Assembly: GCF_025398735.1 (NCBI RefSeq) | Contig: NZ_CP104694.1 | Span: forward strand, 1,637,001-1,701,000 | DNA: 64,000 bases | From: Tahibacter amnicola | GTDB taxonomy: Bacteria; Pseudomonadota; Gammaproteobacteria; Xanthomonadales; Rhodanobacteraceae | Reading direction: 5' to 3' | Part shown: one piece after another, positions 1 through 64,000 of the stretch | Numbering within the stretch: position 1 is the first letter of the stretch | How the letters are laid out: each line of letters begins with the position of its first letter | The notes under the pieces: generated by a model | Seen by the model: the letters and a program-made list of their open reading frames with translations, nothing else | Databases searched by the model: none | What the model was told of the DNA's origin: nothing | Translations under genes and position numbers: made by a program

Positions 1-2
1 CG

Positions 3-3000
3 GCGGCGGCCACGGTCGCGCCTGCAACGCCCGAGCCGGTCGACGCCGGTTCCTTTGCGGCCGTCACGCCGGAGCTGGGCCTGGCGCCGCTGGAAGAACC
101 CACGGCCGCGGAAGTGGCCGAAGCCCAGGCCGCGTTTGCCGACATGGGCCTGTTGTCCGACGCCGAAGCCGATGCCCTGATCCAGACCTCGCCGGTCGAC
201 GAACCGTCGGCGTTTGAAGCGCCGCGGGAGATCGAGCGGGCGATCGCCGAGACCCCGGTCGAGGCGGAGGCTGCCTTTGTCGACGAGGAGCTGGCCTTTG
301 AGCTGGATCGCGATTTCGGCACCGACAGCGTCGCGCTCACCGAGCCCACGCCGGCGGCGGAAGCGCCGGCCGAGGAGCTGGCGTTTGAGGACCTGGCATT
401 CCTGGGCGGTGACGAGGCGATCTCGGGTCTTACCGAGCCTGCTGCGGAACCCGTAGCGGAAGACGTAGCGGCATTTGGCGACAGCGATGCGCTGGCCCAG
501 GCACTGGCTTTCACCGAGCCGCCGGCCGGCGAAACGTCGGTTGTGTTGTCGGACGAATCCGCTTTTGGCGATGCAGACGTCGCCGCCACCGACGGGCTCA
601 GCCTGGTCGAGGAGGGCGCGTTCGGTGATGCGGCAGCGGCGCCGTCGGATGACGCGCTGACACTGGCCTCGGATGACGAAAACCTCTTCTCGTCGCGCGA
701 GCAGGCGGAGTTCGAAGCCTTGCTGGCCGCGGGGCTGGGCGAAGACCTGGCGCTTTCGGATTCGCCGGCGAGTCCGGCCCAGGAAGAACCGGCCTTTGCG
801 CTCTCTGACGACGCCCTTGCACTGATTGGCGACGTGCCGACTGCGGAGTCGGAAGGCGTGACGCCGACGGATGTCGAGCTCGACGCACTCCTGGCGTTCG
901 AGGCGCAGGCCGAAGCGGAAGCGGCCGCACGGCTTGCGGCAGAGGCCGAAGCGGCGCGCGCGGAAGCCGAGACACTGGCGCGGCAGGAAGCGGAACGCGG
1001 CCTGGCCGAGGCGGCCGAACGCGCTTCGCGTGAAGCCGAGGCGGCGCGGCGCGAGGCGGAAGACGCCGCGCAGCGCCACGCACAGGAGCTGGCTGCACAA
1101 GCTGCGGCGCAAGCGGCCGAGGATGCGCGCATCGCGGCGGAAGCCGAGGCTGCGGCGCAGGCAGAAGCCGCGCGTCTGCAGGCCGAAGCCGAAGCAGCGG
1201 CCGCCGCCGAGACGACGCAGATGACGGCAGTGGCAAATCCTGCCGACGTCGTGTTGCCGCCAATCGCCGAAGACACCCAGCCGGACGGCAAGCTCGACCT
1301 GCCTGACATGGACGAAGACCTGCTTGAGATCTTCGTGCAGGAAGGCACGGATATCCTCGATCACTCGGACGCGCTGGTCGCCCGGCTGCGCGAAGCGCCG
1401 CACGATCGCGAGATCGTCACTGGCATGCAGCGTGACCTGCATACGCTAAAGGGCGGCGCGCGCATGGCGGGCCTTGCGCCCATCGGCGACCTCGCCCACT
1501 CCATGGAATCGTTGCTCGAGGCCATCAGCGAAGGCCGTCGCTCGATGGACCGCAGCACGGTGGAATCCTTCGAGCGGGGGTACGACCGCCTGCACGCCCT
1601 GGTACAGCGCATTGCCAAGCGACAGGCCATCGCGATGCCCGAACACGCGATCGCCCGCTTCGAGGCGCTCGTCTCCGGTGACCTCGCGGCGGAACTGGCT
1701 GCGGCTGCGCCGGTGGATCAGGCCGTTGCCGCGGAACCCGAAGCGCCGGTAGCCGACGAACCGGCCGCCGCAGAAGTGCCGGCCGCCAAGCCGCAGAAGC
1801 CGGCGCCGCGTGGCCCGGTGTTCGAGGACGACGAACCGCGCGCGCCGCAGGAAATGATCCGCGTCCGGTCTGACCTCCTCGACTCGCTCGTCAACTACGC
1901 CGGCGAGGTGTCGATCTACCGCTCGCGTCTGGAGCAGCAGGTCACCACCTTCCGCTTCAACCTGGTCGAATTCGAACAGACCGTCGCCCGTCTGCGTGAA
2001 CAGCTGCGCAAGCTGGAAATGGAAACCGAAGCGCAGATCATCGCGCGCTACCAGCGCGAGCACCACGAACCGGGCCAGACTGTATTTGATCCGCTCGAAC
2101 TGGACCGCTTCTCGCAGCTGCAGCAGCTCTCGCGTGCACTGGGTGAATCGGTATCGGACTTGGTGTCGATTCAGAACCTCCTGGACGACCTGACCCGCCA
2201 GTCGGAAACGCTGTTGCTACAGCAGTCGCGTGTGAGTTCGGACCTGCAGGAAGGTCTGATGCGCACGCGAATGGTGCCATTCGATTCGCTGGTGCCGTCG
2301 CTGCGTCGCACCGTGCGACAGGCGGCTCAGGAAATCGGCAAGCGCGCCCAGCTGAAGGTGGAAGGTGCGCAGGGCGAAATGGACCGCAACCTGCTCGAGC
2401 GCATGAAGGCGCCCTTCGAGCACATGCTGCGCAACGCGCTTGCCCACGGCATCGAGGGGCCGGAAGAGCGCCAGCGCAACAACAAGAATCCGGAAGGCAC
2501 GGTCACGATCCAGGTGAGCCGCGAAGCGACGGAAGTGGTGCTGCGCGTGCTCGACGACGGCCGTGGCATGGATCGCAATGCCATCCGCAAGAAGGCGATC
2601 GAGCGCGGCCTGCTCAACGCCGACGCCCAGCTGTCCGACCGCGATCTTTACGCCTTCATCCTGGAAACCGGCTTCTCCACTGCCGAGCAGGTTACCCAGC
2701 TCGCGGGCCGTGGTGTCGGCATGGACGTGGTGCACAACGAGATCAAGCAGCTCGGCGGTACGCTGACCATCGATTCCGAGCGTGGCAAGGGTTCGGTCTT
2801 CACCATCCGGTTGCCCTTCACCCTCGCGGTGACGCAGGCCATTCTGGTGCGGCTGGGCGAGGCCACCTACGCCATTCCGATGTCGTCGGTGCAGGGCGTG
2901 GTGCGTATCGGCCGCGAAGACCTCGACCGTCGCATGGCGACGATCAACCCGATCTACACCTACGCCGGCGAAGAATTCCACATCTACGAACTGGCACAGC

Positions 3001-3707
3001 TGCTCAATGTGCCGATGCCGCGCAACACCGACGACACGCAGGTGCCGCTCCTGATGACGCGCACCGGCGACCAGCGTGCCGCGGTGCGTATCGATGGCGT
3101 GGTGGGTTCGCGCGAAGTCGTGGTGAAGTCGGTCGGACCGCAGATCAGTTCGGTGCCGGGTATCTTCGGCGCCACCATCATGGGCGATGGCTCGGTGGTG
3201 ATGATTCTCGATCTGGCACCCCTGGTCCGCCGTTTCGTCGCGCTGCGTGCGGCGAGCGTGGAAGCGGGCGTGGACATCGAGACCCTGGTGCCGGTACCGG
3301 TGGCGCCGCCGGTCGAGGAACGCCGCCAGCCGCTGGTGATGGTCGTCGACGATTCGATCACGATGCGCAAGGTCACCACGCGCGTGCTCGAACGCAACGA
3401 TATGGACGTCATCACGGCAAAGGACGGCCTGGACGCGGTAGAAAAGCTGCAGGACAAGGTTCCGGACCTGATGCTGCTCGATATCGAGATGCCGCGCATG
3501 GACGGTTACGAGCTGGCGACGTACATGAAGAACGATCCGCGCCTGAAGCTGGTGCCGATCATCATGATCACGTCGCGTACCGGCGAGAAACACCGCCAGC
3601 GCGCCATGGAAATCGGCGTCGAGCGGTACCTTGGCAAGCCGTACCAGGAAGTCGACCTGCTGCGTAATGTGCAAGAAACCTTGAGGTTGAGCCGTGCCCA
3701 CCCATGA
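3..3707 (+). CDS. chpA: ChpA/PilL-like hybrid chemotaxis histidine kinase (3' part; 5' end outside window)
   Basis: CheA-type kinase of a Pil-Chp system that controls type IV pilus twitching. The frame is open to the left edge, so the N-terminus is missing. The first ~1.2 kb codes for an acidic Ala/Glu-rich linker with a coiled-coil-like Ala/Glu/Arg stretch. Then come an Hpt domain (HTLKGGAR; phospho-accepting His codon 1440-1442), a CheA dimerisation region, an HATPase domain (N-box RNALAHG near 2430, DDGRGMD, GRGVGMDVV), a CheW-like domain, and a C-terminal receiver (VVDD near 3346; phospho-Asp in LLDIEMP, codon 3480-3482; Lys in GKPY). Hpt plus kinase plus receiver in one chain is the ChpA/PilL layout. 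The next two genes are cheB- and cheW-like and overlap or follow closely, which supports one operon. Further Hpt domains probably lie upstream of the window. Confidence 0.93.
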   Translation, partial: AAATVAPATPEPVDAGSFAAVTPELGLAPLEEPTAAEVAEAQAAFADMGLLSDAEADALIQTSPVDEPSAFEAPREIERAIAETPVEAEAAFVDEELAFELDRDFGTDSVALTEPTPAAEAPAEELAFEDLAFLGGDEAISGLTEPAAEPVAEDVAAFGDSDALAQALAFTEPPAGETSVVLSDESAFGDADVAATDGLSLVEEGAFGDAAAAPSDDALTLASDDENLFSSREQAEFEALLAAGLGEDLALSDSPASPAQEEPAFALSDDALALIGDVPTAESEGVTPTDVELDALLAFEAQAEAEAAARLAAEAEAARAEAETLARQEAERGLAEAAERASREAEAARREAEDAAQRHAQELAAQAAAQAAEDARIAAEAEAAAQAEAARLQAEAEAAAAAETTQMTAVANPADVVLPPIAEDTQPDGKLDLPDMDEDLLEIFVQEGTDILDHSDALVARLREAPHDREIVTGMQRDLHTLKGGARMAGLAPIGDLAHSMESLLEAISEGRRSMDRSTVESFERGYDRLHALVQRIAKRQAIAMPEHAIARFEALVSGDLAAELAAAAPVDQAVAAEPEAPVADEPAAAEVPAAKPQKPAPRGPVFEDDEPRAPQEMIRVRSDLLDSLVNYAGEVSIYRSRLEQQVTTFRFNLVEFEQTVARLREQLRKLEMETEAQIIARYQREHHEPGQTVFDPLELDRFSQLQQLSRALGESVSDLVSIQNLLDDLTRQSETLLLQQSRVSSDLQEGLMRTRMVPFDSLVPSLRRTVRQAAQEIGKRAQLKVEGAQGEMDRNLLERMKAPFEHMLRNALAHGIEGPEERQRNNKNPEGTVTIQVSREATEVVLRVLDDGRGMDRNAIRKKAIERGLLNADAQLSDRDLYAFILETGFSTAEQVTQLAGRGVGMDVVHNEIKQLGGTLTIDSERGKGSVFTIRLPFTLAVTQAILVRLGEATYAIPMSSVQGVVRIGREDLDRRMATINPIYTYAGEEFHIYELAQLLNVPMPRNTDDTQVPLLMTRTGDQRAAVRIDGVVGSREVVVKSVGPQISSVPGIFGATIMGDGSVVMILDLAPLVRRFVALRAASVEAGVDIETLVPVPVAPPVEERRQPLVMVVDDSITMRKVTTRVLERNDMDVITAKDGLDAVEKLQDKVPDLMLLDIEMPRMDGYELATYMKNDPRLKLVPIIMITSRTGEKHRQRAMEIGVERYLGKPYQEVDLLRNVQETLRLSRAHP

Positions 3708-6054
3708 CGTCATCGATGAACCCGTAAGCGTTGCGCTGCTCTACCAGACCAGCCAGCTTGAAGGGCATCTGAAAGAAGCGCTCAACGAGCTGGGCGCCAG
3801 CGTCGTCTACGAGGCGCTGACCGCCGAGATGGACCGCGACGCGCTGGAGGGTTCCGGCGCGCACGTGGTGATCGTCAACCTCGATCCGGAAATCGAAGCG
3901 CACCTGGACGAGGTGTACGACCTGCTCGACGACGACCGCTACAACGTTGTCTTCAACGATGCGCAGGTCTCCTCGGGCCTGTCCGGCTGGGAGCAGGCGC
4001 GCTGGTCGCGCCACCTTGCCGCGAAAATCATGGGTCGCCCCGAAGTGGCAGATCCGCCGCGTCCCGCCGGTGCGGAGGCGCCGCCGTCGCCCGCGCAGAA
4101 GATCGCGAAGAACATTCCGGATGCACCGGCCAAGGCTGCGCCGACCAACGTCTTCCAGACCGACGTGGCCTCGCTGGCGATGTTCCCCCACGACAGTGCC
4201 ATGCAGGACGCGCTCGGCGCGCTGTTTGGCGACCAGCCGGCGGCGACGCCCGCGAAACCGGCCGCGTCACACTCCACGGCGGATGCGCTGCGCGACAGCA
4301 CGACGGCACCCGCGTCGGATTTCGGCTTCGACCTGGATTCCCTTCTCGGCGATATCCCGACGTCCGCCGTCAATTCGCGCACGGATACGACCGCGTCCGA
4401 CGCATCGTCCATGGCCTTCGACATTGATTTCGGCGACGCGGTAACGCCGGCGGAAACGGTCCCCGTCTCGTCGATGGAAAACCTTCCGCCCGCCGAAGAC
4501 TTTGAGTTCAACCTCGACACCTCCAGCAGGGGCACGGGCACCGCGGCGCCCGGTCTGGCATTTGAGGAAAACTTCGATTTTGATCTTGGCGCCACGCCGG
4601 CCGAACCCGCGCGCAAACCGACGGCGCCGGCAGCCACGCCGGACTTCGGCCTGGACACGGATTTCGGAACTGACGCCTTCGGCGGCCTCGACGTGCCCGC
4701 CGCGCCGCCGGCGCGACCCGCAGCGGCGCCACCGGCCGACGAGTTCAATTTTGCAGCTGACCTGGACGCGCTTTTCGGAACGCCCGCCACTCCGGCACCG
4801 GAGCCCGCAAAGCCGGCGGCGCAGGCCGCCACGGCGGATCTGGGCGACATCGATTTCGATGCGATGTTCGGCCAGACCGCGGCGCCGTCCCGGGCGTCCG
4901 ACGAGGTGGCGGAGCTTTCCAGCGGCCTTCCCGGGTCGCGTGACCTGCCGTCGTCCGATGACTTCCCGGATTTCACCGGATTCGGCAGCGATTTTCCGCC
5001 GGTCGAGGAAAAGCCCGCTGCGGTGGCGCCGCAGGCGCCCAAGCCCGCGGAATCCAAGCCCGCGGAATCCAAGGCCAAGCCCTCCATGAACTGGTCGCTG
5101 GAACCCCTCGCCGAGGTGGACGAAACCGCGGCTGAGGCGGCGCCGGCACCGGCTGCGAAGACAGACGAGAAATTTACGGTCGAAAAAGTATCCGCCGAGG
5201 ATTTCCTGGCGGGCGGAAACTGGTCGTTGGAAGAACTCCACGAGGAATCCGACTCACCGGCAGCGGCACCCGCCCCGGCGAGCAAGGATTTCGGCATCGA
5301 GAAGGTCGCGGCCGAGGAATACCTCGCCCCGGAAGGTGGCGACGAGTCCAAGTTTGATTTCAGTTCGTCGCTGAACCTCGACCTGGTGCCGATCGAAGAA
5401 GCGGTTGCCCCGCAGCAGCGTGAAGAAGCGGTGGCCGAACACCGCCTTGACGCTCCCGCGACGCCCTTGCGTCCCAAGGGCGCCGGCGTCAAGCGCGTCA
5501 TCGTACTGGGCGCGTCCATCGGTGGCCCGGAGGCGGTTCGCGAATACCTTTCCGGCTTCCCGGCCCGGTTCCCGGCGCTGTTCATCCTGGCCCAGCACAT
5601 GGGCGCGGAGTTCCTGGAGCTGATGGCTGCGCAACTGGCCAAGGCGACGCCGCTGACGGTCCGTAGTCCGAGCCACGGCGAGCGCGTCGGTCACGGCGAG
5701 GTCGTCGTGGTGCCGACCACACACCGGTTGCTGGTGGATGCCGAGGGCGTCGTCCAGCTGGCGCACCTGCCCGAAGCGTCACCGTACAGCCCGTCGATCG
5801 ACCTCGTCCTGCGCGATGTCGCCGACCGCTTCGGCAACGCGGCGACCGCGATTGTCTTCTCCGGAATGGCGCATGACGCCATTGACGGCAGCCGCTACCT
5901 CGCCTCGAAAGGCGGCAAGGTCTGGGTGCAGGATCCGGATACCTGTGTCATCAGTTCGATGGTCGATGGCGCCAAAGAGGCCGGCGTCGTCAGCTTTGTC
6001 GGTGCGCCGGCCGAGTTGACCAAGCAAACCATTGCCGAAGTCTCCAAGGCCTGA
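3694..6054 (+). CDS. chpB: ChpB-like chemotaxis methylesterase with pseudo-receiver and long Ala/Pro spacer
   Basis: Protein-glutamate methylesterase predicted to demethylate the MCP of the Pil-Chp system. The C-terminal ~185 residues are a CheB esterase: GASIGG (Ser608), AQHMG (His635) and SGMAHDAIDG (Asp728) fit the Ser-His-Asp triad. The first ~110 residues look receiver-like (VALLYQTS, VVIVNLD) but lack a clear acidic pair and phospho-Asp context, so probably no phosphorylation. Between lies ~480 residues of Ala/Pro-rich spacer with repeated short acidic-aromatic motifs such as FGFDLD, FDFDLG and DIDFDAMF, and two NWSLE motifs. The GTG start at 3694 overlaps chpA by 14 bp, implying translational coupling. 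At 786 residues it is about twice the size of a normal CheB. Confidence 0.88.
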   Translation: MPTHDVIDEPVSVALLYQTSQLEGHLKEALNELGASVVYEALTAEMDRDALEGSGAHVVIVNLDPEIEAHLDEVYDLLDDDRYNVVFNDAQVSSGLSGWEQARWSRHLAAKIMGRPEVADPPRPAGAEAPPSPAQKIAKNIPDAPAKAAPTNVFQTDVASLAMFPHDSAMQDALGALFGDQPAATPAKPAASHSTADALRDSTTAPASDFGFDLDSLLGDIPTSAVNSRTDTTASDASSMAFDIDFGDAVTPAETVPVSSMENLPPAEDFEFNLDTSSRGTGTAAPGLAFEENFDFDLGATPAEPARKPTAPAATPDFGLDTDFGTDAFGGLDVPAAPPARPAAAPPADEFNFAADLDALFGTPATPAPEPAKPAAQAATADLGDIDFDAMFGQTAAPSRASDEVAELSSGLPGSRDLPSSDDFPDFTGFGSDFPPVEEKPAAVAPQAPKPAESKPAESKAKPSMNWSLEPLAEVDETAAEAAPAPAAKTDEKFTVEKVSAEDFLAGGNWSLEELHEESDSPAAAPAPASKDFGIEKVAAEEYLAPEGGDESKFDFSSSLNLDLVPIEEAVAPQQREEAVAEHRLDAPATPLRPKGAGVKRVIVLGASIGGPEAVREYLSGFPARFPALFILAQHMGAEFLELMAAQLAKATPLTVRSPSHGERVGHGEVVVVPTTHRLLVDAEGVVQLAHLPEASPYSPSIDLVLRDVADRFGNAATAIVFSGMAHDAIDGSRYLASKGGKVWVQDPDTCVISSMVDGAKEAGVVSFVGAPAELTKQTIAEVSKA

Positions 6055-6064
6055 CGGAGCATTC

Positions 6065-6526
6065 ATGGAAACTCCCCGCGAAATTCGAGGCGTACTGATC
6101 CCGATCACCAACGGGCGCGTGCTGCTGCCCAACGCCACGGTCGCCGAGGTCATCACCTTTGCCAACCTCGAGAAGATTCCGAATGCCCCGGAATGGCTGC
6201 TGGGACGCCTGTCCTGGCGTGGCTGGCGCCTGCCGCTGTTCTCGTTCGCCATCCTTTCCGGCATGACCCATGAAGAGGGCTCCACCGGCGCCCGCGTTGC
6301 GGTGCTCAAGGCCCTGGGCGGTCACGCGAAGATGCCCTTCATCGCCATGCTGACACAGGGCTTCCCGCGCCTGACCACGGTCAGCCCGGAGCTTCTCATT
6401 CCAACGGGCGATGAGCATCACCACCCGACGGGGGTGAGGGCGCAGGTGCTGGTGCGCGATGACCAGGCGGTCATTCCTGACCTCAACCAGATCGAGGCGA
6501 TGATGGCGCAGGCGCTGGCGGCCTGA
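6065..6526 (+). CDS. chpC: ChpC-like CheW-domain protein
   Basis: CheW-like adaptor of 153 residues (ETPREIRGVLIPITNGRVLL; LSWRGWRLPLFSF). CheW proteins couple chemoreceptors to the CheA kinase. As the last gene of the Pil-Chp cluster it best matches ChpC. ATG 6065 is preferred over a TTG at 6032 because GGAG lies just upstream and the gap after chpB is then 10 bp. No terminator with a U-tract follows. Confidence 0.85.
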   Translation: METPREIRGVLIPITNGRVLLPNATVAEVITFANLEKIPNAPEWLLGRLSWRGWRLPLFSFAILSGMTHEEGSTGARVAVLKALGGHAKMPFIAMLTQGFPRLTTVSPELLIPTGDEHHHPTGVRAQVLVRDDQAVIPDLNQIEAMMAQALAA

Positions 6527-6836
6527 CGGCGTGCTTTGGCGGTCGCCGTCGATGCCCAACATCGCCAGGCGCACAGGCGCATTGGTGTATCTGAAGCGTC
6601 AAAATGCCAAAGCGTTACGACATACCCCCACAACCCCGCCAAACACAGGCTTCGCCAGCGTTTGACCGCCCCCTTGACTCAAGGGGGCTCCAAAGAAGCT
6701 GATCGCTACGCTCCCTGTAGCCCGGGTTAACCCGCAGGGTTCACCCGGGGTGAACGCGCGTCGATGCCGGAGATGCGCGGCGTGGCCCGGGCGATGCGCA
6801 ATTCGCGCTCATCTATCTACTCGATAGATAGCGATA
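6527..6836. other. Intergenic region with three stem-loops, no gene seen
   Basis: This gap lies between convergent chpC and rsmE. It holds a perfect hairpin (GCCCCCTTG/CAAGGGGGC, 6668-6688), a REP-like palindrome at 6721-6749 and an AT-rich hairpin (CTATCTA/TAGATAG, 6813-6831) just beyond the rsmE stop. None has a good U-tract on either strand. I see no supported coding sequence. Confidence 0.6.
6717..6750. repeat. REP-like palindromic element (GTAGCCCGGG type)
   Basis: CCCGGGT (6721-6727) pairs with ACCCGGG (6743-6749). Nested AACCC (6729-6733) pairs with GGGTT (6737-6741) around a GCA loop, with one T/C mismatch. The leading TGTAGCCCGGG followed by a mirrored ACCCGGG resembles dispersed intergenic palindromes I recall from several proteobacteria; that parallel is from memory. 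Only one copy is visible here. Confidence 0.4.
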
Positions 6837-7577
6837 TCACCCACCAAGATCGCCTGCAATCGCCTGCAGCGCCGCAAGGGCCGCAATACCTGCCGTCTCC
6901 GTGCGCAGGATGCGTGGGCCCAGTCGCAGACCCTTGAATCCAGCATTGCGCAGGATAGCTTCGTCCTGGTCGGAGAAGCCGCCTTCTGGGCCAACGGTGA
7001 GGATCGCGCCGTGGGGGAGGGAGGTGATTGATGCGAGGGACTGGTCGCCTTCCGGCAGCAGCGCGTAGCGTGCGGCGGGGTCGGCGCCGAGCTGTCCGGC
7101 CCAGGCAGCGAGCTTGATCGGCGGCGTCACCTGGGGCAGGCGGTTGCGGCCGCATTGCTCGCAGGCCGAGGCAATGACCTGGTGCCAGTGTGACAGACGC
7201 CGCTCGGCGCGCTCCTCGTCCAGGCGGACCTCGGTTCGCTCCGTGACGACGGGAATGATCCGGCTGACGCCGAGCTCAGTGGCCTTCTGCAGGATCCAGT
7301 CCATCTTTTCGCCGCGCGCGACGCCCTGGGCCAGGGTCAACTGCAGCGGGGACTCGCGGTCGGCGGCGCGTGCTTCCAGCACCTGCGCGGTGACCGACCG
7401 CTTGGCCAGCGACGCCAGGCGCGCCGTGAACTCGCCACCATCGCCGTTGAACAGGACCAGCGGATGGCCGGCCTCGAGCCGAAGCACACGTGCCAAGTGT
7501 TCGCCCGCCTGCTCCGGCAGGTGGACGATGTCGCCGTCCGACAATGGCTGCGGCACGTAGATTCGAGGAATGCGCAT
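6837..7577 (-). CDS. rsmE: 16S rRNA (uracil-1498-N3)-methyltransferase RsmE
   Basis: SAM-dependent SPOUT-class enzyme that methylates U1498 of 16S rRNA. The 246-residue length is normal. It starts MRIPRIYV with a PUA-like N-terminal domain and ends in the trefoil-knot SAM site (ILTVGPEGGFSDQDE, then LRLGPRILRTETA). ATG at 7577 is the family start; the frame is open further upstream but that part has no family character. It is divergent from the sensor kinase gene (152 bp apart) and convergent with chpC. Confidence 0.95.
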   Translation of the reverse strand: MRIPRIYVPQPLSDGDIVHLPEQAGEHLARVLRLEAGHPLVLFNGDGGEFTARLASLAKRSVTAQVLEARAADRESPLQLTLAQGVARGEKMDWILQKATELGVSRIIPVVTERTEVRLDEERAERRLSHWHQVIASACEQCGRNRLPQVTPPIKLAAWAGQLGADPAARYALLPEGDQSLASITSLPHGAILTVGPEGGFSDQDEAILRNAGFKGLRLGPRILRTETAGIAALAALQAIAGDLGG

Positions 7578-7729
7578 AGTGCAGTCGTAGCAGGTTGGCA
7601 GGCCATTGTCGTCAATGGAATGCACCGCCCGCAACGCGCCGGACAGTTCCTGCCGGGCCCGGTTTCGCGTTTGCGCCGGCGTTCGTGACAGACTCAGGCT
7701 TCCGACTCTCCGGCGGTACCTCGAACGCA

Positions 7730-9079
7730 ATGCGCTTCTTCTCCCTGGAAGGCAAGCTCACCCTCGCACTGTTCGTCGCCATTGGTGTCGCGGCAGCCCT
7801 GGCGCTGGTGATCGACAGCCTGATCGGCCGGCCATGGCTGAGTTTCGCGGTGACGCTCGTGGTTGGCACATTGCTCGCGCCGCTGTACGCGCGCGGCCTC
7901 ACCAGTACGGTCGCCAGCTTGTTCCGCACGCTCGCCGGTAGTGTCACCAGCTTCAAGGACGGCGATTTCAACTTCTCGATTGCGGCGGAACGGCGCGACG
8001 AACTGGGTGATCTCGTCCGGGCGCACAACGACCTCGGTCGCGTACTGCGCGAGGAGCGGCAGGGGCTGTTCCAGCGCGAACTGCTGCTCGATACCGTCGT
8101 TCAGAACACGCCGACGGCGATCGTGCTGACCGAGCCGCATGGCCATGTCGTCTACGCCAATGTCGCGGCGCGGCAGCTGCTCAACAGCGGGCGCCGCCTG
8201 CAGGGGCTGGATTTTGCCAAGGTCGTATCCGAATGCCCGGCGGCGTTCGGGCAGGCCGTCAGGGACGGCGGCGACACCCTGTTTACCGTGCCGATCGATG
8301 GCGAGGAAGAAACCTTCCATTTTTCCCAGCGCAGCTTCAACTTGCAGGGGCGCCAGCACTGCATGTACCTGATCAAGCGCATGACGCGCGAGATCAGTCG
8401 GCAGGAAGTGGCGACGTGGAAAAAAGTAATTCGTGTAATAAGCCACGAATTGAATAATTCATTGGCGCCGATGTCGTCACTGGCCCATTCCGGCCGTCTG
8501 CTGGCGCAGAAGGGCGATCTGGCGCGCCTGGCGCCGGTCTTCGACACGATCGAGGATCGCACCCGTCACCTTCACCTTTTCATCCGCGGCTATGCCGAGT
8601 TCGCCAAGCTGCCGCAGCCACGCGCCGCGCGCGTGCCCTGGGCGCCGCTGCTGGAAGCCATCGCCAGCCAGTTTCCCGGCGTGGCGATCGGCGACCCGCC
8701 AGCGATCGCGGCCTGGTTTGATCGCGCCCAGGTCGAGCAGGTGCTGATCAACCTGATCAAGAATGCGCACGAATCCGGCAGTGCGGTCGAGGACATCCGA
8801 CTGGATGTGTCCCAGTCGGAAACCGAGACCCGCATCGACGTGCGGGACCGCGGTACCGGCATGAGCGAGGCGGTCCTGGCCAGCGCCCTGTTGCCGTTCT
8901 ACTCGACCAAGCGCAGCGGGACCGGCCTTGGATTGGCGCTGGCGCGCGAGATCGCCGAGGCGCATGGCGGTCGGATCATCCTGGCCAATCGCGACCATGG
9001 CGGGCTCAAGGTCACTCTGGTGTTGCCGCGCCCCCTCGGTGCCGACGCGACCGTGACACCGGCCACGCCAGGAGCGTGA
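7730..9079 (+). CDS. Orphan membrane sensor histidine kinase (NtrY-like, PAS domain)
   Basis: Sensor kinase of 449 residues. Two N-terminal membrane helices (about residues 10-30 and 35-55) are followed by a HAMP-like segment, a PAS domain (DTVVQNTPTAIVLTEP) and an H-box (VISHELNNSLAPM, His239). The HATPase domain shows an N-box (LINLIKNAHESG), DRGTGM and GTGLGLALA. The architecture resembles NtrY-type kinases. No response regulator gene is adjacent, so its partner is unknown. ATG 7730 is chosen because it begins right before the first membrane helix; upstream codons in frame look non-coding. The H-box is encoded by an unusually AT-rich patch (about 8418-8463). Confidence 0.88.
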   Translation: MRFFSLEGKLTLALFVAIGVAAALALVIDSLIGRPWLSFAVTLVVGTLLAPLYARGLTSTVASLFRTLAGSVTSFKDGDFNFSIAAERRDELGDLVRAHNDLGRVLREERQGLFQRELLLDTVVQNTPTAIVLTEPHGHVVYANVAARQLLNSGRRLQGLDFAKVVSECPAAFGQAVRDGGDTLFTVPIDGEEETFHFSQRSFNLQGRQHCMYLIKRMTREISRQEVATWKKVIRVISHELNNSLAPMSSLAHSGRLLAQKGDLARLAPVFDTIEDRTRHLHLFIRGYAEFAKLPQPRAARVPWAPLLEAIASQFPGVAIGDPPAIAAWFDRAQVEQVLINLIKNAHESGSAVEDIRLDVSQSETETRIDVRDRGTGMSEAVLASALLPFYSTKRSGTGLGLALAREIAEAHGGRIILANRDHGGLKVTLVLPRPLGADATVTPATPGA

Positions 9080-9201
9080 CGTCGCCGACGGCAGGGCAGC
9101 GCCGGCCCGTGCAGGATGCGCCCAGCCACGCCGGACGTGGGCCGACTGTCCGGAACTGCCGGGCCGCAGCCCCCCGCGGTGTGTTCGGACGTTCCCTTGC
9201 T

Positions 9202-9222
9202 ATGATCGGGCTCGTCGGAGGA
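9202..9222 (+). promoter_or_regulatory. Possible -10 element and ribosome binding site of the Ser/Thr kinase gene
   Basis: TATGAT at 9202-9207 matches a sigma-70 -10 box in five of six positions, but no good -35 box is visible. GGAGGA at 9217-9222 is a strong ribosome binding site 11 nt before ATG 9234 and fixes that start. Confidence 0.4.
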
Positions 9223-9233
9223 AGCGGTTCACC

Positions 9234-12200
9234 ATGCCACAGACGCCGGTGAAGATTCCTGGATATGAATTCCTGCGCCAGCTCGGCGCGGGCGGCATGT
9301 CCACGGTCTGGCTCGCCATGCAGGTGTCGTTGCAGCGCAAGATCGCCATCAAGGTGATGCGCCGCGCCCACGAAGCCTCTTCCACCGACGTGCGGCAATT
9401 CGAAAAACGCTTCCTCCTGGAAGGCCGTACGATGGCGAAATTGCCGCATCGGAACATCGTTGCGGTCTACGACATCGTCTCCAACGAGGACGTTTCCTAC
9501 ATCGCGATGGAGTTTCTCGAGGGCGGCACGCTCTCGGAGAAGATGCAGAGCGGCCTGTCGCTGTCTGATGCGATCAGCGTGGTCGTGCAGATCGCCGGCG
9601 CGCTGGACTTCGCCCATAACCAGGGCATCGTCCATCGTGATCTCAAGCCCGCGAACATCATGTTTCGCGACGCGGCGACGCCGGTGCTCACCGATTTCGG
9701 TATCGCCCGCCAGCAGGACCAGTCCGCCACGCGCCTGACCCAGACCGGCATGCTGGTCGGCACGCCCAACTACATGAGCCCCGAGCAGATCAGCGGTGGC
9801 GACATTGACGGACGTTCCGACCTGTACAGCCTGGGCGTGATGTTCTTCGAACTCCTTTCCGGCCGGACGCCCTTCACCGGAGACACGCCGATCGCGGTGA
9901 TGATGGCGCACCTGACCCAGGCGCCGCCGCCCCTGGCCCCGGAGTTTGCGCATTTCCAGCCGATCCTCGACCGCATGCTGGCCAAGAACCGCGACGACCG
10001 GTTCGCTTCCATGCACGACTTCGTGGCCGCGCTCAAGCAGCAGGTCATCAATAGCGATACGCTGCTGATGAAACTGCAGCTGGACCCCAACCTCACCTCA
10101 TCTGAACAACTGCGCCAGCTGGGGTTCTCGCACAGCGACCCCTCGGGCGGATCCTGGCGCAGCCTCGGCGCCATCCCCGGCAGCGGGCAGCTGCCGCGGC
10201 CATCCTCCACCTCGCGCGAGGCACCCAGTCCGCTGCCGCGGCCCGGGCAGGCATCGCAGCGCGTGTCGGCGCCGTCCAGGCCGACCGCGCCGCCACCGTC
10301 GCGGCAACCCAGGGCCGCGCCTGCGCCACCGGCGGCACCGCCGCGCTGGCCGTGGGTTGCGGTGATTGCCATGGCAGTGGCCATTGCGATCGGCGTGGGC
10401 CTCTGGCAGTGGCAATCCGGTGGCAGCCGGCTCAGCGCGGACGAGCAGGAGCTGGTGCGCCTGTGGATGAAAGACGCCGAGCGCCTGGCCGCCGAGCGCA
10501 AGTACGTGACGCCGCCCGGAGACAACGCCTACGAGATCATGCAGAAGGTGCTGCAGAAGGATCCACAGAACGAGATGGCGCAGAAGCTCCAGGAGACCAT
10601 GGTCGTGGGCATGCGCACCGACGCGCTGGCGGCGTTTGCAAAGGGCGAGCTGGCCGCAGCGCAGGAGCGGATCGACCAGGCCCTGCTGGTGCGCAAGGAC
10701 GACGAAGAATCCGTCGCGTTCAAGGCGAAGGTGGACGCGGCAATCGCCGAGGGCGAGAAGCGCAAACAGCAGGCCCAGCTCTTCGCCGGCGTGGCCGCTG
10801 CGGAAAAGGCGGGCCGGTTGTTTGGCCCGGATGGCGCCTACGCGCTGCTGTTGCGTGCGCGTGACCTGATTCCCGGCGATGCGGTGGCCGCCAAGCGTCT
10901 GGAGGATTTCATCAGCGCCCAGCTCGTGCCGGCGCGGCAGGCCTTGGCAAACAAGGAAGTGGCACGGGCAAAGCAGCTCCTGGATGCGCTTCGGGAGCAC
11001 CTGGGCGAGGACATCGCGTTCACGCGTCTGGCCGCTGAAGTGGAAAACCAGGAGAAAGCCGCCGAACGGGAACGCCAGCTGGTCGGGCTGCTCGATCGTG
11101 CCGAAACCCAGCTGGCCGGTGAGCATCTGGCCGAGCCGGCGGGAGCCAACGCCTATGAAACGCTGGGTCTTGCGCGCGAGGTCGCTGCCACCGATGCGCG
11201 TGTCCTGGCGTTTGCGAAGAAGCTCGCCGCGGCGCTGGTCGCCGACGGGCGCAAGGTGGCCGCCGGCGCGCCGCAGCGCGCGCTCGAACGCGCCGACCTG
11301 GCGCTGCGAGTGGAACCGGGCCGCACTGACGCCGCGGCGCTGAAGCAGGAAATCGAACAGCGGCTCGGACAGCGGCTGGCCGATATCGGCAAGGCCCTCT
11401 CATCGGCCAAGCAAGCCCTGGTCGAGCAGCGCTATATCGCCCCTGCCGACAACAACGCCCGGCAGTTCCTCGACAAGGTGTTGACGCTGGACCCCGGCAA
11501 TGCCGAGGCTCATCAGCTGCTGGTGGAATTGCCGCGCCGGCTGGCCGAATCCATCGACGCTAAGGCGGCGGCGCGGGATACCACGGCGGCAATGGCAATG
11601 GCACGGGAGGCGCACCTGGCGTTCCCCGACGATGTGGCACTGAAAGCGCTGGTTGCCAAAGTCGAAAAGCAGGCCATGGCCGAACGCGCGGAAGCGGAAG
11701 TGGCCGCGGCGCGTGAACGGATCGCCGCCGCGATCCGCGCGACGCCGGTGACCGGCGAAGCGCTGACGCAGGCGGCGCGCAATCTCAGCGCGTTGCTGGC
11801 GGCCAACCCGGCGGACCGGGCCGCGCTGGAACTGCGCGCGCAGGTCGCGCAGGTCCTGGCGGCAACGCTGCGATCTGCCAGGACGCTCTCCGCGTTCGAC
11901 GAATTCGCGGCGGTGGCGAAGAACAACGACAAACTCCTGGCTTCCGAACCGGCCTACCAGGCGCTGATCCAGGAAGCCGCGGCGCTGCGCCAGGGCGTTG
12001 CCGACGCCGAGCAGGCACGACTGGCATCGCTGCAGGGTGAACTTGTGCTCAACGCGCAGCCGTGGGCAAAAGTGGAATCAGTGCTGGATGTGGAGCGCAA
12101 GCCGGTCACCCTGCCCGAGGATCCGAGTACCCCCTTCATGCTCAAGCTGCCGGCGGGAAACTATGTCATCACCTTCCGCCATCCGCAGTCGGCCAAACCC

Positions 12201-12302
12201 GTGACCGTCATCGCCAAGGTCGAGGCGCAGCGACGCGCCACCGCCAACGCGGCCTTCCCCACCATTTCGGCAGAGGATTACTTCACGCGTGCGGGCTGGT
12301 GA
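9234..12302 (+). CDS. Membrane-anchored Hanks-type Ser/Thr protein kinase with repeat domain
   Basis: Protein kinase of 1022 residues. The kinase domain (about 8-270) has the glycine loop GAGGMSTVW, Lys40 in AIKVM, the catalytic loop HRDLKPAN (134-141), DFG (154-156) and GTPNYMSPEQ, so it should be active. A Pro/Ser-rich juxtamembrane stretch leads to one membrane helix (about 372-394). The rest is probably periplasmic and helical, with three repeats of the type YxxPPGDNAYExxxKVLxxDP (near 422, 631 and 733) and a short PEGA-like C-terminal beta segment (VTLPEDPSTPFMLKLPAGNY). The downstream gene overlaps it by 14 bp. The same repeat recurs in the TonB protein at 26.7 kb. Confidence 0.92.
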   Translation: MPQTPVKIPGYEFLRQLGAGGMSTVWLAMQVSLQRKIAIKVMRRAHEASSTDVRQFEKRFLLEGRTMAKLPHRNIVAVYDIVSNEDVSYIAMEFLEGGTLSEKMQSGLSLSDAISVVVQIAGALDFAHNQGIVHRDLKPANIMFRDAATPVLTDFGIARQQDQSATRLTQTGMLVGTPNYMSPEQISGGDIDGRSDLYSLGVMFFELLSGRTPFTGDTPIAVMMAHLTQAPPPLAPEFAHFQPILDRMLAKNRDDRFASMHDFVAALKQQVINSDTLLMKLQLDPNLTSSEQLRQLGFSHSDPSGGSWRSLGAIPGSGQLPRPSSTSREAPSPLPRPGQASQRVSAPSRPTAPPPSRQPRAAPAPPAAPPRWPWVAVIAMAVAIAIGVGLWQWQSGGSRLSADEQELVRLWMKDAERLAAERKYVTPPGDNAYEIMQKVLQKDPQNEMAQKLQETMVVGMRTDALAAFAKGELAAAQERIDQALLVRKDDEESVAFKAKVDAAIAEGEKRKQQAQLFAGVAAAEKAGRLFGPDGAYALLLRARDLIPGDAVAAKRLEDFISAQLVPARQALANKEVARAKQLLDALREHLGEDIAFTRLAAEVENQEKAAERERQLVGLLDRAETQLAGEHLAEPAGANAYETLGLAREVAATDARVLAFAKKLAAALVADGRKVAAGAPQRALERADLALRVEPGRTDAAALKQEIEQRLGQRLADIGKALSSAKQALVEQRYIAPADNNARQFLDKVLTLDPGNAEAHQLLVELPRRLAESIDAKAAARDTTAAMAMAREAHLAFPDDVALKALVAKVEKQAMAERAEAEVAAARERIAAAIRATPVTGEALTQAARNLSALLAANPADRAALELRAQVAQVLAATLRSARTLSAFDEFAAVAKNNDKLLASEPAYQALIQEAAALRQGVADAEQARLASLQGELVLNAQPWAKVESVLDVERKPVTLPEDPSTPFMLKLPAGNYVITFRHPQSAKPVTVIAKVEAQRRATANAAFPTISAEDYFTRAGW

Positions 12303-13167
12303 CCGACTACTCCTTGGGCTGATGGTCGGGCTGTACGCGACCGTGGCTGGCGCCGACTACAAGGACAGCTATAGCCGGGGGCTCGAGGCCGTCAAGGATG
12401 GCGATTGGGCGGAGGTGCGCAACCGCATGCAGGAGGCCCTGGCCGACAATGCCGAACCCGCGCCACGCATCCGCCTGTACGGCCAGCGCTGGGAACCCTA
12501 CGTACCGCAGTACTTCCTGGGATTGGCAGCGTTCAAGCTGGGCGACTGCAAGACGGCCGTCGCGCAGTGGCGATCGGCCGCAAACCAGGGCGTGATCGGA
12601 AAAGTGGCCGCACTCAAGGCAGCCCAGGATCGTGACCTGTCCATCTGCGAAACGCGTCTGGCGGGCACCGACAAGCCGGCACCGGACAAGCCGGTGACGC
12701 CGGAGCCGGTACAACCGGTACGCCCCGAGCCCAAACCCGAACCGGCCCAGCCTGAACCGGTCGAGCCGTCCCGGCCCGAGCCGGAAAAGCCCAAGCCCGA
12801 ACCAGTCCGGCCAGAACCCCGGCCGGATCCTCCCAAGCCCGAGCCGCCCAAGCCGGCGCCGACGACCCCGACCGTCGCGCAGCGGGTGCCCGATGCCTTG
12901 CTCGGCGCCATGCGCGCCTTTCTGGCGGGCCGCTACGCCGAGGTGGCGCAACTGGCGCCCGACACGTGGAGCGATCCGAAGGCGAAGGCGCATGGCTTCC
13001 TGCTGCGTGCCGCCGCGCGCCATATGCAGGCCCAGCTGGAAGGCAAAGACGCCACTGACGCGGTGCGCAACGACATTCGCGCCGCGCTCGCCATCGACGC
13101 CCGCCTGGTTCCTGACGCCACGGTGTTTTCGCCACGGTTCCGCCTGCTGTTCGCCGCCACCCGCTGA
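12289..13167 (+). CDS. Secreted TPR-like protein with Pro-Glu-Lys spacer, coupled to the Ser/Thr kinase
   Basis: Predicted periplasmic protein of 292 residues. The GTG start overlaps the kinase stop by 14 bp and begins with a signal peptide (GLMVGLYATVAGA). Residues ~24-125 resemble a TPR segment (YFLGLAAFKLGDCKTAVAQW). A rigid spacer of repeated P-E-P/K-P units (about 128-190) resembles the TonB spacer. A second helical domain (about 195-292) ends the protein. The family is not recognised. Translational coupling suggests it works with the periplasmic part of the kinase. An ATG at 12319 is an alternative start. Confidence 0.75.
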   Translation: MRAGDRLLLGLMVGLYATVAGADYKDSYSRGLEAVKDGDWAEVRNRMQEALADNAEPAPRIRLYGQRWEPYVPQYFLGLAAFKLGDCKTAVAQWRSAANQGVIGKVAALKAAQDRDLSICETRLAGTDKPAPDKPVTPEPVQPVRPEPKPEPAQPEPVEPSRPEPEKPKPEPVRPEPRPDPPKPEPPKPAPTTPTVAQRVPDALLGAMRAFLAGRYAEVAQLAPDTWSDPKAKAHGFLLRAAARHMQAQLEGKDATDAVRNDIRAALAIDARLVPDATVFSPRFRLLFAATR

Positions 13168-13183
13168 GGCGGCAACGGCAGAG

Positions 13184-13222
13184 CGTGAATTGGGTCACGC
13201 CCGGCACGCGCACGCGTACAAT
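13184..13222 (+). promoter_or_regulatory. CRP/Clp-type site plus -10 box upstream of secreted propeller gene
   Basis: CGTGAATTGGGTCACG (13184-13199) matches TGTGA-N6-TCACA in eight of ten positions. TACAAT (13217-13222) is a five-of-six -10 box. The site sits where a -35 box would lie, as in CRP-activated promoters. Its inner sequence GTGAATTGGxTCACG recurs at 37.2 kb. Confidence 0.5.
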
Positions 13223-13287
13223 GTCCGGCAATCGCCGTTGCGATAGCTTGGCTCGCGCACGATCACGGTTGTTGCCGGAGGGGCGCC

Positions 13288-16158
13288 ATGCGTAGTTTCC
13301 TTCTCACTGCCTTCCTGTCGTCGGTGTTGCTGATTCCCGGCGGTGCACGGGCTGGTTCCACCACGCCGCCCAATTTCACCAACACGCTGGAAAACGACGC
13401 GCCGCGCGACGTCGCTCCCGGCACCTTGGTGACACTGACCTGGTCCGCCTATGCGGCGTATTGTTCGCCGGCCGGCTCGTCGTTTCCGAACAATGTCCAC
13501 TTCGACGACTGGAATACCACCGGCAGCTGCGCCACCGGCAATTTCAGTACTTGCAGCGAGCTGCACACAGGGCGGTACACCTTGGTGCAGAAAGGAACAT
13601 ATCGCTTTAATGTAAAGTGCGGCATCCCGGGGCATCCGGAAATCCAGACAACCTCGCTCATCAATGTGGTGGACACGCCCAAGATCGACGGCATCAGCCT
13701 GTCTCTGTCGGCGAGCACGCCCGGGCCGGTGCGGGTCGGCGACACCTACGGCTACCTGATCGGCGTGCGCAACCTCGGCACCAACCGCATGACCAGCCTG
13801 CGCGTTTCGGTGCCGATCCCGAACACCCTGACGGTCACCGCCAATACCTGCAACGCGTCGGTATCCCAGGGCACGCTGGTGTGGTCCGGCCCGGACATTG
13901 CCACCGGCAGCGCCGCCAGTTGCACGTTCAGCGTACGCGCCGGCGCGATACCGGCGAACGAAACCATCCAGGTCGGCGCGACGGCGAACTTCAATCTCGT
14001 CAGCCAGCCATTCACCCTGACCACGCGCGAGGTGATCAGCAGTACGCACCGGTCGCGTCCGCAGACGGTGACGCGCAGCGGCACGGCAACAACAGCCAAT
14101 TCCGGCACGCCGCAGCTCACGGCGAACGGCAAGCTCATGGTGTATTCGACCCTGCAGAAGGGCATCGGCGACAACGACTCAAACACCGGCGGCGCGGACA
14201 TCCTGCTCAAGGACCACCGCTCGGGCCTGACGCGGGTGGTTAGCCTCAATCCGGGCGGCGCACCGTTGCAGGGCAACAGCATCACGCCGGCGATCTCCGG
14301 CAACGGCCAGGCGCTGGCATTCATCTATCGCCCGCCCGGCACGACCTCGGTAAAGCGGCGCATGGCGGCGCAGGGTGCCGAGCCCACGGCCGGCGAAAAC
14401 GAAGGTCAGATCTGTTCGGCGCCGCCGAACGGTCTGTTCCAGTCGACCTGTACCTCGACCAATTCCTCCGGACAGAATCTGGATGGGGCGGCGGAATCCC
14501 CGAGCCTGTCCGCCGACGGAAAACTCATGGCCTTCGCCTCGTCGGCGACCAACTGGGTGGCAGGGGATACCAACAACGCCAAAGACGTCTTCGTGAAAAA
14601 CCTGGAGACGGGGCAGGTCACCCTCGTCAGTACTGACGCGGCGGGCGTGCAGGGGCAGGGGGCCAGCATCGATCCGATGATTTCCGGTAACGGCCGCTTC
14701 GTGCTGTTCCGCACGCAGGCGGCGAATCTGGGCGGAACGGCGGACTGGCAGGTGGTGCGCAAGGACCTCGGAACAGGCGCGCTGCTGCGAATGAGCCAGA
14801 ACAGCGTGGGCACGCCGGCCAACGGCGAGGTGGGCCGGGGCACGATCTCCTGGGACGGCCAGCGCATCGCCTTCGCCAGTCGCGCCACCAATCTCGCCCT
14901 GGGCTTCAATGGCGGATTGCGCCAGGTATATGTCTATAACGAGCGTCCGGCCTCGTCGGCGCGACGCGCACCCGGTGGCGCGGCGGCGCAGGTCGCACCG
15001 CAGGAGCTGGCTGTCGGGCTGTTCGGTGTCCGCGACAATGCCGGCGGCGTGCCCGACGGCAATGCGGATGATCCCGCCATCTCGTGCAGCGGACGGACGA
15101 TCGCCTTCGCTTCCACGGCGACTGACCTGATTTCGGGTGACCTGGCGGGCATGAAAGACGTGTTCGCCGTCGACGCCGATACCGGCGTGGCGCGCCGAGC
15201 GGTAGCCGGCGGTGGCAGCGCAGAACCGAATGCGGCATCGAGCGAGCCGGCGATTGATTGCGAGGGCACCACCAGCGCGTTCGCGTCGCAGGCCAACAAC
15301 CTCGACAACAATGACCCCAATCCGAACAACGACATCTACCTGCAGCAGGATCCGCAGCGCAGCGGCGTCCCGTCGCTGATGATCGACCAGTCCTTCAGCG
15401 GCAACTGGTACAACGCCGGCCAGAGCGGTCACGGATTCCTGCTCGAGGCGCTGCCCAGCGGGGAGTTTTATGTCACCTGGTACCTGTACGTCAGCGGCCA
15501 GCCCCTGTTCCTGCAGGGCATTGCGCGGCCACAGGGGAACGTGATCGACGTGCAGGTCTACCAGTCGCGCTCGACCGCATTTCCGGTGGGCGCAGGCGGT
15601 GCAACCAGCAACAGCTGGGGGCGCATCAAGCTCACCTTCACGGGTTCGACCTCCGCGTCGGCGGAGTGGACGCCGACGGTCTTCGGCTATTCGGCCGGTT
15701 CGATGGTCCTGCAGCGCCTGACCACGCCGGCATTGATCCAGTCGGACGTCAGCGGCGGATTGCGCGCCTGCTACAGCGGCGTGTGGTACGAGGCGGCTCG
15801 GCCGGGCTACGGATTCGATATCGAGGTGAACGACTTCGATGACGGCAAGCGTTACCTGACCGTGTATTGGTACACCTACAAGCCCAATGGTGATCCGCTC
15901 TGGCTGGTCGGCGTGGGCGCGATGGCCAATAACGCAGTAGCGATGGATCTGTACCAGGGATCGGGTCCAGGCGCGCAATTCCCGCCGGATTTCGTCGCCG
16001 GCAGCGTCACGGCTTCCAAGTGGGGCACCGCGTCCTTCAGCTTCTTCGGCAGCAATCTGATGAACGTGGCGTACCAGCCCACCACCAGCGGCTACGCCTC
16101 GGGCAATGTGACCGTCCAGCGCATCACCACGCTTCGCGGCCGGGAGTGCGGCCAGTAG
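13288..16158 (+). CDS. Secreted PD40 beta-propeller protein with duplicated C-terminal WY/GxGF module
   Basis: Secreted protein of 956 residues with a signal peptide ending near GGARAG. After an Ig-like region and a DUF11-like domain (GVRNLGTNRMTSLRVSVPIP) come several PD40/TolB-type blades (SADGKLMAFAS, ISGNGRFVLFR, ISWDGQRIAFASRATN, CSGRTIAFASTATDL). The C-terminus holds two divergent copies of one module, at about 702 (FSGNWYNAGQSGHGFLLE) and 829 (YSGVWYEAARPGYGFDIE), each ~120 residues ending in VLQRLTT or TVQRITT. Such modules are common in secreted Xanthomonadales proteins, but I know no assigned function. GGAGG lies upstream of ATG 13288. It is convergent with the FadL gene. Confidence 0.82.
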   Translation: MRSFLLTAFLSSVLLIPGGARAGSTTPPNFTNTLENDAPRDVAPGTLVTLTWSAYAAYCSPAGSSFPNNVHFDDWNTTGSCATGNFSTCSELHTGRYTLVQKGTYRFNVKCGIPGHPEIQTTSLINVVDTPKIDGISLSLSASTPGPVRVGDTYGYLIGVRNLGTNRMTSLRVSVPIPNTLTVTANTCNASVSQGTLVWSGPDIATGSAASCTFSVRAGAIPANETIQVGATANFNLVSQPFTLTTREVISSTHRSRPQTVTRSGTATTANSGTPQLTANGKLMVYSTLQKGIGDNDSNTGGADILLKDHRSGLTRVVSLNPGGAPLQGNSITPAISGNGQALAFIYRPPGTTSVKRRMAAQGAEPTAGENEGQICSAPPNGLFQSTCTSTNSSGQNLDGAAESPSLSADGKLMAFASSATNWVAGDTNNAKDVFVKNLETGQVTLVSTDAAGVQGQGASIDPMISGNGRFVLFRTQAANLGGTADWQVVRKDLGTGALLRMSQNSVGTPANGEVGRGTISWDGQRIAFASRATNLALGFNGGLRQVYVYNERPASSARRAPGGAAAQVAPQELAVGLFGVRDNAGGVPDGNADDPAISCSGRTIAFASTATDLISGDLAGMKDVFAVDADTGVARRAVAGGGSAEPNAASSEPAIDCEGTTSAFASQANNLDNNDPNPNNDIYLQQDPQRSGVPSLMIDQSFSGNWYNAGQSGHGFLLEALPSGEFYVTWYLYVSGQPLFLQGIARPQGNVIDVQVYQSRSTAFPVGAGGATSNSWGRIKLTFTGSTSASAEWTPTVFGYSAGSMVLQRLTTPALIQSDVSGGLRACYSGVWYEAARPGYGFDIEVNDFDDGKRYLTVYWYTYKPNGDPLWLVGVGAMANNAVAMDLYQGSGPGAQFPPDFVAGSVTASKWGTASFSFFGSNLMNVAYQPTTSGYASGNVTVQRITTLRGRECGQ

Positions 16159-16167
16159 GAAAGGGGG

Positions 16168-16230
16168 CGCGATGCCGGCGGCATCGCGGTCCGCTCTGTC
16201 CGGCGACGCGGGGCGCCGCCGGACGGAGCG
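16168..16230. terminator. Two stem-loops between convergent genes (possible bidirectional terminator)
   Basis: CGCGATGCC/GGCATCGCG (16168-16176 with 16180-16188) is a perfect 9-bp stem. The arms 16192-16205 and 16217-16230 form a 14-bp stem with one G-T pair. There is no U-tract, but the position between two convergent stop codons fits transcription termination or 3'-end protection. Confidence 0.45.
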
Positions 16231-16238
16231 CGTGGTTG

Positions 16239-17534
16239 TCAGAAGCGATACACGCCCGACACAGAATACGTATCGACGCCTTCGGAGAAGTCCGCGGCGA
16301 AGTCGAGCTGGAACTTGGTGAACGCCCAGCCACCGCCGATCGAGTAGTGCGTATCCGAGCCGCGTCCGCCCGCGAACAGCACGGCCAGCGCGCGCTCATT
16401 GTCGTTGGCCGGCGTGCCGTCGAACTCGACCGAATGGCGTGGATCGTGCCAGAGACCGCCGCGCAAGCTGAAGGGGCGGGTCATGTTGGCAAATGTGTAT
16501 TCCGCACCCAGGTGCACTTCCGTACCGTTTTCCAGGCGCAGGCGCGAGGCCGCGTCGGCAATGCCAAACAGCGAGTCGATGCGGTCGGTGAGCTGCGCAT
16601 ATTCCACGCGGTCGATGTCGAAATTCACGACAAGCGCATCCGTCGGCCGCCAGGAGAGGCCGATGCCCCAGATATCGGGGATGTCGAATTCGACGCCGGT
16701 CGGCGCGGCGAATACGGCCGGTGCCGGCAGCGGGTTGCCCTGTACGTCGATGAAGACCAGGTTGGCGGCCCTGTAGTCGAAGCTTGGCGCGCGGCGGTAC
16801 GTCAGGCCCAGGCTCCAGGTGTCGGTGAGACGGAAGCGCGCGCCCAGGTTCCAGCCCCAGCCGCGCTCGTCGCCCAGCTGCGCCTGCGCCGATGCGGCGA
16901 CGGGATTGGCCGGATTGGCCAGCGATACGCGCCCGGTGGCGGTGAGGAAATTGAAGTCGTAGAGCGATACGCCGAGGCCCAGCGATACGTTGTCCGTGGC
17001 CTTGAAGGCCGCGGTGGCGCCGTAATTGAGGATCTTGAGCTCGGCCTGGGAGGTGAAGGGGAACAGCTGGAAGTTGCCAAATCCGGCACCCGCCAGGGTC
17101 GTGAACTCGGTTTCGAAACGGGCCAGTTCGTGGCGGTAGAACGCGAATGCCCAGCGATCGCGAGGCACCACGATCGACAGGTAAGAAAGGTTGTTTTCCG
17201 AGCTGTCGGCGTAGCTGATATTGAGCCCGGCGGTGCTGAACGGGCTGACGCCCGCCGTTCCGCCGTCGATATAAGGCGTGCTGTAGCTGGTGTGGCGGCC
17301 CTCGATGGAGATCTCGGTCTGCGCCAGCTGCGTCAGGCCCGCGGGATTGGCGTAAGCGGCCGTGGCGTCGTCGGCCAGGCCCAGGAAGGCACCGGCCATG
17401 CCGAGGCTGCGCGCGCCGGGACTGGAAAAACTGAACGGAATACTGGCGTTGGTTTCGGAGTCGGTAATGGCAAACGCCGTTCCGCAGCTTCCCAACAGCA
17501 CCACGCCGATCGCGACAGACAAGGTACGCTTCAT
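16239..17534 (-). CDS. fadL: OmpP1/FadL-family outer membrane transport protein
   Basis: Outer-membrane beta-barrel of 431 residues; the family imports long-chain fatty acids or other hydrophobic compounds. It has a signal peptide (MKRTLSVAIGVVLLGSCGTAFA) and the family N-terminal hallmarks (SFSSPGARSLGMAGAF, DDATAAYANPAGLTQL). The chain ends in Phe (SVSGVYRF), typical of BAM substrates. ATG 17534 is chosen because it opens the signal peptide. The exact substrate is not predictable. Confidence 0.92.
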   Translation of the reverse strand: MKRTLSVAIGVVLLGSCGTAFAITDSETNASIPFSFSSPGARSLGMAGAFLGLADDATAAYANPAGLTQLAQTEISIEGRHTSYSTPYIDGGTAGVSPFSTAGLNISYADSSENNLSYLSIVVPRDRWAFAFYRHELARFETEFTTLAGAGFGNFQLFPFTSQAELKILNYGATAAFKATDNVSLGLGVSLYDFNFLTATGRVSLANPANPVAASAQAQLGDERGWGWNLGARFRLTDTWSLGLTYRRAPSFDYRAANLVFIDVQGNPLPAPAVFAAPTGVEFDIPDIWGIGLSWRPTDALVVNFDIDRVEYAQLTDRIDSLFGIADAASRLRLENGTEVHLGAEYTFANMTRPFSLRGGLWHDPRHSVEFDGTPANDNERALAVLFAGGRGSDTHYSIGGGWAFTKFQLDFAADFSEGVDTYSVSGVYRF

Positions 17535-17769
17535 AGGACTCGTTCTCCCCAATGGTTTGGAACGTCCACTGCGCGGCCACCGCGACACCTTGGCCGGGCA
17601 AGCGCCAACGATAGTAACACCGGACGTTGTGGGTGGAGACGGTCCTGCGGGGCCGCGGAACCGTCGCCGGATGACACAGGGGTCACGGCCTGACGGCCCG
17701 TTCGGGCCGAGGCGTCACATCGCCCTGCTATACTCGGTAGCAAGACGTAACGCGAAGGGGAGTGCTGTC

Positions 17770-18708
<939 letters not shown>

Positions 18709-18719
18709 GAGTCTTCGTC

Positions 18720-19157
18720 ATGTCGATACATTACATATGGTGGGTGGTGGGCCTGGTCCTGATCGCGACGGAGCTGGCGCTGCCGGGATTTTTCCTGCTC
18801 TGGGTCGGCCTCGCGGCCGTGCTGATGGGGTTCATCGTCTGGGTCGTTCCGGACATGGGGGCCCTGCCGCAGGCACTGCTGTTCTTTGCGCTTTCGCTCG
18901 CGACGTGCCTGACATACTGGCGATTCCTGCGCGGCCGCGGGCGCGATGGGGCCGAAGCGCCCAGTTCGCTCAATCGTCGCGGCGAGCAGCTGATCGGCCG
19001 GCGCCTGGTGCTGGAGACGGCCATCCAGAACGGTCGCGGAAAGGCACGCGTCGGCGATTCCCAGTGGCTGGCCGAAGGGCCGGACCTGCCCGCCGGATCG
19101 TCGGTGGAAGTCGTGGCGGTGGATGGTGCGGTGCTGCGTGTCCGGGCTGCGCCCTAG
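18720..19157 (+). CDS. NfeD-family membrane protein
   Basis: Short NfeD (NfeD1b/YbbK type) of 145 residues. Two or three membrane helices (IWWVVGLVLIATELALPGFF; MGFIVWVV; ALLFFALSLATCLTYW) precede a soluble OB-fold domain (LIGRRLVLETAIQNGRGKARVGDSQW). It partners the SPFH protein encoded just upstream, probably in one transcript. Confidence 0.9.
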   Translation: MSIHYIWWVVGLVLIATELALPGFFLLWVGLAAVLMGFIVWVVPDMGALPQALLFFALSLATCLTYWRFLRGRGRDGAEAPSSLNRRGEQLIGRRLVLETAIQNGRGKARVGDSQWLAEGPDLPAGSSVEVVAVDGAVLRVRAAP

Positions 19158-19457
19158 GCGCCCGGTCGCGGTGTTCCCGATGCCCGTAATCGTTGTGGAC
19201 TAGGTCGCATCGTATAGAAAAATACGACGCGCGAGTGCCGGCGTAGGCGTGCGGCCCTGCTGGCCGGCGTCGTGGTCAGGCACCCGTTCCATGGTGTTGG
19301 CCGGGCCGGCGATGCGCCGGCGCCGGCGTGGTATCGGCACCGGCTCTGACCAGCAGGGTGGGCTTTGTGGATTCCCGCCGCCGGCGCAGGGGTATATGCG
19401 CTTGGATTGCGATCGCCGCGCCGCGATAATGCGCGCCTTCTTTCGCCAGGCTCTGCC
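19158..19457. other. Intergenic region upstream of gcvT, no gene seen
   Basis: About 300 bp of GC-rich sequence with several inverted GC motifs (CCGGC/GCCGG). I looked for a glycine riboswitch but did not find the conserved core. A promoter for gcvT is expected here, but no convincing boxes stand out. Confidence 0.5.
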
Positions 19458-20543
19458 ATGACCAAGAAAACCGTCCTCAACGAGACCCACCGTGCGCTGG
19501 GCGCCAAGATGGTGGATTTCGGCGGCTGGGATATGCCGCTCAACTATGGCTCGCAGATCGAGGAGCACCATCTGGTCCGGCGCGATGCCGGCATGTTCGA
19601 CGTCTCGCACATGACCGTGGTCGATCTGAACGGCGATCGCGTACGTGATTTCCTGCGCCGGCTCGTGGCCAACAGCGTGGACAAGCTCAAGTCCCCGGGC
19701 AAGGCGCTCTACACCTGCATGCTGAACCCGGCCGGTGGCGTGATCGACGACCTGATCGTGTATTTCCTGTCCGAATCCTGGTTCCGCGTCGTGGTCAACG
19801 CCGCTACGCGCGACAAGGACATCGCGTGGATCACCGACCAGGCCGCGGCATTCGGTGTACAGGTGACCGAACGTCCCGAGCTGGCGATGATTGCCGTGCA
19901 GGGGCCGAATGCCCGGGCGAAGGTGCTGGGCGTGCTCTCGCCCGAAACGCGTGCCAAGGCCGAGAAGATCGGCAAGTTCGTGGCCTGCGAAGGTGACGGC
20001 CTCTTCATCGCCCGCACCGGTTACACCGGCGAGGACGGTTTCGAGATCATCGTGCCGGAAGGCCAGGCGGTCGCCTTGTGGAATGCGCTCAAGGACGCCG
20101 GGGTCGGTCCGGCTGGCCTCGGCGCGCGCGATACGCTACGGCTGGAAGCGGGCATGAACCTCTATGGCCAGGATATGGACGAAACCATCAGTCCGTACGA
20201 GGCCGCCCTGGCATGGACGGTCGCGCTGGACGAGGGGCGCGCCTTCACCGGCCGCGATGTGCTGGAAAAGCAGAAGGCCGAAGGCGTCAAGCGCGTCATG
20301 GTCGGTCTGGTGATGGATGAGAAGGGCGTGCTGCGCCACGGCCAGCGCGTCGTCACGGCGCACGGCGATGGCGAGGTACTTTCCGGCACCTTCTCGCCAA
20401 CGCTGGGCAAGGCGATCGCCTTTGCGCGCGTTCCGGCCGGCGAGCCGGGCGAGGTCCAGGTGGACATTCGCGGGAAACTCGTCCCGGTGCGCGTGGTCAA
20501 GTTTCCGTTCGTCCGCGACGGCAAGCCCTGCGAAGGCGTCTGA
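19458..20543 (+). CDS. gcvT: Glycine cleavage system T protein (aminomethyltransferase)
   Basis: Tetrahydrofolate-dependent aminomethyltransferase of 361 residues, the family length. It takes the methylamine-loaded lipoyl group from GcvH and releases ammonia and 5,10-methylene-THF. Hallmarks are [37 protein letters not shown] and the folate-site region [23 protein letters not shown] 19458 starts the family N-terminus ([20 protein letters not shown]). gcvH follows 85 bp downstream; gcvP is not in the window. Confidence 0.97.
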
Positions 20544-20628
20544 GCCCCATCGCGATCGGACTCATTGCTTCAGGCCGCGGCCGTGTAAAATCCCGCCGCG
20601 GCGCCCAACCCTATCAGGATGACACCCC

Positions 20629-21027
20629 ATGAACGAGATTCCCGGCGACCTGAAATTCATGAAGTCCCACGAGTGGGCGCGTGTCGAAGACGACGGCACG
20701 GTCACCGTCGGCATCTCCGACCACGCGCAGAGCCTGCTCGGCGATCTCGTGTACGTGGAGCTGCCCAACGTCGGTGACACGCTCGAAGTCGGCGGCGCCT
20801 GCGCCGTGGTCGAGTCGGTCAAGGCGGCGTCCGATGTGTACGCGCCGGTGTCCGGCGAGGTGGTCAAGGTGAACTCGGCGCTGGCCGACAAGCCCGAAAC
20901 CATCAACGAAGATGCCTATGGTGACGGTTGGATCGTGGTGATCAAGCCCACCAGTCTGCAGGACGACATGGACAACCTGCTCGACCCGGACGCCTATGCC
21001 GAACAGGTCGACAGCGAAGACCACTGA
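20629..21027 (+). CDS. gcvH: Glycine cleavage system H protein
   Basis: Lipoyl carrier protein of 132 residues that shuttles the aminomethyl group between GcvP, GcvT and GcvL. The lipoylation site [10 protein letters not shown] (Lys65) and the tail [10 protein letters not shown] are intact. It lies downstream of gcvT in the same direction and is followed by a strong intrinsic terminator at 21057. Confidence 0.97.
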
Positions 21028-21056
21028 TCAGCGCCACCCGGCGGTGATGTGATTCC

Positions 21057-21085
21057 AGGCGCGCTTCGGCGCGCCTTGGCTTTTT
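21057..21085 (+). terminator. Rho-independent terminator of gcvTH
   Basis: AGGCGCGC (21057-21064), a UUCG tetraloop and GCGCGCCT (21069-21076) form a perfect 8-bp stem followed by TGGC and five T's. Confidence 0.88.
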
Positions 21086-21845
21086 GGGCAACCCGTCGCG
21101 CGCCTCGGCACGCCGGAGCGTCGCATCCCTTCGGCGGATCGGGACGGCAGCGACGCCTCACCCGCGTGGCGAGCAGCCACGCCTCCGGTTGGCGGCAATT
21201 CCCGTGGGGCTTCCGCGCAGCCGGTGTCGAGCAAGTCCGGCGATCAACGCGGCTCATTCCTGCCACCCGCAGCTCGACTGAGCGGCGGTGAAGTGCGCGA
21301 CGCCGCCATCACGGTGAACTCGCACGCAACGCACCACGTTCGACGGTCGATTGATCCGTGGCGACTCCAGCCAGAGCACATTTCGTGACCTGGCGCGCAG
21401 TGCGGGCCGCCGGTGAATGCGTGCGACGATGGGTGACGGGCGCCGTGCATCGTCGATGCCGCGCCCTCGTCGGCGCCAAGCGCGCAGGATAGATGGTTGA
21501 CGAAGTGGATCGCCGACCTGAACCGTTCCGGTATCGATCCGCATGCCGGAATCGGTCATTCGTGCTTCGCACTTTTGCGCAATTCGACCTCCGGCGACCC
21601 CTTTGCGGGAAAATTCCGGCGGCTCGGCGATCCGGCGTCGAAGCGCGTCAATTTCTCCGCCGGCGACGCGCGGCACGAACACGATGCCGCGTCGCCGATT
21701 GTCGTGTGCGCGCACCTTGGCATTCGTTCTTCCGTACTTAAATGTACGCAAAGGATACTAGTGGAATCGCGAAACCCGCGCCGTTGCTAGGCTTTGGCGG
21801 GTGTCGGTGTTCTGCGGCGTAGAGAATCCGCGCGCTGCGGGGCTT
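21086..21845. other. Long gene-free stretch between gcvH and metJ
   Basis: About 760 bp. Short open frames exist on both strands (for example 21497-21790 on the plus strand) but none has a ribosome binding site, recognisable motif or convincing coding character. I see no RNA gene or repeat. It may be a decayed gene or an extended regulatory region. Confidence 0.45.
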
Positions 21846-21869
21846 ATCCGTTTAGACGGCTAAACGGCC
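21846..21869 (+). promoter_or_regulatory. Candidate MetJ operator: tandem met boxes inside a perfect palindrome
   Basis: Three contiguous octamers resemble the met box AGACGTCT: 21846-21853 (5 of 8), 21854-21861 AGACGGCT (7 of 8) and 21862-21869 (5 of 8). The central box shares its centre with the 20-bp inverted repeat CCGTTTAGACGGCTAAACGG (21848-21867; 8-bp perfect arms, ACGG core). MetJ binds tandem octamers, so autoregulation is plausible, although the site lies ~105 bp upstream of the likely -35 box. A single GACGTC core also occurs at 21933. Confidence 0.5.
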
Positions 21870-21941
21870 AAGGCGGAATGCCGAAGGTGCGTCCGGATCG
21901 GCTCGCGTCGGTGTGCCGGGCGTGTCTGATTCGACGTCGCT

Positions 21942-22002
21942 CACATGCATGTGCTTGTCGCGCATCGAAAACTTGTTGACAGTCCCACACGACAGGAATA
22001 AT
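21942..22002 (+). promoter_or_regulatory. Candidate metJ promoter with nearby palindrome
   Basis: TTGACA (21976-21981, perfect -35) and AATAAT (21997-22002, five of six -10) are 15 bp apart, slightly short of the optimum. The region is AT-rich compared with its surroundings. A perfect 12-bp palindrome CACATGCATGTG (21942-21953) sits 22 bp upstream of the -35 box. Confidence 0.5.
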
Positions 22003-22036
22003 TTTCGCGCCGTTGAAACGCGCGCGTAACGGAGAT

Positions 22037-22510
22037 ATGGCGGCAGTCAAGTACATCGTCCCGTATGTCGAACACGGGCACAAATCGGAAGCGGTTCGCA
22101 AAATCACCGTGTCCATTCCGATGCACATACTTCGCCTCCTGTCGGACGAGCGCACCCGGCGGCAGGTCGCCAATCTCCGCCACGCCACCAACAGCGATCT
22201 GCTGTGCGAAGCGTTTCTGCACGCTTTTACTGGGCAACCACTGCCAACTGACGAGGAGCTAAAACGTATGGCCATGAAGAAAGCAACCGCGAAGAAACCG
22301 GCCGCCAAGAAAGCGGCCAAGAAGACCACCGTGAAGAAGGCCGCGACGAAGAAGGTCGCCAAGGCCAAGGCCGCTCCGGCCAAGAAGGTAGCCGCCAAGA
22401 AGCCGGCCACCAAGAAGGCTGCGGCGAAGAAGGTCGCCAAGAAGGCCACCGCCAAGAAGGCGGCTCCGGCCAAGGCCACTCGCGCCAAGGCGGCCAAGGC
22501 TGCCAAGTAA
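22037..22510 (+). CDS. metJ: MetJ-type methionine repressor fused to a Lys/Ala-rich histone H1-like tail
   Basis: Protein of 157 residues. Residues 4-74 are unmistakably Met[14 protein letters not shown], the DNA-contacting ribbon RKITVSIP, then [20 protein letters not shown] and [16 protein letters not shown], nearly identical to the E. coli repressor as I recall it. E. coli MetJ ends with ~30 more residues; here that part is replaced by an 80-residue tail made almost only of Lys, Ala, Thr, Pro and Val ([15 protein letters not shown] and on), like bacterial histone H1/AlgP-type DNA compactors. The reading frame is continuous. GGAG lies only 2 nt before ATG 22037; a TTG at 22013 is an alternative. 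An internal start at 22268 could also make the tail alone. Confidence 0.85.
22253..22510 (+). CDS. Possible internal start producing the free histone H1-like tail
   Basis: GAGGAG (22253-22258) lies 9 nt before the in-frame ATG at 22268, better spaced than the signal in front of the full-length start. The product ([10 protein letters not shown]..., 81 residues, about half Lys) would look like a stand-alone histone H1-like nucleoid protein. This is an inference from the start signal and the domain junction; translation is not shown. Confidence 0.4.
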
Positions 22511-22563
22511 GCGTTACCCGCAACACGTAGTACCGCAAGAACAACGAAGCAATACCGGTTTCT

Positions 22564-22630
22564 CTCTCCCTGCGGTGCCCAGCGCAGGGAGAGCACTTCC
22601 GGATTCGGACGCCGCGACAGCGGCGTTTTT
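22564..22630 (+). terminator. Double hairpin terminator after metJ-histone gene
   Basis: CTCTCCCTGC (22564-22573) pairs with GCAGGGAGAG (22584-22593). Further on, ACGCCGC-GACA-GCGGCGT (22609-22626) is followed by a run of T's to 22630. The second is a standard intrinsic terminator. Confidence 0.82.
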
Positions 22631-22872
22631 CGTTTGTGGCATTTGAAAGGGCTGCGCCCGCGTCGTTCGTGCACTGCGACACGTCGCGGCTGTGATACGT
22701 CCTTCACATCGCGTCCCGGTCAATCCCGCCATCCTGTGATGTGCCTGGCTGGCGCATCGGCGTGATGAGACTGGCTCTGCTCTGGTCCCGCCGGTAACGT
22801 AGCGGTCGTAGTGCCGGCGGATTGCCGGCAGTCCCTCCGGCAACCCGGCTGGTCGATCCACGGAGGTGTGCC

Positions 22873-23910
22873 ATGCGCTCCCTCATGCGTTTTCTGACAG
22901 GTGTCCTGCTGCTCGTGCTTGTCGCTGTGGCGGCGGCCTTTCTGCTGCCAGATCGCGCCCGCGTCGAACGAGAGATCACCGTGCGACGGCCGCCATCGCA
23001 GCTCTACGTCCTGCTGTCGAGCTTCCGACGCTTCAATGAATGGTCGCCGTGGTACGCGCGGGACCCGTCGGCGTCCTACGTGTTGAGTGGTCCGGATGCC
23101 GGTGTGGGGGCGAAGCTGTCCTGGACCAGTGAGCGCCGGGATGTGGGCAGTGGCAGCCAGGTCATACGCGCACTGGAACCGGGACGGGCGATCGACATAG
23201 CGCTCGAACTGGGTGATGACATCCGGCCAGCGGTTCGTTTCGTGCTCGAACCTGACGGTCCCGATACGCGCGTGCGCTGGACATTCGACCTCGACCTGCC
23301 GCTCACCGTGGACGCACGCTTTCCCCGGCAGGTCGTGGGCCGTTACATGGGCCTGGTGATGGATCGCATGGTCGGTGCCGACTACGAGACAGGCCTCGCG
23401 CGGCTCAAGGCACTCGCTGAACAGTTTCCCGCCGTGGACATCGCCGGGGTAGATCCCGTGATCGTGGATCTCGCCGGCAAGAAGGTGATCTACATGTCCG
23501 TCACGTCAGCCGCCGAAGAGCCTGCACCGACGCAGGCGCGCGCCGCCGCGTTTGAAACGTTACGACGGTTTGCCGACCAGCACCGGTTGGTCGCCGGCAC
23601 CCCGCCCATGACGGTGACCTTGTCGTTCGATGGCAGTCGGTGGGAGTTTGAAGCGGCAGTGCCGGCGCAGTGGGACGTGATGCCGTCGGATACGCCTATC
23701 CGCGGCAAGACCACGCCGTCGGGGCCGGGGGTGCAATGGCATTATCGCGGCGCGCGCGAGGCGTTGCCGGCGGCTGCGGACAAGCTCCATGCCTGGATCG
23801 CGGTGAAGGGACTCACGCCAAGAGACAACACGATGATGGAGTACCTCGATGCCGCCGAGGTGGTCGGCGCCGATGCGCCGACGACGCTGATCACCGTGCC
23901 GGTGGAATAG
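22873..23910 (+). CDS. SRPBCC-family protein with C-terminal GyrI-like domain
   Basis: Protein of 345 residues with an N-terminal membrane segment or signal (MRFLTGVLLLVLVAVAAAFLLP). A polyketide-cyclase/START-like fold follows (SQLYVLLSSFRRFNEWSPWYARDP; GRAIDIALELGDD). The C-terminal half resembles GyrI/SOUL small-ligand domains (WDVMPSDTPIRGKTTPSGP; WIAVKGLTPRDNTMMEYLD). Function unknown, possibly binding of a small hydrophobic ligand. GGAGG (22862-22866) supports ATG 22873. Confidence 0.78.
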   Translation: MRSLMRFLTGVLLLVLVAVAAAFLLPDRARVEREITVRRPPSQLYVLLSSFRRFNEWSPWYARDPSASYVLSGPDAGVGAKLSWTSERRDVGSGSQVIRALEPGRAIDIALELGDDIRPAVRFVLEPDGPDTRVRWTFDLDLPLTVDARFPRQVVGRYMGLVMDRMVGADYETGLARLKALAEQFPAVDIAGVDPVIVDLAGKKVIYMSVTSAAEEPAPTQARAAAFETLRRFADQHRLVAGTPPMTVTLSFDGSRWEFEAAVPAQWDVMPSDTPIRGKTTPSGPGVQWHYRGAREALPAAADKLHAWIAVKGLTPRDNTMMEYLDAAEVVGADAPTTLITVPVE

Positions 23911-24164
23911 GGCGGAACGCGCGACCGACGCGACGCGTCGAATGCCCGGCGTGGCGCATCAGTGCTCCGGATGACCTCGCACGGCGCCGCGTGCCACCTT
24001 CGCATCCAGAAGCTATTCGTCATGGCGGGCGAGGAAGTGCCAGCGTATCGCGTGCGCCGACCGGCGGATGCGTTCGACAGACGGCGTGATCCGCCGTTGT
24101 GAGTCGGCGCACGGACCGTGTGCGGCAGATGCCTAAGCTGGCCGAAATTTTACGGGCCACCCTC

Positions 24165-26435
24165 ATGCGCATGCTCACATTGCCGATTCTGTTGTTCACT
24201 GCTGCCGCGTCCGCGCAAACCGCGCCGCCACTCGACCTGTACACCGATGCGCTCAGCCCGGCATTCCAGAATTGGAGCTGGGCGGGAGGCAGTGCGGGTA
24301 CCGGTTCCTACAACCTGGCCAATGCATCGCCCACGCACGCGGGCTCCGCATCGATCCGCTTCCTGCCCCAGGGATGGGGAGGCCTGCTCTTTGCCGACGT
24401 GACCAACGTCTACGACGCGGCGCAGTACGAATCATTGACGTTCTGGATCCACGGTGGCAGCGGCAGCAACCAGGTGTTGCAGCTGGCCCTGCAGCATGAC
24501 GCGAGTACGCTCGCCGCCGTGAACGTCGGTGACTACACGAGCGGCGGTATCGTGGCAGGCACCTGGCATGCCGTGACGATTCCCTTCAACGCCAGCACTG
24601 GTCTCACCGCCGGCAGCTTCAACCGCGTCCAGATCATGGATTTCACCGGCGGCACGCAGGCCCAGCTGTACATCGACGACATCCGGTTCAATCCGCGCAC
24701 CTCCACGCCGCCGGCAGGCAGCCAGTCGGTCAGCATCGATCTTTCGCAGGACCGTCGTCCGGTGAGCCCGCTGATCTTTGGTATCAGCTACGGCTCCCAG
24801 CAGACCCTCGCCGCCGTGCGTTATCCCCTCAGGCGCTGGGGCGGCAACTCGACCACCCGCTACAACTGGCAAGCCGATGTGCACAGCACGGCGGGCGACT
24901 ATTTCTACCAGAACATTCCCGATACCTCCGGCGGTGTCGGCAATCCACCGCCTGGAAACTCGGCCGACGCCTTCATCGACGAGGCGCGCGCCAACGGCGG
25001 GGAAGTGCTGATGACGATACCGACCATCGGCTGGGTGCCGATCGATGATCGGAGCAACAAGCGCTGGGGATTCTCGCAGGCCAAGTACGGGCCGCAGCTG
25101 ATGGACGAATGCCGCTTCTACGCCCCGAATCCGCCGGCATGGTGTACGGCGGACTCGGGTAATGGCGAGTGCGATCCCCGGGTGAACACCAACCGCAACT
25201 ACTGCATTCCGGATGCGGGATCGACCACGCATGGGCTGATCAAGAACAATGCTCCCACCGACACCTCGTTCGCCGCCGGACCGACCTTCTGGCCGGGCTG
25301 GATCGCGCACCTGCAGGCGCGCTACGGGACGGCTGCCAACGGCGGTGTGCGCTTCTATGCGCTGGACAACGAACCGATGCTCTGGAACAGCACGCACCGC
25401 GACGTGCACCCGATCGCGCCGACTTATGAGGAGGTCTGGACCAAGGGCCGTGATACGGCGATCCGGATCAAGTCGCAGGACCCAAACGCGAAGATCTTCG
25501 GACCGGTCACCTGGGGTTATCCCGATCTTTTCACGTCCGCGGCCGATGCCGAGGATTGCAACTGCATGAACGGACCGGACCGGCAGGCGCATGCCGGCAA
25601 GCCCTTCGTCGGCTGGTACCTGGAGCAGGTGTGCGCCTACCAGCAGCAACATGGCGTGCGCCTGGTCGATTACCTGGATCTCCATTACTACCCGCAGGGA
25701 AGTGGAATCATTGACTTCAACAGCGAGAATCTGGGTGTCTCCGAGAGCGCCAGCGTGCAGCAGAAGCGCCTGCGTTCGCTCAAGGAGCTGTACGACCCCA
25801 CCTATGTGTCCGAGTCGTGGATCGCCGACCTGGGGGACACCGACGCCAATCACTACAGCAAGCCGGGCCTGCTGCCCCGCGTGAAGGCGTGGATCGACCA
25901 GTATTGCCCCGGCACCAAGATCGCGATCACCGAATACAACTGGGGCCCGGACCGCGGCGCGACGGGTGCACTGGCGCAGGCCGAGGCGCTGGCCATCTTT
26001 GCGCGAGAAGGTGTTGACGCGGCCATGCGCTGGGGCGCGCCCGAAGCGGGCAGCTATGCGGAAGATGCGTTCAAGCTCTATCTGAACTACGACGGCGCGT
26101 TCAGCCGGGTGGCCGGCGACAGCGTGCGTACGACGGCCAGCGCACCCGATACCCTGTCGGCCTATGCCATCCACCAGAGTGGACAGAAACTGTTCCTGCT
26201 GCTCTTCAACAAGTCGACATCGCCGCAGAATGTCACAGTGACACTGTCAGCGCCGGTCAACGGCACCTGGAATGCCTATCGTTTCCATTCCACCAACCAC
26301 CTGGCGCCAGCGGGCTCGGGCAGCGCCAGCGGCACGACGTTGAGCTTCCCGGGTGTCCCCGCCCGCTCTTCGACTTTGGTCGTACTGCCCAACCCCGCCG
26401 GCGGCGACGTGATTTTCGCCAACGGCTTCCAGTAA
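24165..26435 (+). CDS. Secreted glycoside hydrolase family 44 (endoglucanase/xyloglucanase-type)
   Basis: Secreted polysaccharide hydrolase, ~756 residues. After a signal peptide (MLTLPILLFTAAASAQT) comes a beta-sandwich carbohydrate-binding-like domain (about 20-170, ending YIDDIRF), then a GH44 catalytic domain: RRWGGNSTTRYNWQ, MTIPTIGW, YALDNEPMLW (Glu403, acid/base) and ITEYNWGP (Glu590, nucleophile), with LDLHYYPQG between. A C-terminal beta domain (LFLLLFNKSTSPQNVTVTLS) precedes the tail GGDVIFANGFQ, a C-terminal motif shared with two other secreted proteins here. Family members cut cellulose, xyloglucan or mannan backbones. The start is uncertain: 24099, 24129 and 24165 are all in frame; 24165 sits just before the signal peptide. 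Confidence 0.88.
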   Translation: MRMLTLPILLFTAAASAQTAPPLDLYTDALSPAFQNWSWAGGSAGTGSYNLANASPTHAGSASIRFLPQGWGGLLFADVTNVYDAAQYESLTFWIHGGSGSNQVLQLALQHDASTLAAVNVGDYTSGGIVAGTWHAVTIPFNASTGLTAGSFNRVQIMDFTGGTQAQLYIDDIRFNPRTSTPPAGSQSVSIDLSQDRRPVSPLIFGISYGSQQTLAAVRYPLRRWGGNSTTRYNWQADVHSTAGDYFYQNIPDTSGGVGNPPPGNSADAFIDEARANGGEVLMTIPTIGWVPIDDRSNKRWGFSQAKYGPQLMDECRFYAPNPPAWCTADSGNGECDPRVNTNRNYCIPDAGSTTHGLIKNNAPTDTSFAAGPTFWPGWIAHLQARYGTAANGGVRFYALDNEPMLWNSTHRDVHPIAPTYEEVWTKGRDTAIRIKSQDPNAKIFGPVTWGYPDLFTSAADAEDCNCMNGPDRQAHAGKPFVGWYLEQVCAYQQQHGVRLVDYLDLHYYPQGSGIIDFNSENLGVSESASVQQKRLRSLKELYDPTYVSESWIADLGDTDANHYSKPGLLPRVKAWIDQYCPGTKIAITEYNWGPDRGATGALAQAEALAIFAREGVDAAMRWGAPEAGSYAEDAFKLYLNYDGAFSRVAGDSVRTTASAPDTLSAYAIHQSGQKLFLLLFNKSTSPQNVTVTLSAPVNGTWNAYRFHSTNHLAPAGSGSASGTTLSFPGVPARSSTLVVLPNPAGGDVIFANGFQ

Positions 26436-26456
26436 TTACCGGGATCCGCAGCCAGC

Positions 26457-26490
26457 GCCGATGGAATGCGGCAGAATGCATTCCATCGGC
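26457..26490. terminator. Strong stem-loop downstream of GH44 gene
   Basis: GCCGATGGAATGC (26457-26469) and GCATTCCATCGGC (26478-26490) form a perfect 13-bp stem with an 8-nt loop. No U-tract follows, so it may be a Rho-assisted terminator or 3'-end stabiliser. Confidence 0.45.
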
Positions 26491-26719
26491 CGGATTACTC
26501 CGGGCAAGCGCGTGTTCCTGCCTAGCAGTGCGGCCTCGGCCGTGCTGAGAGACAGTTGGCACGACGCTTGCGACACTCGTCGCAAAATGCGCTACATTCG
26601 AAGCCGTCCGCGCAAACGGCTCGATTCCGGGTCATGTTTGACCGGTTTCGACGCTGATCGGAGCTGGCTATCGAGGGAGGCGCGGATTTCCGGTAAACGT
26701 TCGTTGCGACGAGATATTC

Positions 26720-27784
26720 ATGGCTGCCCGAATCGAAGCTCCCTCCGCCCGCCGCTCACGCGGCAGTGCACTCCCGAAAATCATCGCTGCCCTGGTCGTG
26801 CTTGGCGCCGCCGGCGGAGGCGTCTGGTTCTTCTTCCTCCGCGGCCCATCCTCCGTCACCCCGACCGCGCAGGTCACCGAGGCGATTGAGCAGGCTGCCA
26901 CGACGCCCGTAGCCACGACGACCGCGCCTGCCGATCCAAACGCCGCCGGCAAGCTCAACACGCTGTCGGTGGACCAGTTGTTCAAGGAGGCCAGCACAGC
27001 GCTCAATGAGCAGCGCCTGGTCAACCCGCCCGGCAACAACGCGCTGGAGTTCTACCTCAAGATCCTCGAGCGCGATCCCGGCAACAGTCGAGCCCAGGAC
27101 GCCCTGCGCGAACTGTTCACCTTCGCTGCCAGCGCCGCCGAGCAGGACATCAACGCACGCAACGTCGACGGTGCCAACCGCGTCATCGAGTTGTTGACCA
27201 AGGCTGATCCGAACAATTACACATTGACCATTTTGCGCTCGAAGCTGGACGCCCAGCGCAAGATCGTCGAACGCGAGGCACAGCAGGCGCAGGCGGCTGC
27301 AGAAGCAGCTGCACGGCGTGCAGCCGAACCCGCTGCCACTGCGGCGCGCACTCCCGCCACCGCCACCACCGCAGCACCGGATGCCAGCGCTGCCACGACC
27401 ACGGCCGCCACGTCACCTGCGGCTTCCGGTACGCGTCCAACCACCCCGACCGAGACGGCTACTGCCGCAGCCATTCCACCGCCGCCGGTTGCACCGGCAA
27501 CGCCCGCGGGCGGTGAATCGCGCGATGCGGAACTTGTACGCCAGGTGCCGCCGCAGTATCCGACCGCGGCGCTGCGCCGTCGTCAGGAAGGTTGGGTGCA
27601 GGTCGAGTTCACGGTGACGGCCGACGGCCGTGTAACCAACGCCCACGTACTGGATTCCGATCCGCCACGCACCTTCGACCGCGCTGCGCTCGACGCCGTC
27701 CAGCGCTGGACCTTCAAGCCCGCCGTCCGCAACGGCGGCGCGATCGAAGCCACCGTCAAACGCCGCATCGAATTCAAAATGTAA
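26720..27784 (+). CDS. tonB: TonB-family energy transducer with PPGxNA repeat
   Basis: TonB-like protein of 354 residues that would pass proton-motive energy from ExbBD to outer-membrane receptors. It has one N-terminal anchor (KIIAALVVLGAAGGGVWFFFL), then a helical domain with the repeat RLVNPPGNNALEFYLKIL-ERDP near residue 98, related to repeats of the Ser/Thr kinase at 9.2 kb. An Ala/Thr/Pro-rich linker spans about 190-265. The C-terminal TonB domain has VPPQYPTAALRRRQEGWVQV, a YP box, and RTFDRAALDAVQRWTFKPA. No exbB or exbD is adjacent. A triplicated terminator follows. Confidence 0.87.
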   Translation: MAARIEAPSARRSRGSALPKIIAALVVLGAAGGGVWFFFLRGPSSVTPTAQVTEAIEQAATTPVATTTAPADPNAAGKLNTLSVDQLFKEASTALNEQRLVNPPGNNALEFYLKILERDPGNSRAQDALRELFTFAASAAEQDINARNVDGANRVIELLTKADPNNYTLTILRSKLDAQRKIVEREAQQAQAAAEAAARRAAEPAATAARTPATATTAAPDASAATTTAATSPAASGTRPTTPTETATAAAIPPPPVAPATPAGGESRDAELVRQVPPQYPTAALRRRQEGWVQVEFTVTADGRVTNAHVLDSDPPRTFDRAALDAVQRWTFKPAVRNGGAIEATVKRRIEFKM

Positions 27785-27804
27785 AAATCTGACCATCTGC
27801 GGAA

Positions 27805-27933
27805 AAGGCCGGCACTCGCCGGCCTTTTCTTTCTTTTAGTCAGCGACTGAAGGCCGGCACTCGCCGGCCTTTTCTTTCTTTTAGTCAGCGACTGAAGGCC
27901 GGCACTCGCCGGCCTTTTCTTTCTTTTAGTCAG
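27805..27933 (+). terminator. Three tandem copies of an intrinsic terminator
   Basis: A 45-bp unit is repeated at 27805-27849, 27850-27894 and, truncated, 27895-27933, with no difference that I can see. Each copy has the 9-bp stem AAGGCCGGC/GCCGGCCTT around an ACTC loop, followed by TTTTCTTTCTTTT. The copies form a perfect tandem array directly after the tonB-like stop codon. Confidence 0.92.
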
Positions 27934-28018
27934 GGGCCCAAGGCTGACAACTCGCCAGGCCCGTCACTCATCGATGCAATGGCATCCGTCGTACCCGGAC
28001 GGTGCACGTCACAATTCG

Positions 28019-28639
28019 TCACATCAGCAGGGCGCTGCGGATCAGTGCGGCGGCGCCGCGCGGCGTGTCTTCCTCAATGGCGTAGTTGAGGGTGAGTAAC
28101 GCCTTGCTGGCGTGATCGTAGTGCAGCGCGTCCAGGTGGTGGGCAAGCACGCCGGCCACATCGGCCAGCACCATCAGGCCCAGTCCACCCAGGTCGCTCG
28201 GGGCCGACGTGGCTGCTTCGAGTGAATGCACGGCCTCATTGAGCGCCTGGCGCGAGCGCAGCGGGTAACGCAGGGAGTCGGCCTGCCAGAACTTCCAGTC
28301 GCGGTACCGGTGCAAAAGGTCGCGGCGGCACAGGCTGTCGAGCAACGTGCGCGGCAGGTGGGCCACGCGTCGGGCCACCTGGGCGATGGCTGTCGCCGCG
28401 TCCGGCCGGACCAGGCTGCCCAGTACAGCGCCCGCCTGACCCAGCAACGGGTGGTTTGGCGGCAGCGAATCATCCAGGACCAGTCGCTGGTGCGAAGCCA
28501 CCAGCCGGCGTTGCGCCACCAGCTCCAGCAGCAGCCCGGCGGCGCACAGGCTGGCGGTGTCCTCGTCATGGCGGGCGAGCGCCAGGGTGCCGCGCGTCGG
28601 ATCCAGCACCAACATCAGGAAGCGCTCGGCAATCAGCAC
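28019..28639 (-). CDS. GPP34 (Golgi phosphoprotein 3-like) family protein
   Basis: Protein of 206 residues in the GPP34/GOLPH3-like family: LIAERFLMLVLDPTRGTL, then Leu-rich helices (CAAGLLLELVAQRRLV; GLMVLADVAGVLAHH). Eukaryotic homologues bind phosphatidylinositol-4-phosphate at Golgi membranes; the bacterial role is unknown. The start is a GTG (28639). It is encoded in the same direction as the upstream beta-lactamase-fold gene, about 210 bp away. Confidence 0.78.
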   Translation of the reverse strand: MLIAERFLMLVLDPTRGTLALARHDEDTASLCAAGLLLELVAQRRLVASHQRLVLDDSLPPNHPLLGQAGAVLGSLVRPDAATAIAQVARRVAHLPRTLLDSLCRRDLLHRYRDWKFWQADSLRYPLRSRQALNEAVHSLEAATSAPSDLGGLGLMVLADVAGVLAHHLDALHYDHASKALLTLNYAIEEDTPRGAAALIRSALLM

Positions 28640-28850
28640 GACGAACCCCGCTCACCCCGGCTTGAGCGAGGAAAGTATATGACGGCGGGACCGTCGGGCG
28701 CCTGTGCACCGGTGGCTGGCGGCGTGACGGCGGCGTCCGCCGGACAGGCGGTGATCCGTCCAGGCCGCTGGAGCGGGGTTTGGACCTCTATACGGCCACG
28801 AACCGCCCGGCGCGTCCGCTATGCGATCGATAGTCGACCGTGCCGCGGCT

Positions 28851-30209
28851 TCAGCGCGCGGCGCCGCCGTTGGCAACGCGGGTGCGTTCCAGGATCTCGA
28901 TTCCCGCCCAGTCCACCTGGGGCAGGCCCAGGTAGCGGTCCAGCAGCATCGGCAGGAGGCCCGTCGGCAGCGAGGTTTCGCAGTTCCACAGCATGACCGT
29001 GCCGAAGCGGTACTCCGGGAAGAACGCGATGATGCCGCGGTAGCCCTGCACGGCGCCGGCGTGGAAAACCAGGTTGACGCCGGCGTAGTCGTACACACGC
29101 CAGCCGAGGGCGTACTGGGCATTGCGCAGGCGCCCGCGTCGCCAGGGCGAAGAGCGCATTTCCGTGGGGGTGGTCACCACGGGTGTGTGCAGGGTGTTGA
29201 GCAACTGAGGCGGGATCACGTCCGGCCGGCCGCCCATGTGGGCGATCAGGTAGTTGGACATGTCCTTGATGCTGGCATTGACGCCGGCCGCCGGAGCGAC
29301 GTGGTAGTAGCTCTCGCGCGGCTGGAACGGCACCCAGCTGCGTCCGCGGCGCGTGTGAGGGCGTGCCCACTCCGGGCTGGACTCCAGGGCGTCGCGCCCG
29401 TACGTCGCCGTGGTCATCCCCAGCGGATGGAAGATGCGTTTCTCGACCTGGTGGTAGAAGAAGTCACCGGTGACGGCGTAGGTGACATCGCCGAGCAGGC
29501 TGAAGGCAATGTTCTGGTAGCTGTAGCAGTCGCCGACGCCGCAGATCGGATCCACTTCCTTCAGACGATCGACCAGCACGGGGTAGGGTTGGTCCTGCTC
29601 GAGCAGATGGTCGTAGGTGTTGTGCGGCAGGCCGACGCGATGGCTGAGGATGTCGCGGATGCTGAGCTTCTCCGCGGCACTGGTGTCCTTGAGGGCGAAC
29701 GTCGGCAGGATGCTGCCCACGCGCGTCTGCCAGTCGAGGTAGCCCTTGTCGACCAGCATGCCGGCCAGCGTGGCGGCGAAGGACTTCGACAGCGAGGCCA
29801 GACGGAATACGGTCGACGGCGTCACGGGCGTGCGGTTGGCCGCGTCGGCAAATCCCACGCCGCGCTGGAGCAGGACCTGATCGCCCTGGACCACTGCCAC
29901 GGCCAGGCCGGCGACCTGGCCCGATGCTTCCACGGCATCCAGCCAGGCGTTGAGTTCGGTGGCGGCGGTCAGCCCGGCGTTGGGCGCGGGCGCGGCAAGC
30001 ACCACCGCGGCGGCTGGTACGGCTGCGGCCTTGGCCTTGGTCGCGCGCGCCTTGGTGGCTTTGGTGGCCTTCGCCTTGGCCCGCTGCGTCGCCGCTGCCT
30101 GCGCCCTGGCGGCTTCGCGTTTGGTCGGCGTACGCGCCGATACCGTTCCGATAGACACTGTGCCCAGGATCAGGCACGCGGCGATGACCAGGAATCGCTT
30201 CAGACGCAT
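28851..30209 (-). CDS. Secreted serine hydrolase, class C beta-lactamase/PBP4-like fold
   Basis: Exported protein of 452 residues with a signal peptide (FLVIAACLILGTVSIGTVSA) and then a Lys/Ala/Thr-rich low-complexity stretch (about 30-75). The catalytic domain has SLSK (Ser139-x-x-Lys142), YQN (Tyr231-x-Asn233) and HAG (His383-x-Gly385) in place of KTG, the set seen in class C beta-lactamase-related esterases and D-aminopeptidases. It is probably a periplasmic or lipid-facing peptidase or esterase; antibiotic hydrolysis cannot be inferred. ATG 30209 is supported by the signal peptide. Confidence 0.87.
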   Translation of the reverse strand: MRLKRFLVIAACLILGTVSIGTVSARTPTKREAARAQAAATQRAKAKATKATKARATKAKAAAVPAAAVVLAAPAPNAGLTAATELNAWLDAVEASGQVAGLAVAVVQGDQVLLQRGVGFADAANRTPVTPSTVFRLASLSKSFAATLAGMLVDKGYLDWQTRVGSILPTFALKDTSAAEKLSIRDILSHRVGLPHNTYDHLLEQDQPYPVLVDRLKEVDPICGVGDCYSYQNIAFSLLGDVTYAVTGDFFYHQVEKRIFHPLGMTTATYGRDALESSPEWARPHTRRGRSWVPFQPRESYYHVAPAAGVNASIKDMSNYLIAHMGGRPDVIPPQLLNTLHTPVVTTPTEMRSSPWRRGRLRNAQYALGWRVYDYAGVNLVFHAGAVQGYRGIIAFFPEYRFGTVMLWNCETSLPTGLLPMLLDRYLGLPQVDWAGIEILERTRVANGGAAR

Positions 30210-30573
30210 GTCCGGCCCGGCCCAACGGTGTAGTGACGGTTCGGACGGAAGGCGATGGCGCGCAAACGCGGCTTACCGGTTGGAAGATAAGGCATTGTGG
30301 TCAACGGCTGGTCGTGCTGGCGCCGATTGTGGTGCAGTTCGAAGGCATCTACAACGGACTGCCCCCTGCAAAGTGCGAGCCGGGCCACTTCCCCTGGCGC
30401 GGCACGGTGCAGAAATCCGCAGGCGGGTGCGGGGTGGTCCACTCGCGCAATTGCGGCAAACCCTGCCTGGCCGGAAAACGCGACACTGGTCCCGCCACAT
30501 CCCCCCGTTTCAGATGTGGCTATCCCATTGGTGACGTGTAGCCATCGCAAGTGGATTGCGATGGCTTTTTTTT
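30210..30573 (+). ncRNA. Candidate small RNA or leader ending in an intrinsic terminator
   Basis: Between the divergent beta-lactamase-fold and CadC-like genes lies ~330 bp with no supported protein. It ends in a strong plus-strand terminator (30540-30573). Since nothing recognisable is transcribed rightward into it, an independent small RNA is one explanation. A 102-codon open frame (30233-30541) runs into the terminator stem but lacks any motif. No known RNA family was recognised. Confidence 0.25.
30540..30573 (+). terminator. Rho-independent terminator
   Basis: AGCCATCGCA (30540-30549) and TGCGATGGCT (30557-30566) form a perfect 10-bp stem with a 7-nt loop, followed by eight T's (30566-30573). 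Confidence 0.9.
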
Positions 30574-30737
30574 GCTCTGACGGCACTCATCCGCGTGTAT
30601 GGAGTGCGATCGCGGAGCGAAATCCGGTCAGGGCCAACCGGTCGGTAATGGTCCATGTTGCGACCCTTGCTCGCAGGCTTCGCACTGCGCGCAATTTGTG
30701 GCACCCTGCTATCTACGAAAACCTTCGTGATATCGGA

Positions 30738-32875
30738 ATGCTCCCTGTCGCGCTCACCGATGACTGCGTGAACCGCACACTCCGCGTCGCCGGCAAGCGG
30801 ATCGACGTGGGTGCGCTGCGTCTGATCGACGGAGACGACACGCGGCGGATCACGCCCAAGGCACTGGCGGTGCTGCTGGAGCTGGCGCGTGAACCGGGCC
30901 ATACCCGCACACGCGATGAGTTGCTGCTGCGGGTCTGGCATGGCCGGGCCGGCGACGGGGACGTGCTCACCCAGGTGGTCAAGGAATTGCGCCGTCTGTT
31001 TGATGACGATCCGACGGCGCCGCGGGTCATCGAGACCGTACCGCGCGTGGGTTATCGCCTGCTCGCGGAGCCGTGCTGGGACCTGCCGGCGAAAGTCGAT
31101 CCGGTGCCATCCGCGCCGCCGCTGCGGCGGCGTAGCACCGCCGGGTGGGTGCGTCTGGCCGGGGCAATCGCCACGGGCCTGATACTGATCATGGCGGCGG
31201 CCTACCTGCTGTTGCGGCGGATGCCGGCGCCCGCTGCAATGCCGTTGCCTTTGCCCGTGCCTGCGACGCCGCAGATCCTCACCGCCGAGCCGGGCGCGGA
31301 GTTCGCACCGCATCTGTCGCCGGACGGCTCGCGCGTGGCCTATGTGGCACAGGATGCGGAAACCGGCCTGACCCGCATCTACGTACGAGGTACCTCCGCC
31401 GCGGCCACCTTTACGCCCACGCGGGGCTCGGCCACGAGCGCTCGCCCGTATGGTCGGCAGATGGTGCCCAGATTGCCTTCCTGCGCCACCAGAACGGTGC
31501 CTGCGAGCTTGTGACGGTCGATGCGCTGGGTGGGCCCGAGCGTACGCGCGGGACGTGCGACGAGGCGTGGCATGCCGGATTTGACTGGTCACCCGACGGC
31601 AGCATTTTCATTGCCGCCGGCGGCGACGGCCGCCATCCGGCGCGCCTGCGTGCGCTGCGCGCTGAAGGCGGGTTCGTTGATTTCCACTACCAGTTCGATC
31701 CGGCCGCGCACGACGACGCGCCGCGCTTCTCGCCCGATGGCCGTACCGTCGCGTTCCGGCGCGGATTGCTTCCCTACAGCGACATCTACCTGGCCGACTG
31801 GCAGACCGGGCAGGTTCGCCGGCTGACCGACGTCGCCGCGCGTATCCGCGGCTTCGACTGGCTTCCCGACGGACGTGGCCTGGTGTTCGCGTCCGATCAC
31901 GCCGGCATCACGGCGCTTTACAGTGTCCCGCTCGACGGTGGCCCGGTCACACCACTGGGTGTGGCGCCCGCGCAGGCACCGGACCTGGCGCACGACCGCA
32001 CGGCCGGTGCACCCGCATTGACCTACGAGATTCCGAAAACCCGTTCGCGCATGGACGGTGTCGTGGTCGGCAGCGATACCGCTGCCCTGCGCGAAATCGC
32101 GCCATCCACCGGCAGTGATAGCGATCCGGCACTGTCGCCGGAAGGCACGCGCCTGGCTTTCATCTCGGACCGCAGCGGCAGCCAGCAGTTGTGGCTCTAC
32201 GACGCGGCCGCACGCCAGAGCCTGCCGCTGACCACGCGACCGAATTCGCTCTACTTTCAGCCGCAGTGGCGCACGGACGGCGCCAAGCTGCTTGTCACGC
32301 ATCGTGTAGCAGGGCGGGGCGAGCTGGTCGAGGTGGACCTGGCCAGCCAGGCGCACCGCACGGTTTCGCCGCCGGAAGTGAATGTGCGCTTCGGTGCCTA
32401 CGCCCCGGGCAGCGGCTATCTGGTGGTGGCCGACACCGCCGCTGACAGCCAGCTGTTGCTGATCGAACCGGCCGACGGGCCTGGCGCGCACCTGCTGCGT
32501 ACGAATGTCGCGGCCGCCGGTATCGATGCGAGCAGCGGCGACATCTACTACGCCCGTCGCGACAGCCCCGACATCCTGCGGCTCTCGCCGGCAGCAGGAA
32601 CCGACTCCCTGGTCGCAAGCCTCGACGGGCGACGCCAATGGCGGGTGGCCAATGGTGCCGCCTGGTATTTCGAAAGCGATGGCGCCGATGGCGTGAACCT
32701 GGTCCGGCGCGACTTTCGCGACGGCGCGTCCTCGGTCGCGTGGACCACCACTGCGGCGATCGACCCGGACAATTTCGCACTGAGCGCCGAAGCACGCCGT
32801 CTGGTCGTCACGCGCTGGACGCAGAACGACACCGACATCGGCATTGTGCGATTCGTGCGCGACCGCCCTCCCTAG
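30738..32875 (+). pseudogene. CadC-like winged-helix membrane sensor with PD40 propeller, broken by a frameshift
   Basis: Together, two overlapping frames encode one CadC/ToxR-like protein. Frame 1 (30738 to 31514) gives a winged-helix domain (ALAVLLELAREPGHTRTRDE; VVKELRRLFDDDP; VIETVPRVGYRLL), a membrane helix (AIATGLILIMAAAYLLL) and the first propeller blade (SPDGSRVAYVAQD). Frame 2 (to 32875) continues with HERSPVWSADGAQIAFLR and further blades (SPDGRTVAFRRG, LPDGRGLVFASD, SPEGTRLAFISD). The switch fits loss of one G from the run at 31423-31426: a fifth G would restore a continuous TRGLGHERSPVWS. This could be a real null allele, phase variation or an assembly error. The start ATG 30738 is provisional. 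Confidence 0.8.
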
Positions 32876-32905
32876 TCCGGCTCCTGCTCACGGATGCAAC
32901 GATCT

Positions 32906-32921
32906 CGGCGAAATTTCGCCG
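32906..32921. promoter_or_regulatory. 16-bp perfect palindrome upstream of AraC-type gene
   Basis: CGGCGAAATTTCGCCG is a perfect inverted repeat 101 bp before the AraC start and 30 bp after the CadC-like stop. It could be an operator. A terminator role is less likely because no U-tract follows. Confidence 0.35.
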
Positions 32922-33022
32922 CAACCTAAGTACAACTTCAGCCGGAAATCACATCGCCTCGGGATTCGCGCACACCACGCCGGTACTTCTTGCAGCCCAG
33001 TCCATCGGAGTGGGAGGCAGCA

Positions 33023-34012
33023 ATGAAGATCTTCAGCGAGACCCTGCGTGTGGGAGCACGGATCGAATGGCCGGGTGAAACCTTTGCCCAGCGCTTCGGC
33101 GACGGACTGGCGGTGGCCGTCGGTGCCGGTCGCGGTGCGACGATCGCCTGCCAGGGCGTCGGCGGAATCTGGATTCCGTTGCGGGGTCGCCTCAAGGTCG
33201 CCAGCGGCGAAACCAGCTTCGCGCTGGAACCGGGCCAGCTGATGGTGTCCGAGCCCGAGCAGCGGATCCAGGCCGGCGGCCGGTCGGGCGTGTTGTGGCT
33301 GGCGCTGCTGGCCCAGCGCAACGGCTGGCGTCGTGCACTGTCGCGTGCGGGTGCGGTGAGCCTGTCGGAGACGGCCCTGGTTCCCGCGTGGCACGGGGCG
33401 CCACCGGCTTTGCGGCGGCTCGCCGTCGGCGTCGTGCGGCAGGCCCTGTCGCGCACCAGCGACTACCCGCTGCAGAGCGCCTGCGACCGTTTTCTGGCGG
33501 AGATCCTCGAGCTGCAGTCCGGCTTCGACGCCATGGTCGAGCGTTGCCCGGGCCGCACGCTGGCGCAACGACGCAACGTGTTCCTGCGCTTGCAGCGCGT
33601 GCGCAATCACATGGCTGCCAACTGCGAGCAGGAGCTGGACGTGCCGGAACTGGCGCGCATGGCGAGCTACTCGCCCTGGCATTTCATCCGTGCGTTCCAC
33701 GCCGTTTACGGCGAGACGCCGCACGCCTGCCTGGTTGATCGTCGCCTGGAACGGGCCCGACGCCTGGTGCGCGCCAGCGCGCTGGCCATCAGCGAGATCG
33801 CGGTTGCCAGCGGATTTGAGAACCGCTGTGCGTTCTCGCGGCTGTTCAAGCAGCGATTCGGCATCAGCGCCGCCGCGCTGCGCCGTTCGCACGGCATCAG
33901 TGCCCGCAAACAGCGCCTGCAACGTTGCGATGCCGGCGAATTGACGCTGCACGCAGTTTCCGCAACGCGGTCGGCCAATTGGCGGCAACTCGCAGGCGCT
34001 ACAGATTTTTAA
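33023..34012 (+). CDS. AraC-family transcriptional regulator
   Basis: DNA-binding regulator of 329 residues. The N-terminal half is a cupin-like sensing region (GIWIPLRGRLKVASGETSFALEPGQLMV). The C-terminal half holds the two AraC helix-turn-helix motifs: LDVPELARMASYSPWHFIRAFHAVYGETPH and ISEIAVASGFENRCAFSRLFKQRFG, written here in part. GGGAGG (33012-33017) supports ATG 33023. It lies directly upstream of a TonB-dependent receptor gene, a possible target. Confidence 0.9.
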   Translation: MKIFSETLRVGARIEWPGETFAQRFGDGLAVAVGAGRGATIACQGVGGIWIPLRGRLKVASGETSFALEPGQLMVSEPEQRIQAGGRSGVLWLALLAQRNGWRRALSRAGAVSLSETALVPAWHGAPPALRRLAVGVVRQALSRTSDYPLQSACDRFLAEILELQSGFDAMVERCPGRTLAQRRNVFLRLQRVRNHMAANCEQELDVPELARMASYSPWHFIRAFHAVYGETPHACLVDRRLERARRLVRASALAISEIAVASGFENRCAFSRLFKQRFGISAAALRRSHGISARKQRLQRCDAGELTLHAVSATRSANWRQLAGATDF

Positions 34013-34136
34013 CGTCACGGTGCCGGGCGGATGCGATTCGTCGGCGTAGCAGCGGCCGGCCGGCAGGGTGGCCGTCCTCTTCGACCACGGGCGCGATGCG
34101 GCGTTGTCGACTTATTCAAAGATACAGGAGAGATTC

Positions 34137-37040
34137 ATGTACAGACCCACGCTGACTCGCGCGGTGCGCGCGGCGCTAGGTGGCTCGCTCACCGGCACCG
34201 GTGCGGCCGCCACCGCTATCCTGGGCTGCACGGCGCTGCCGGCGATGGCGCAGAGCCCGGCTCCGTCGGACAGTTCGGACAAGCTCGAAACGATCGTGGT
34301 GACCGGCACGCATATCCGCCGCGTTGACATGGAGACATCGAGCCCGGTGTTCGTGATTGACAAATCGCAGATCGAAAAGACCGGAAAGCTCACGGTCGGC
34401 GACCTGCTGCAACAGACGCCCGCGATCGCCGGCGGCGCCACCGCGTCCAATCCGCAGGTGAACAACGGTGGTGGCAACGGTGCTTCGACGATCGACCTGC
34501 GTGGCCTTGGCCCCGCGCGTACGCTGATCCTGGTGAACGGCCGTCGCCTCACCGGTCCGTCGCCGGACGTCAATGCCATTCCCATCAACCTCGTCGAACG
34601 CGTGGAAGTGCTCAAAGACGGTGCCTCGGCCGTCTATGGATCCGATGCGATCGGCGGCGTGGTCAACTTCATCCTGCGTCGCGACTACCAGGGCGCCGAG
34701 GTGGCGGTCGACTACGGTGTTTCCGGCAAGGACGACGCAGCGCGTCACGGCGTCAGCATGACGCTCGGGCATACCAGCGATCGCGGCAGCATTCTCGTGG
34801 GTGCCAACTACAACAAGCAGGAAGAGGCGCTGGCGGTCGATCGCGACTTCGCCAAGGACGCGCTGTACCTGTCGTCCGGCGTGGCATCGCCGGCCGGATC
34901 CAGCCGCACGCCACGCGGCCGCATCGTGCTGCCGGACGCCATGCTGGCGACCTTCGGCTGCACCAACGCCTCCAATGGCGGCTCGGTCACGCGCATCCCG
35001 GGTGCGGCGGGTGACTCGCTGGACGACTATCGCTGCTTCCGCGGCGCGGACGATGCCTACAACTTCCAGGCCGTCGCCAATCGCGTGATGACCCCGCAGG
35101 AGCGCGCCAGCCTTTTCATTGTCGGCAACTACCGCCTGACGGACAGCGTCGAGGCCTATCTCGAAGCCTTCCACAACAAGACCAGTTCGTCGTCGGCCAT
35201 CGCGCCATTGCCGTTCGACGCCCGCACCGACAACGTGCTCATATCGGCCGACAACGTGTACAACCCGTTCGACATCGATTTCGGACGTAACGGCGACAAC
35301 GACACGGGCCGCAATCTGCTGCTGCGCCTTGAGTCGCTCGGCAATCGCCGTACCGGGTTCGGCGTGAGCACCGACCAGCTCAACATGGGTCTCAGGGGCG
35401 GCTTCGGCGATAGCTCATGGCAGTGGGACGCAAGCTTCACCTACGGTCATTTCTCCCAGGTCTCCTCCAACTCGGGCTTCCTGTATCGGCCCGGCCTGCA
35501 GGCGGCGCTGGGCCCCTCGTACATCGATTCCGCTGGCGTAGCCCACTGCGGTACGCCCGATGCCACGATCGCAGGCTGCATTCCGATCAATCCCTTCAAC
35601 CCCTCGCTGACGCCCGAGGGGTTCCAGTCGCTGAGCGCACAGTTCAAGAACACGACGACGTTGATCCAGCGCGAAGCGGAATTCAACGCCAATGGCGAGC
35701 TGTTCGAGCTGCCGGCGGGCGTGGCAAGCCTTGCCGTCGGCGCTTCCTATCGCAAGGAATACCAGAACTTCGCGCCGAGCTTCCTCAATACCGCGATCGG
35801 CCCGGACTACACCAGCTGCTACCTCGCCAACGAAACCTGCACCTCGCCCATCGTCGGCGACTTCGACGTGAAGGAGGCCTACGCGGAAGTGTTCCTGCCG
35901 GTGTTGCGCGACGTGGCGTTTGCCCAGTCGCTCAATGTCACGATCGGCACGCGCTTCTCCAGGTACTCGACCTTCGGCAACGCGACCAACTCGAAGATCG
36001 GCTTCGAATGGCGACCGGTCGAGGACGTACTGGTGCGCGGAACGATTGCGGAAGTCTTCCGTGCCCCGACGATCTCGAACCTGTTTGCGGCACCGGCGTC
36101 CAACTCGCCGACGTTCCAGGATCCCTGCATCGGGCTGGACGTGCCTGTCGGCGTCAACGCCAACATCGACCGTGCCTGCCAGTTCGTGCCGCGCGACGGC
36201 TCGTTCGGCGGACCGCTCAACGGCCAGACGACCGGCCTGGTCACCGGCAACGCCCACCTGCAGCCCGAAAGCGGCAAGGCCTTCACCTGGGGCGTGGTCT
36301 ACGACCCGAACTGGCTCGATGGCCTGTCCACGAGCATGGATGTCTGGCGTTTCGCGCTCAACGACAACATCACCGCGCTGGATGTGAACACGATTGCGCA
36401 GCAGTGCTATACCTCGGGCAATCTGTGCGAGTTCATTCATCGGTTCGCCGCCGACGGGCAGGTGTTCTACATCGACCAGCCGACCCTCAATCTCGGCCGC
36501 ATTGATACCAAGGGTGTCGACCTGGGCGTCAAGTATCGTCTGCCGGAAACGGCCTTCGGCAACTTCCGCTTCGGCGTCGATGCGACGTACACCGCACAAT
36601 ACAACCAGACGATTTTCGACCAGAGCGGCCGTCCGACCGGTGTGATCTACGGTGCGGGCCACTTCAACCGGCAGATCGGCAACTTCGCGCGCTGGCGCGG
36701 GCTGGGCTCCGTGAGCTGGGACAAGGGCAACTGGGATGCCAGCTGGACCATGCGCTATGTCGGGGGATTCCGCCTCGGCAGCCTGCGTCCGGATGGCGAC
36801 AGCGCGGACGGCACGTTCAAGAATGTCGTGGTCGACTACGGCGCGCGCACCTACCACAACCTGCAGGCGGGCTACACCATTGAACCGATCAACACGCGCA
36901 TCGACGTTGGCGTGGATAACGTCTTCGACAAAAAGCCGCCGATCCTCTACCAGAACAACGTCGTCAACGCGAACACCGATCCGGTGACGTTCGACACCGT
37001 CGGCCGGTACTTCTTTGCCCGCGTCAGCGTGAAGTTCTGA
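34137..37040 (+). CDS. TonB-dependent outer membrane receptor
   Basis: Receptor of 967 residues for energy-dependent uptake across the outer membrane. It has a signal peptide ending ALPAMAQ, an N-terminal TonB-box-like motif (LETIVVTGTHIRRVD), a plug domain (TVGDLLQQTPAIAGG; STIDLRGLGPARTLILVNGRR; VERVEVLKDGASAVYGSDAI) and a 22-strand-type barrel ending in a C-terminal Phe (YFFARVSVKF). The VTGTxIRR class with a Gly/Asn-rich plug is greatly expanded in Xanthomonadales; the substrate is unknown. AGGAGAG supports ATG 34137. The AraC gene upstream may control it. Confidence 0.94.
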   Translation: MYRPTLTRAVRAALGGSLTGTGAAATAILGCTALPAMAQSPAPSDSSDKLETIVVTGTHIRRVDMETSSPVFVIDKSQIEKTGKLTVGDLLQQTPAIAGGATASNPQVNNGGGNGASTIDLRGLGPARTLILVNGRRLTGPSPDVNAIPINLVERVEVLKDGASAVYGSDAIGGVVNFILRRDYQGAEVAVDYGVSGKDDAARHGVSMTLGHTSDRGSILVGANYNKQEEALAVDRDFAKDALYLSSGVASPAGSSRTPRGRIVLPDAMLATFGCTNASNGGSVTRIPGAAGDSLDDYRCFRGADDAYNFQAVANRVMTPQERASLFIVGNYRLTDSVEAYLEAFHNKTSSSSAIAPLPFDARTDNVLISADNVYNPFDIDFGRNGDNDTGRNLLLRLESLGNRRTGFGVSTDQLNMGLRGGFGDSSWQWDASFTYGHFSQVSSNSGFLYRPGLQAALGPSYIDSAGVAHCGTPDATIAGCIPINPFNPSLTPEGFQSLSAQFKNTTTLIQREAEFNANGELFELPAGVASLAVGASYRKEYQNFAPSFLNTAIGPDYTSCYLANETCTSPIVGDFDVKEAYAEVFLPVLRDVAFAQSLNVTIGTRFSRYSTFGNATNSKIGFEWRPVEDVLVRGTIAEVFRAPTISNLFAAPASNSPTFQDPCIGLDVPVGVNANIDRACQFVPRDGSFGGPLNGQTTGLVTGNAHLQPESGKAFTWGVVYDPNWLDGLSTSMDVWRFALNDNITALDVNTIAQQCYTSGNLCEFIHRFAADGQVFYIDQPTLNLGRIDTKGVDLGVKYRLPETAFGNFRFGVDATYTAQYNQTIFDQSGRPTGVIYGAGHFNRQIGNFARWRGLGSVSWDKGNWDASWTMRYVGGFRLGSLRPDGDSADGTFKNVVVDYGARTYHNLQAGYTIEPINTRIDVGVDNVFDKKPPILYQNNVVNANTDPVTFDTVGRYFFARVSVKF

Positions 37041-37050
37041 GCTTGCGCGG

Positions 37051-37070
37051 CGGCCCCGGCGCCGGGGCCG
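37051..37070. terminator. Perfect GC palindrome after TonB receptor gene
   Basis: CGGCCCCGGCGCCGGGGCCG is a perfect 20-bp inverted repeat 10 bp after the stop codon. There is no U-tract. Confidence 0.4.
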
Positions 37071-37187
37071 TCGTGACCCACTGCTGCTTGCTCTGCGCGC
37101 CGCGTTTCCGTCGCATGACGGCGCGGCGCGCACTCTTTCCGTTTCCTACGCGATCGCAGCGAATTCCTACTGCTTTCCAAAAACATT

Positions 37188-37216
37188 TGTGAATTGGATC
37201 ACGCCTTTCCTAGGAT
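37188..37216 (+). promoter_or_regulatory. CRP/Clp-type site upstream of DUF6345-like gene
   Basis: TGTGAATTGGATCACG (37188-37203) matches TGTGA-N6-TCACA in nine of ten positions. It shares GTGAATTGG-x-TCACGCC with the site at 13184. A weak -10 candidate TAGGAT lies at 37211-37216; TTGTGA (37187-37192) could serve as a -35 box 18 bp before it. Consensus match is good, promoter geometry uncertain. Confidence 0.55.
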
Positions 37217-37265
37217 CGCCGCCGGCCGTATGGAGCGGCCGGAATTCGAGTGAAAGGAGAGCGAA

Positions 37266-38099
37266 ATGTTTCGACGACAGGATTGTCGCGTGTTGCTGGG
37301 CGTTGTGGCGCTCGCAGCACCGGTGACGATGGTGTCGGCCGCCAACGAGGCGCGCACCTACGCCGTCACGGAATGGAATGCCACGTGTCCGGCAACCACC
37401 CGCACCTACTGGGATGACATGTGCGATGCATGGCGCAATGGAATGATGCGCAAAGGCTGGGCCGGCAAGACCTATAACGAATCGCAGGTCCGCGCTTCGC
37501 TGTTTGCCGACCCGGCTGCCGTGGCGTGGGGTGTCGACAACAGCGCCGACGGCGTCGATGCGGCAGAAGCCAGCCTGTTCTGCGGACATGGCGGATTCAA
37601 CTCGCGCGGCTGGTTCGGCTACCTGCACACGGCTGAAGAGGGCAACTGCCGCATCTACCCGGACCAGATGCGCCTGGGTCCGGCCTCCGGCGGCAAGTCA
37701 CGTTTCTTCCAGACGTCCTCCTGCAACAGCATCCGCTGGGAACAGCGCCATGAATGGCTGCAGGCGGCGACGGGCGAAGTGCACGTGGTCACCGGCTTCA
37801 ACGGACTGATGTACATCGGCTCGATGTTCGTCAACGAGTACGGTGCGCTGGCCGAAGACGCCTACTCCAGCCAGGGTGTCGGCCGTGCGTGGGTGGAGAA
37901 CATGTACCACAACGAACCGTGGTACACCGGCGGCCATGACGTCTGCCCGGTATCGCTGGCCTTCGGCAATACCGACTGGTCCGCGCAATACACGCTGGAC
38001 GAAAGCTACTGGTCGGACTGGCCGGACATGCAGCCGGTCGTGATGACCTCGTACTTCGTCAGTGGCTGCCAGTCCAATGGCGGCCAGGTCTTGCCGTGA
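37266..38099 (+). CDS. Secreted DUF6345-like protein
   Basis: Exported protein of 277 residues with a signal peptide (LLGVVALAAPVTMVSAA). The middle has a caspase/peptidase-like look (SLFCGHGGFNSRGWFGYL; FFQTSSCNSIRW; VVTGFNGLMY), matching DUF6345, a domain without assigned function. The Cys/His of FCGHGG and the later SSCNSI are arranged like a clan CD Cys protease active site; this is only a visual impression. GGAGAG precedes ATG 37266. The next gene starts 16 bp downstream, so the two are probably one operon. Confidence 0.72.
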   Translation: MFRRQDCRVLLGVVALAAPVTMVSAANEARTYAVTEWNATCPATTRTYWDDMCDAWRNGMMRKGWAGKTYNESQVRASLFADPAAVAWGVDNSADGVDAAEASLFCGHGGFNSRGWFGYLHTAEEGNCRIYPDQMRLGPASGGKSRFFQTSSCNSIRWEQRHEWLQAATGEVHVVTGFNGLMYIGSMFVNEYGALAEDAYSSQGVGRAWVENMYHNEPWYTGGHDVCPVSLAFGNTDWSAQYTLDESYWSDWPDMQPVVMTSYFVSGCQSNGGQVLP

Positions 38100-38115
38100 T
38101 CGCCGGAGGAAGCCC

Positions 38116-39054
38116 ATGAATAGCCCGAAAATGTTCCGTCGTCCGGCGGTGGCGATGTTCTTTGCCGTGGCAGGCGTTTGCCTGGCCGGCTCCGCGCAGG
38201 CGCTGGCGCCGCAATCCCTGCAATCGGCCAGCGATGTCCGCCTTGGTCCCGCCGCTTCGCGCGTGGCGACGGTGCTGGCCGCACTGCCGCGTTACGACGA
38301 AAAAGCGTTGCGCACCAGCCTGCTGGCGCTCGCTTCCCCGCGGATCTTCGAAGCGACGCCGGTCCTGACCGTCACGGCGTTGCGCGAAGCGGTCAACGCC
38401 GAGGGTGTGAAAGCCCAGGTCTCGGTGGACCCGACCATCGGCCGCGCCCGCTACCGTCTGGGCGGCGAACCTACCACCTCGACCCTCGCCATGCCCGCAG
38501 CGCGCGAAGCACTGGCGTCCGTGTCCGGCGCGCACGCATCGGTCCTGGCGCGGTTGGGCATTCCGTCCGCCGAGCTGAGCCAGCTACGCACCTCGGTGCT
38601 GGCCCAGCAGGACTCGCGCTTCAACACCAAGGGCGTATTCGTCAACGGCCCCAGCGTGGCGCATGGCTACATCACCACCGTGTCGCGCAGCGTCGGCGGC
38701 ATCCTGGTCGACGGCAGCAACGCCCGCCTGGTCTCGCGCCATGACGGCGAGCTGGAATCGGCCGCCGTCAGCTGGCCGCGACTGGCATTGCATCCGCAGC
38801 TGCGCAAGTTCGCGCTGCGCAGTCGCGAGGAACTGGCGCAGGCAGTCGCTGCCAAGGTGGCCGCCAACGAATCGCCCGACGCCACGGTGCGCGCCGCCGT
38901 CGTGCTGCGGCCCGTGCTCGATGGCAAATCGCTCGTGCATGTGCCCGCCCTGCGCGTGGCGGTGACGCCGAACAACGGCGAAGCCGGCGAAATGTTCTAC
39001 GTGGACATGGGAAAAGAAAAAGCGGCCTACACGGAAGTCAGCGCTGACCGTTGA
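38116..39054 (+). CDS. Secreted protein of unknown function, operon partner of DUF6345-like protein
   Basis: Exported protein of 312 residues with a signal peptide (AMFFAVAGVCLAGSAQA). The body is helical and Ala-rich with a beta-rich end (SVGGILVDGSNARLVSRHDG; RAAVVLRPVLDGKSLVHVPA) that resembles pro-domain or PepSY/FTP-like inhibitory segments, though I cannot assign a family. GGAGGA (38105-38110) supports ATG 38116. It follows the DUF6345-like gene closely and is closed by a strong terminator. Confidence 0.72.
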   Translation: MNSPKMFRRPAVAMFFAVAGVCLAGSAQALAPQSLQSASDVRLGPAASRVATVLAALPRYDEKALRTSLLALASPRIFEATPVLTVTALREAVNAEGVKAQVSVDPTIGRARYRLGGEPTTSTLAMPAAREALASVSGAHASVLARLGIPSAELSQLRTSVLAQQDSRFNTKGVFVNGPSVAHGYITTVSRSVGGILVDGSNARLVSRHDGELESAAVSWPRLALHPQLRKFALRSREELAQAVAAKVAANESPDATVRAAVVLRPVLDGKSLVHVPALRVAVTPNNGEAGEMFYVDMGKEKAAYTEVSADR

Positions 39055-39076
39055 TTCGGCGCACACGGAAGTGAAG

Positions 39077-39109
39077 CGGCGGGATCCGCAAGGATCCCGC
39101 CGTTTCTTT
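39077..39109 (+). terminator. Rho-independent terminator of the DUF6345 operon
   Basis: CGGCGGGATCC (39077-39087), a GCAA tetraloop and GGATCCCGCCG (39092-39102) form a perfect 11-bp stem followed by TTTCTTT. Confidence 0.9.
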
Positions 39110-39266
39110 GCGCTGTGCGCGAGGCGCCACCAGCCGGTGACTCAGATCGCCTTGAGTGAGTCTGGCGACAGGCGCAGGCGACGGCACAGGTGCATTCCGG
39201 TACGCCTGCGGGGCAGGCCTACACCCCGGCGGCTTGGCTATCGCTCCAACACCTTCCTTCCGGTTC

Positions 39267-39455
39267 GTGCCTGGCGTGGTCGCAGCGTGCATTCGTACCG
39301 GCGTGTTACTCGTCGTCCTGGCGCCGCTGGGTGCCTGCAATAGCGCGCCGTCCGGATTTGATGCGGTACCCGCCGCTGATCTGGAACCCCAGGCGTGCGG
39401 GTCGCCCAGCACTTTCGAAATCGCCTCGACTGAGGCGGGCACGCCGAAAGGGTAA
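39267..39455 (+). CDS. Possible small lipoprotein
   Basis: A GTG-started frame of ~62 residues contains an N-terminal hydrophobic stretch and a lipobox (TGVLLVVLAPLGAC followed by NSAPSG), then a short tail ending EAGTPKG. The signal-lipobox pattern is convincing, but no ribosome binding site is visible and the start (39267 or 39276) is a guess. Confidence 0.35.
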   Translation: MPGVVAACIRTGVLLVVLAPLGACNSAPSGFDAVPAADLEPQACGSPSTFEIASTEAGTPKG

Positions 39456-39566
39456 CTGCCGGAAGCGCGAGGGCTGATACAGTGAGCGAGCGCTTCAGTA
39501 CGGCGATACTTGCACCGCGTTGCGTCGAGCGCCTGTATTCGAATTTCCCACCTCGCGAGCGACGCC

Positions 39567-40424
39567 ATGCCTTTGGTCAGGATCACCCACCGCGATGTCT
39601 CACACCGGCACGCGTTCAGCGCCTACGTCGCGCGTGTATTTCCCCGAATCTCGTTCGATGCATGGATGGATCGCGGCAACTGGGATGACAGCTATTGCGC
39701 CTATGCCCTGTACGAGGACGACGTCATCGTGGCAAATGCCTCCGTCACGCAGATGCGGATCCTGGTAGACGGAGAGATGCTCGCCGCCTGCCAGTTCGGC
39801 GCCGTCGGCTGCATTCCGGAAGCGCGAGGCAAGGGGTTCGCGCGCAGGGTGGTGGAATCCGCATTGGAAGACTGCGGAACGCGTCCGGTCCTGCTGTTTG
39901 CCAACCCAACGGTCAGCCGGTTTTACCCGCTATTCGGTTTTGTACCCGCTGCGCAATACCAGTTCACGGCGCAGTGCACGGCGCGCCCCTCGGCCAGACC
40001 CGCCGAGCGCGTGAACGCCATGGACCACCCGATAGCGGCGATGCTGTCAGAACGCGTCGATGCCATACCCGTCACCACGCGCTTTGGCGCCCATGGCTAC
40101 CATCGGACCGTCTCCGACTGGTACGTCACCAATGGTCTGGCACGTCCGCTGCGACGCCTGCCCAATGGCGCCATGGTTTTCTGCGCCGTCGAGGACGGCG
40201 TCCTGCGCATCGACGACATTGTGGCGCCCCGGCGTTTTGACCTGCGATCGCATATCGAAGACCTGATTGACGAGCCGATCCACCGCATCGCCTTCGGGTT
40301 CACCCCCGAACACTGCTGGCCGGACGCGCAGGCTCACCTCGACGCGGGCGCACATCTGTTCCTGCGGAATTTCCCGGAACTGCCTCCTGGCCCCAGCCAG
40401 TTTCCCGTGCTGGCTCGCACGTAA
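39567..40424 (+). CDS. GNAT-family acetyltransferase
   Basis: Protein of 285 residues. The N-terminal ~140 residues form a GNAT fold: CQFGAVGCIPEARGKGFARR carries the acetyl-CoA loop, and FANPTVSRFYPLFGFVPA is motif B. The C-terminal half (VEDGVLRIDDIVAPRRFDL) resembles the second domain of two-domain GNATs. The substrate is unknown. ATG 39567 is the first Met before the domain, with GCGAGCGACG as a weak ribosome site. Repeat array A begins right after its stop. Confidence 0.82.
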   Translation: MPLVRITHRDVSHRHAFSAYVARVFPRISFDAWMDRGNWDDSYCAYALYEDDVIVANASVTQMRILVDGEMLAACQFGAVGCIPEARGKGFARRVVESALEDCGTRPVLLFANPTVSRFYPLFGFVPAAQYQFTAQCTARPSARPAERVNAMDHPIAAMLSERVDAIPVTTRFGAHGYHRTVSDWYVTNGLARPLRRLPNGAMVFCAVEDGVLRIDDIVAPRRFDLRSHIEDLIDEPIHRIAFGFTPEHCWPDAQAHLDAGAHLFLRNFPELPPGPSQFPVLART

Positions 40425-40429
40425 CCGCA

Positions 40430-40750
40430 GCAGCGGACCGGGTAGCGGACCGGGCCACAGCGGACCGGGCCACAGCGGACCGGGCCACAGCGGACCGGGC
40501 CATCCAAGATTCGGAACTTTCCGCAGCGGACCGGGCCATCCAAGATTCGGAACTTTCCGAGCTTAAACGCTGCGAACCGGGTCATCCGAGAGAACCGGGC
40601 CACCCACGATTCGGAATTTTCCGAGCTAGGGAGAACAGGGAGAACCGGGCCATCCACGATTCGGAATTTTCCTAGCTCAAAGCGAACCGGGTCATCCTGA
40701 TCCGAACGGCCAGCGACAGACATGGACAACCGTGATTTGAAATTTTCCGA
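40430..40750 (+). repeat. Repeat array A of the RAYT-associated family, with an internal 15-bp tandem
   Basis: Four 15-bp units GCGGACCGGGCCACA run at 40445-40504. Embedded or following are copies of the core GATTCGGAAcTTTCCG, a small hairpin CGGAA-NN-TTCCG: 40508-40523, 40544-40559, 40608-40623, 40658-40673 (last base changed) and a degenerate 40734-40749, plus truncated pieces near 40580 and 40690. Copies are preceded by GGGCCAtCCA-G. The loop varies (CT or TT) while most stems are kept. The same family occurs at 45.6 and 46.97 kb. Confidence 0.88.
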
Positions 40751-40811
40751 TTGGAGCGAGCACGGGTAGTGCGCGGGAAGAATAGGTGTCGTTGCCTTCG
40801 CAAGCCGTGGT

Positions 40812-40842
40812 GACGATGCCTGCCGAATAGGCAGACATCGTC
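40812..40842. terminator. Stem-loop downstream of the BNR-repeat gene
   Basis: GACGATG-c-CTGCC (40812-40824) pairs with GGCAG-a-CATCGTC (40830-40842), one mismatch, loop GAATA. It lies 20 bp beyond the minus-strand stop. There is no U-tract. Confidence 0.4.
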
Positions 40843-40861
40843 GACAAGCGGTGGTTGCGGC

Positions 40862-43800
40862 TTACGGTATCGGTGAGCAGACTGGCGCAGTTACTGCGTC
40901 AAAGCCATTGCGGAACAGGAGGTCGCTACGCGCCAGCACCGTGAATCGTACGACCTGGGTAGCAAACGCACCCGATGGGTCGATGGCCCAGAAGCGGATG
41001 TCGTAGGGCGAGGTGGTGGCGGCACCAGTGCCTACGGTGCCGGTAATCTTTCCGTCCGATGCGCCAAGACGGAGCCCTGCCGGCAATCCGCTGTCGGCGT
41101 AGCGCAATGGTTGGCCTTCGTCCACATCGCGGAAAAATGGCGCCAGGTTGATTGTCACGGTGTCCTGCTCGGTCAGCCACTGGGGCGGTATGAGGCAGGC
41201 GTTGGTGGGGGCGTGATTCATGCGGACGCTCACGTCGGCTTCCGCGCACAGGTTGCTGCTGTCGCATACGCGGTAGCGGAAACTGTCGTCACCGCTTTGC
41301 GTGAAGCGGTAGGTGAACTTGCCGTCGGATTCGAGTGTGAGGATGCCACGGGACGGAGGGATGACCGGCGTGGTGTCTAGTCTCAGGTTGTCACCGAGGT
41401 CAAGGTCGGTGTCGTTGGCGAGCAGGCTGTTCTCGCCGTTGGCCAGCGTGTTGGTCACCAGGCCCGGATGCGCCCACATCAGGTCGGTATTGGCGACCGG
41501 TGGGTCGCTGACACACGCGATCGCGAGGCTGACCTGCCCGACACCGAATCCGGCTGGACCGATACCGCGGTAGCGGAAATGATCCGCGCCGCAGAAGTGC
41601 GTTCCCGGTGTGTAGACGAAGCTGCCATTGCTGTGCAGGCTGATGCTTCCGTGCAGCGGAGGTGCTTCGAGGAGGGCCTGCAGACCGCTGCCGTCGTCGT
41701 TGGCCAGCACGCCCTGTTCGGCCGACACGGTCAGTACCGCGTCCTCGCTGCCCGCGTAGGCGTCTGCGGTGACGCCAACGGCTGGCACGACCAGCGGTGC
41801 GCGCCAGGCGCCCTGGCTGTACGTGCCGGCATAGACGAAGTAGGGCGGGCCACTGATTTCCAGGTCCTGCACAACCATTCCCAACGGCATGCCCAGCATG
41901 AATGGCGCGAAGCTGGTGCCGCCGTCGATGCTGTCGTACACACCGATGTCCGTTCCGACGAGGATGTGCTGCAGGTTGGTCGGATCGATCGCCACAGCGT
42001 TGGCCGGTACGTTCGGCAAGCCCGCTCCCACCGCTTGCCAGTTGGCGCCACCATCGACCGAGCGGTAGAGCCGGTTCAAGCCAAACCCGCCGCGTGTCGC
42101 AAATACGCGTTGCGCATCGATCGGATCGACCGCGATATCCGACACCTGGCCACCCGGGTAGTTGTTAGTGACTTCCACCCATTCCGGCGCCGCCGCCAGC
42201 ACATCCGGCGACATCCAGATGCGCCCCGTTTCAGTACCGACGTACATGGGCAGCGGCGACACCTGATCATTGCGCGCCGGGGTCATGACACGGATGGCCT
42301 GCCGCGTACTGGTCGAGCCACTGAGATTGCCGGAGATCTTGCTCCACCGGAATTGCGAGGAACTGGTCTGTGTCGCATCGGCGCGATATACCCCGTTGGC
42401 AGCGATAAACAGCGTGCGCGGGACAATGGCCAGCGGCGTCATCCAGGGGAACGGATCGCTCTGGATACCGATATTGGCCAAGCGCGTGAACGAACCGACA
42501 CCACCGCTGCTACTGGAACGGTAGATCGACGGACCGCCCCAGGGGTAGCTGGTTTGGAACACGCGTGATGTGTCAGCGGGATCGATCGCATTTTGAAACC
42601 CGTCCCCGGTCACTACCGTGACGTCCCAGACCTGGCTGGCGGTGCGGCTTGACGAGGAGTTGTCTTGCGCACCACCGAACATCCGCTCGCCGTTCGTGGG
42701 ATCGACCGCGATATCGTAGTACTGGGTGATATTCAGATTACCGTTTCGATTGAGGAAGCTGCCGCCGCCATTGTCGCTGCGCCAAAGCCCGCCATCGCTG
42801 CCAACCCAGAACCGGTTGCCGTCGGTACGGGAAAATCGCACGACGTGCGTGTCCTGGTGGACCTCCTGGGCGTTGCCCCAGTCCTGGGTGAGAATCGCGA
42901 AGGATGTGCCGCCATTGGTGCTCAAGGCCGGCCGGATCGTGCCAATCAGAACGATGTCCGGATTGGTGGGGTGGATATCGAGGGTGAGGTTGTAGCTGCA
43001 TTGCCCTTCGCAGGTATCCGGATTGGCAAGCAGCCAGGTTTCGCCGGAATCGTTGCTGCGATACAGGCCCACCAGGTTGGAGTTGGTCTTGTGGACCAGG
43101 GCGTAGAACGTCGAGGGGTGGGAGCGTGAAATCGCCAGCCGAACGGTGCTGCTGTCGGCTTCAGCAGGCAATCCCTGGGTCAGGCGCGTCCAGGTCTGGC
43201 CACCGTCGACGGACTTGTGCAATCCACTGCGTTGCACCGCGGCGAGCACGATCTGTCCGTTGCGCGGATCGAATAGAAGGTCGCGTACTTTTCCGGGAAC
43301 GTCGGCGACCTTGCTCCACTGCGCGCCCTCATCGGTGGATCGGTAGATGGCCGCGCCCGACAGGGTGCCGGTTTCATTGCATTGGCCGTCGCCACCGGCC
43401 AGTACGATGCGATTGTCGCCGGGCGACACCGCCACGGCGTTGATGAAGGAACTGCCGAGCGCATGGGCCCCATCGCCGTTGCGGGCGGAAAAATGCAGTC
43501 CGCCATTGCTGGAGAAGTACAGACCCTGGCCGAAGTAGCCCGAGCAGCTGGAATAGTGTTCGCCGGTGCCGACCCAGATTCGGTTGGGGTCGGTCGGATC
43601 GACCACGACGGCGCCGATTGTCAGGGTGCCGACCTGGTCGAAGATCGACTGCCAGCTCGAGCCGCCGTCGAGCGTTTTCCAGACGCCGCCGGCCGCCGTG
43701 CCCAGATACAGCGTGTTCTCGTCGACGGGATGTACGCCCAGGGCGCTGACGCGCCCAGCCACCCGGCCCATCGGCCAGCCCAGCATCGTCATGGTCTCCG

Positions 43801-44080
43801 GGCCCATCGGTTGCCAGCGTGGCTCGTCGGCGAGCAGTGCCGGTGGCCGCAAGCGGAGCGTGTGCTGCAACTGCTCGACTGACTGGCGTCGCAGCGCATT
43901 GGCGTTTGGCGCCTCGTCCAGCCCGCGCGAACGGATAAACCATTCGCGGCGCTCCTCGATCGCCAATTCCTCCTCCGCTCCCTTGTCAGTTTCCACGAGC
44001 AACTGCGCCTGCGCTTGTCCCAGGACCAGCAAGCCAAGACCCGCGAGCGCGAACGCCGCACGGCATGTACGTCGGTGCAT
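40862..44080 (-). CDS. Large secreted BNR/VPS10-like beta-propeller protein with Ig-like domains
   Basis: Exported protein of 1072 residues with a signal peptide (AAFALAGLGLLVLGQAQAQ). Residues ~80-760 form Asp-box/BNR propeller repeats (GVWKTLDGGSSWQSIF, IYRSTDEGAQWSKVADVPG, LHKSVDGGQTWTRLTQGLP, LYRSNDSGETWLLANPD, LYRSVDGGANWQAVGAGLP), as in sortilin/glycosidase-like proteins. Cadherin/Ig-like tandem domains follow (VLANDDGSG; SLLANDTDLDLGDN; PPQWLTEQDTVTINLAPFF). The C-terminus carries SDLLFRNGFDAVTAPVC, the IFxNGF-type motif seen in other secreted proteins here. GGAGG at 44090-44094 (minus strand) supports ATG 44080. Possibly a cell-surface glycan-binding protein; no catalytic residues assigned. 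Confidence 0.85.
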   Translation of the reverse strand: MHRRTCRAAFALAGLGLLVLGQAQAQLLVETDKGAEEELAIEERREWFIRSRGLDEAPNANALRRQSVEQLQHTLRLRPPALLADEPRWQPMGPETMTMLGWPMGRVAGRVSALGVHPVDENTLYLGTAAGGVWKTLDGGSSWQSIFDQVGTLTIGAVVVDPTDPNRIWVGTGEHYSSCSGYFGQGLYFSSNGGLHFSARNGDGAHALGSSFINAVAVSPGDNRIVLAGGDGQCNETGTLSGAAIYRSTDEGAQWSKVADVPGKVRDLLFDPRNGQIVLAAVQRSGLHKSVDGGQTWTRLTQGLPAEADSSTVRLAISRSHPSTFYALVHKTNSNLVGLYRSNDSGETWLLANPDTCEGQCSYNLTLDIHPTNPDIVLIGTIRPALSTNGGTSFAILTQDWGNAQEVHQDTHVVRFSRTDGNRFWVGSDGGLWRSDNGGGSFLNRNGNLNITQYYDIAVDPTNGERMFGGAQDNSSSSRTASQVWDVTVVTGDGFQNAIDPADTSRVFQTSYPWGGPSIYRSSSSGGVGSFTRLANIGIQSDPFPWMTPLAIVPRTLFIAANGVYRADATQTSSSQFRWSKISGNLSGSTSTRQAIRVMTPARNDQVSPLPMYVGTETGRIWMSPDVLAAAPEWVEVTNNYPGGQVSDIAVDPIDAQRVFATRGGFGLNRLYRSVDGGANWQAVGAGLPNVPANAVAIDPTNLQHILVGTDIGVYDSIDGGTSFAPFMLGMPLGMVVQDLEISGPPYFVYAGTYSQGAWRAPLVVPAVGVTADAYAGSEDAVLTVSAEQGVLANDDGSGLQALLEAPPLHGSISLHSNGSFVYTPGTHFCGADHFRYRGIGPAGFGVGQVSLAIACVSDPPVANTDLMWAHPGLVTNTLANGENSLLANDTDLDLGDNLRLDTTPVIPPSRGILTLESDGKFTYRFTQSGDDSFRYRVCDSSNLCAEADVSVRMNHAPTNACLIPPQWLTEQDTVTINLAPFFRDVDEGQPLRYADSGLPAGLRLGASDGKITGTVGTGAATTSPYDIRFWAIDPSGAFATQVVRFTVLARSDLLFRNGFDAVTAPVCSPIP

Positions 44081-44652
44081 CGAATCACCCTCCACATTCA
44101 ATGAGCGCAACCGACGAGGGCCGGCTGCGGGACGAAGAAGCGCGCGCACAGGCGCCGTCCCGACTGCTTGCGGACCATGCTGATGCGCTGCGCGTGACTG
44201 GGGGGCGGCCCGGTGCGACCACAGTCGGACGCTTGAGTAATCCGCGTGGCCGGTAGGGTCAAGCGCGAAGGTGGATTTATGTCACATAGCCATAACCCAT
44301 GCGAAAGATCGCATGCGTCAGTACTTTCGAATGCGAGCGTGCGTTTGCAATTTGGCGAAAAAGGACATCTTGATAGGTTTCGCATTCTTGCGGAGCTGGC
44401 ACAGTGCGTCGCCTAATCGCCTGTTCCGTGGCGTGGTGCCGCAATCAGTTCCGCGGCAGCGGAGGCGCCCGTGGTCGCCGGACTGTCGCTGGGCGCTGCG
44501 CCGTCCAGGGGGAGATCCGGATTGGCCCTGGCTGCGGAAGACCATTTCAGTCGGTCTGGCGCAGGATGCACTCACCTCGCCCTGGACAAACGGTGCGGGC
44601 CTGCTTGCTTTTGCATAATCGGGCGACTTCTGCAGCCAGGCGGAGATCGTCG
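44081..44652. other. Intergenic region between divergent secreted-protein genes
   Basis: About 570 bp containing both promoters. I find no convincing -35/-10 pair. A weak CRP-like sequence (seven of ten) lies at 44271-44286 on the minus strand. Open frames here lack ribosome sites and motifs. Confidence 0.45.
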
Positions 44653-45627
44653 ATGCGATTCGCGCTGACTATGACGGTGGCAGTTGCCTGCGCGGTGTGC
44701 AGGGCGGAGGCCGCGACGCCGGCGCCGGCCGAGGCACAGTGGGCGACGGCGCACTCGGACCGCAATCCGGCCATCTCCCCAGACGGTACGCGATTGCTGT
44801 TCAGCTCAGATCGCAGTGGTCGGCAGGTGTTGTATCTGCGCCGTTTGCCCGACGGCGATGTAGCCGTGTTCGTTGACGGCAACGACGAGCCGGGTTATCC
44901 GGCCTGGTCGCCGGATGGCAGGCAGGTTGTGTTCACGGCCAGGGTCGATGGCGAAGATGATCTCTTCGTGGTCGACGCCGCAGGCGGCAATCGCCGACAC
45001 CTGGTCGTCCATCCGTCGCGGGAAGGACATCCGCGCTGGAGTCCGGATGGGCAGCGCATCTACTTCAACTCCGAGCGACCGTCCACGGAACCACGCACCG
45101 ACGCGGTCAGCGCGCCGGAGGGCGAAGACCGTGTCGACATTTACAGCGTTCGAAGCGATGGGAGCGATCTTCAGCGTCACACGCGTTGCGGCAGCGAATG
45201 TTCCTACCCTTCGGTGTCGCCTGACGGCAAGCAGCTTCTGATCCGTCGCGTATTCTGGGAGCCGGCTGCCGCACCCGGCGGCAAGCCCGTGCGCAATTCC
45301 GAGATCGTCGCGATCGACCTCGCTGACGGCCGTGAACGCAACTTGACGCAAAGCAAGGACTACGACGTCTATCCGATCTGGTCCGCCGACGGACGCTGGG
45401 TCTACTTCAGTTCAAATCGCCAGGCGACCGCCGGTCAGCTGCATCTATGGCGCATTGCCACGAACGGTGGCTTGCCGCAACGCCTCTCCCACGGAGCCTG
45501 GTCCCATCGACAGGCTAGCCCGAGCGCCGACGGAAAGCAGATATACGTCTTCTCCTACCAGCGTGTTGGCGGGCAGGACGTGGGCTACATCGGGAGTATC
45601 GCGGTGTACGGAGATGGCTCGAAATGA
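44653..45627 (+). CDS. Secreted TolB-like PD40 beta-propeller protein
   Basis: Exported protein of 324 residues with a signal peptide (ALTMTVAVACAVCRAEAA). Six TolB-type blades follow: SPDGTRLLFSSDRSG, SPDGRQVVFTARVDG, SPDGQRIYFNSERPS, SPDGKQLLIRRVF, SADGRWVYFSSNRQ and SADGKQIYVFSYQ, enough to close a propeller alone. No other domain. GGAGATC lies before ATG 44653. Its stop codon lies inside the first unit of repeat array B, so the repeat insertion may have set the 3' end. Confidence 0.82.
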   Translation: MRFALTMTVAVACAVCRAEAATPAPAEAQWATAHSDRNPAISPDGTRLLFSSDRSGRQVLYLRRLPDGDVAVFVDGNDEPGYPAWSPDGRQVVFTARVDGEDDLFVVDAAGGNRRHLVVHPSREGHPRWSPDGQRIYFNSERPSTEPRTDAVSAPEGEDRVDIYSVRSDGSDLQRHTRCGSECSYPSVSPDGKQLLIRRVFWEPAAAPGGKPVRNSEIVAIDLADGRERNLTQSKDYDVYPIWSADGRWVYFSSNRQATAGQLHLWRIATNGGLPQRLSHGAWSHRQASPSADGKQIYVFSYQRVGGQDVGYIGSIAVYGDGSK

Positions 45628-45822
45628 CGGGGCCATCCATGATTCGGAACTTTCCGAAACGAAGTGACGGGGCCGTCCATGATTCGGAACTTTCCGAGCG
45701 AAATGACGGGGCCATCCATGATTCGGAACTTTCCGAAACGAAGTGACAGGGCCATCCATGATTCGGAATTTTCCGAGCAGAGATGAAAAGGCCATCCATG
45801 ATTCGGGATTTTCGTAGTGCAT
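45622..45822 (+). repeat. Repeat array B of the RAYT-associated family (five ~40-bp units)
   Basis: Cores GATTCGGAAcTTTCCG start at 45641, 45681, 45720, 45760 and 45800 (spacing 39-40 bp). Each follows GGCCaTCCAT; the last copy is degenerate. Linkers alternate between GAAACGAAGTGAC and GAGCGAAATGAC types, suggesting two-unit higher-order duplication. The array ends ~130 bp beyond the 3' end of the RAYT gene. Confidence 0.9.
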
Positions 45823-45950
45823 AAGGGGTGTCACAGCAGCCGCGAGTGCTGCGAAGTGGTGATTGCGGCATCCGATAGCGTCAGTCTCGGTAGGCGAGCA
45901 CGCGCGCGATGCCGCTTTTGCGGCCGTAAACCGGTGCAGTGTTCGCGGAC

Positions 45951-46910
45951 CTAGCTACAGCGTACGCATGAACGCTTCAACCCCACCCCTTTGAGCCAGC
46001 GCTGTCCCATCGACCGAGCCTTGTCGAGCAGGGCCTGCAGTGACCCCACCGCTCGCCAATAACGTGTCTCGATCGTGAGCACTTCTGCGCGCCATGCTTC
46101 GGGCGTCAGACCGATTGTTTGAAGTGCCTTGGGAGAGTTGCCGGGGATGGACCCCCGCTTGTCGGGACGAGGCTGCCGCCCTGTCCAATCCACCAGGTCG
46201 ACGTACTGGATGGCGGAGATCCCCAGTGTGTGCGCCGCGCAGCCGGCAACGGGGCTCAGCAGGGTAGAGGCTCCGACGTGCTGAAGGCGGCGTCGGATCG
46301 ACGTGTGTTCGGAGGAGCGCAGGTCCTGCGCGATGCCGGCGCGGATCGGATTGAGATCGACGTACGCCATGCAGGCGATCACCGCGGTTTCGTCCAGCAA
46401 TGCCTGGCAACGATAACGTCCCTCCCAGAACCGCCCTGTGCAGGCATCTTCGCGATTGGCGCGTCGCGCAATAGGTTCGTTGAGGCAGCGCATGAACCAG
46501 GGGAGGGAGGCGAGACGTTCCCGGTAGCGTGCCACCTGGACGGGATCGCCCGCGATATGGCTGGCCTTGATCGCCGTCGCATCCTGATCGACGACCTTGC
46601 CGCAGCGCACCGGGCACAGGCGAAGCCATCGTTCGGCGACTTCCTCCGCTGACCATGTCGCAGCGATCTGTGGCGCCACGTATGCCACTACATGGACGTG
46701 ATTGCGCATCACGGCGTAGGCGTAAACGCCAACGGCGAAGATAGTGGCCAGCTCGTGCAGTCTATCCTCCACCCACTGCTTGCGGTGCTCGAATGACTGC
46801 CCGGAATAGGGGTCATCACCGCACAGGAATGCACGTCGGACACAGCGAGAGATGCAGTGAAAGTAGCCAGATTCCCCGGCTGGGACGATGTGGTGTCGTG
46901 GGTAGCTCAT
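45951..46910 (-). CDS. REP-associated tyrosine transposase (RAYT, IS200-like Y1 family)
   Basis: Y1-family single-strand DNA transposase of ~319 residues. It has YFHCISRCVRRAFL near the start, the metal-binding NHVHVV (His71, His73), GRFWEGRYRCQALLDETAV and MAYVDLNPIRAG with the probable nucleophile Tyr183. The last signature is typical of RAYTs. The C-terminal ~110 residues (IETRYWRAVGSLQALLDKAR) are an extra DNA-binding-like extension. The gene lies between repeat array B and a single inverted copy at 46971, the layout of RAYT-REP systems. Start 46910 (MSYPRHH) is preferred; ATG 46940 is in frame. Confidence 0.88.
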   Translation of the reverse strand: MSYPRHHIVPAGESGYFHCISRCVRRAFLCGDDPYSGQSFEHRKQWVEDRLHELATIFAVGVYAYAVMRNHVHVVAYVAPQIAATWSAEEVAERWLRLCPVRCGKVVDQDATAIKASHIAGDPVQVARYRERLASLPWFMRCLNEPIARRANREDACTGRFWEGRYRCQALLDETAVIACMAYVDLNPIRAGIAQDLRSSEHTSIRRRLQHVGASTLLSPVAGCAAHTLGISAIQYVDLVDWTGRQPRPDKRGSIPGNSPKALQTIGLTPEAWRAEVLTIETRYWRAVGSLQALLDKARSMGQRWLKGVGLKRSCVRCS

Positions 46911-46964
46911 GAATTGGACTATTCCACGTGAGCTGGTCATGCGATATCAGCGAAGTGCCCGGCG

Positions 46965-46996
46965 TCTGCTGGGAAAATTCCGAATCGTGGTTGTCC
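46965..46996 (-). repeat. Single inverted copy of the RAYT-associated repeat, upstream of the RAYT gene
   Basis: Read on the minus strand, 46996-46965 gives CTGATCAGGACAACCACGAT then TCGGAATTTTCCC. The core hairpin (46971-46982) and the flank GGACAACC match the last degenerate copy of array A (40721-40749). Orientation is opposite to arrays A and B, so the RAYT gene is bracketed by inverted repeats. Confidence 0.75.
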
Positions 46997-47117
46997 TGAT
47001 CAGCTCAGCCGGCGGATTTGCGGCACAGATGATGCACCCGTGGCAACTGCTGGCGTGAAGGGGCGTTCGGAGTGACTGAGTGGGCTGCGGTGCCGCCCAC
47101 TGGTTGCCGCGTTCGCG

Positions 47118-48719
47118 CTACGCGGCCGCGGCGGCCGCGTCCTTGTGCAGGATGAAGTCGCACGCGCGTTCGGCGATCATCGCCGTCGGCGCGTTGGTGT
47201 TGCCGCCGGGCAGGTTAGGCATGACGGAGGCATCGATCACGCGCAGCCCCTCCAGGCCGTGGACACGCAGTTCCGGATCGACCACGGCCATCGGATCGCG
47301 GCCCATGCGGCAGGTTCCGATGGGGTGGTAGATCGATTCGGCCTTGCGCCGGATGAATGCTTCCAGGTCTGCCTGCGTCGCTGCGCCGGTGCCGGGAAAA
47401 ATCTCGTCACCGCGGTATTTGTCGAACGGCTTCTGCGCCAGGATCTCGCGCGAGATGCGCGCGGCTTCCACCATGCGCCGCAAATCATCGCCTTCGGGAT
47501 CGCTCAGGTAGAGTGGCTGCAGCAGCGGTTTATCTGCCGGATTGGCCGATCGCAGGCGTAGATGGCCGCGGCTCCTGGGGCGCAGTACGCAGGCGTGCAG
47601 GGTGTAGCCGAAACCGGGCAGGCGGTTGCGACCGTGGTCGTCGAGCAATGCCGGCACGAAGTGGAACTGAACGTCGCAGCGCTCGTCCGTCGCCAGCCGT
47701 GAACGCAGGAACCCGCCGGCTTCGGCGATATTGGATGTGCCGATGCCACTGCGGCGCAGCAGGAATTGCAGGGCTATGGCGATATCGTTGGTCCGGTCGT
47801 AGGTGATCGACTGCGTGCAGCGCACCAGCGTGCACACGTCGAGGTGGTCCTGCAGGTTTTCGCCGACACCGGCCAGATCGTGGCTGACGGCGATGCCGTG
47901 GCTACGCAGCGCGTCGGCCGGGCCCACGCCCGAGAGCATCAGCAGTTGCGGTGAATTGATAGCGCCACCGGCCAGGATGACCTCACCGCCTTCGGCTGTC
48001 CGCGAGACGCCGCGATGCAGAAACTTCACACCGGTGGCGCGGGTTCCGCTCAACAGCACGCGTTCGGTCGTGGCGCGTGTCAGCACCGTGAGATTGCGGC
48101 GACCGCGGATACTGCGCAGGTAGCCGGCAGCCATCGAGCAGCGTGCGCCGTCTTTCTGGGTGACCTGGTAGTAGCCGAAACCCGCCTGGCTGGGGCCGTT
48201 GAAATCCGGATTGGGTGTATGGCCGAGGCTGGTCGCCGCATCAATCACCGCCTGCGACAGGGGATTGGTGTGGCGCAGGTCCGATACGCAGAGCGGACCA
48301 TCGCCACCGTGCAGTTCGCTGGCCCCGCGTGTGTTGCATTCGCTGCGGCGGAAGCTTGGCAATACCGCGTCCCAGCGCCAGCGCGGATCGCCGGCAAGTT
48401 CGGCCCACTCGTCATAGTCGCGCGCATCGCCGCGGATATAGCACATGGCGTTGATCGAGCTGGAACCACCCAGCACCTTGCCGCGCGGCCACCACAAACG
48501 GCGATTCTGCAGCTGTGGCTCCGGCTCGGTGTAATAGTCCCAATTGACGCTTTTGTTGCTGACCAGCTTGGCCAGCCCCGCCGGCATGTGGATGAAGGGA
48601 TGCCAGTCGCGTCCGCCGGCCTCCAGCAGCAGGACCCGCGTGCGCGGGTTTTCGCTGAGTCGGTGCGCGAGCACGCAGCCGGCGGATCCGGCGCCGACGA
48701 TGATGTAGTCGTAGGTCAT
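47118..48719 (-). CDS. GMC-family FAD-dependent oxidoreductase (choline/alcohol dehydrogenase-like)
   Basis: Flavoenzyme of 533 residues that would oxidise an alcohol to an aldehyde. It has the FAD-binding VGAGSAG near residue 8, LLLEAGG, the GMC signature 1 region WPRGKVLGGSSSINAM, signature 2 GGAINSPQLLMLSGVGP, and the C-terminal IYHPIGTCRMG and GGNTNAPTAMIAERA, with His in the active-site YHPIGTC. It is close to BetA-like choline dehydrogenases, but no betaine genes are near, so the substrate is open. ATG 48719 starts at MTYDYIIVGAG. Confidence 0.9.
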   Translation of the reverse strand: MTYDYIIVGAGSAGCVLAHRLSENPRTRVLLLEAGGRDWHPFIHMPAGLAKLVSNKSVNWDYYTEPEPQLQNRRLWWPRGKVLGGSSSINAMCYIRGDARDYDEWAELAGDPRWRWDAVLPSFRRSECNTRGASELHGGDGPLCVSDLRHTNPLSQAVIDAATSLGHTPNPDFNGPSQAGFGYYQVTQKDGARCSMAAGYLRSIRGRRNLTVLTRATTERVLLSGTRATGVKFLHRGVSRTAEGGEVILAGGAINSPQLLMLSGVGPADALRSHGIAVSHDLAGVGENLQDHLDVCTLVRCTQSITYDRTNDIAIALQFLLRRSGIGTSNIAEAGGFLRSRLATDERCDVQFHFVPALLDDHGRNRLPGFGYTLHACVLRPRSRGHLRLRSANPADKPLLQPLYLSDPEGDDLRRMVEAARISREILAQKPFDKYRGDEIFPGTGAATQADLEAFIRRKAESIYHPIGTCRMGRDPMAVVDPELRVHGLEGLRVIDASVMPNLPGGNTNAPTAMIAERACDFILHKDAAAAAA

Positions 48720-48798
48720 GTAACAGCCCTGGGGAGGACGCACCCGAGGCTAGGCCCGGTGCATAGAGCAGATGCTCCATCGCACTGCAGCATCGCGC

Positions 48799-49599
48799 TC
48801 AATCCAGCACGTGGACCGCGTCACCGCGGTGGATGACGCCGCTGCCGCGCGGGATGAGGTTCTGCCCGAAGGTGACGCCGGACGGGGAACGGCGATACGT
48901 GGTCAGCGTCCGCAGTGGCTCGCCGGACGGGTCGCGTTCGCCGCGGGCCGGATCGACCGTCGTGAACACGCAGCGCGTGCAGGGCTTGACCACATCGAAC
49001 TCGACCTCGCCGATGCGGACCCGGCGCCACTGGTCTTCCGCGTGGGGCGCAGTGCCGTCAACCACCAGGTTGGGCCGGAAGCGCAGGATCGAAATGGGTG
49101 TGGCAAGGCGCGCGTTGAGGTGGTCAAGCGCCGCCTGGGAGATGAGCAGCACCGGAAACCCGTCGGCGAAGCTCACTTCGTCTTCGGCCTGCGCGTACGT
49201 TGGATCGACCGGACGTCGCGCTGCCGCATCCATGAATACCAGACGGGCGGGCTGGCCAAGAAAGCGGCTGACCCATTCGGACGCGGTACTGTCGGCGGCA
49301 ACGGCGTCGATGGAGTCGCGCCAGACGTTGACTGCGCAACGCGCACCATCGGCGGGCTCGGCGACCGTCACCGGCGGCATGCCGGGCGCGCTCATGCGCA
49401 ACCCGCCGGCGACCGGTTCGGCCTGCAGCAGCGGCAGGCGCGCGTGCTGGCGGCCGGTGACGAACTTGCCGTCGGCATCCACGATCATCCAGCGGCGATC
49501 GTGGATGAGCCCGCGCTTTTCGACGGTGGCTGACGCGGATGGCAGTGGCGCGCAGGATTTGACCGGATAGAGGTGCAGTTCGGAGAGCGTCGGTTTCAT
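48799..49599 (-). CDS. MOSC-domain protein (YcbX-like)
   Basis: Molybdenum-cofactor-binding type protein of 266 residues. The N-terminal MOSC_N barrel (LSELHLYPVKSCAPL; RGLIHDRRWMIVD) is followed by a MOSC domain with FRPNLVVDG and the conserved Cys region VKPCTRCVFTTVDP; Cys is the proposed Mo ligand. Such proteins reduce N-hydroxylated compounds or transfer sulfur. E. coli YcbX has an extra ferredoxin domain that is absent here. Divergent from the transporter gene; ATG 49599 opens the conserved N-terminus. Confidence 0.87.
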   Translation of the reverse strand: MKPTLSELHLYPVKSCAPLPSASATVEKRGLIHDRRWMIVDADGKFVTGRQHARLPLLQAEPVAGGLRMSAPGMPPVTVAEPADGARCAVNVWRDSIDAVAADSTASEWVSRFLGQPARLVFMDAAARRPVDPTYAQAEDEVSFADGFPVLLISQAALDHLNARLATPISILRFRPNLVVDGTAPHAEDQWRRVRIGEVEFDVVKPCTRCVFTTVDPARGERDPSGEPLRTLTTYRRSPSGVTFGQNLIPRGSGVIHRGDAVHVLD

Positions 49600-49674
49600 C
49601 CGCCGATTATGCGCGATCCGGTCGATTCGGTTAGGCTTGCGCCGCCACAACCAGGGCCATTCAGCGGATCACGC

Positions 49675-50955
49675 GTGACGAAACGGATTGCGGTCGAACG
49701 GCACGAGTGGACTGCGTTGGGCGTCTCGTTCGCCTATTTTTTCTGCGTGCTGGCGGCGTACTACATCGTGCGCCCGGTGCGTGAGCAGCTCTCGGCGGCG
49801 GTCGGGTCCACGCAGCTGCCGATCTTCTTCCTGGCCACGTTTCTCGCCACGCTGTTGCTGACGCCGGTGTTCGGCATGTTGGCCGCGCGCTGGCGACGCA
49901 GCCGTTTCGTGCCGGCGGTATACCTGTTCTTCCTGGGCTGCGTCCTGCTGTTCATTCCGCTGTTCCAGATGCAGGACGTGATCGGTGCGAAGGTGCTCGG
50001 ATCGGTATTTTTTGTCTGGGTCAGTGTGTTCAACCTGTTCGTTGTCGCCGTGTTCTGGAGCTTCATGGCCGACATCTTCGATACCGGTCAGGCACGCCGG
50101 CTGTTTCCGATCATCGCCGTTGGCGGTGCGCTGGGTGCCATCGTCGGACCCTACATGACCGGCGCCCTGGTCCATCGGATCGGGGTCTCGGGGCTGCTGG
50201 TGATGTCCGCGCTGTTCCTTGCGGTGTGTATCGGCTGCATCCTGTTTCTGTCGGAATGGTCGCGACGCCATCCCGTGGACGGTGACACGACGCGGGGAGA
50301 ACGGGTGATCGGCGGCAGCATCCTGGCCGGCATCATCGGGACGCTGCGCGATCCGCTGTTGCGGCGCATGGCCGTGCTGACCCTCCTGGCGGAATTGGTC
50401 GGCACGGTGATCTATGCCTTCCAGGTCGATTTCATCGGCGCGCAATTTCCGACCCGGGAACTGCGCATCGAATTCGCGTCCAAGCTGGACCTGTGCACCA
50501 ATCTCTTGCAGATCCTGCTGCAGACGACGCTCACCCGCGCCATCCTGGTGCGCTCCGGTCCGGCCGCCGCGCTGCTCCTGGACGGGGTGATCAAGACCGT
50601 GATGCTGGCGGGTCTGGCGCTCATCGGCGGCGAGTGGATCATCCTGGTGGCCCTGGTCACCCGGGCAGCGGGCTACGGTGTGTTCAAGCCGGCCGCCGAT
50701 ACGATCTACACGCAGATCGGTGCGGAAGGCCGCTACAAGGGCAAGGGCTTTATCGACACGGCCGTCTGGCGCCTGAGTGATCTGGCCACCACGTCGGGCA
50801 TCACTCTGCTGCGCGGCCTCGGCATGGGGGTTGGCCACATCGCCCTGCTGACCGCCGGTATCGCAGGTGCCATGGCCTGGCTGGGCTGGCGTGTGGCGCG
50901 GGCGGGTGAATTCAAGGGTGCGAATCCGCAACCGGACGTTAACCGCCCCGCCTGA
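49675..50955 (+). CDS. NTT/ADP-ATP translocase-like major facilitator protein
   Basis: Integral membrane protein with about 12 predicted helices (426 residues). The signature VSFAYFFCVLAAYYIVRPVREQL and later GVFKPAADTIYTQIGAEGRYKGKGF identify the NTP/NDP-antiporter-like MFS family. Free-living bacteria carry such paralogues, but nucleotide exchange is not established for them. Start choice is uncertain: GTG 49675 leaves room for divergent promoters; ATG 49609 is in frame but only 9 bp from the MOSC start. Confidence 0.82.
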   Translation: MTKRIAVERHEWTALGVSFAYFFCVLAAYYIVRPVREQLSAAVGSTQLPIFFLATFLATLLLTPVFGMLAARWRRSRFVPAVYLFFLGCVLLFIPLFQMQDVIGAKVLGSVFFVWVSVFNLFVVAVFWSFMADIFDTGQARRLFPIIAVGGALGAIVGPYMTGALVHRIGVSGLLVMSALFLAVCIGCILFLSEWSRRHPVDGDTTRGERVIGGSILAGIIGTLRDPLLRRMAVLTLLAELVGTVIYAFQVDFIGAQFPTRELRIEFASKLDLCTNLLQILLQTTLTRAILVRSGPAAALLLDGVIKTVMLAGLALIGGEWIILVALVTRAAGYGVFKPAADTIYTQIGAEGRYKGKGFIDTAVWRLSDLATTSGITLLRGLGMGVGHIALLTAGIAGAMAWLGWRVARAGEFKGANPQPDVNRPA

Positions 50956-51014
50956 CCCCTTACACTCCCGCCGTCCGTTGCAGTGATCCCTTTGCCATGA
51001 CCAGGGAGTTCGTC

Positions 51015-54000
51015 ATGCGTCGTCTCGCATTGCTGCTATCCGCCGTTTTGCTGAGTGTGTCGGTCCAGGCGCAAGCACCGCCGAGGGAACTTCCTCCGGA
51101 GTCGATACCGCCGGTGCTGCGCGACTGGCGCGGCTGGGTGATGAAGGGGTGGGAGCACTACGCCTGCCCGATGATCACCATCCCGGGCGAAGCGATGAGT
51201 GCCACGCACTGCGCCTGGCCCGGCAAACTCACCCTGGATGCCCGGGCTGATGGCGTTGATTTCGCCCAGCAGTGGCGCGTGGAGGCGCCGGCCTGGGTGG
51301 CCATGCCCGGGTCCGAGGACTACTGGCCGCAGGATGTGCAGGCCAATGGCCAGCCCGTCCCGGTCCTCAATCACGATGACCAGCCGATGGTGCACCTCGC
51401 CGCCGGCACCTATGCGATCAAGGGCCGTATTCACTGGGTGCAGCGCCCGCAGCAGCTGGAAGTGCCGGAAACGGTCGCGCTGGTCGAGTTGCGCGTCGAC
51501 GGCAAGGTAGTCACGCCACTGGAACGCCAGGGCGAATCGCTCACTCTGGGCCGCGGTGAAGTGGCCGAACCCGAGGCGGACGCCATGTCGGTCGAGGTTT
51601 TCCGCAAGCTGACCGATTCCCTGCCGGCGCAATTGGAAACGCGGCTGGTGCTGAAGGTTTCCGGCCAGGCTCGCGAGGAGACCGTGGGGCCCGCCTTGCC
51701 GGCTGGTTTCGTCGCGACGTCCCTTACCGGCGATATTCCGGCGCGCCTGGACAGCGAAGGGCAGTTGCACCTGCAGGTGCAGCCGGGCACGCGCCAGGTG
51801 GTGCTGCAATCGCGCGCCACCGCACCGCTGACGCAGGTGACGCGCCCTGCGACCCAGGACCCCTGGCCGGCCCAGGAGGTATGGAGTTTCCAGGCCGAAA
51901 ACTGGCGCCGTGTCGTGGGCGCCAGCAGCGACCAGCCGATTGATCCGGCGCAGTCGGGGGTGCCCGGCGAGTGGCGCGGCTTGCCGGCCTTCGCCATGAA
52001 TGCGGACACGGCCTTGACGCTGGAAGAGCGTTCCCGCGGCCTGTCCGAGGACAATGCCAACCGGCTGACCCTGTCGCGGCAGGTGTGGATGCAGTTCGAT
52101 GGTGCCGCGATGTATGCCAAGGACACGGTCCAGGGCACCCTGCGGCGTGACTGGCGCATGGATGTGGCTGCCCCCTATTTGCTGGAACGTGCCGAATCCG
52201 GTGGCGCAGGCTTGCTGGTCACGCGTCCGGCAAAGGGCGGTGAACGCACCGGCGTGGAGCTGCGCCAGGTCAATGTGGACATGCAGGCGGGCGTGCGCAT
52301 CGCCAAGGGTGGCGGCGAGTTGCCGGTTGCCGGATGGGAGCAGTCGTTCGATGCCATCTCCTGGAGCCTGCGCCTGCCGAACGGGTACCGCCTGCTGGCT
52401 GCGCCCGGTGCTGACCAGGCCCGCGGCAGCTGGATCTCGCGGTGGACGTTGCTTGACGTCTTCCTGGTGGCGATCGTAGCCCTGCTGATCGGCCGGCTGC
52501 TCGGCTGGGTCGGGGCGGCCATCGGGCTGGGCTATCTTGTTTTCGGGTATCACGAATACGGTTCGCCGATCTGGACACTGCTCGGCGCCGCCATGTTGAC
52601 CTTGCTCGCACGGGCGCTGCCGGTGGGACGACTGCAGAACACCGCCACGCTCCTGGGCCGCCTCTGCCTGGTGATGCTGGCGCTGATCAGCCTGCCGTTC
52701 GCGGCGGCGCAGCTGCGTTATGCGCTTTATCCACAACTGGAACGGGGCTATGTAGCCGCCGTGCCGGTGGCCGATCAACTGATGGGCATGCTGGCCAACC
52801 AGGCTGAAGCGCCGATGGCCGCTGGCATACCGATGGATGCGCCTGTCCAGCAGTACGCCGAGGAAGAGGCCACGCCGATGTCCGTTCCGGCTCCGCCGCC
52901 TGCTCCGGCCGCTCCACCAGCGCCGGTCGCCGAAGGCGTGCCGCAAGCCAAGGGAGACCAGTCCCTGGACAAGGTCGAGGTGACCGGCAGCCGCATTCGG
53001 CGTGCTGCCGAGGCGGTAGGTTCATCCGTGCAGACGCGGATGGCCAAGCCGAAGGCCATGCCCGTCCAGCGCTATGCCAAGAACACCGTCATCCAGGCCG
53101 GCCGCGGCGAGCCGTCATGGAACTATGGACAAGTGTACAGCCTGACCTGGAGCGGCCCGGTGTTGCCGGAACAGAAGGTGCGCCTGGTGATTGCACCGCC
53201 CTGGGTGGTGCGGCCGCTGCGCGTGATCATGGTGCTGCTGCTGGCCTGGACCATCGCCACGCTGGCACGGCGACTGTTCGCGGGTATCCGTCGGACGGGA
53301 ACGCCAGTGGCGGCAGCGTCGGCGTCCCTGGCCATGGCGCTGGCGCTGGGTGCCAGCCTGTTCGCGCCGGTGCCGGCGCGGGCGCAGGAGATTCCCAACG
53401 ATGCGCTGCTTCAACAACTGCGCGAACGTCTGACCGAAGCACCCCGATGCGCGCCCGGCTGCGGATTCGCGGCGCGCGCCGACGTCAAGGCCAGCGACGA
53501 CTCCCTGGAACTGGCACTTGAGATTCACGCGGGCGAGCGGATTGCGGTGCCGTTCCCGGGCGGCGACCGCAGCCTGGCGCTGGCCGAGCTGCGCATCGAC
53601 GGCCAGCCGCTGGAACACGTTGCCAATCACGAGGGGCACGCGCTCATTGCGGTGCCGCGCGGCGTGCACCGGGTGTGGGCGCGCTATGCCGTCGTCGAGT
53701 CGGACCAGATCTCGCTGAGCTTTCCGCTGCCTCCGGCACACGTCCGGCTGGACCTGGGAGGGTGGCAGGCCGACGGCGTGAGCGAGAACCGCCTGCTGGG
53801 CGACACCCTGACCCTCAACCGCGAGCGCACGGCCGCCGCGGGACCTGCGCGCGGCGTCGCGCAGCAGTTTCCGCCCTACGTGCGGATTGAACGTACCCTG
53901 GTGATTGACCTGGAATGGCGTGTTTCCACCCGCGTGTGGCGCCTGGCGCCCAGCGAGGGCGGCTTCTCGGTGTCGGTGCCGCTGGTGGAAGGCGAACAGG

Positions 54001-55286
54001 TCACCACGCCGGACACCAAGGTGGAAAACGGCAAGGTCATTGCGTCGTTTGATGCCGACAGCAGCAGCGTGGCGTGGGAGAGTACGCTGTCCCGTCGCGA
54101 TGCGGTCACGTTGGCGGCACCGACGCTGGGCGACCGGGCGGAGGTCTGGAAGGTTGTGCTCAGCCCCACCTGGCACGGCGAATTTGCCGGCCTGCCCCAG
54201 TCGCCGGTGGCGCACAGCACTGACCAATGGGTGCACGAGTTCCATCCGCTACCCGAAGAGAAGCTGACCGTCACGTTGACGCGTCCCGAGGCGGTTGCCG
54301 GCAAGAGCGTGGCGATCGACGAAGTGACGTTACAGACAGCCGCCGGCCGACGGGCCGTGGATTCGACGCTGGAACTGGTTCTGCGTGGCACCCAGGGCGG
54401 CGAGCACGGCATTGGCCTTCCTGCCGGTTCCGAGCTGCTGTCGGTGACGATGGACGGAGCGGTGGTCAATCTGCAGCCGCGTGACAACCGCCTGAGTCTG
54501 CCACTGTCCCCGGGCGTGAAACGCTATCGCATCACCGTGCGGCAGGCCCAGGAAATGGGTCTGCGCTCGCGCACGCCGACCTTCGACCTGGGCCTGCCTT
54601 CGGCCAATGTCCGGCTGGCGCTGACTCTGCCGGACGACCGCTGGGTGCTGTTTACCTGGGGCCCGAAGATGGGGCCGGCTGTGTTGTACTGGGGCGAGCT
54701 GGTCGTGATGGCCCTGCTGGCCTTCGGCCTGGCGCGCACGCGGCGTACGCCGCTGACGCTGTGGCATTGGCTGCTGCTGGGATGGGGTTTTTCCACGGCG
54801 TCCTGGTTTGCACTCGCGCTCGTGGCCGCCTGGCTGTTCGCGATGGATTGGCGTTCGCGCAATCAGCCGGTATCCGGCGCACTGTTCAACCTGGCCCAGG
54901 TGGGCCTGGCCTTCCTCACCGTGATCGCGCTGGTCTGTGCGGTGGGCGGCGTGTGGACGGGACTGCTCGGCGATCCGGACATGAGCGTCACGGGCAATGG
55001 ATCGTGGGCGCGCAGCCTGCGCTGGTTTGCCGACCAGAGCGAGGGGATTTTGCCGGGAGCAGGGGCATTGACCCTGCCGATCTGGCTGTTCCGCGTGGCC
55101 ATGCTCGCCTGGGCGCTGTGGATGGCCTATGCGCTCACGCGCTGGCTGCGCTGGGCCTTCAACGCCTGGTCGAACGGTGGCTACTGGCGCAGTCGTCCGG
55201 CACCGTTGCCCAAGCCGCCGCGGCATGTCGAAGAGACGCCAGTCGCACCTGAATCACCGGCGCCGTCGGGTGATGCGACGCCATGA
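51015..55286 (+). CDS. Giant multi-pass membrane protein with two periplasmic modules and an internal VTGSRIRR motif
   Basis: Protein of 1423 residues, family not recognised. Order: signal peptide ([18 protein letters not shown]); beta-rich periplasmic module (~25-470); about five membrane helices (~475-580); Pro/Ala-rich linker (~605-645); a TonB-receptor-like motif [14 protein letters not shown] at ~651; another helix pair near 730-790, the second ending like a signal peptide ([10 protein letters not shown]); a second periplasmic beta module (~800-1205); and a C-terminal helix bundle (~1215-1400). The halves look like two tandem versions of one design. AGGGAG before ATG 51015 is better than ATG 50997. 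prmC overlaps its 3' end. Confidence 0.75.
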
Positions 55287-56160
55287 TGGCGCACCGGTGC
55301 GTGCGGAATCCGCAGTGACCGACGTTCGTTCGGCGCTGCGCCGCGGCGCTGCCACCCTTGCCGGTGACAGCGCCGCCCGCGAGGCGGAACTGTTGTTGCT
55401 GCACGCGCTGGGCAAGCCGCGCGTGTGGCTCTATGCGCACGGCGATGACGCGCTCGACGAGGACGTGCTGTGCCACTTCGAAAACCTGCTGGCCCGCCGT
55501 GCGGCGGGCGAGCCGGTGGCCTACATCCTGGGGCGGCGCGAGTTCTGGACCCTGTCGCTGGAAGTCACGCCGGCGACCCTGATCCCGCGACCGGAAACCG
55601 AATTGCTGGTCGAATTGGCCTTGTCCCGGATTCCACTTCACACACACGTGGATATTGCGGACCTTGGCACCGGCACGGGCGCCATTGCGCTTGCGATTGC
55701 CAGCGAGCGGCCGCAGGCGCGGGTATTGGCGACGGACCAGAGCAGGGACGCCTTGTCGGTCGCGCGACGCAATGCGTCGACGAACGGCATTCGCAATGTC
55801 GACTTTGCCCAGGGCAACTGGGGCCTGGCCCTGGGCGATGCGCGTTTCCACGGCATCGTCTCCAATCCGCCGTACATCGCCGCGGCAGATCCGCACCTGT
55901 CCCAGGGAGACCTGCGGCACGAACCGATCACCGCGTTGGCGTCGGGTCCGGATGGACTGGACGATATCCGCCAGATCTGCGCTGACGCCGGCAGGCACCT
56001 GCATCCCAACGGGTGGGTGCTGCTCGAACATGGGTACGACCAGGGTGACGCCGTGCGCGAAGTGCTACGCCGTTCCGGCTTTTGCGACGTCGCGACATGG
56101 AAGGATATCGAGCAGCGCGACCGCGTCAGCGGTGGATCCTGGCCGGCGGACGCCGGCTAG
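55273..56160 (+). CDS. prmC: Peptide chain release factor N5-glutamine methyltransferase
   Basis: SAM-dependent enzyme that methylates the GGQ glutamine of release factors RF1 and RF2. It has 295 residues, close to family length, with the N-terminal helical domain, [21 protein letters not shown], motif [11 protein letters not shown] (131-140) and the catalytic NPPY (198-201). It overlaps the giant membrane protein gene by 14 bp. ATG 55273 is taken; GTG 55297 is possible. Confidence 0.92.
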
Positions 56161-56543
56161 ACGGAAGTCGGGCTGGCCCGTGCTGCCCGATCGGTTATCG
56201 TCCGCGGTGATCGACCGCTTTGCGCCCGTTTTCATCCTGCCGTCGCCCGGAAGCCGGGCAACCGCGCGGAGTGGGGTGCCAAAGTGTGACCGGGTTCGCA
56301 CATCCCCTGTGCGATGGATCGCCTGGCAACTGGCCAGCACCTCTCGGACATCCCTCCTTCGAATCCGGAACATACGCTCCAGGCCACATGGCTGGTGTGG
56401 CCCTCCGCCACGGAGCTGTTTTCGCGCTCCATTGCACAGCGACAGCCGGGAGGCAGGCGCGGCGGAAACCTAACGGGCTGGCGGCTACGGTCGCTGCCCA
56501 CGGATGTGCCAGTAGCCCCCGCCCGAGTGCGGGGGCTTTTTTT
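56161..56543 (+). ncRNA. Unassigned transcribed region (possible sRNA or long 3' UTR) ending in a terminator
   Basis: About 350 bp after prmC ends in a strong intrinsic terminator (56514-56543). It has several local inverted repeats (for example CCGGAAGCCGG; GTGCGA...TCGCAC) and no convincing protein on either strand. It may be the prmC 3' UTR or an independent small RNA. I could not match it to rnpB, 6S, tmRNA or a riboswitch. Confidence 0.3.
56514..56543 (+). terminator. Rho-independent terminator
   Basis: AGCCCCCGC (56514-56522) and GCGGGGGCT (56529-56537) form a 9-bp stem with a six-base loop, followed by seven T's. Confidence 0.92.
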
Positions 56544-56662
56544 GTGCGCCCGCCAGGACGGAAGCGCACCAGGAAATGATCTCAGAGGACCGAAAGATTC
56601 TTCCCTGTTCCTCGCATGGGCCACCAGACACGGCGTGCGCCTATACCCGAGGATTTTCTACG

Positions 56663-58027
56663 ATGCACCGGCTCTTCCTGTTGGCTGTCCTGTTTCTGTC
56701 GGCTACTGCGCTTGCGCAGAACGCCGGCCTCGATCGCCGTTTCGGCGAACGCGGTATTGCCAGCCTGCGTGATCCATCTGTTCCGACCAACTACAAGCAC
56801 ATCGGCCTGGCCGCCTGTGCCGCACCGGACGGAAACCTCAACGTGGTCGTGCAGCAAGGCAATACCAGCCTGGCCCTGTTTCGCGTACTTCCCGACGGCA
56901 ACCTGGACACCCACTTTTCCGGGGACGGTTTCACCACCGTGACGGTGCCGCTGAGCAATGACGAAGGGGCGCAGGGGGCCTGCATGGCCGACGGACGTAT
57001 CCTCGTGCTGCGCCAGGTACCCGGTGTCGGCAACGACAGGAACTTCCAGCTCACCCGCCTGATGCCCGACGGGACGCTCGATGCGGGATTTGGGGCCGGA
57101 AGCGGCTACGTCACGGTGGACATGGATACGCATACGGCCGGGCTGGGCGACCTGGAATTTCCGCTTGGACTCAATATTGAACCCGGTGGCTCGATCCTGG
57201 TGTCGCTGCGCGTCTTTCTGGCGGACGGCGGTTCCCGGCCGGGGCTGGCCCGGTTCACCGCGGACGGCACGCTGATTTTCGCCCGTACCTATCTCACCCT
57301 TGCGGGTACCACGCCCAACTACGCGACGGCCGCGGGCATGGCACTCGACGGAAAACTCTGGCTTTTCGGCGGCGGGAACCCGACGGGCCTGCCGGTCTCG
57401 TCATGGTTCCGCGCGGTCGTGGATGCGCTGACGGGGGATGTTCTGCAGACCTTCGTCGCCAGCGACGGCAACTACGTCGTCGATGGTGGCCGTATCCTGC
57501 CCAGCGGCATCATGATCATCGCCGCCAAGTACGTTCCCCAGAGCGAACCCGGCGGCGCGTATCGCCCCCGGCTGTTGGTGGTGCGCGATACGGGAACGAC
57601 GTTTGTTGCGCTGCCGTCAGTCAGCCCGATGACCACCGGCACGCCGACCCTGTCACCCTTCCCCGGCGCGGGCGTGGCGATTCCGATCGGCGGCGACCGT
57701 GTTCTGCAAGGTTCGCCGATTGGCGATCTTGCCGGTGAATTCAATCTGGCGACCTATGCGGCCGTCGTCCAGCTGGGCGCGACGGCGGCGGAGGACAGGG
57801 TCGACGTACAGTTCGGCAACAACGGCCGGGTTCAGTTTGCCTATCGGACCGAAACGCCCTGCGCCAATGGAGCGCCGACGCTGCAAAATCCGGTGCGCTT
57901 CAGCAACTGGCGTGGGCGGCCGGTGCTTGCCGGCGTGCATTCGACCGACTGCACGAATGCCCAGCGTAACGCCTTCGCATCGCGCCTGCTGGCGCCGGAG
58001 GACATCTTCGGCGACTCCTTCGACTAG
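56663..58027 (+). CDS. Secreted delta-60 repeat beta-propeller protein
   Basis: Exported protein of 454 residues with a signal peptide (LFLLAVLFLSATALAQNA). The repeats LDRRFGERGIASL, LFRVLPDGNLDTHFSGDGF and LTRLMPDGTLDAGFGAGSGY are delta-60 repeats, a propeller family of unknown binding partner. The C-terminus ends EDIFGDSFD, resembling the IFxxxF tails of the GH44 and BNR proteins. CGAGGA precedes ATG 56663. A terminator ~120 bp upstream shows it has its own promoter. Confidence 0.83.
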   Translation: MHRLFLLAVLFLSATALAQNAGLDRRFGERGIASLRDPSVPTNYKHIGLAACAAPDGNLNVVVQQGNTSLALFRVLPDGNLDTHFSGDGFTTVTVPLSNDEGAQGACMADGRILVLRQVPGVGNDRNFQLTRLMPDGTLDAGFGAGSGYVTVDMDTHTAGLGDLEFPLGLNIEPGGSILVSLRVFLADGGSRPGLARFTADGTLIFARTYLTLAGTTPNYATAAGMALDGKLWLFGGGNPTGLPVSSWFRAVVDALTGDVLQTFVASDGNYVVDGGRILPSGIMIIAAKYVPQSEPGGAYRPRLLVVRDTGTTFVALPSVSPMTTGTPTLSPFPGAGVAIPIGGDRVLQGSPIGDLAGEFNLATYAAVVQLGATAAEDRVDVQFGNNGRVQFAYRTETPCANGAPTLQNPVRFSNWRGRPVLAGVHSTDCTNAQRNAFASRLLAPEDIFGDSFD

Positions 58028-58080
58028 CTGCTGGGGGCGGGTCGACGGCTGCGCTGCGTGCTGCAGGCAGCCGTCGTACC

Positions 58081-58782
58081 ATGCGGCGCATGGCCACGAT
58101 CAAGCTGTGGACGTTCGACGCCTTCCCGACGCTGCTGGCGCTGGTGGCCTCCGACGGTCCGGTCGTGTGCGAGGTGTATTCGTGCACCGGAATTTCGACG
58201 GTAGAAACCCCCGCCGATGCGGTTTCCCAGGCGCGCCGGCCGGAGGTGTTCCTGATTCACGGAAAGCTCGGCCAGGTGCGATTCTGTGCGCGCCGCAGTC
58301 CCCTGGATTTTCGCGACGGGCTGAAGGCCCGCGGACCGGGCCGAAGGACCTGGCTCACCGCGCGACGCACGTTTGAATCTGCCATTGCGCACGCGCTGGC
58401 GTTTGACGTCGAGTGCATGCCGTCGGCAATGAATATCCTGCTCGACGGTGACGCGGATACGGCCCGGGACTGGGCAGCGGCCCATCTTCGCCAGGGCAGC
58501 GGGCGGGTGCTCGGCGGTATTCTCGCTGCCATGGACCTGCACGACATCGTCGACACGCTGGCGTGCAATCCGTGGCTGTATCCGGCGTTGAAAGATCGAT
58601 GGCCGCAGCAGCGATTTGACGGGTATCTGGTGCCGCGGGACCCGGATGCGGAACACCAGGAAGGGGGGCGCTTCGACTACGTCACGACGCTGGCATCCGA
58701 GCACCTGGTCGATGTCGTTGCGTATCCCGATATCGTCGCTGCGAACCGGCACTTCCGCTGGCGCCAGGCCCGCGGCGGATAG
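58081..58782 (+). CDS. Conserved-looking hypothetical protein
   Basis: Soluble protein of 233 residues (or 230 from ATG 58090). I do not recognise its family. The start (IKLWTFDAFPTLLALV) superficially recalls PhzF, but PhzF active-site motifs are absent. Visible segments are EVFLIHGKLGQVRFCARRSP, RDWAAAHLRQGSGRVLGG and FDYVTTLASEHLVDVV. No signal peptide or membrane helix. Third-position GC bias is coding-like. Its stop is 6 bp from the convergent metallopeptidase gene. Confidence 0.6.
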   Translation: MRRMATIKLWTFDAFPTLLALVASDGPVVCEVYSCTGISTVETPADAVSQARRPEVFLIHGKLGQVRFCARRSPLDFRDGLKARGPGRRTWLTARRTFESAIAHALAFDVECMPSAMNILLDGDADTARDWAAAHLRQGSGRVLGGILAAMDLHDIVDTLACNPWLYPALKDRWPQQRFDGYLVPRDPDAEHQEGGRFDYVTTLASEHLVDVVAYPDIVAANRHFRWRQARGG

Positions 58783-58788
58783 GACAGG

Positions 58789-59781
58789 TCAGCCGGCTTC
58801 CGGTGCGAGCATGGCAACGGGCTCCCAGTCGCCCGGCCCCAGAATGGCCGCAGCCAGCGCGCCGAGGCGGATATCGAACACGGTCAGGGCGGCATCCGCG
58901 CCGGCGTCCTCGCACGTTGCGGCTTCGACGAATGCCGTGAATCGCTGCGCGTCCTGCACGAGGACGCCGGTCATGCGTTCGCACAGGTCGTAGGCCAGCG
59001 CGCTGCCCTCATCCGGGTGCAGGAAGGCATCGCCCGACCAGAACGCCTGGATCGTCCGGGCGTTCCAGTAGGCGGCATGACGTGCGTCCATTTCGGCCCG
59101 ACTGTAGAGCTGCGCAGACGGTGTATCCAGGGTGGGATAAAAAGTTTTTTCCATCTTTACCGCAAGGCCTTCGTCAACCCAGCGGGGCAGGCCCTGGTGC
59201 GCGAGCAGGCAATGGGTGAGCTCGTGGACGATGGTGTGTTCCATGTCGTCGAACCGGCGCCCGAAGAATACGAAGTGTCCGTAGCCGTGCTGGATGAACA
59301 TGCCGGCCGACATCGCGAACTCGCCTTCGTCGGGATAGTAGTTGCCGACGTAGTCGTAGTACTCATCGATGGTGTCGAAGATCATCACGATGACGGGCCG
59401 GGATTCGTCCCTGCGGGCAAGACCGTCCAGCACGCGCAGCAGGCGACGCTGCGAGCGCTCGCAGCAGGCCAGGATGTGTTGCGCGCTGCGTGCATCGAGA
59501 GTGGACAGCAGCCGGAAGCCCTCGGATCGACGGATCTGGTAGGCCGGACCGAGCCGTGCCCCCAGGACCTGCAGCCAGGCAGTGGCCGCGGCATCCCAGA
59601 AACCGGCCGGGAGTTCCCCGGTGTCGATTCCCGGAACGGCACGCCAGTCGGGAATGGGCAGGCTCGCCTCGGGCCGCCAGGCGAGCGACGGCAAGGTGTC
59701 CGGGGCACGGACGACCAGGGGGTAGGGATCCGGCCGGTCCGCGCCAGACCGGCCGAAGAGACGCGCGAGGAACTGTTTCAT
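58789..59781 (-). CDS. Gluzincin-type zinc metallopeptidase-like protein
   Basis: Protein of 330 residues. HELTH (186-190) provides the HExxH zinc motif and WVDEGLA (Glu204) the third ligand 14 residues after the second His, the gluzincin spacing. A helix-rich tail follows (HAAYWNARTIQAFWSGDAF). The N-terminal half is uncharacterised. No signal peptide is obvious from ATG 59781 (MKQFLARLFGRSG), so it may be cytosolic. It is encoded 55 bp after dxs in the same direction. Confidence 0.78.
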   Translation of the reverse strand: MKQFLARLFGRSGADRPDPYPLVVRAPDTLPSLAWRPEASLPIPDWRAVPGIDTGELPAGFWDAAATAWLQVLGARLGPAYQIRRSEGFRLLSTLDARSAQHILACCERSQRRLLRVLDGLARRDESRPVIVMIFDTIDEYYDYVGNYYPDEGEFAMSAGMFIQHGYGHFVFFGRRFDDMEHTIVHELTHCLLAHQGLPRWVDEGLAVKMEKTFYPTLDTPSAQLYSRAEMDARHAAYWNARTIQAFWSGDAFLHPDEGSALAYDLCERMTGVLVQDAQRFTAFVEAATCEDAGADAALTVFDIRLGALAAAILGPGDWEPVAMLAPEAG

Positions 59782-59836
59782 GGGCCTCCGCAGCCGTGGG
59801 CCGGTCACCGCGCCCGCTGCGCGGCGACCCGTCGCG

Positions 59837-61735
59837 TTACACGGCGCTGCGTAGCGCAGCACCCGCCGCCGGCGCGGCGCCCGGGAAGCGCGCCAGCACG
59901 GCCTTGCGGATACCGGGCGTGTCCAGGCCGCACAGGCTGAGCAATTGTTCCCGGCTGTCGTGATCGAGGAACACGTCGGGAAGACCCAGGTGCAGGATCG
60001 GACGGACAATCCCCTCCCGGGCGAGGCACTCGGCCACCGCGGCGCCGGCGCCACCCATGACGGCGTTGTCTTCGAGCGTGACGAAACCATCGTGGGTGCG
60101 CGCGAGCTGGCGCAGCAGTTCCTCGTCCAGCGGCTTGACGAATCGCATGTTCACCAGCGTCGCACCCAGCTCGCGCGCGACGGGTTCTGCAGCGGCGAGG
60201 GTGCTGCCGAAGGACAGCAGAGCGAGGCCGCGCCCCTCGAGGCGGACCTGTGCCTTGCCGATTGGCAGCGTGACGAGGTTTTCATCGATGGCCGCACCCG
60301 GACCGGTACCGCGCGGGTAGCGGATCGCCGCCGGCCCCTCGTAGCGGAAGCCCGTGGTCAGCATGGCGCGGCACTCGTTTTCATCGGCCGGCGCCATGAC
60401 GACCATGTTCGGGATGCAGCGCAGGAACGACAGGTCGAAGCTTCCCGCGTGGGTGGCGCCGTCCGGGCCGACCACGCCGGCGCGGTCGATGGCGAAGGTC
60501 ACGTCGAGATTCTGGATCGCCACATCGTGGATCAGCTGGTCGTAGGCGCGCTGCAGGAAGGTCGAATAGATCGCGACCACGGGCTTTGCGCCCTCGCAGG
60601 CCATGCCGGCGGCCAGGGTCACCGCGTGTTGCTCGGCGATGGCGACGTCGAAATAGCGCTGCGGATATTCCTGGGAGAAGCGCACCAACCCCGATCCTTC
60701 GCGCATCGCCGGCGTGATGCCGTACAGCCGCTCGTCGGCCGCCGCCATGTCGCACAGCCACTGGCCGAAGACGTCGGTATAGGTCGGCTTGCCGGGCGCC
60801 TTCTTGATCAGGCCCTTGACCGGGTCGAACGGGCCGACCGCGTGGTACTCGATCTGCTCGCGTTCGGCGGGGGCGTAGCCCTTGCCCTTGGTGGTCACCA
60901 CATGCAGCAGCTGCGGGCCACGCAGCTCCTTCACGGTACGCAGTGCATGCAGCAGGGCAGGCATGTCGTGGCCGTCGATCGGGCCGGTGTAGTGGAAGCC
61001 GAGTTCCTCGAACAGGGTAGAGGGGACGAACATGCCCTTGGCGTGCTCCTCCCAGCGCTTGAAGAAGCGCCAGATGAACGAGCCGCGAGGCATGGCGCGC
61101 TTGGCGCGGTCACGCAGCTGGTTCAGGCGGCGGCTGGACATCAGCCGCGCCAGCATCTTGCTCATCGCGCCGACGTTCTCACTGATCGACATGCCATTGT
61201 CGTTGAGCACGACCAGCATGTCCGGTTCGACATCGCCGCCGTGGTTCATGGCCTCGAAGACCATGCCCGCCGTGGCAGCGCCGTCGCCGATCACCGCGAC
61301 GACCTTGCGTGGATCCCCCTTGCGCTGGGCCGCGATGGCCATGCCGAGCGCGGCCGATACCGAGGTGGAGGAATGACCGACGCCGAAGGTGTCGAATTCA
61401 CTTTCCTCGCGCCGCGGAAACGGCGCCAGGCCGTCCTTTTTCTTGACCGTGGTGATGCGGTCGCGGCGACCGGTGAGGATCTTGTGGGGGTAGCACTGGT
61501 GCCCCACGTCCCACACCAGCCGGTCTTCCGGTGTCTGGAAGAGATAGTGCAGGGCGACGGTCAGCTCGATCACGCCAAGACCGGCGCCGAAATGGCCGCC
61601 GGAGGTGGCGACGGATTCGACCAGGTATTCGCGCAGTTCCCGGGCGACCTCGGGGAGGTCCGCATCGGTGAAACGGCGCAGGTCGGAGGGCGAGTCGATT
61701 CGGGCGAGGCGCGGGTAGCGCTCAGGGTCGATCAT
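59837..61735 (-). CDS. dxs: 1-deoxy-D-xylulose-5-phosphate synthase
   Basis: Thiamine-diphosphate enzyme (632 residues, normal length) that condenses pyruvate and glyceraldehyde-3-phosphate, the first step of the MEP isoprenoid pathway. Hallmarks: [34 protein letters not shown], the ThDP motif [19 protein letters not shown] to LNDNGMSIS, the catalytic Glu region [13 protein letters not shown], and [18 protein letters not shown] 61735 ([14 protein letters not shown]) is the family start; upstream frame is not coding. Confidence 0.97.
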
Positions 61736-61881
61736 TGCGTGGGATCCAGACGTCAGGACGCTATTTTCGGCCACCGATCCTGTCTGGGCAAGGAAGCGGG
61801 CCGGGCTTGACGCGGGCAAAGCCGGCCGGCGGGCGGGCAAAACGTCGCAGCGACCGCGTTTCCGGGCGCCCGGGGGGCGGC

Positions 61882-62475
61882 TCAGCTGGGGCGCCGGTGC
61901 TTGGGCAGGTGCCCGACCAGGAACTCCATCTGGTCGGCCAGGATGTTGCGGTTGGACAGGATCAGGTGCTCGACCCAGCTTGGACGGTACGGCACGGCCA
62001 GCAGCGGCATTCCCGCCTGCTGGGGGGTCCGGCTGCCCTTGCGCACGTTGCAGTGCAGGCAGGCGCAGACGACGTTTTCCCATTCATCCCGGCCACGTTT
62101 GGACAGGGGCAGGACGTGGTCGCGGGTCAGGTGCGATTTGTGGAAGTGCTGCCCGCAGTACATGCACAGGTAGCGGTCGCGGGCGAACAGCGCGGCGTTG
62201 GTCAGGGCGGGCGCTGGCTCGTAGGCACCTGGACGGGCGTGGCCGCGACTGGCGACGATCGGGTGAAGCTGCAGAAGGCTCTGCAGGCCGGTGTCGCGGC
62301 TCGTGCCGCCGTGGATGGTCAGACAGGGGTCGCCCAGGGTCCAGGCGACGGCGCCGCGGACATAGAGGCAGACTGCGTCCTGCCAACTCATCCAGTCGAG
62401 AATGCGACCGGTCGAGTCGAGCGACAGGACCCGCGTCGAATGAATATCGCCATCAGTTCGGATAGCGCCGAGCAT
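61882..62475 (-). CDS. HNH endonuclease
   Basis: HNH-fold nuclease of 197 residues. The zinc-type HNH core is CMYCGQHF (Cys104, Cys107), [20 protein letters not shown] (His120 general base, Asn134) and CLHCNVRKG (Cys139, Cys142). This McrA-like single-domain type is widespread in chromosomes as a conserved gene; its biological role is not clear. GGAGG lies upstream of ATG 62475. Encoded upstream of dxs with 146 bp between. Confidence 0.88.
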
Positions 62476-62647
62476 TCCGTCCTCCGTTCACGCCTTGGCG
62501 ATGAAACGGGCGTCCTAGCCGCCGTAACTCCCTGATTGAAGGGCAGCATAGCGGAAAACAGGTAGGCAATGTGCGATTGGCGCCGCGCCCGGGCCTGCGC
62601 CCGGAAAAGGGGCCGCGACGCGGCCCCCTGGGGGAAGCAAGTGGCGA

Positions 62648-63574
62648 TTACTGTTGTGGCGTGACGGCACCCGTCGGAGCGCCCGGCGTGGTGTTGTTGA
62701 AGTTGCGGTTGTCGCCGAAGGTCTGGATCTGGCCGCCGAGATTGGTCAGGCCGATCGCGTTGTTGACGAACAGCGAGCGCGAAATCATCGCGATGCCCGA
62801 GCTCAGGGTCGACACCGCGGCGCCGTTGTTGCCACTGGCGGTGACGTTGTCCAGCACCATCACGGCGCCGTTACCGGTGGCCTGGAAGCCGAAGATGTCG
62901 TGATTGGACGAGACGGAGTTGCGCACCGTGACCTTGCTGGGCGCGGCGGCCTTCAGTCCGAACTGGCTGCGGGTCATCTGCACGTTGTCGAGCAGCACCA
63001 CGGCGCTGCCGCCGCCGGTCGGCGCGATATTGATGGCGCCGCCATTGACCACGTCGCGGGCATTGTGGATCTGGCTGTCGGTGACCACCAGGCTGGCGTT
63101 GGCCGTGGACGGTGCGAAATCGATACCCTTCTGGATGCCGCCGTTGATCACGCAGCGCTCCACGGTCAGGCTGCTGCCGGCGAGGAAACGGATACCGTTG
63201 AGACCGCTGGTATGGCCGTCGATGCTCAGTCCCCGCAGCACCACGCGGTCGGTCGACGCGGCATTGATGATCACGCCGTTGGAGCCGGCGTTGAGGATGC
63301 CGCCGATCGAGCCATCATTCTCGATGGTGATGGACTTGGTGATGGTGACCGCGCCGAATCCGGCCGAATCGAGCACGCTGATGATGCCCGAGGCGGCGGT
63401 CTTGGAAATCGCACCTGCGAATGTCTTGCAGGGTGCGGTGCGGCTGCACGGGTTGGCGTCGTCGCCGACACCGGATACCCAGGTTCGGGTGGCCTGGGCG
63501 TAGGCATTCGATGCGAACAGGCAGGTCAGCGCGAGGGCTGCGATGCTACGGCCGATGCGGTTGAAAGATGTCAT
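62648..63574 (-). CDS. Secreted right-handed parallel beta-helix repeat protein
   Basis: Exported protein of 308 residues with a signal peptide (SIAALALTCLFASNAYAQ). It has TWVSGVGDDANPCSRTAPCKTFAGAI, the opening typical of this family, followed by regular beta-helix rungs with Asn/Ser/Val ladders (LRGLSIDGHTSGLNGIRFL; LDNVQMTRSQFGLKAAA; LDNVTASGNNGAAVSTLSS). Probably surface or extracellular; no pectin-lyase catalytic residues are evident. ATG 63574 is preceded by a GGGGA. A CRP-like site lies upstream at 63706. Confidence 0.85.
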   Translation of the reverse strand: MTSFNRIGRSIAALALTCLFASNAYAQATRTWVSGVGDDANPCSRTAPCKTFAGAISKTAASGIISVLDSAGFGAVTITKSITIENDGSIGGILNAGSNGVIINAASTDRVVLRGLSIDGHTSGLNGIRFLAGSSLTVERCVINGGIQKGIDFAPSTANASLVVTDSQIHNARDVVNGGAINIAPTGGGSAVVLLDNVQMTRSQFGLKAAAPSKVTVRNSVSSNHDIFGFQATGNGAVMVLDNVTASGNNGAAVSTLSSGIAMISRSLFVNNAIGLTNLGGQIQTFGDNRNFNNTTPGAPTGAVTPQQ

Positions 63575-63691
63575 GGATGTCCCCGATTGATTGATAAGAC
63601 CGCGCGGACGGCGACGTCGACTCAGCGGGGAGGCGGCTGGGAGTGCCGCACAGTGCAGGCGAGTCGGTGCGGCGACGCCCGGGGCCCGGGC

Positions 63692-63721
63692 ATTGTATAC
63701 CCGAGTGTGACGCGCAGCACA
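63692..63721 (-). promoter_or_regulatory. CRP/Clp-type site and -10 box upstream of beta-helix gene
   Basis: On the minus strand TGTGCTGCGCGTCACA (63721-63706) matches TGTGA-N6-TCACA in nine of ten positions. Then, within the next ten bases, come TATACA (63699-63694) and TACAAT (63697-63692), possible -10 boxes. It lies 131 bp before ATG 63574. Confidence 0.5.
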
Positions 63722-63798
63722 GTTGGGGCAGATCCGCCCCAGTCTGCTACGCCCGATGATCGCCACCGACCGCGTTGTCGCAAATGACCGCCGTACGG

Positions 63799-64000
63799 TT
63801 ACTTCACCGGCTTGGCCATGCGCAGGATTTCGGTGCCGAAGCCGCGGCGCTCGTACAGCTCACGAGCCCGCTTGTTGCCTTCGAACACGGCCAGCGTGAC
63901 GAAACGGCAGTGGTGATCACGGGCGAATCGCTCGGCATACGCGATCAGCGCGCTGCCGACCCCTTTGCCGTCGTGACTGGGCGCGGTCACCAGGTCCGAA
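63799..64000 (-). CDS. GNAT-family acetyltransferase (C-terminal part; gene runs off window)
   Basis: The frame is open to the right edge. The visible ~67 residues cover the acetyl-CoA-binding motif (DGKGVGSALIAYAERFARDH) and motif B (GNKRARELYERRGFGTEILR), both typical of GNAT N-acetyltransferases. The N-terminus and substrate region are not in the window. Confidence 0.82.
   Translation of the reverse strand, partial: SDLVTAPSHDGKGVGSALIAYAERFARDHHCRFVTLAVFEGNKRARELYERRGFGTEILRMAKPVK

Follow-up and report, generated by a model that had tools for sequence, protein, structure and literature searches.

A met repressor gene of Tahibacter amnicola and its relatives very probably encodes two proteins, a MetJ with a histone H1-like tail and the tail alone

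We analysed a 64,000-nt stretch (the window) from the genome of Tahibacter amnicola, which is 6.46 Mb long and assembled into a single contig, and found that a single metJ gene very probably makes two proteins, judging from the sequence comparisons described below: a SAM-responsive repressor extended by a histone H1-like tail, and the free tail, translated from an internal start codon. A sequence-only reading of the window had proposed one gene with two products, and comparative support for this proposal is strong, consisting in the conservation of the internal ATG and its Shine-Dalgarno (SD) sequence, constraint at silent sites, weak mRNA folding and joint loss of these features in one lineage. 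For the family as a whole, we put the probability that Rhodanobacteraceae metJ is a fused dual-product gene, specifying a MetJ-H1 repressor and a free DNA-binding tail from an autoregulated mRNA, at roughly three in four.

MetJ is the textbook SAM-responsive repressor, and assignment of the Tahibacter protein to this group is straightforward. The frame contains 157 translated codons with no internal stops. Its residues 5-82 match the MetJ profile PF01340 (E 2e-39, 133.9 bits, cut-off 25), and NCBIfam NF003622 yields 138.5 bits against a cut-off of 110, which places the protein within MetJ. In the alignment with E. coli MetJ (1cma; E 2.1e-33), 54 of 75 aligned residues are identical, so that the core shares 72% of its residues with a solved structure. 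Lys23, Thr25, Arg42, Glu59 and Phe65 of the E. coli protein, which we take to be its DNA- and SAM-contact residues, all have identical counterparts in Tahibacter. As a member of the MetJ family, MetJ-H1 would act as a SAM-dependent repressor. While the core is the same, the Tahibacter protein carries a Lys/Ala tail instead of the E. coli C-terminal end, just as the near-canonical MetJ with a Lys/Ala terminus described earlier from the letters of the window. The tail begins right after the ...PTDEELKR of the core and, counted from the internal Met, has 80 residues with 30 K, 32 A, a pI of 11.9 and not a single D, E, F, W, Y, C, H, Q or N. Coordinates of all features are collected in Table 1.

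Table 1. Features of the metJ region, in window coordinates.
Feature	Position	Strand	Basis
Three tandem met-box-like 8-mers, ATCCGTTT AGACGGCT AAACGGCC; putative autoregulatory operator	21846..21869	+	191 nt upstream of metJ start
Promoter-like element, TTGACA-N17-TAATTT	21976..22004	+	Conserved in 22 aligned family sequences including the window
Full-length gene, MetJ with H1-like Lys/Ala tail, 157 aa	22037..22510	+	PF01340, NF003622, 1cma alignment
MetJ core (met repressor domain), residues 5-77	22049..22267	+	PF01340, 1cma alignment
Silent-site-conserved block; putative region of internal translation initiation, within the MetJ coding sequence	22223..22270	+	Codon comparison
GAGGAG, putative SD of the internal start	22253..22258	+	Conservation, anti-SD pairing
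Putative separate H1-like tail protein, 80 aa, from internal ATG	22268..22510	+	Sequence

The end of the MetJ coding sequence is conserved at the nucleotide level well beyond the SD-ATG pair noted initially, beginning about 30 nt upstream of GAGGAG. The block reads GCT TTT ACT GGG CAA CCA CTG CCA ACT GAC GAG GAG CTA AAA CGT ATG in the window, and the near-fixed codons in 99 distinct sequences are GCT TTT ACT GGG CAA CCA CTG CCA ACT GAY GAG GAG CTR AGA CGN, and many of their wobble bases are A or T in a gene that otherwise prefers G or C at most positions. Judged against the codon usage of the 99 metJ sequences themselves, AGA is found in every sequence that encodes Arg at its block position (gene background 0.11), CCA accounts for 99% of codons at two positions, and ACT for 99%; one block position varies in amino acid (P/Q/S/T/K), and the third-base A is retained there in nearly all sequences. 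The pairwise synonymous difference (98 sequences, L152 left out) is 0.156 for the 14 block codons versus 0.512 for the 54 core codons, where the minimum for any 14-codon window is 0.404, and none of 100,000 permutations reaches the block value; since the sequences share ancestry, this is not a formal probability, and the within-gene contrast is the point. At these residues, codon choice differs among the tailless MetJ genes of the outgroups. Allowing up to 3 mismatches, a 38-nt version of the block was detected in 224 of 233 family genomes.

In the window, GAGGAG lies 9 nt upstream of an in-frame ATG (22268-22270), which is followed two codons downstream by a second in-frame ATG at 22274. Pairing with the anti-SD, computed with what we assume to be the letters of the 16S end, amounts to -7.9 kcal/mol at the internal ATG vs -5.4 at the full-length start; the initial reading had called the internal signal the better placed of the two. 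The same is seen throughout the relatives, with a mean of -8.67 kcal/mol at the internal start (range -9.2 to -7.8, n=99) vs -5.34 at the full-length start (n=98) and stronger internal pairing in 98 of 98 sequences; control windows in the core get to -6 in 10% of cases. The SD-ATG gap equals 12 nt in 91 of 101 sequences, which is longer than ideal. Scanned in 45-nt windows, the mRNA is least stably folded at the internal ATG (-4.35 kcal/mol, with -4.37 eight bases upstream), compared with -6.6 to -15.9 elsewhere (windows -200 to -24 and +24 to +96) and -6.4 at the full-length start. Synonymous recoding gave means of -8.05 for folding and -4.85 for pairing vs the real -4.35 and -8.67, and on average 7% of recodings equalled or beat the real sequence in folding and 9% in pairing. 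The effect is modest in each genome taken singly: of 99 genomes, 49 have a recoding fraction under 0.05 for openness and 36 for anti-SD pairing (0.09 and 0.14, respectively, for the window's own gene). Overall, the features looked for in a dual-product gene, namely a conserved SD and start codon, silent-site constraint and weak folding, are all found at this junction.

The pattern CCAACYGAYGAGGAGNTNARNNG-N1-4-ATGG is present in 223 of 233 family genomes and in 25 of 26 genera, with zero matches to the backward control. Six of the ten genomes without it have no MetJ (G006, G114, G128, G179, G200 and G217), G218 has a weak MetJ match, the contig of G013 ends just before the ATG, and G215 is one base off the pattern and keeps both GAGGAG and ATG, which leaves G092 as the only clear loss of GAGGAG and ATG among the 233 genomes. 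Such recurrence of the junction, with the tail in frame in all 117 complete family loci, excludes a frameshift or assembly error at 22240-22270, one of the findings that the sequence-only reading had named as refuting its proposal. Among 124 family loci extending to the junction, 123 have Met followed by Ala (119 loci) or Val (4 loci), placing a G at +4; the exception is L152, the metJ locus of G092 (genus g11).

At L152, the ATG is replaced by GTG, GAGGAG by GACGAG and AGA by AAG, and the preferred codons further upstream have mostly disappeared as well. A tree of the 171-nt core puts this locus within the family with a support of 0.80-0.83, so that the absence of the internal start reads as a loss, although deeper branches of this tree are unreliable, as family f12 is placed inside Rhodanobacteraceae. 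The disappearance of the element together with the start codon is best explained if the element served that start codon; the joint loss is that of one lineage. Since G092 retains the K/A tail without the internal start, the free form is evidently dispensable in this genome. G092 also has a separate K-rich frame of 457 aa, which cannot be claimed as compensation, because a protein of similar layout is present in G103, where the start is kept.

It may be argued that only the fusion is made, its cationic disordered tail raising the affinity of MetJ for DNA, and that the GAGGAG and uncommon-codon block slows ribosomes and thereby aids MetJ folding ahead of tail synthesis. Some regard SD-like sequences within genes as a cause of ribosome slowing, the block is located at a domain boundary, and the gene seldom uses AGA and CGA (background 0.11 and 0.10). 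Such a role, however, needs no ATG, yet Met is kept while the preceding residue varies (T, D, I) or is deleted (10 of 101 tails); the residue after Met-Ala is variable, too (T, M, I among others). Furthermore, folding is weakest exactly at the internal ATG, several of the fixed wobble choices (CTG, CAA) are the commonest codons of the gene rather than rare ones, and L152 lost the block and the ATG together though the boundary and the tail remain. Taken together, these observations make production of the fusion alone improbable.

We regard as less probable still that the conserved nucleotides constitute a regulatory RNA or DNA element, such as a small-RNA target, a protein-binding site or an internal promoter, unrelated to initiation at the ATG. 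What commends it is that some 45 nt are almost invariant, ACTGGGCA..CCA ahead of the SD among them; as this constraint over about 30 nt exceeds what openness needs, another or additional RNA- or protein-binding role of the segment is possible. What speaks against a freestanding element is that the block is found once per genome, except in five genomes with two copies, which also have two MetJ matches. No Rfam match was obtained at the junction in the six loci searched, and shuffles fold at least as well as the stretch in the window (z 0.97 and 1.10), on which grounds an RNA structure or known RNA family at this place was rejected; judged by eye, genus g25 disrupts a small GGCA/UGCC stem and other sequences an outer one, and a pattern scan of 21700-22650 found no promoter-like site. 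Other candidates were also discarded: a resemblance of the consensus to the hammerhead core (CUGAUGA...GAA) is by eye broken in Tahibacter and Dokdonella-type sequences, the runs that might support programmed frameshifting (CTR AGA, UUUU) are by eye not conserved, the spacing is by eye unfit for a sigma-54 or sigma-70 promoter in the block, for which the scan also listed none, and the +1-frame ATG of an overlapping ORF is not conserved, being present only where GAT is used.

PF01340 was found in 227 of 233 Rhodanobacteraceae genomes, 226 of them above the cut-off. The 160 loci read yielded 159 MetJ frames, the exception (L002) being a second, weak match, and 127 family loci, some of which represent one genome taken twice, have a readable junction. 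Lysine-rich tails in related MetJ proteins, for which a search had been suggested, proved to be the rule: all 117 complete family loci have the K/A tail in frame with metJ, and the remaining 10 end at a contig edge. The tail is never a separate gene in these 117 loci, contrary to what might have spoken against the proposal. An order-wide sample has MetJ in 72 of 250 genomes; 20 of these lie outside Rhodanobacteraceae (families f12, f9 and f8; L113-L125 and L141-L147), and none of the 20 has a K/A tail. In f12, MetJ terminates at or just past ...PTDEELARPE, and f9 and f8 have short ends; 12 loci from Enterobacteria and the Idiomarina group also lack the tail, bringing the outgroup count to 0 of 32. 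Thus, Rhodanobacteraceae have a K/A tail at the very point at which MetJ of another family of the order comes to its end.

We sought the possible origin of the tail outside the family. An adjacent H1 gene could be rejected as its source, as 50 consecutive residues including 12 K and 12 A were found in none of the 32 outgroup loci (flanks of about 1-3 kb). Free K/A frames were found in two genomes from other families of the same order, at L185 and L184 (MKAATTKK...). These are stand-alone H1-like frames with a composition as in metJ tails, and MetJ was not found in their genomes, G235 and G237. The N-terminus of L185 is almost the same as the one that the internal start would give in several metJ genes of the family, which suggests that a free H1-like gene may have been fused to metJ together with its own start. 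PMC4239095 places MetJ in six gamma-proteobacterial groups and in none of four Xanthomonadales genomes, proposes its origin in other gamma-proteobacterial orders and reports no sign of transfer. No paper describing a metJ-H1 fusion was found in the open-licence PMC literature.

From the internal Met, the tails of the family range from 34 to 309 residues with a median of 96 (101 distinct complete sequences). The window protein scores 19.4 bits with the HC2 profile PF07382 (cut-off 40) and 22.7 bits with hist_H1_lk_Burk NF038053 (cut-off 80), and metJ tails of the relatives G067 (54.3 bits) and G193 (44.1 bits) exceed the HC2 cut-off. As the window's tail stays below the cut-off, and tails of unrelated proteins also pass HC2, we do not file it as an HC2 member; it is H1-like by composition. 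The tail is expected to be disordered. Its composition and charge, and the analogy with AlgP and PhaF of Pseudomonas, make nonspecific binding to DNA or another polyanion its most likely activity. In this respect, AlgP and PhaF are the nearest precedent for DNA-binding K/A tails: they likewise have a disordered Lys/Ala/Pro C-terminal repeat (H1-like KPAA repeats) behind another domain, and their Lys/Ala tails are thought to bind DNA nonspecifically (PMC9239181). The remainder of those proteins, however, is not MetJ, and the passages of that paper concerned with them make no mention of an internal tail start. An HC2 search of the window's genome at E up to 10 revealed no other free H1-like gene, its matches being metJ (27.5 bits in the DNA search, cut-off 40), one spurious frame and a topoisomerase-I-like frame with a Lys-rich tail. 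Topoisomerase-I-like frames (judged by eye) with Lys/Ala-rich C-terminal tails were also observed at L161, L191, L192, L193, L196, L198 and L201, and three family genomes contain other H1-like K/A proteins (L182, L190 and L194) that share a C-terminal stretch like ISQEEAVAHIQALLEAKKERDRQ.

Control by MetJ, another element of the initial proposal, gains support from profiles and met boxes at three genes. In addition to those upstream of metJ, putative tandem met boxes precede metX (AGACGTTT AGACGTCT AAACGGCC; gene identified by NF006449, 1.7e-115) and metE (GGACGTCT ATACGTCT TAACGTCC; NF003556, 3.7e-124, the frame being cut by the end of the stretch examined); met boxes before methionine genes are a trait shared with the E. 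coli MetJ system. It should be kept in mind that a loose met-box pattern (up to 3 mismatches) gives 117 and 140 matches vs 380 and 391 for the backward control, and, the pattern being rarer than its control, it is location alone that speaks for these sites. Three other low-mismatch sites adjoin a phasin and two regulator-like frames, with no methionine genes among the frames scanned. In 64 of 97 sequences, no mononucleotide shuffle out of 30 attains the best three-box score found before metJ, which is not so in 33 of 97 relatives; the score is not above shuffles in the Luteibacter sequences L047, L050 and L060. The best three-box site falls at -165 to -193 from the metJ start in 86 of 97 sequences.

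Upstream regions were chosen from 24 loci, of which L033 and L038 were dropped as duplicates of other loci, and TTGACA with a conserved TA-containing element is found about 60-30 nt before the start in all 22 that were aligned. In the window, this promoter-like element has a -10 part that resembles TATAAT poorly, and it went unlisted in the pattern scan of 21700-22650. The met boxes lie about 100 nt upstream of the promoter-like element (21846-22004 region), which is odd for a simple promoter-blocking operator. At the other two genes, met boxes are accompanied by riboswitches. The metX upstream region (L165 1348-1524; genome C1 ~5868170-5868350) combines tandem met boxes with a SAM-I riboswitch (RF00162, 71 bits), so that two SAM-sensing layers may possibly act on one gene, and the three met boxes of metE (L178 1501-1728; C1 ~5858888-5859115) overlap the start of a cobalamin riboswitch (RF00174, 100.6 bits).

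With two products as the preferred reading, initiation at 22037 would yield MetJ-H1, a dimer with one Lys/Ala tail per subunit, which, with SAM, would repress met genes at met boxes, dimerization and repression being those of the MetJ family. The second ribosome-binding site, at the end of the MetJ coding sequence, would direct initiation at ATG 22268 and give the free 80-residue tail. Both products would come from one mRNA, probably autoregulated by MetJ via the boxes about 190 nt upstream. In the fusion, the tail might strengthen or bridge MetJ-DNA complexes, and the free tail could serve as a small nucleoid-associated protein, varying in amount with metJ transcription. A further, tentative extension is that SAM sensing is coupled to chromosome architecture, with MetJ-H1 tails bridging DNA and the level of the free tail following methionine and SAM via autoregulation; at metJ itself, the tails might bridge the approximately 100 nt between operator and promoter. 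The conserved internal start sets Rhodanobacteraceae metJ apart from E. coli MetJ. A comparable case is Cas11b, made from within a larger cas gene (PMC11899642), where one frame with a second start likewise yields a shorter protein; in metJ, by contrast, the two parts that the internal start would separate are a transcription repressor and a histone-like tail.

Nearly the whole family thus carries a MetJ rebuilt with a histone-like tail and, very probably, an internal ribosome site fixed at silent positions. G092, in which the start was lost and the tail kept, provides a natural control for the idea of two products, as do the families of the same order that have MetJ without a tail. With so clear a comparative signature of an internal start, the possibility that a metabolite-sensing regulator and a nucleoid-type protein may be made from one frame becomes testable.
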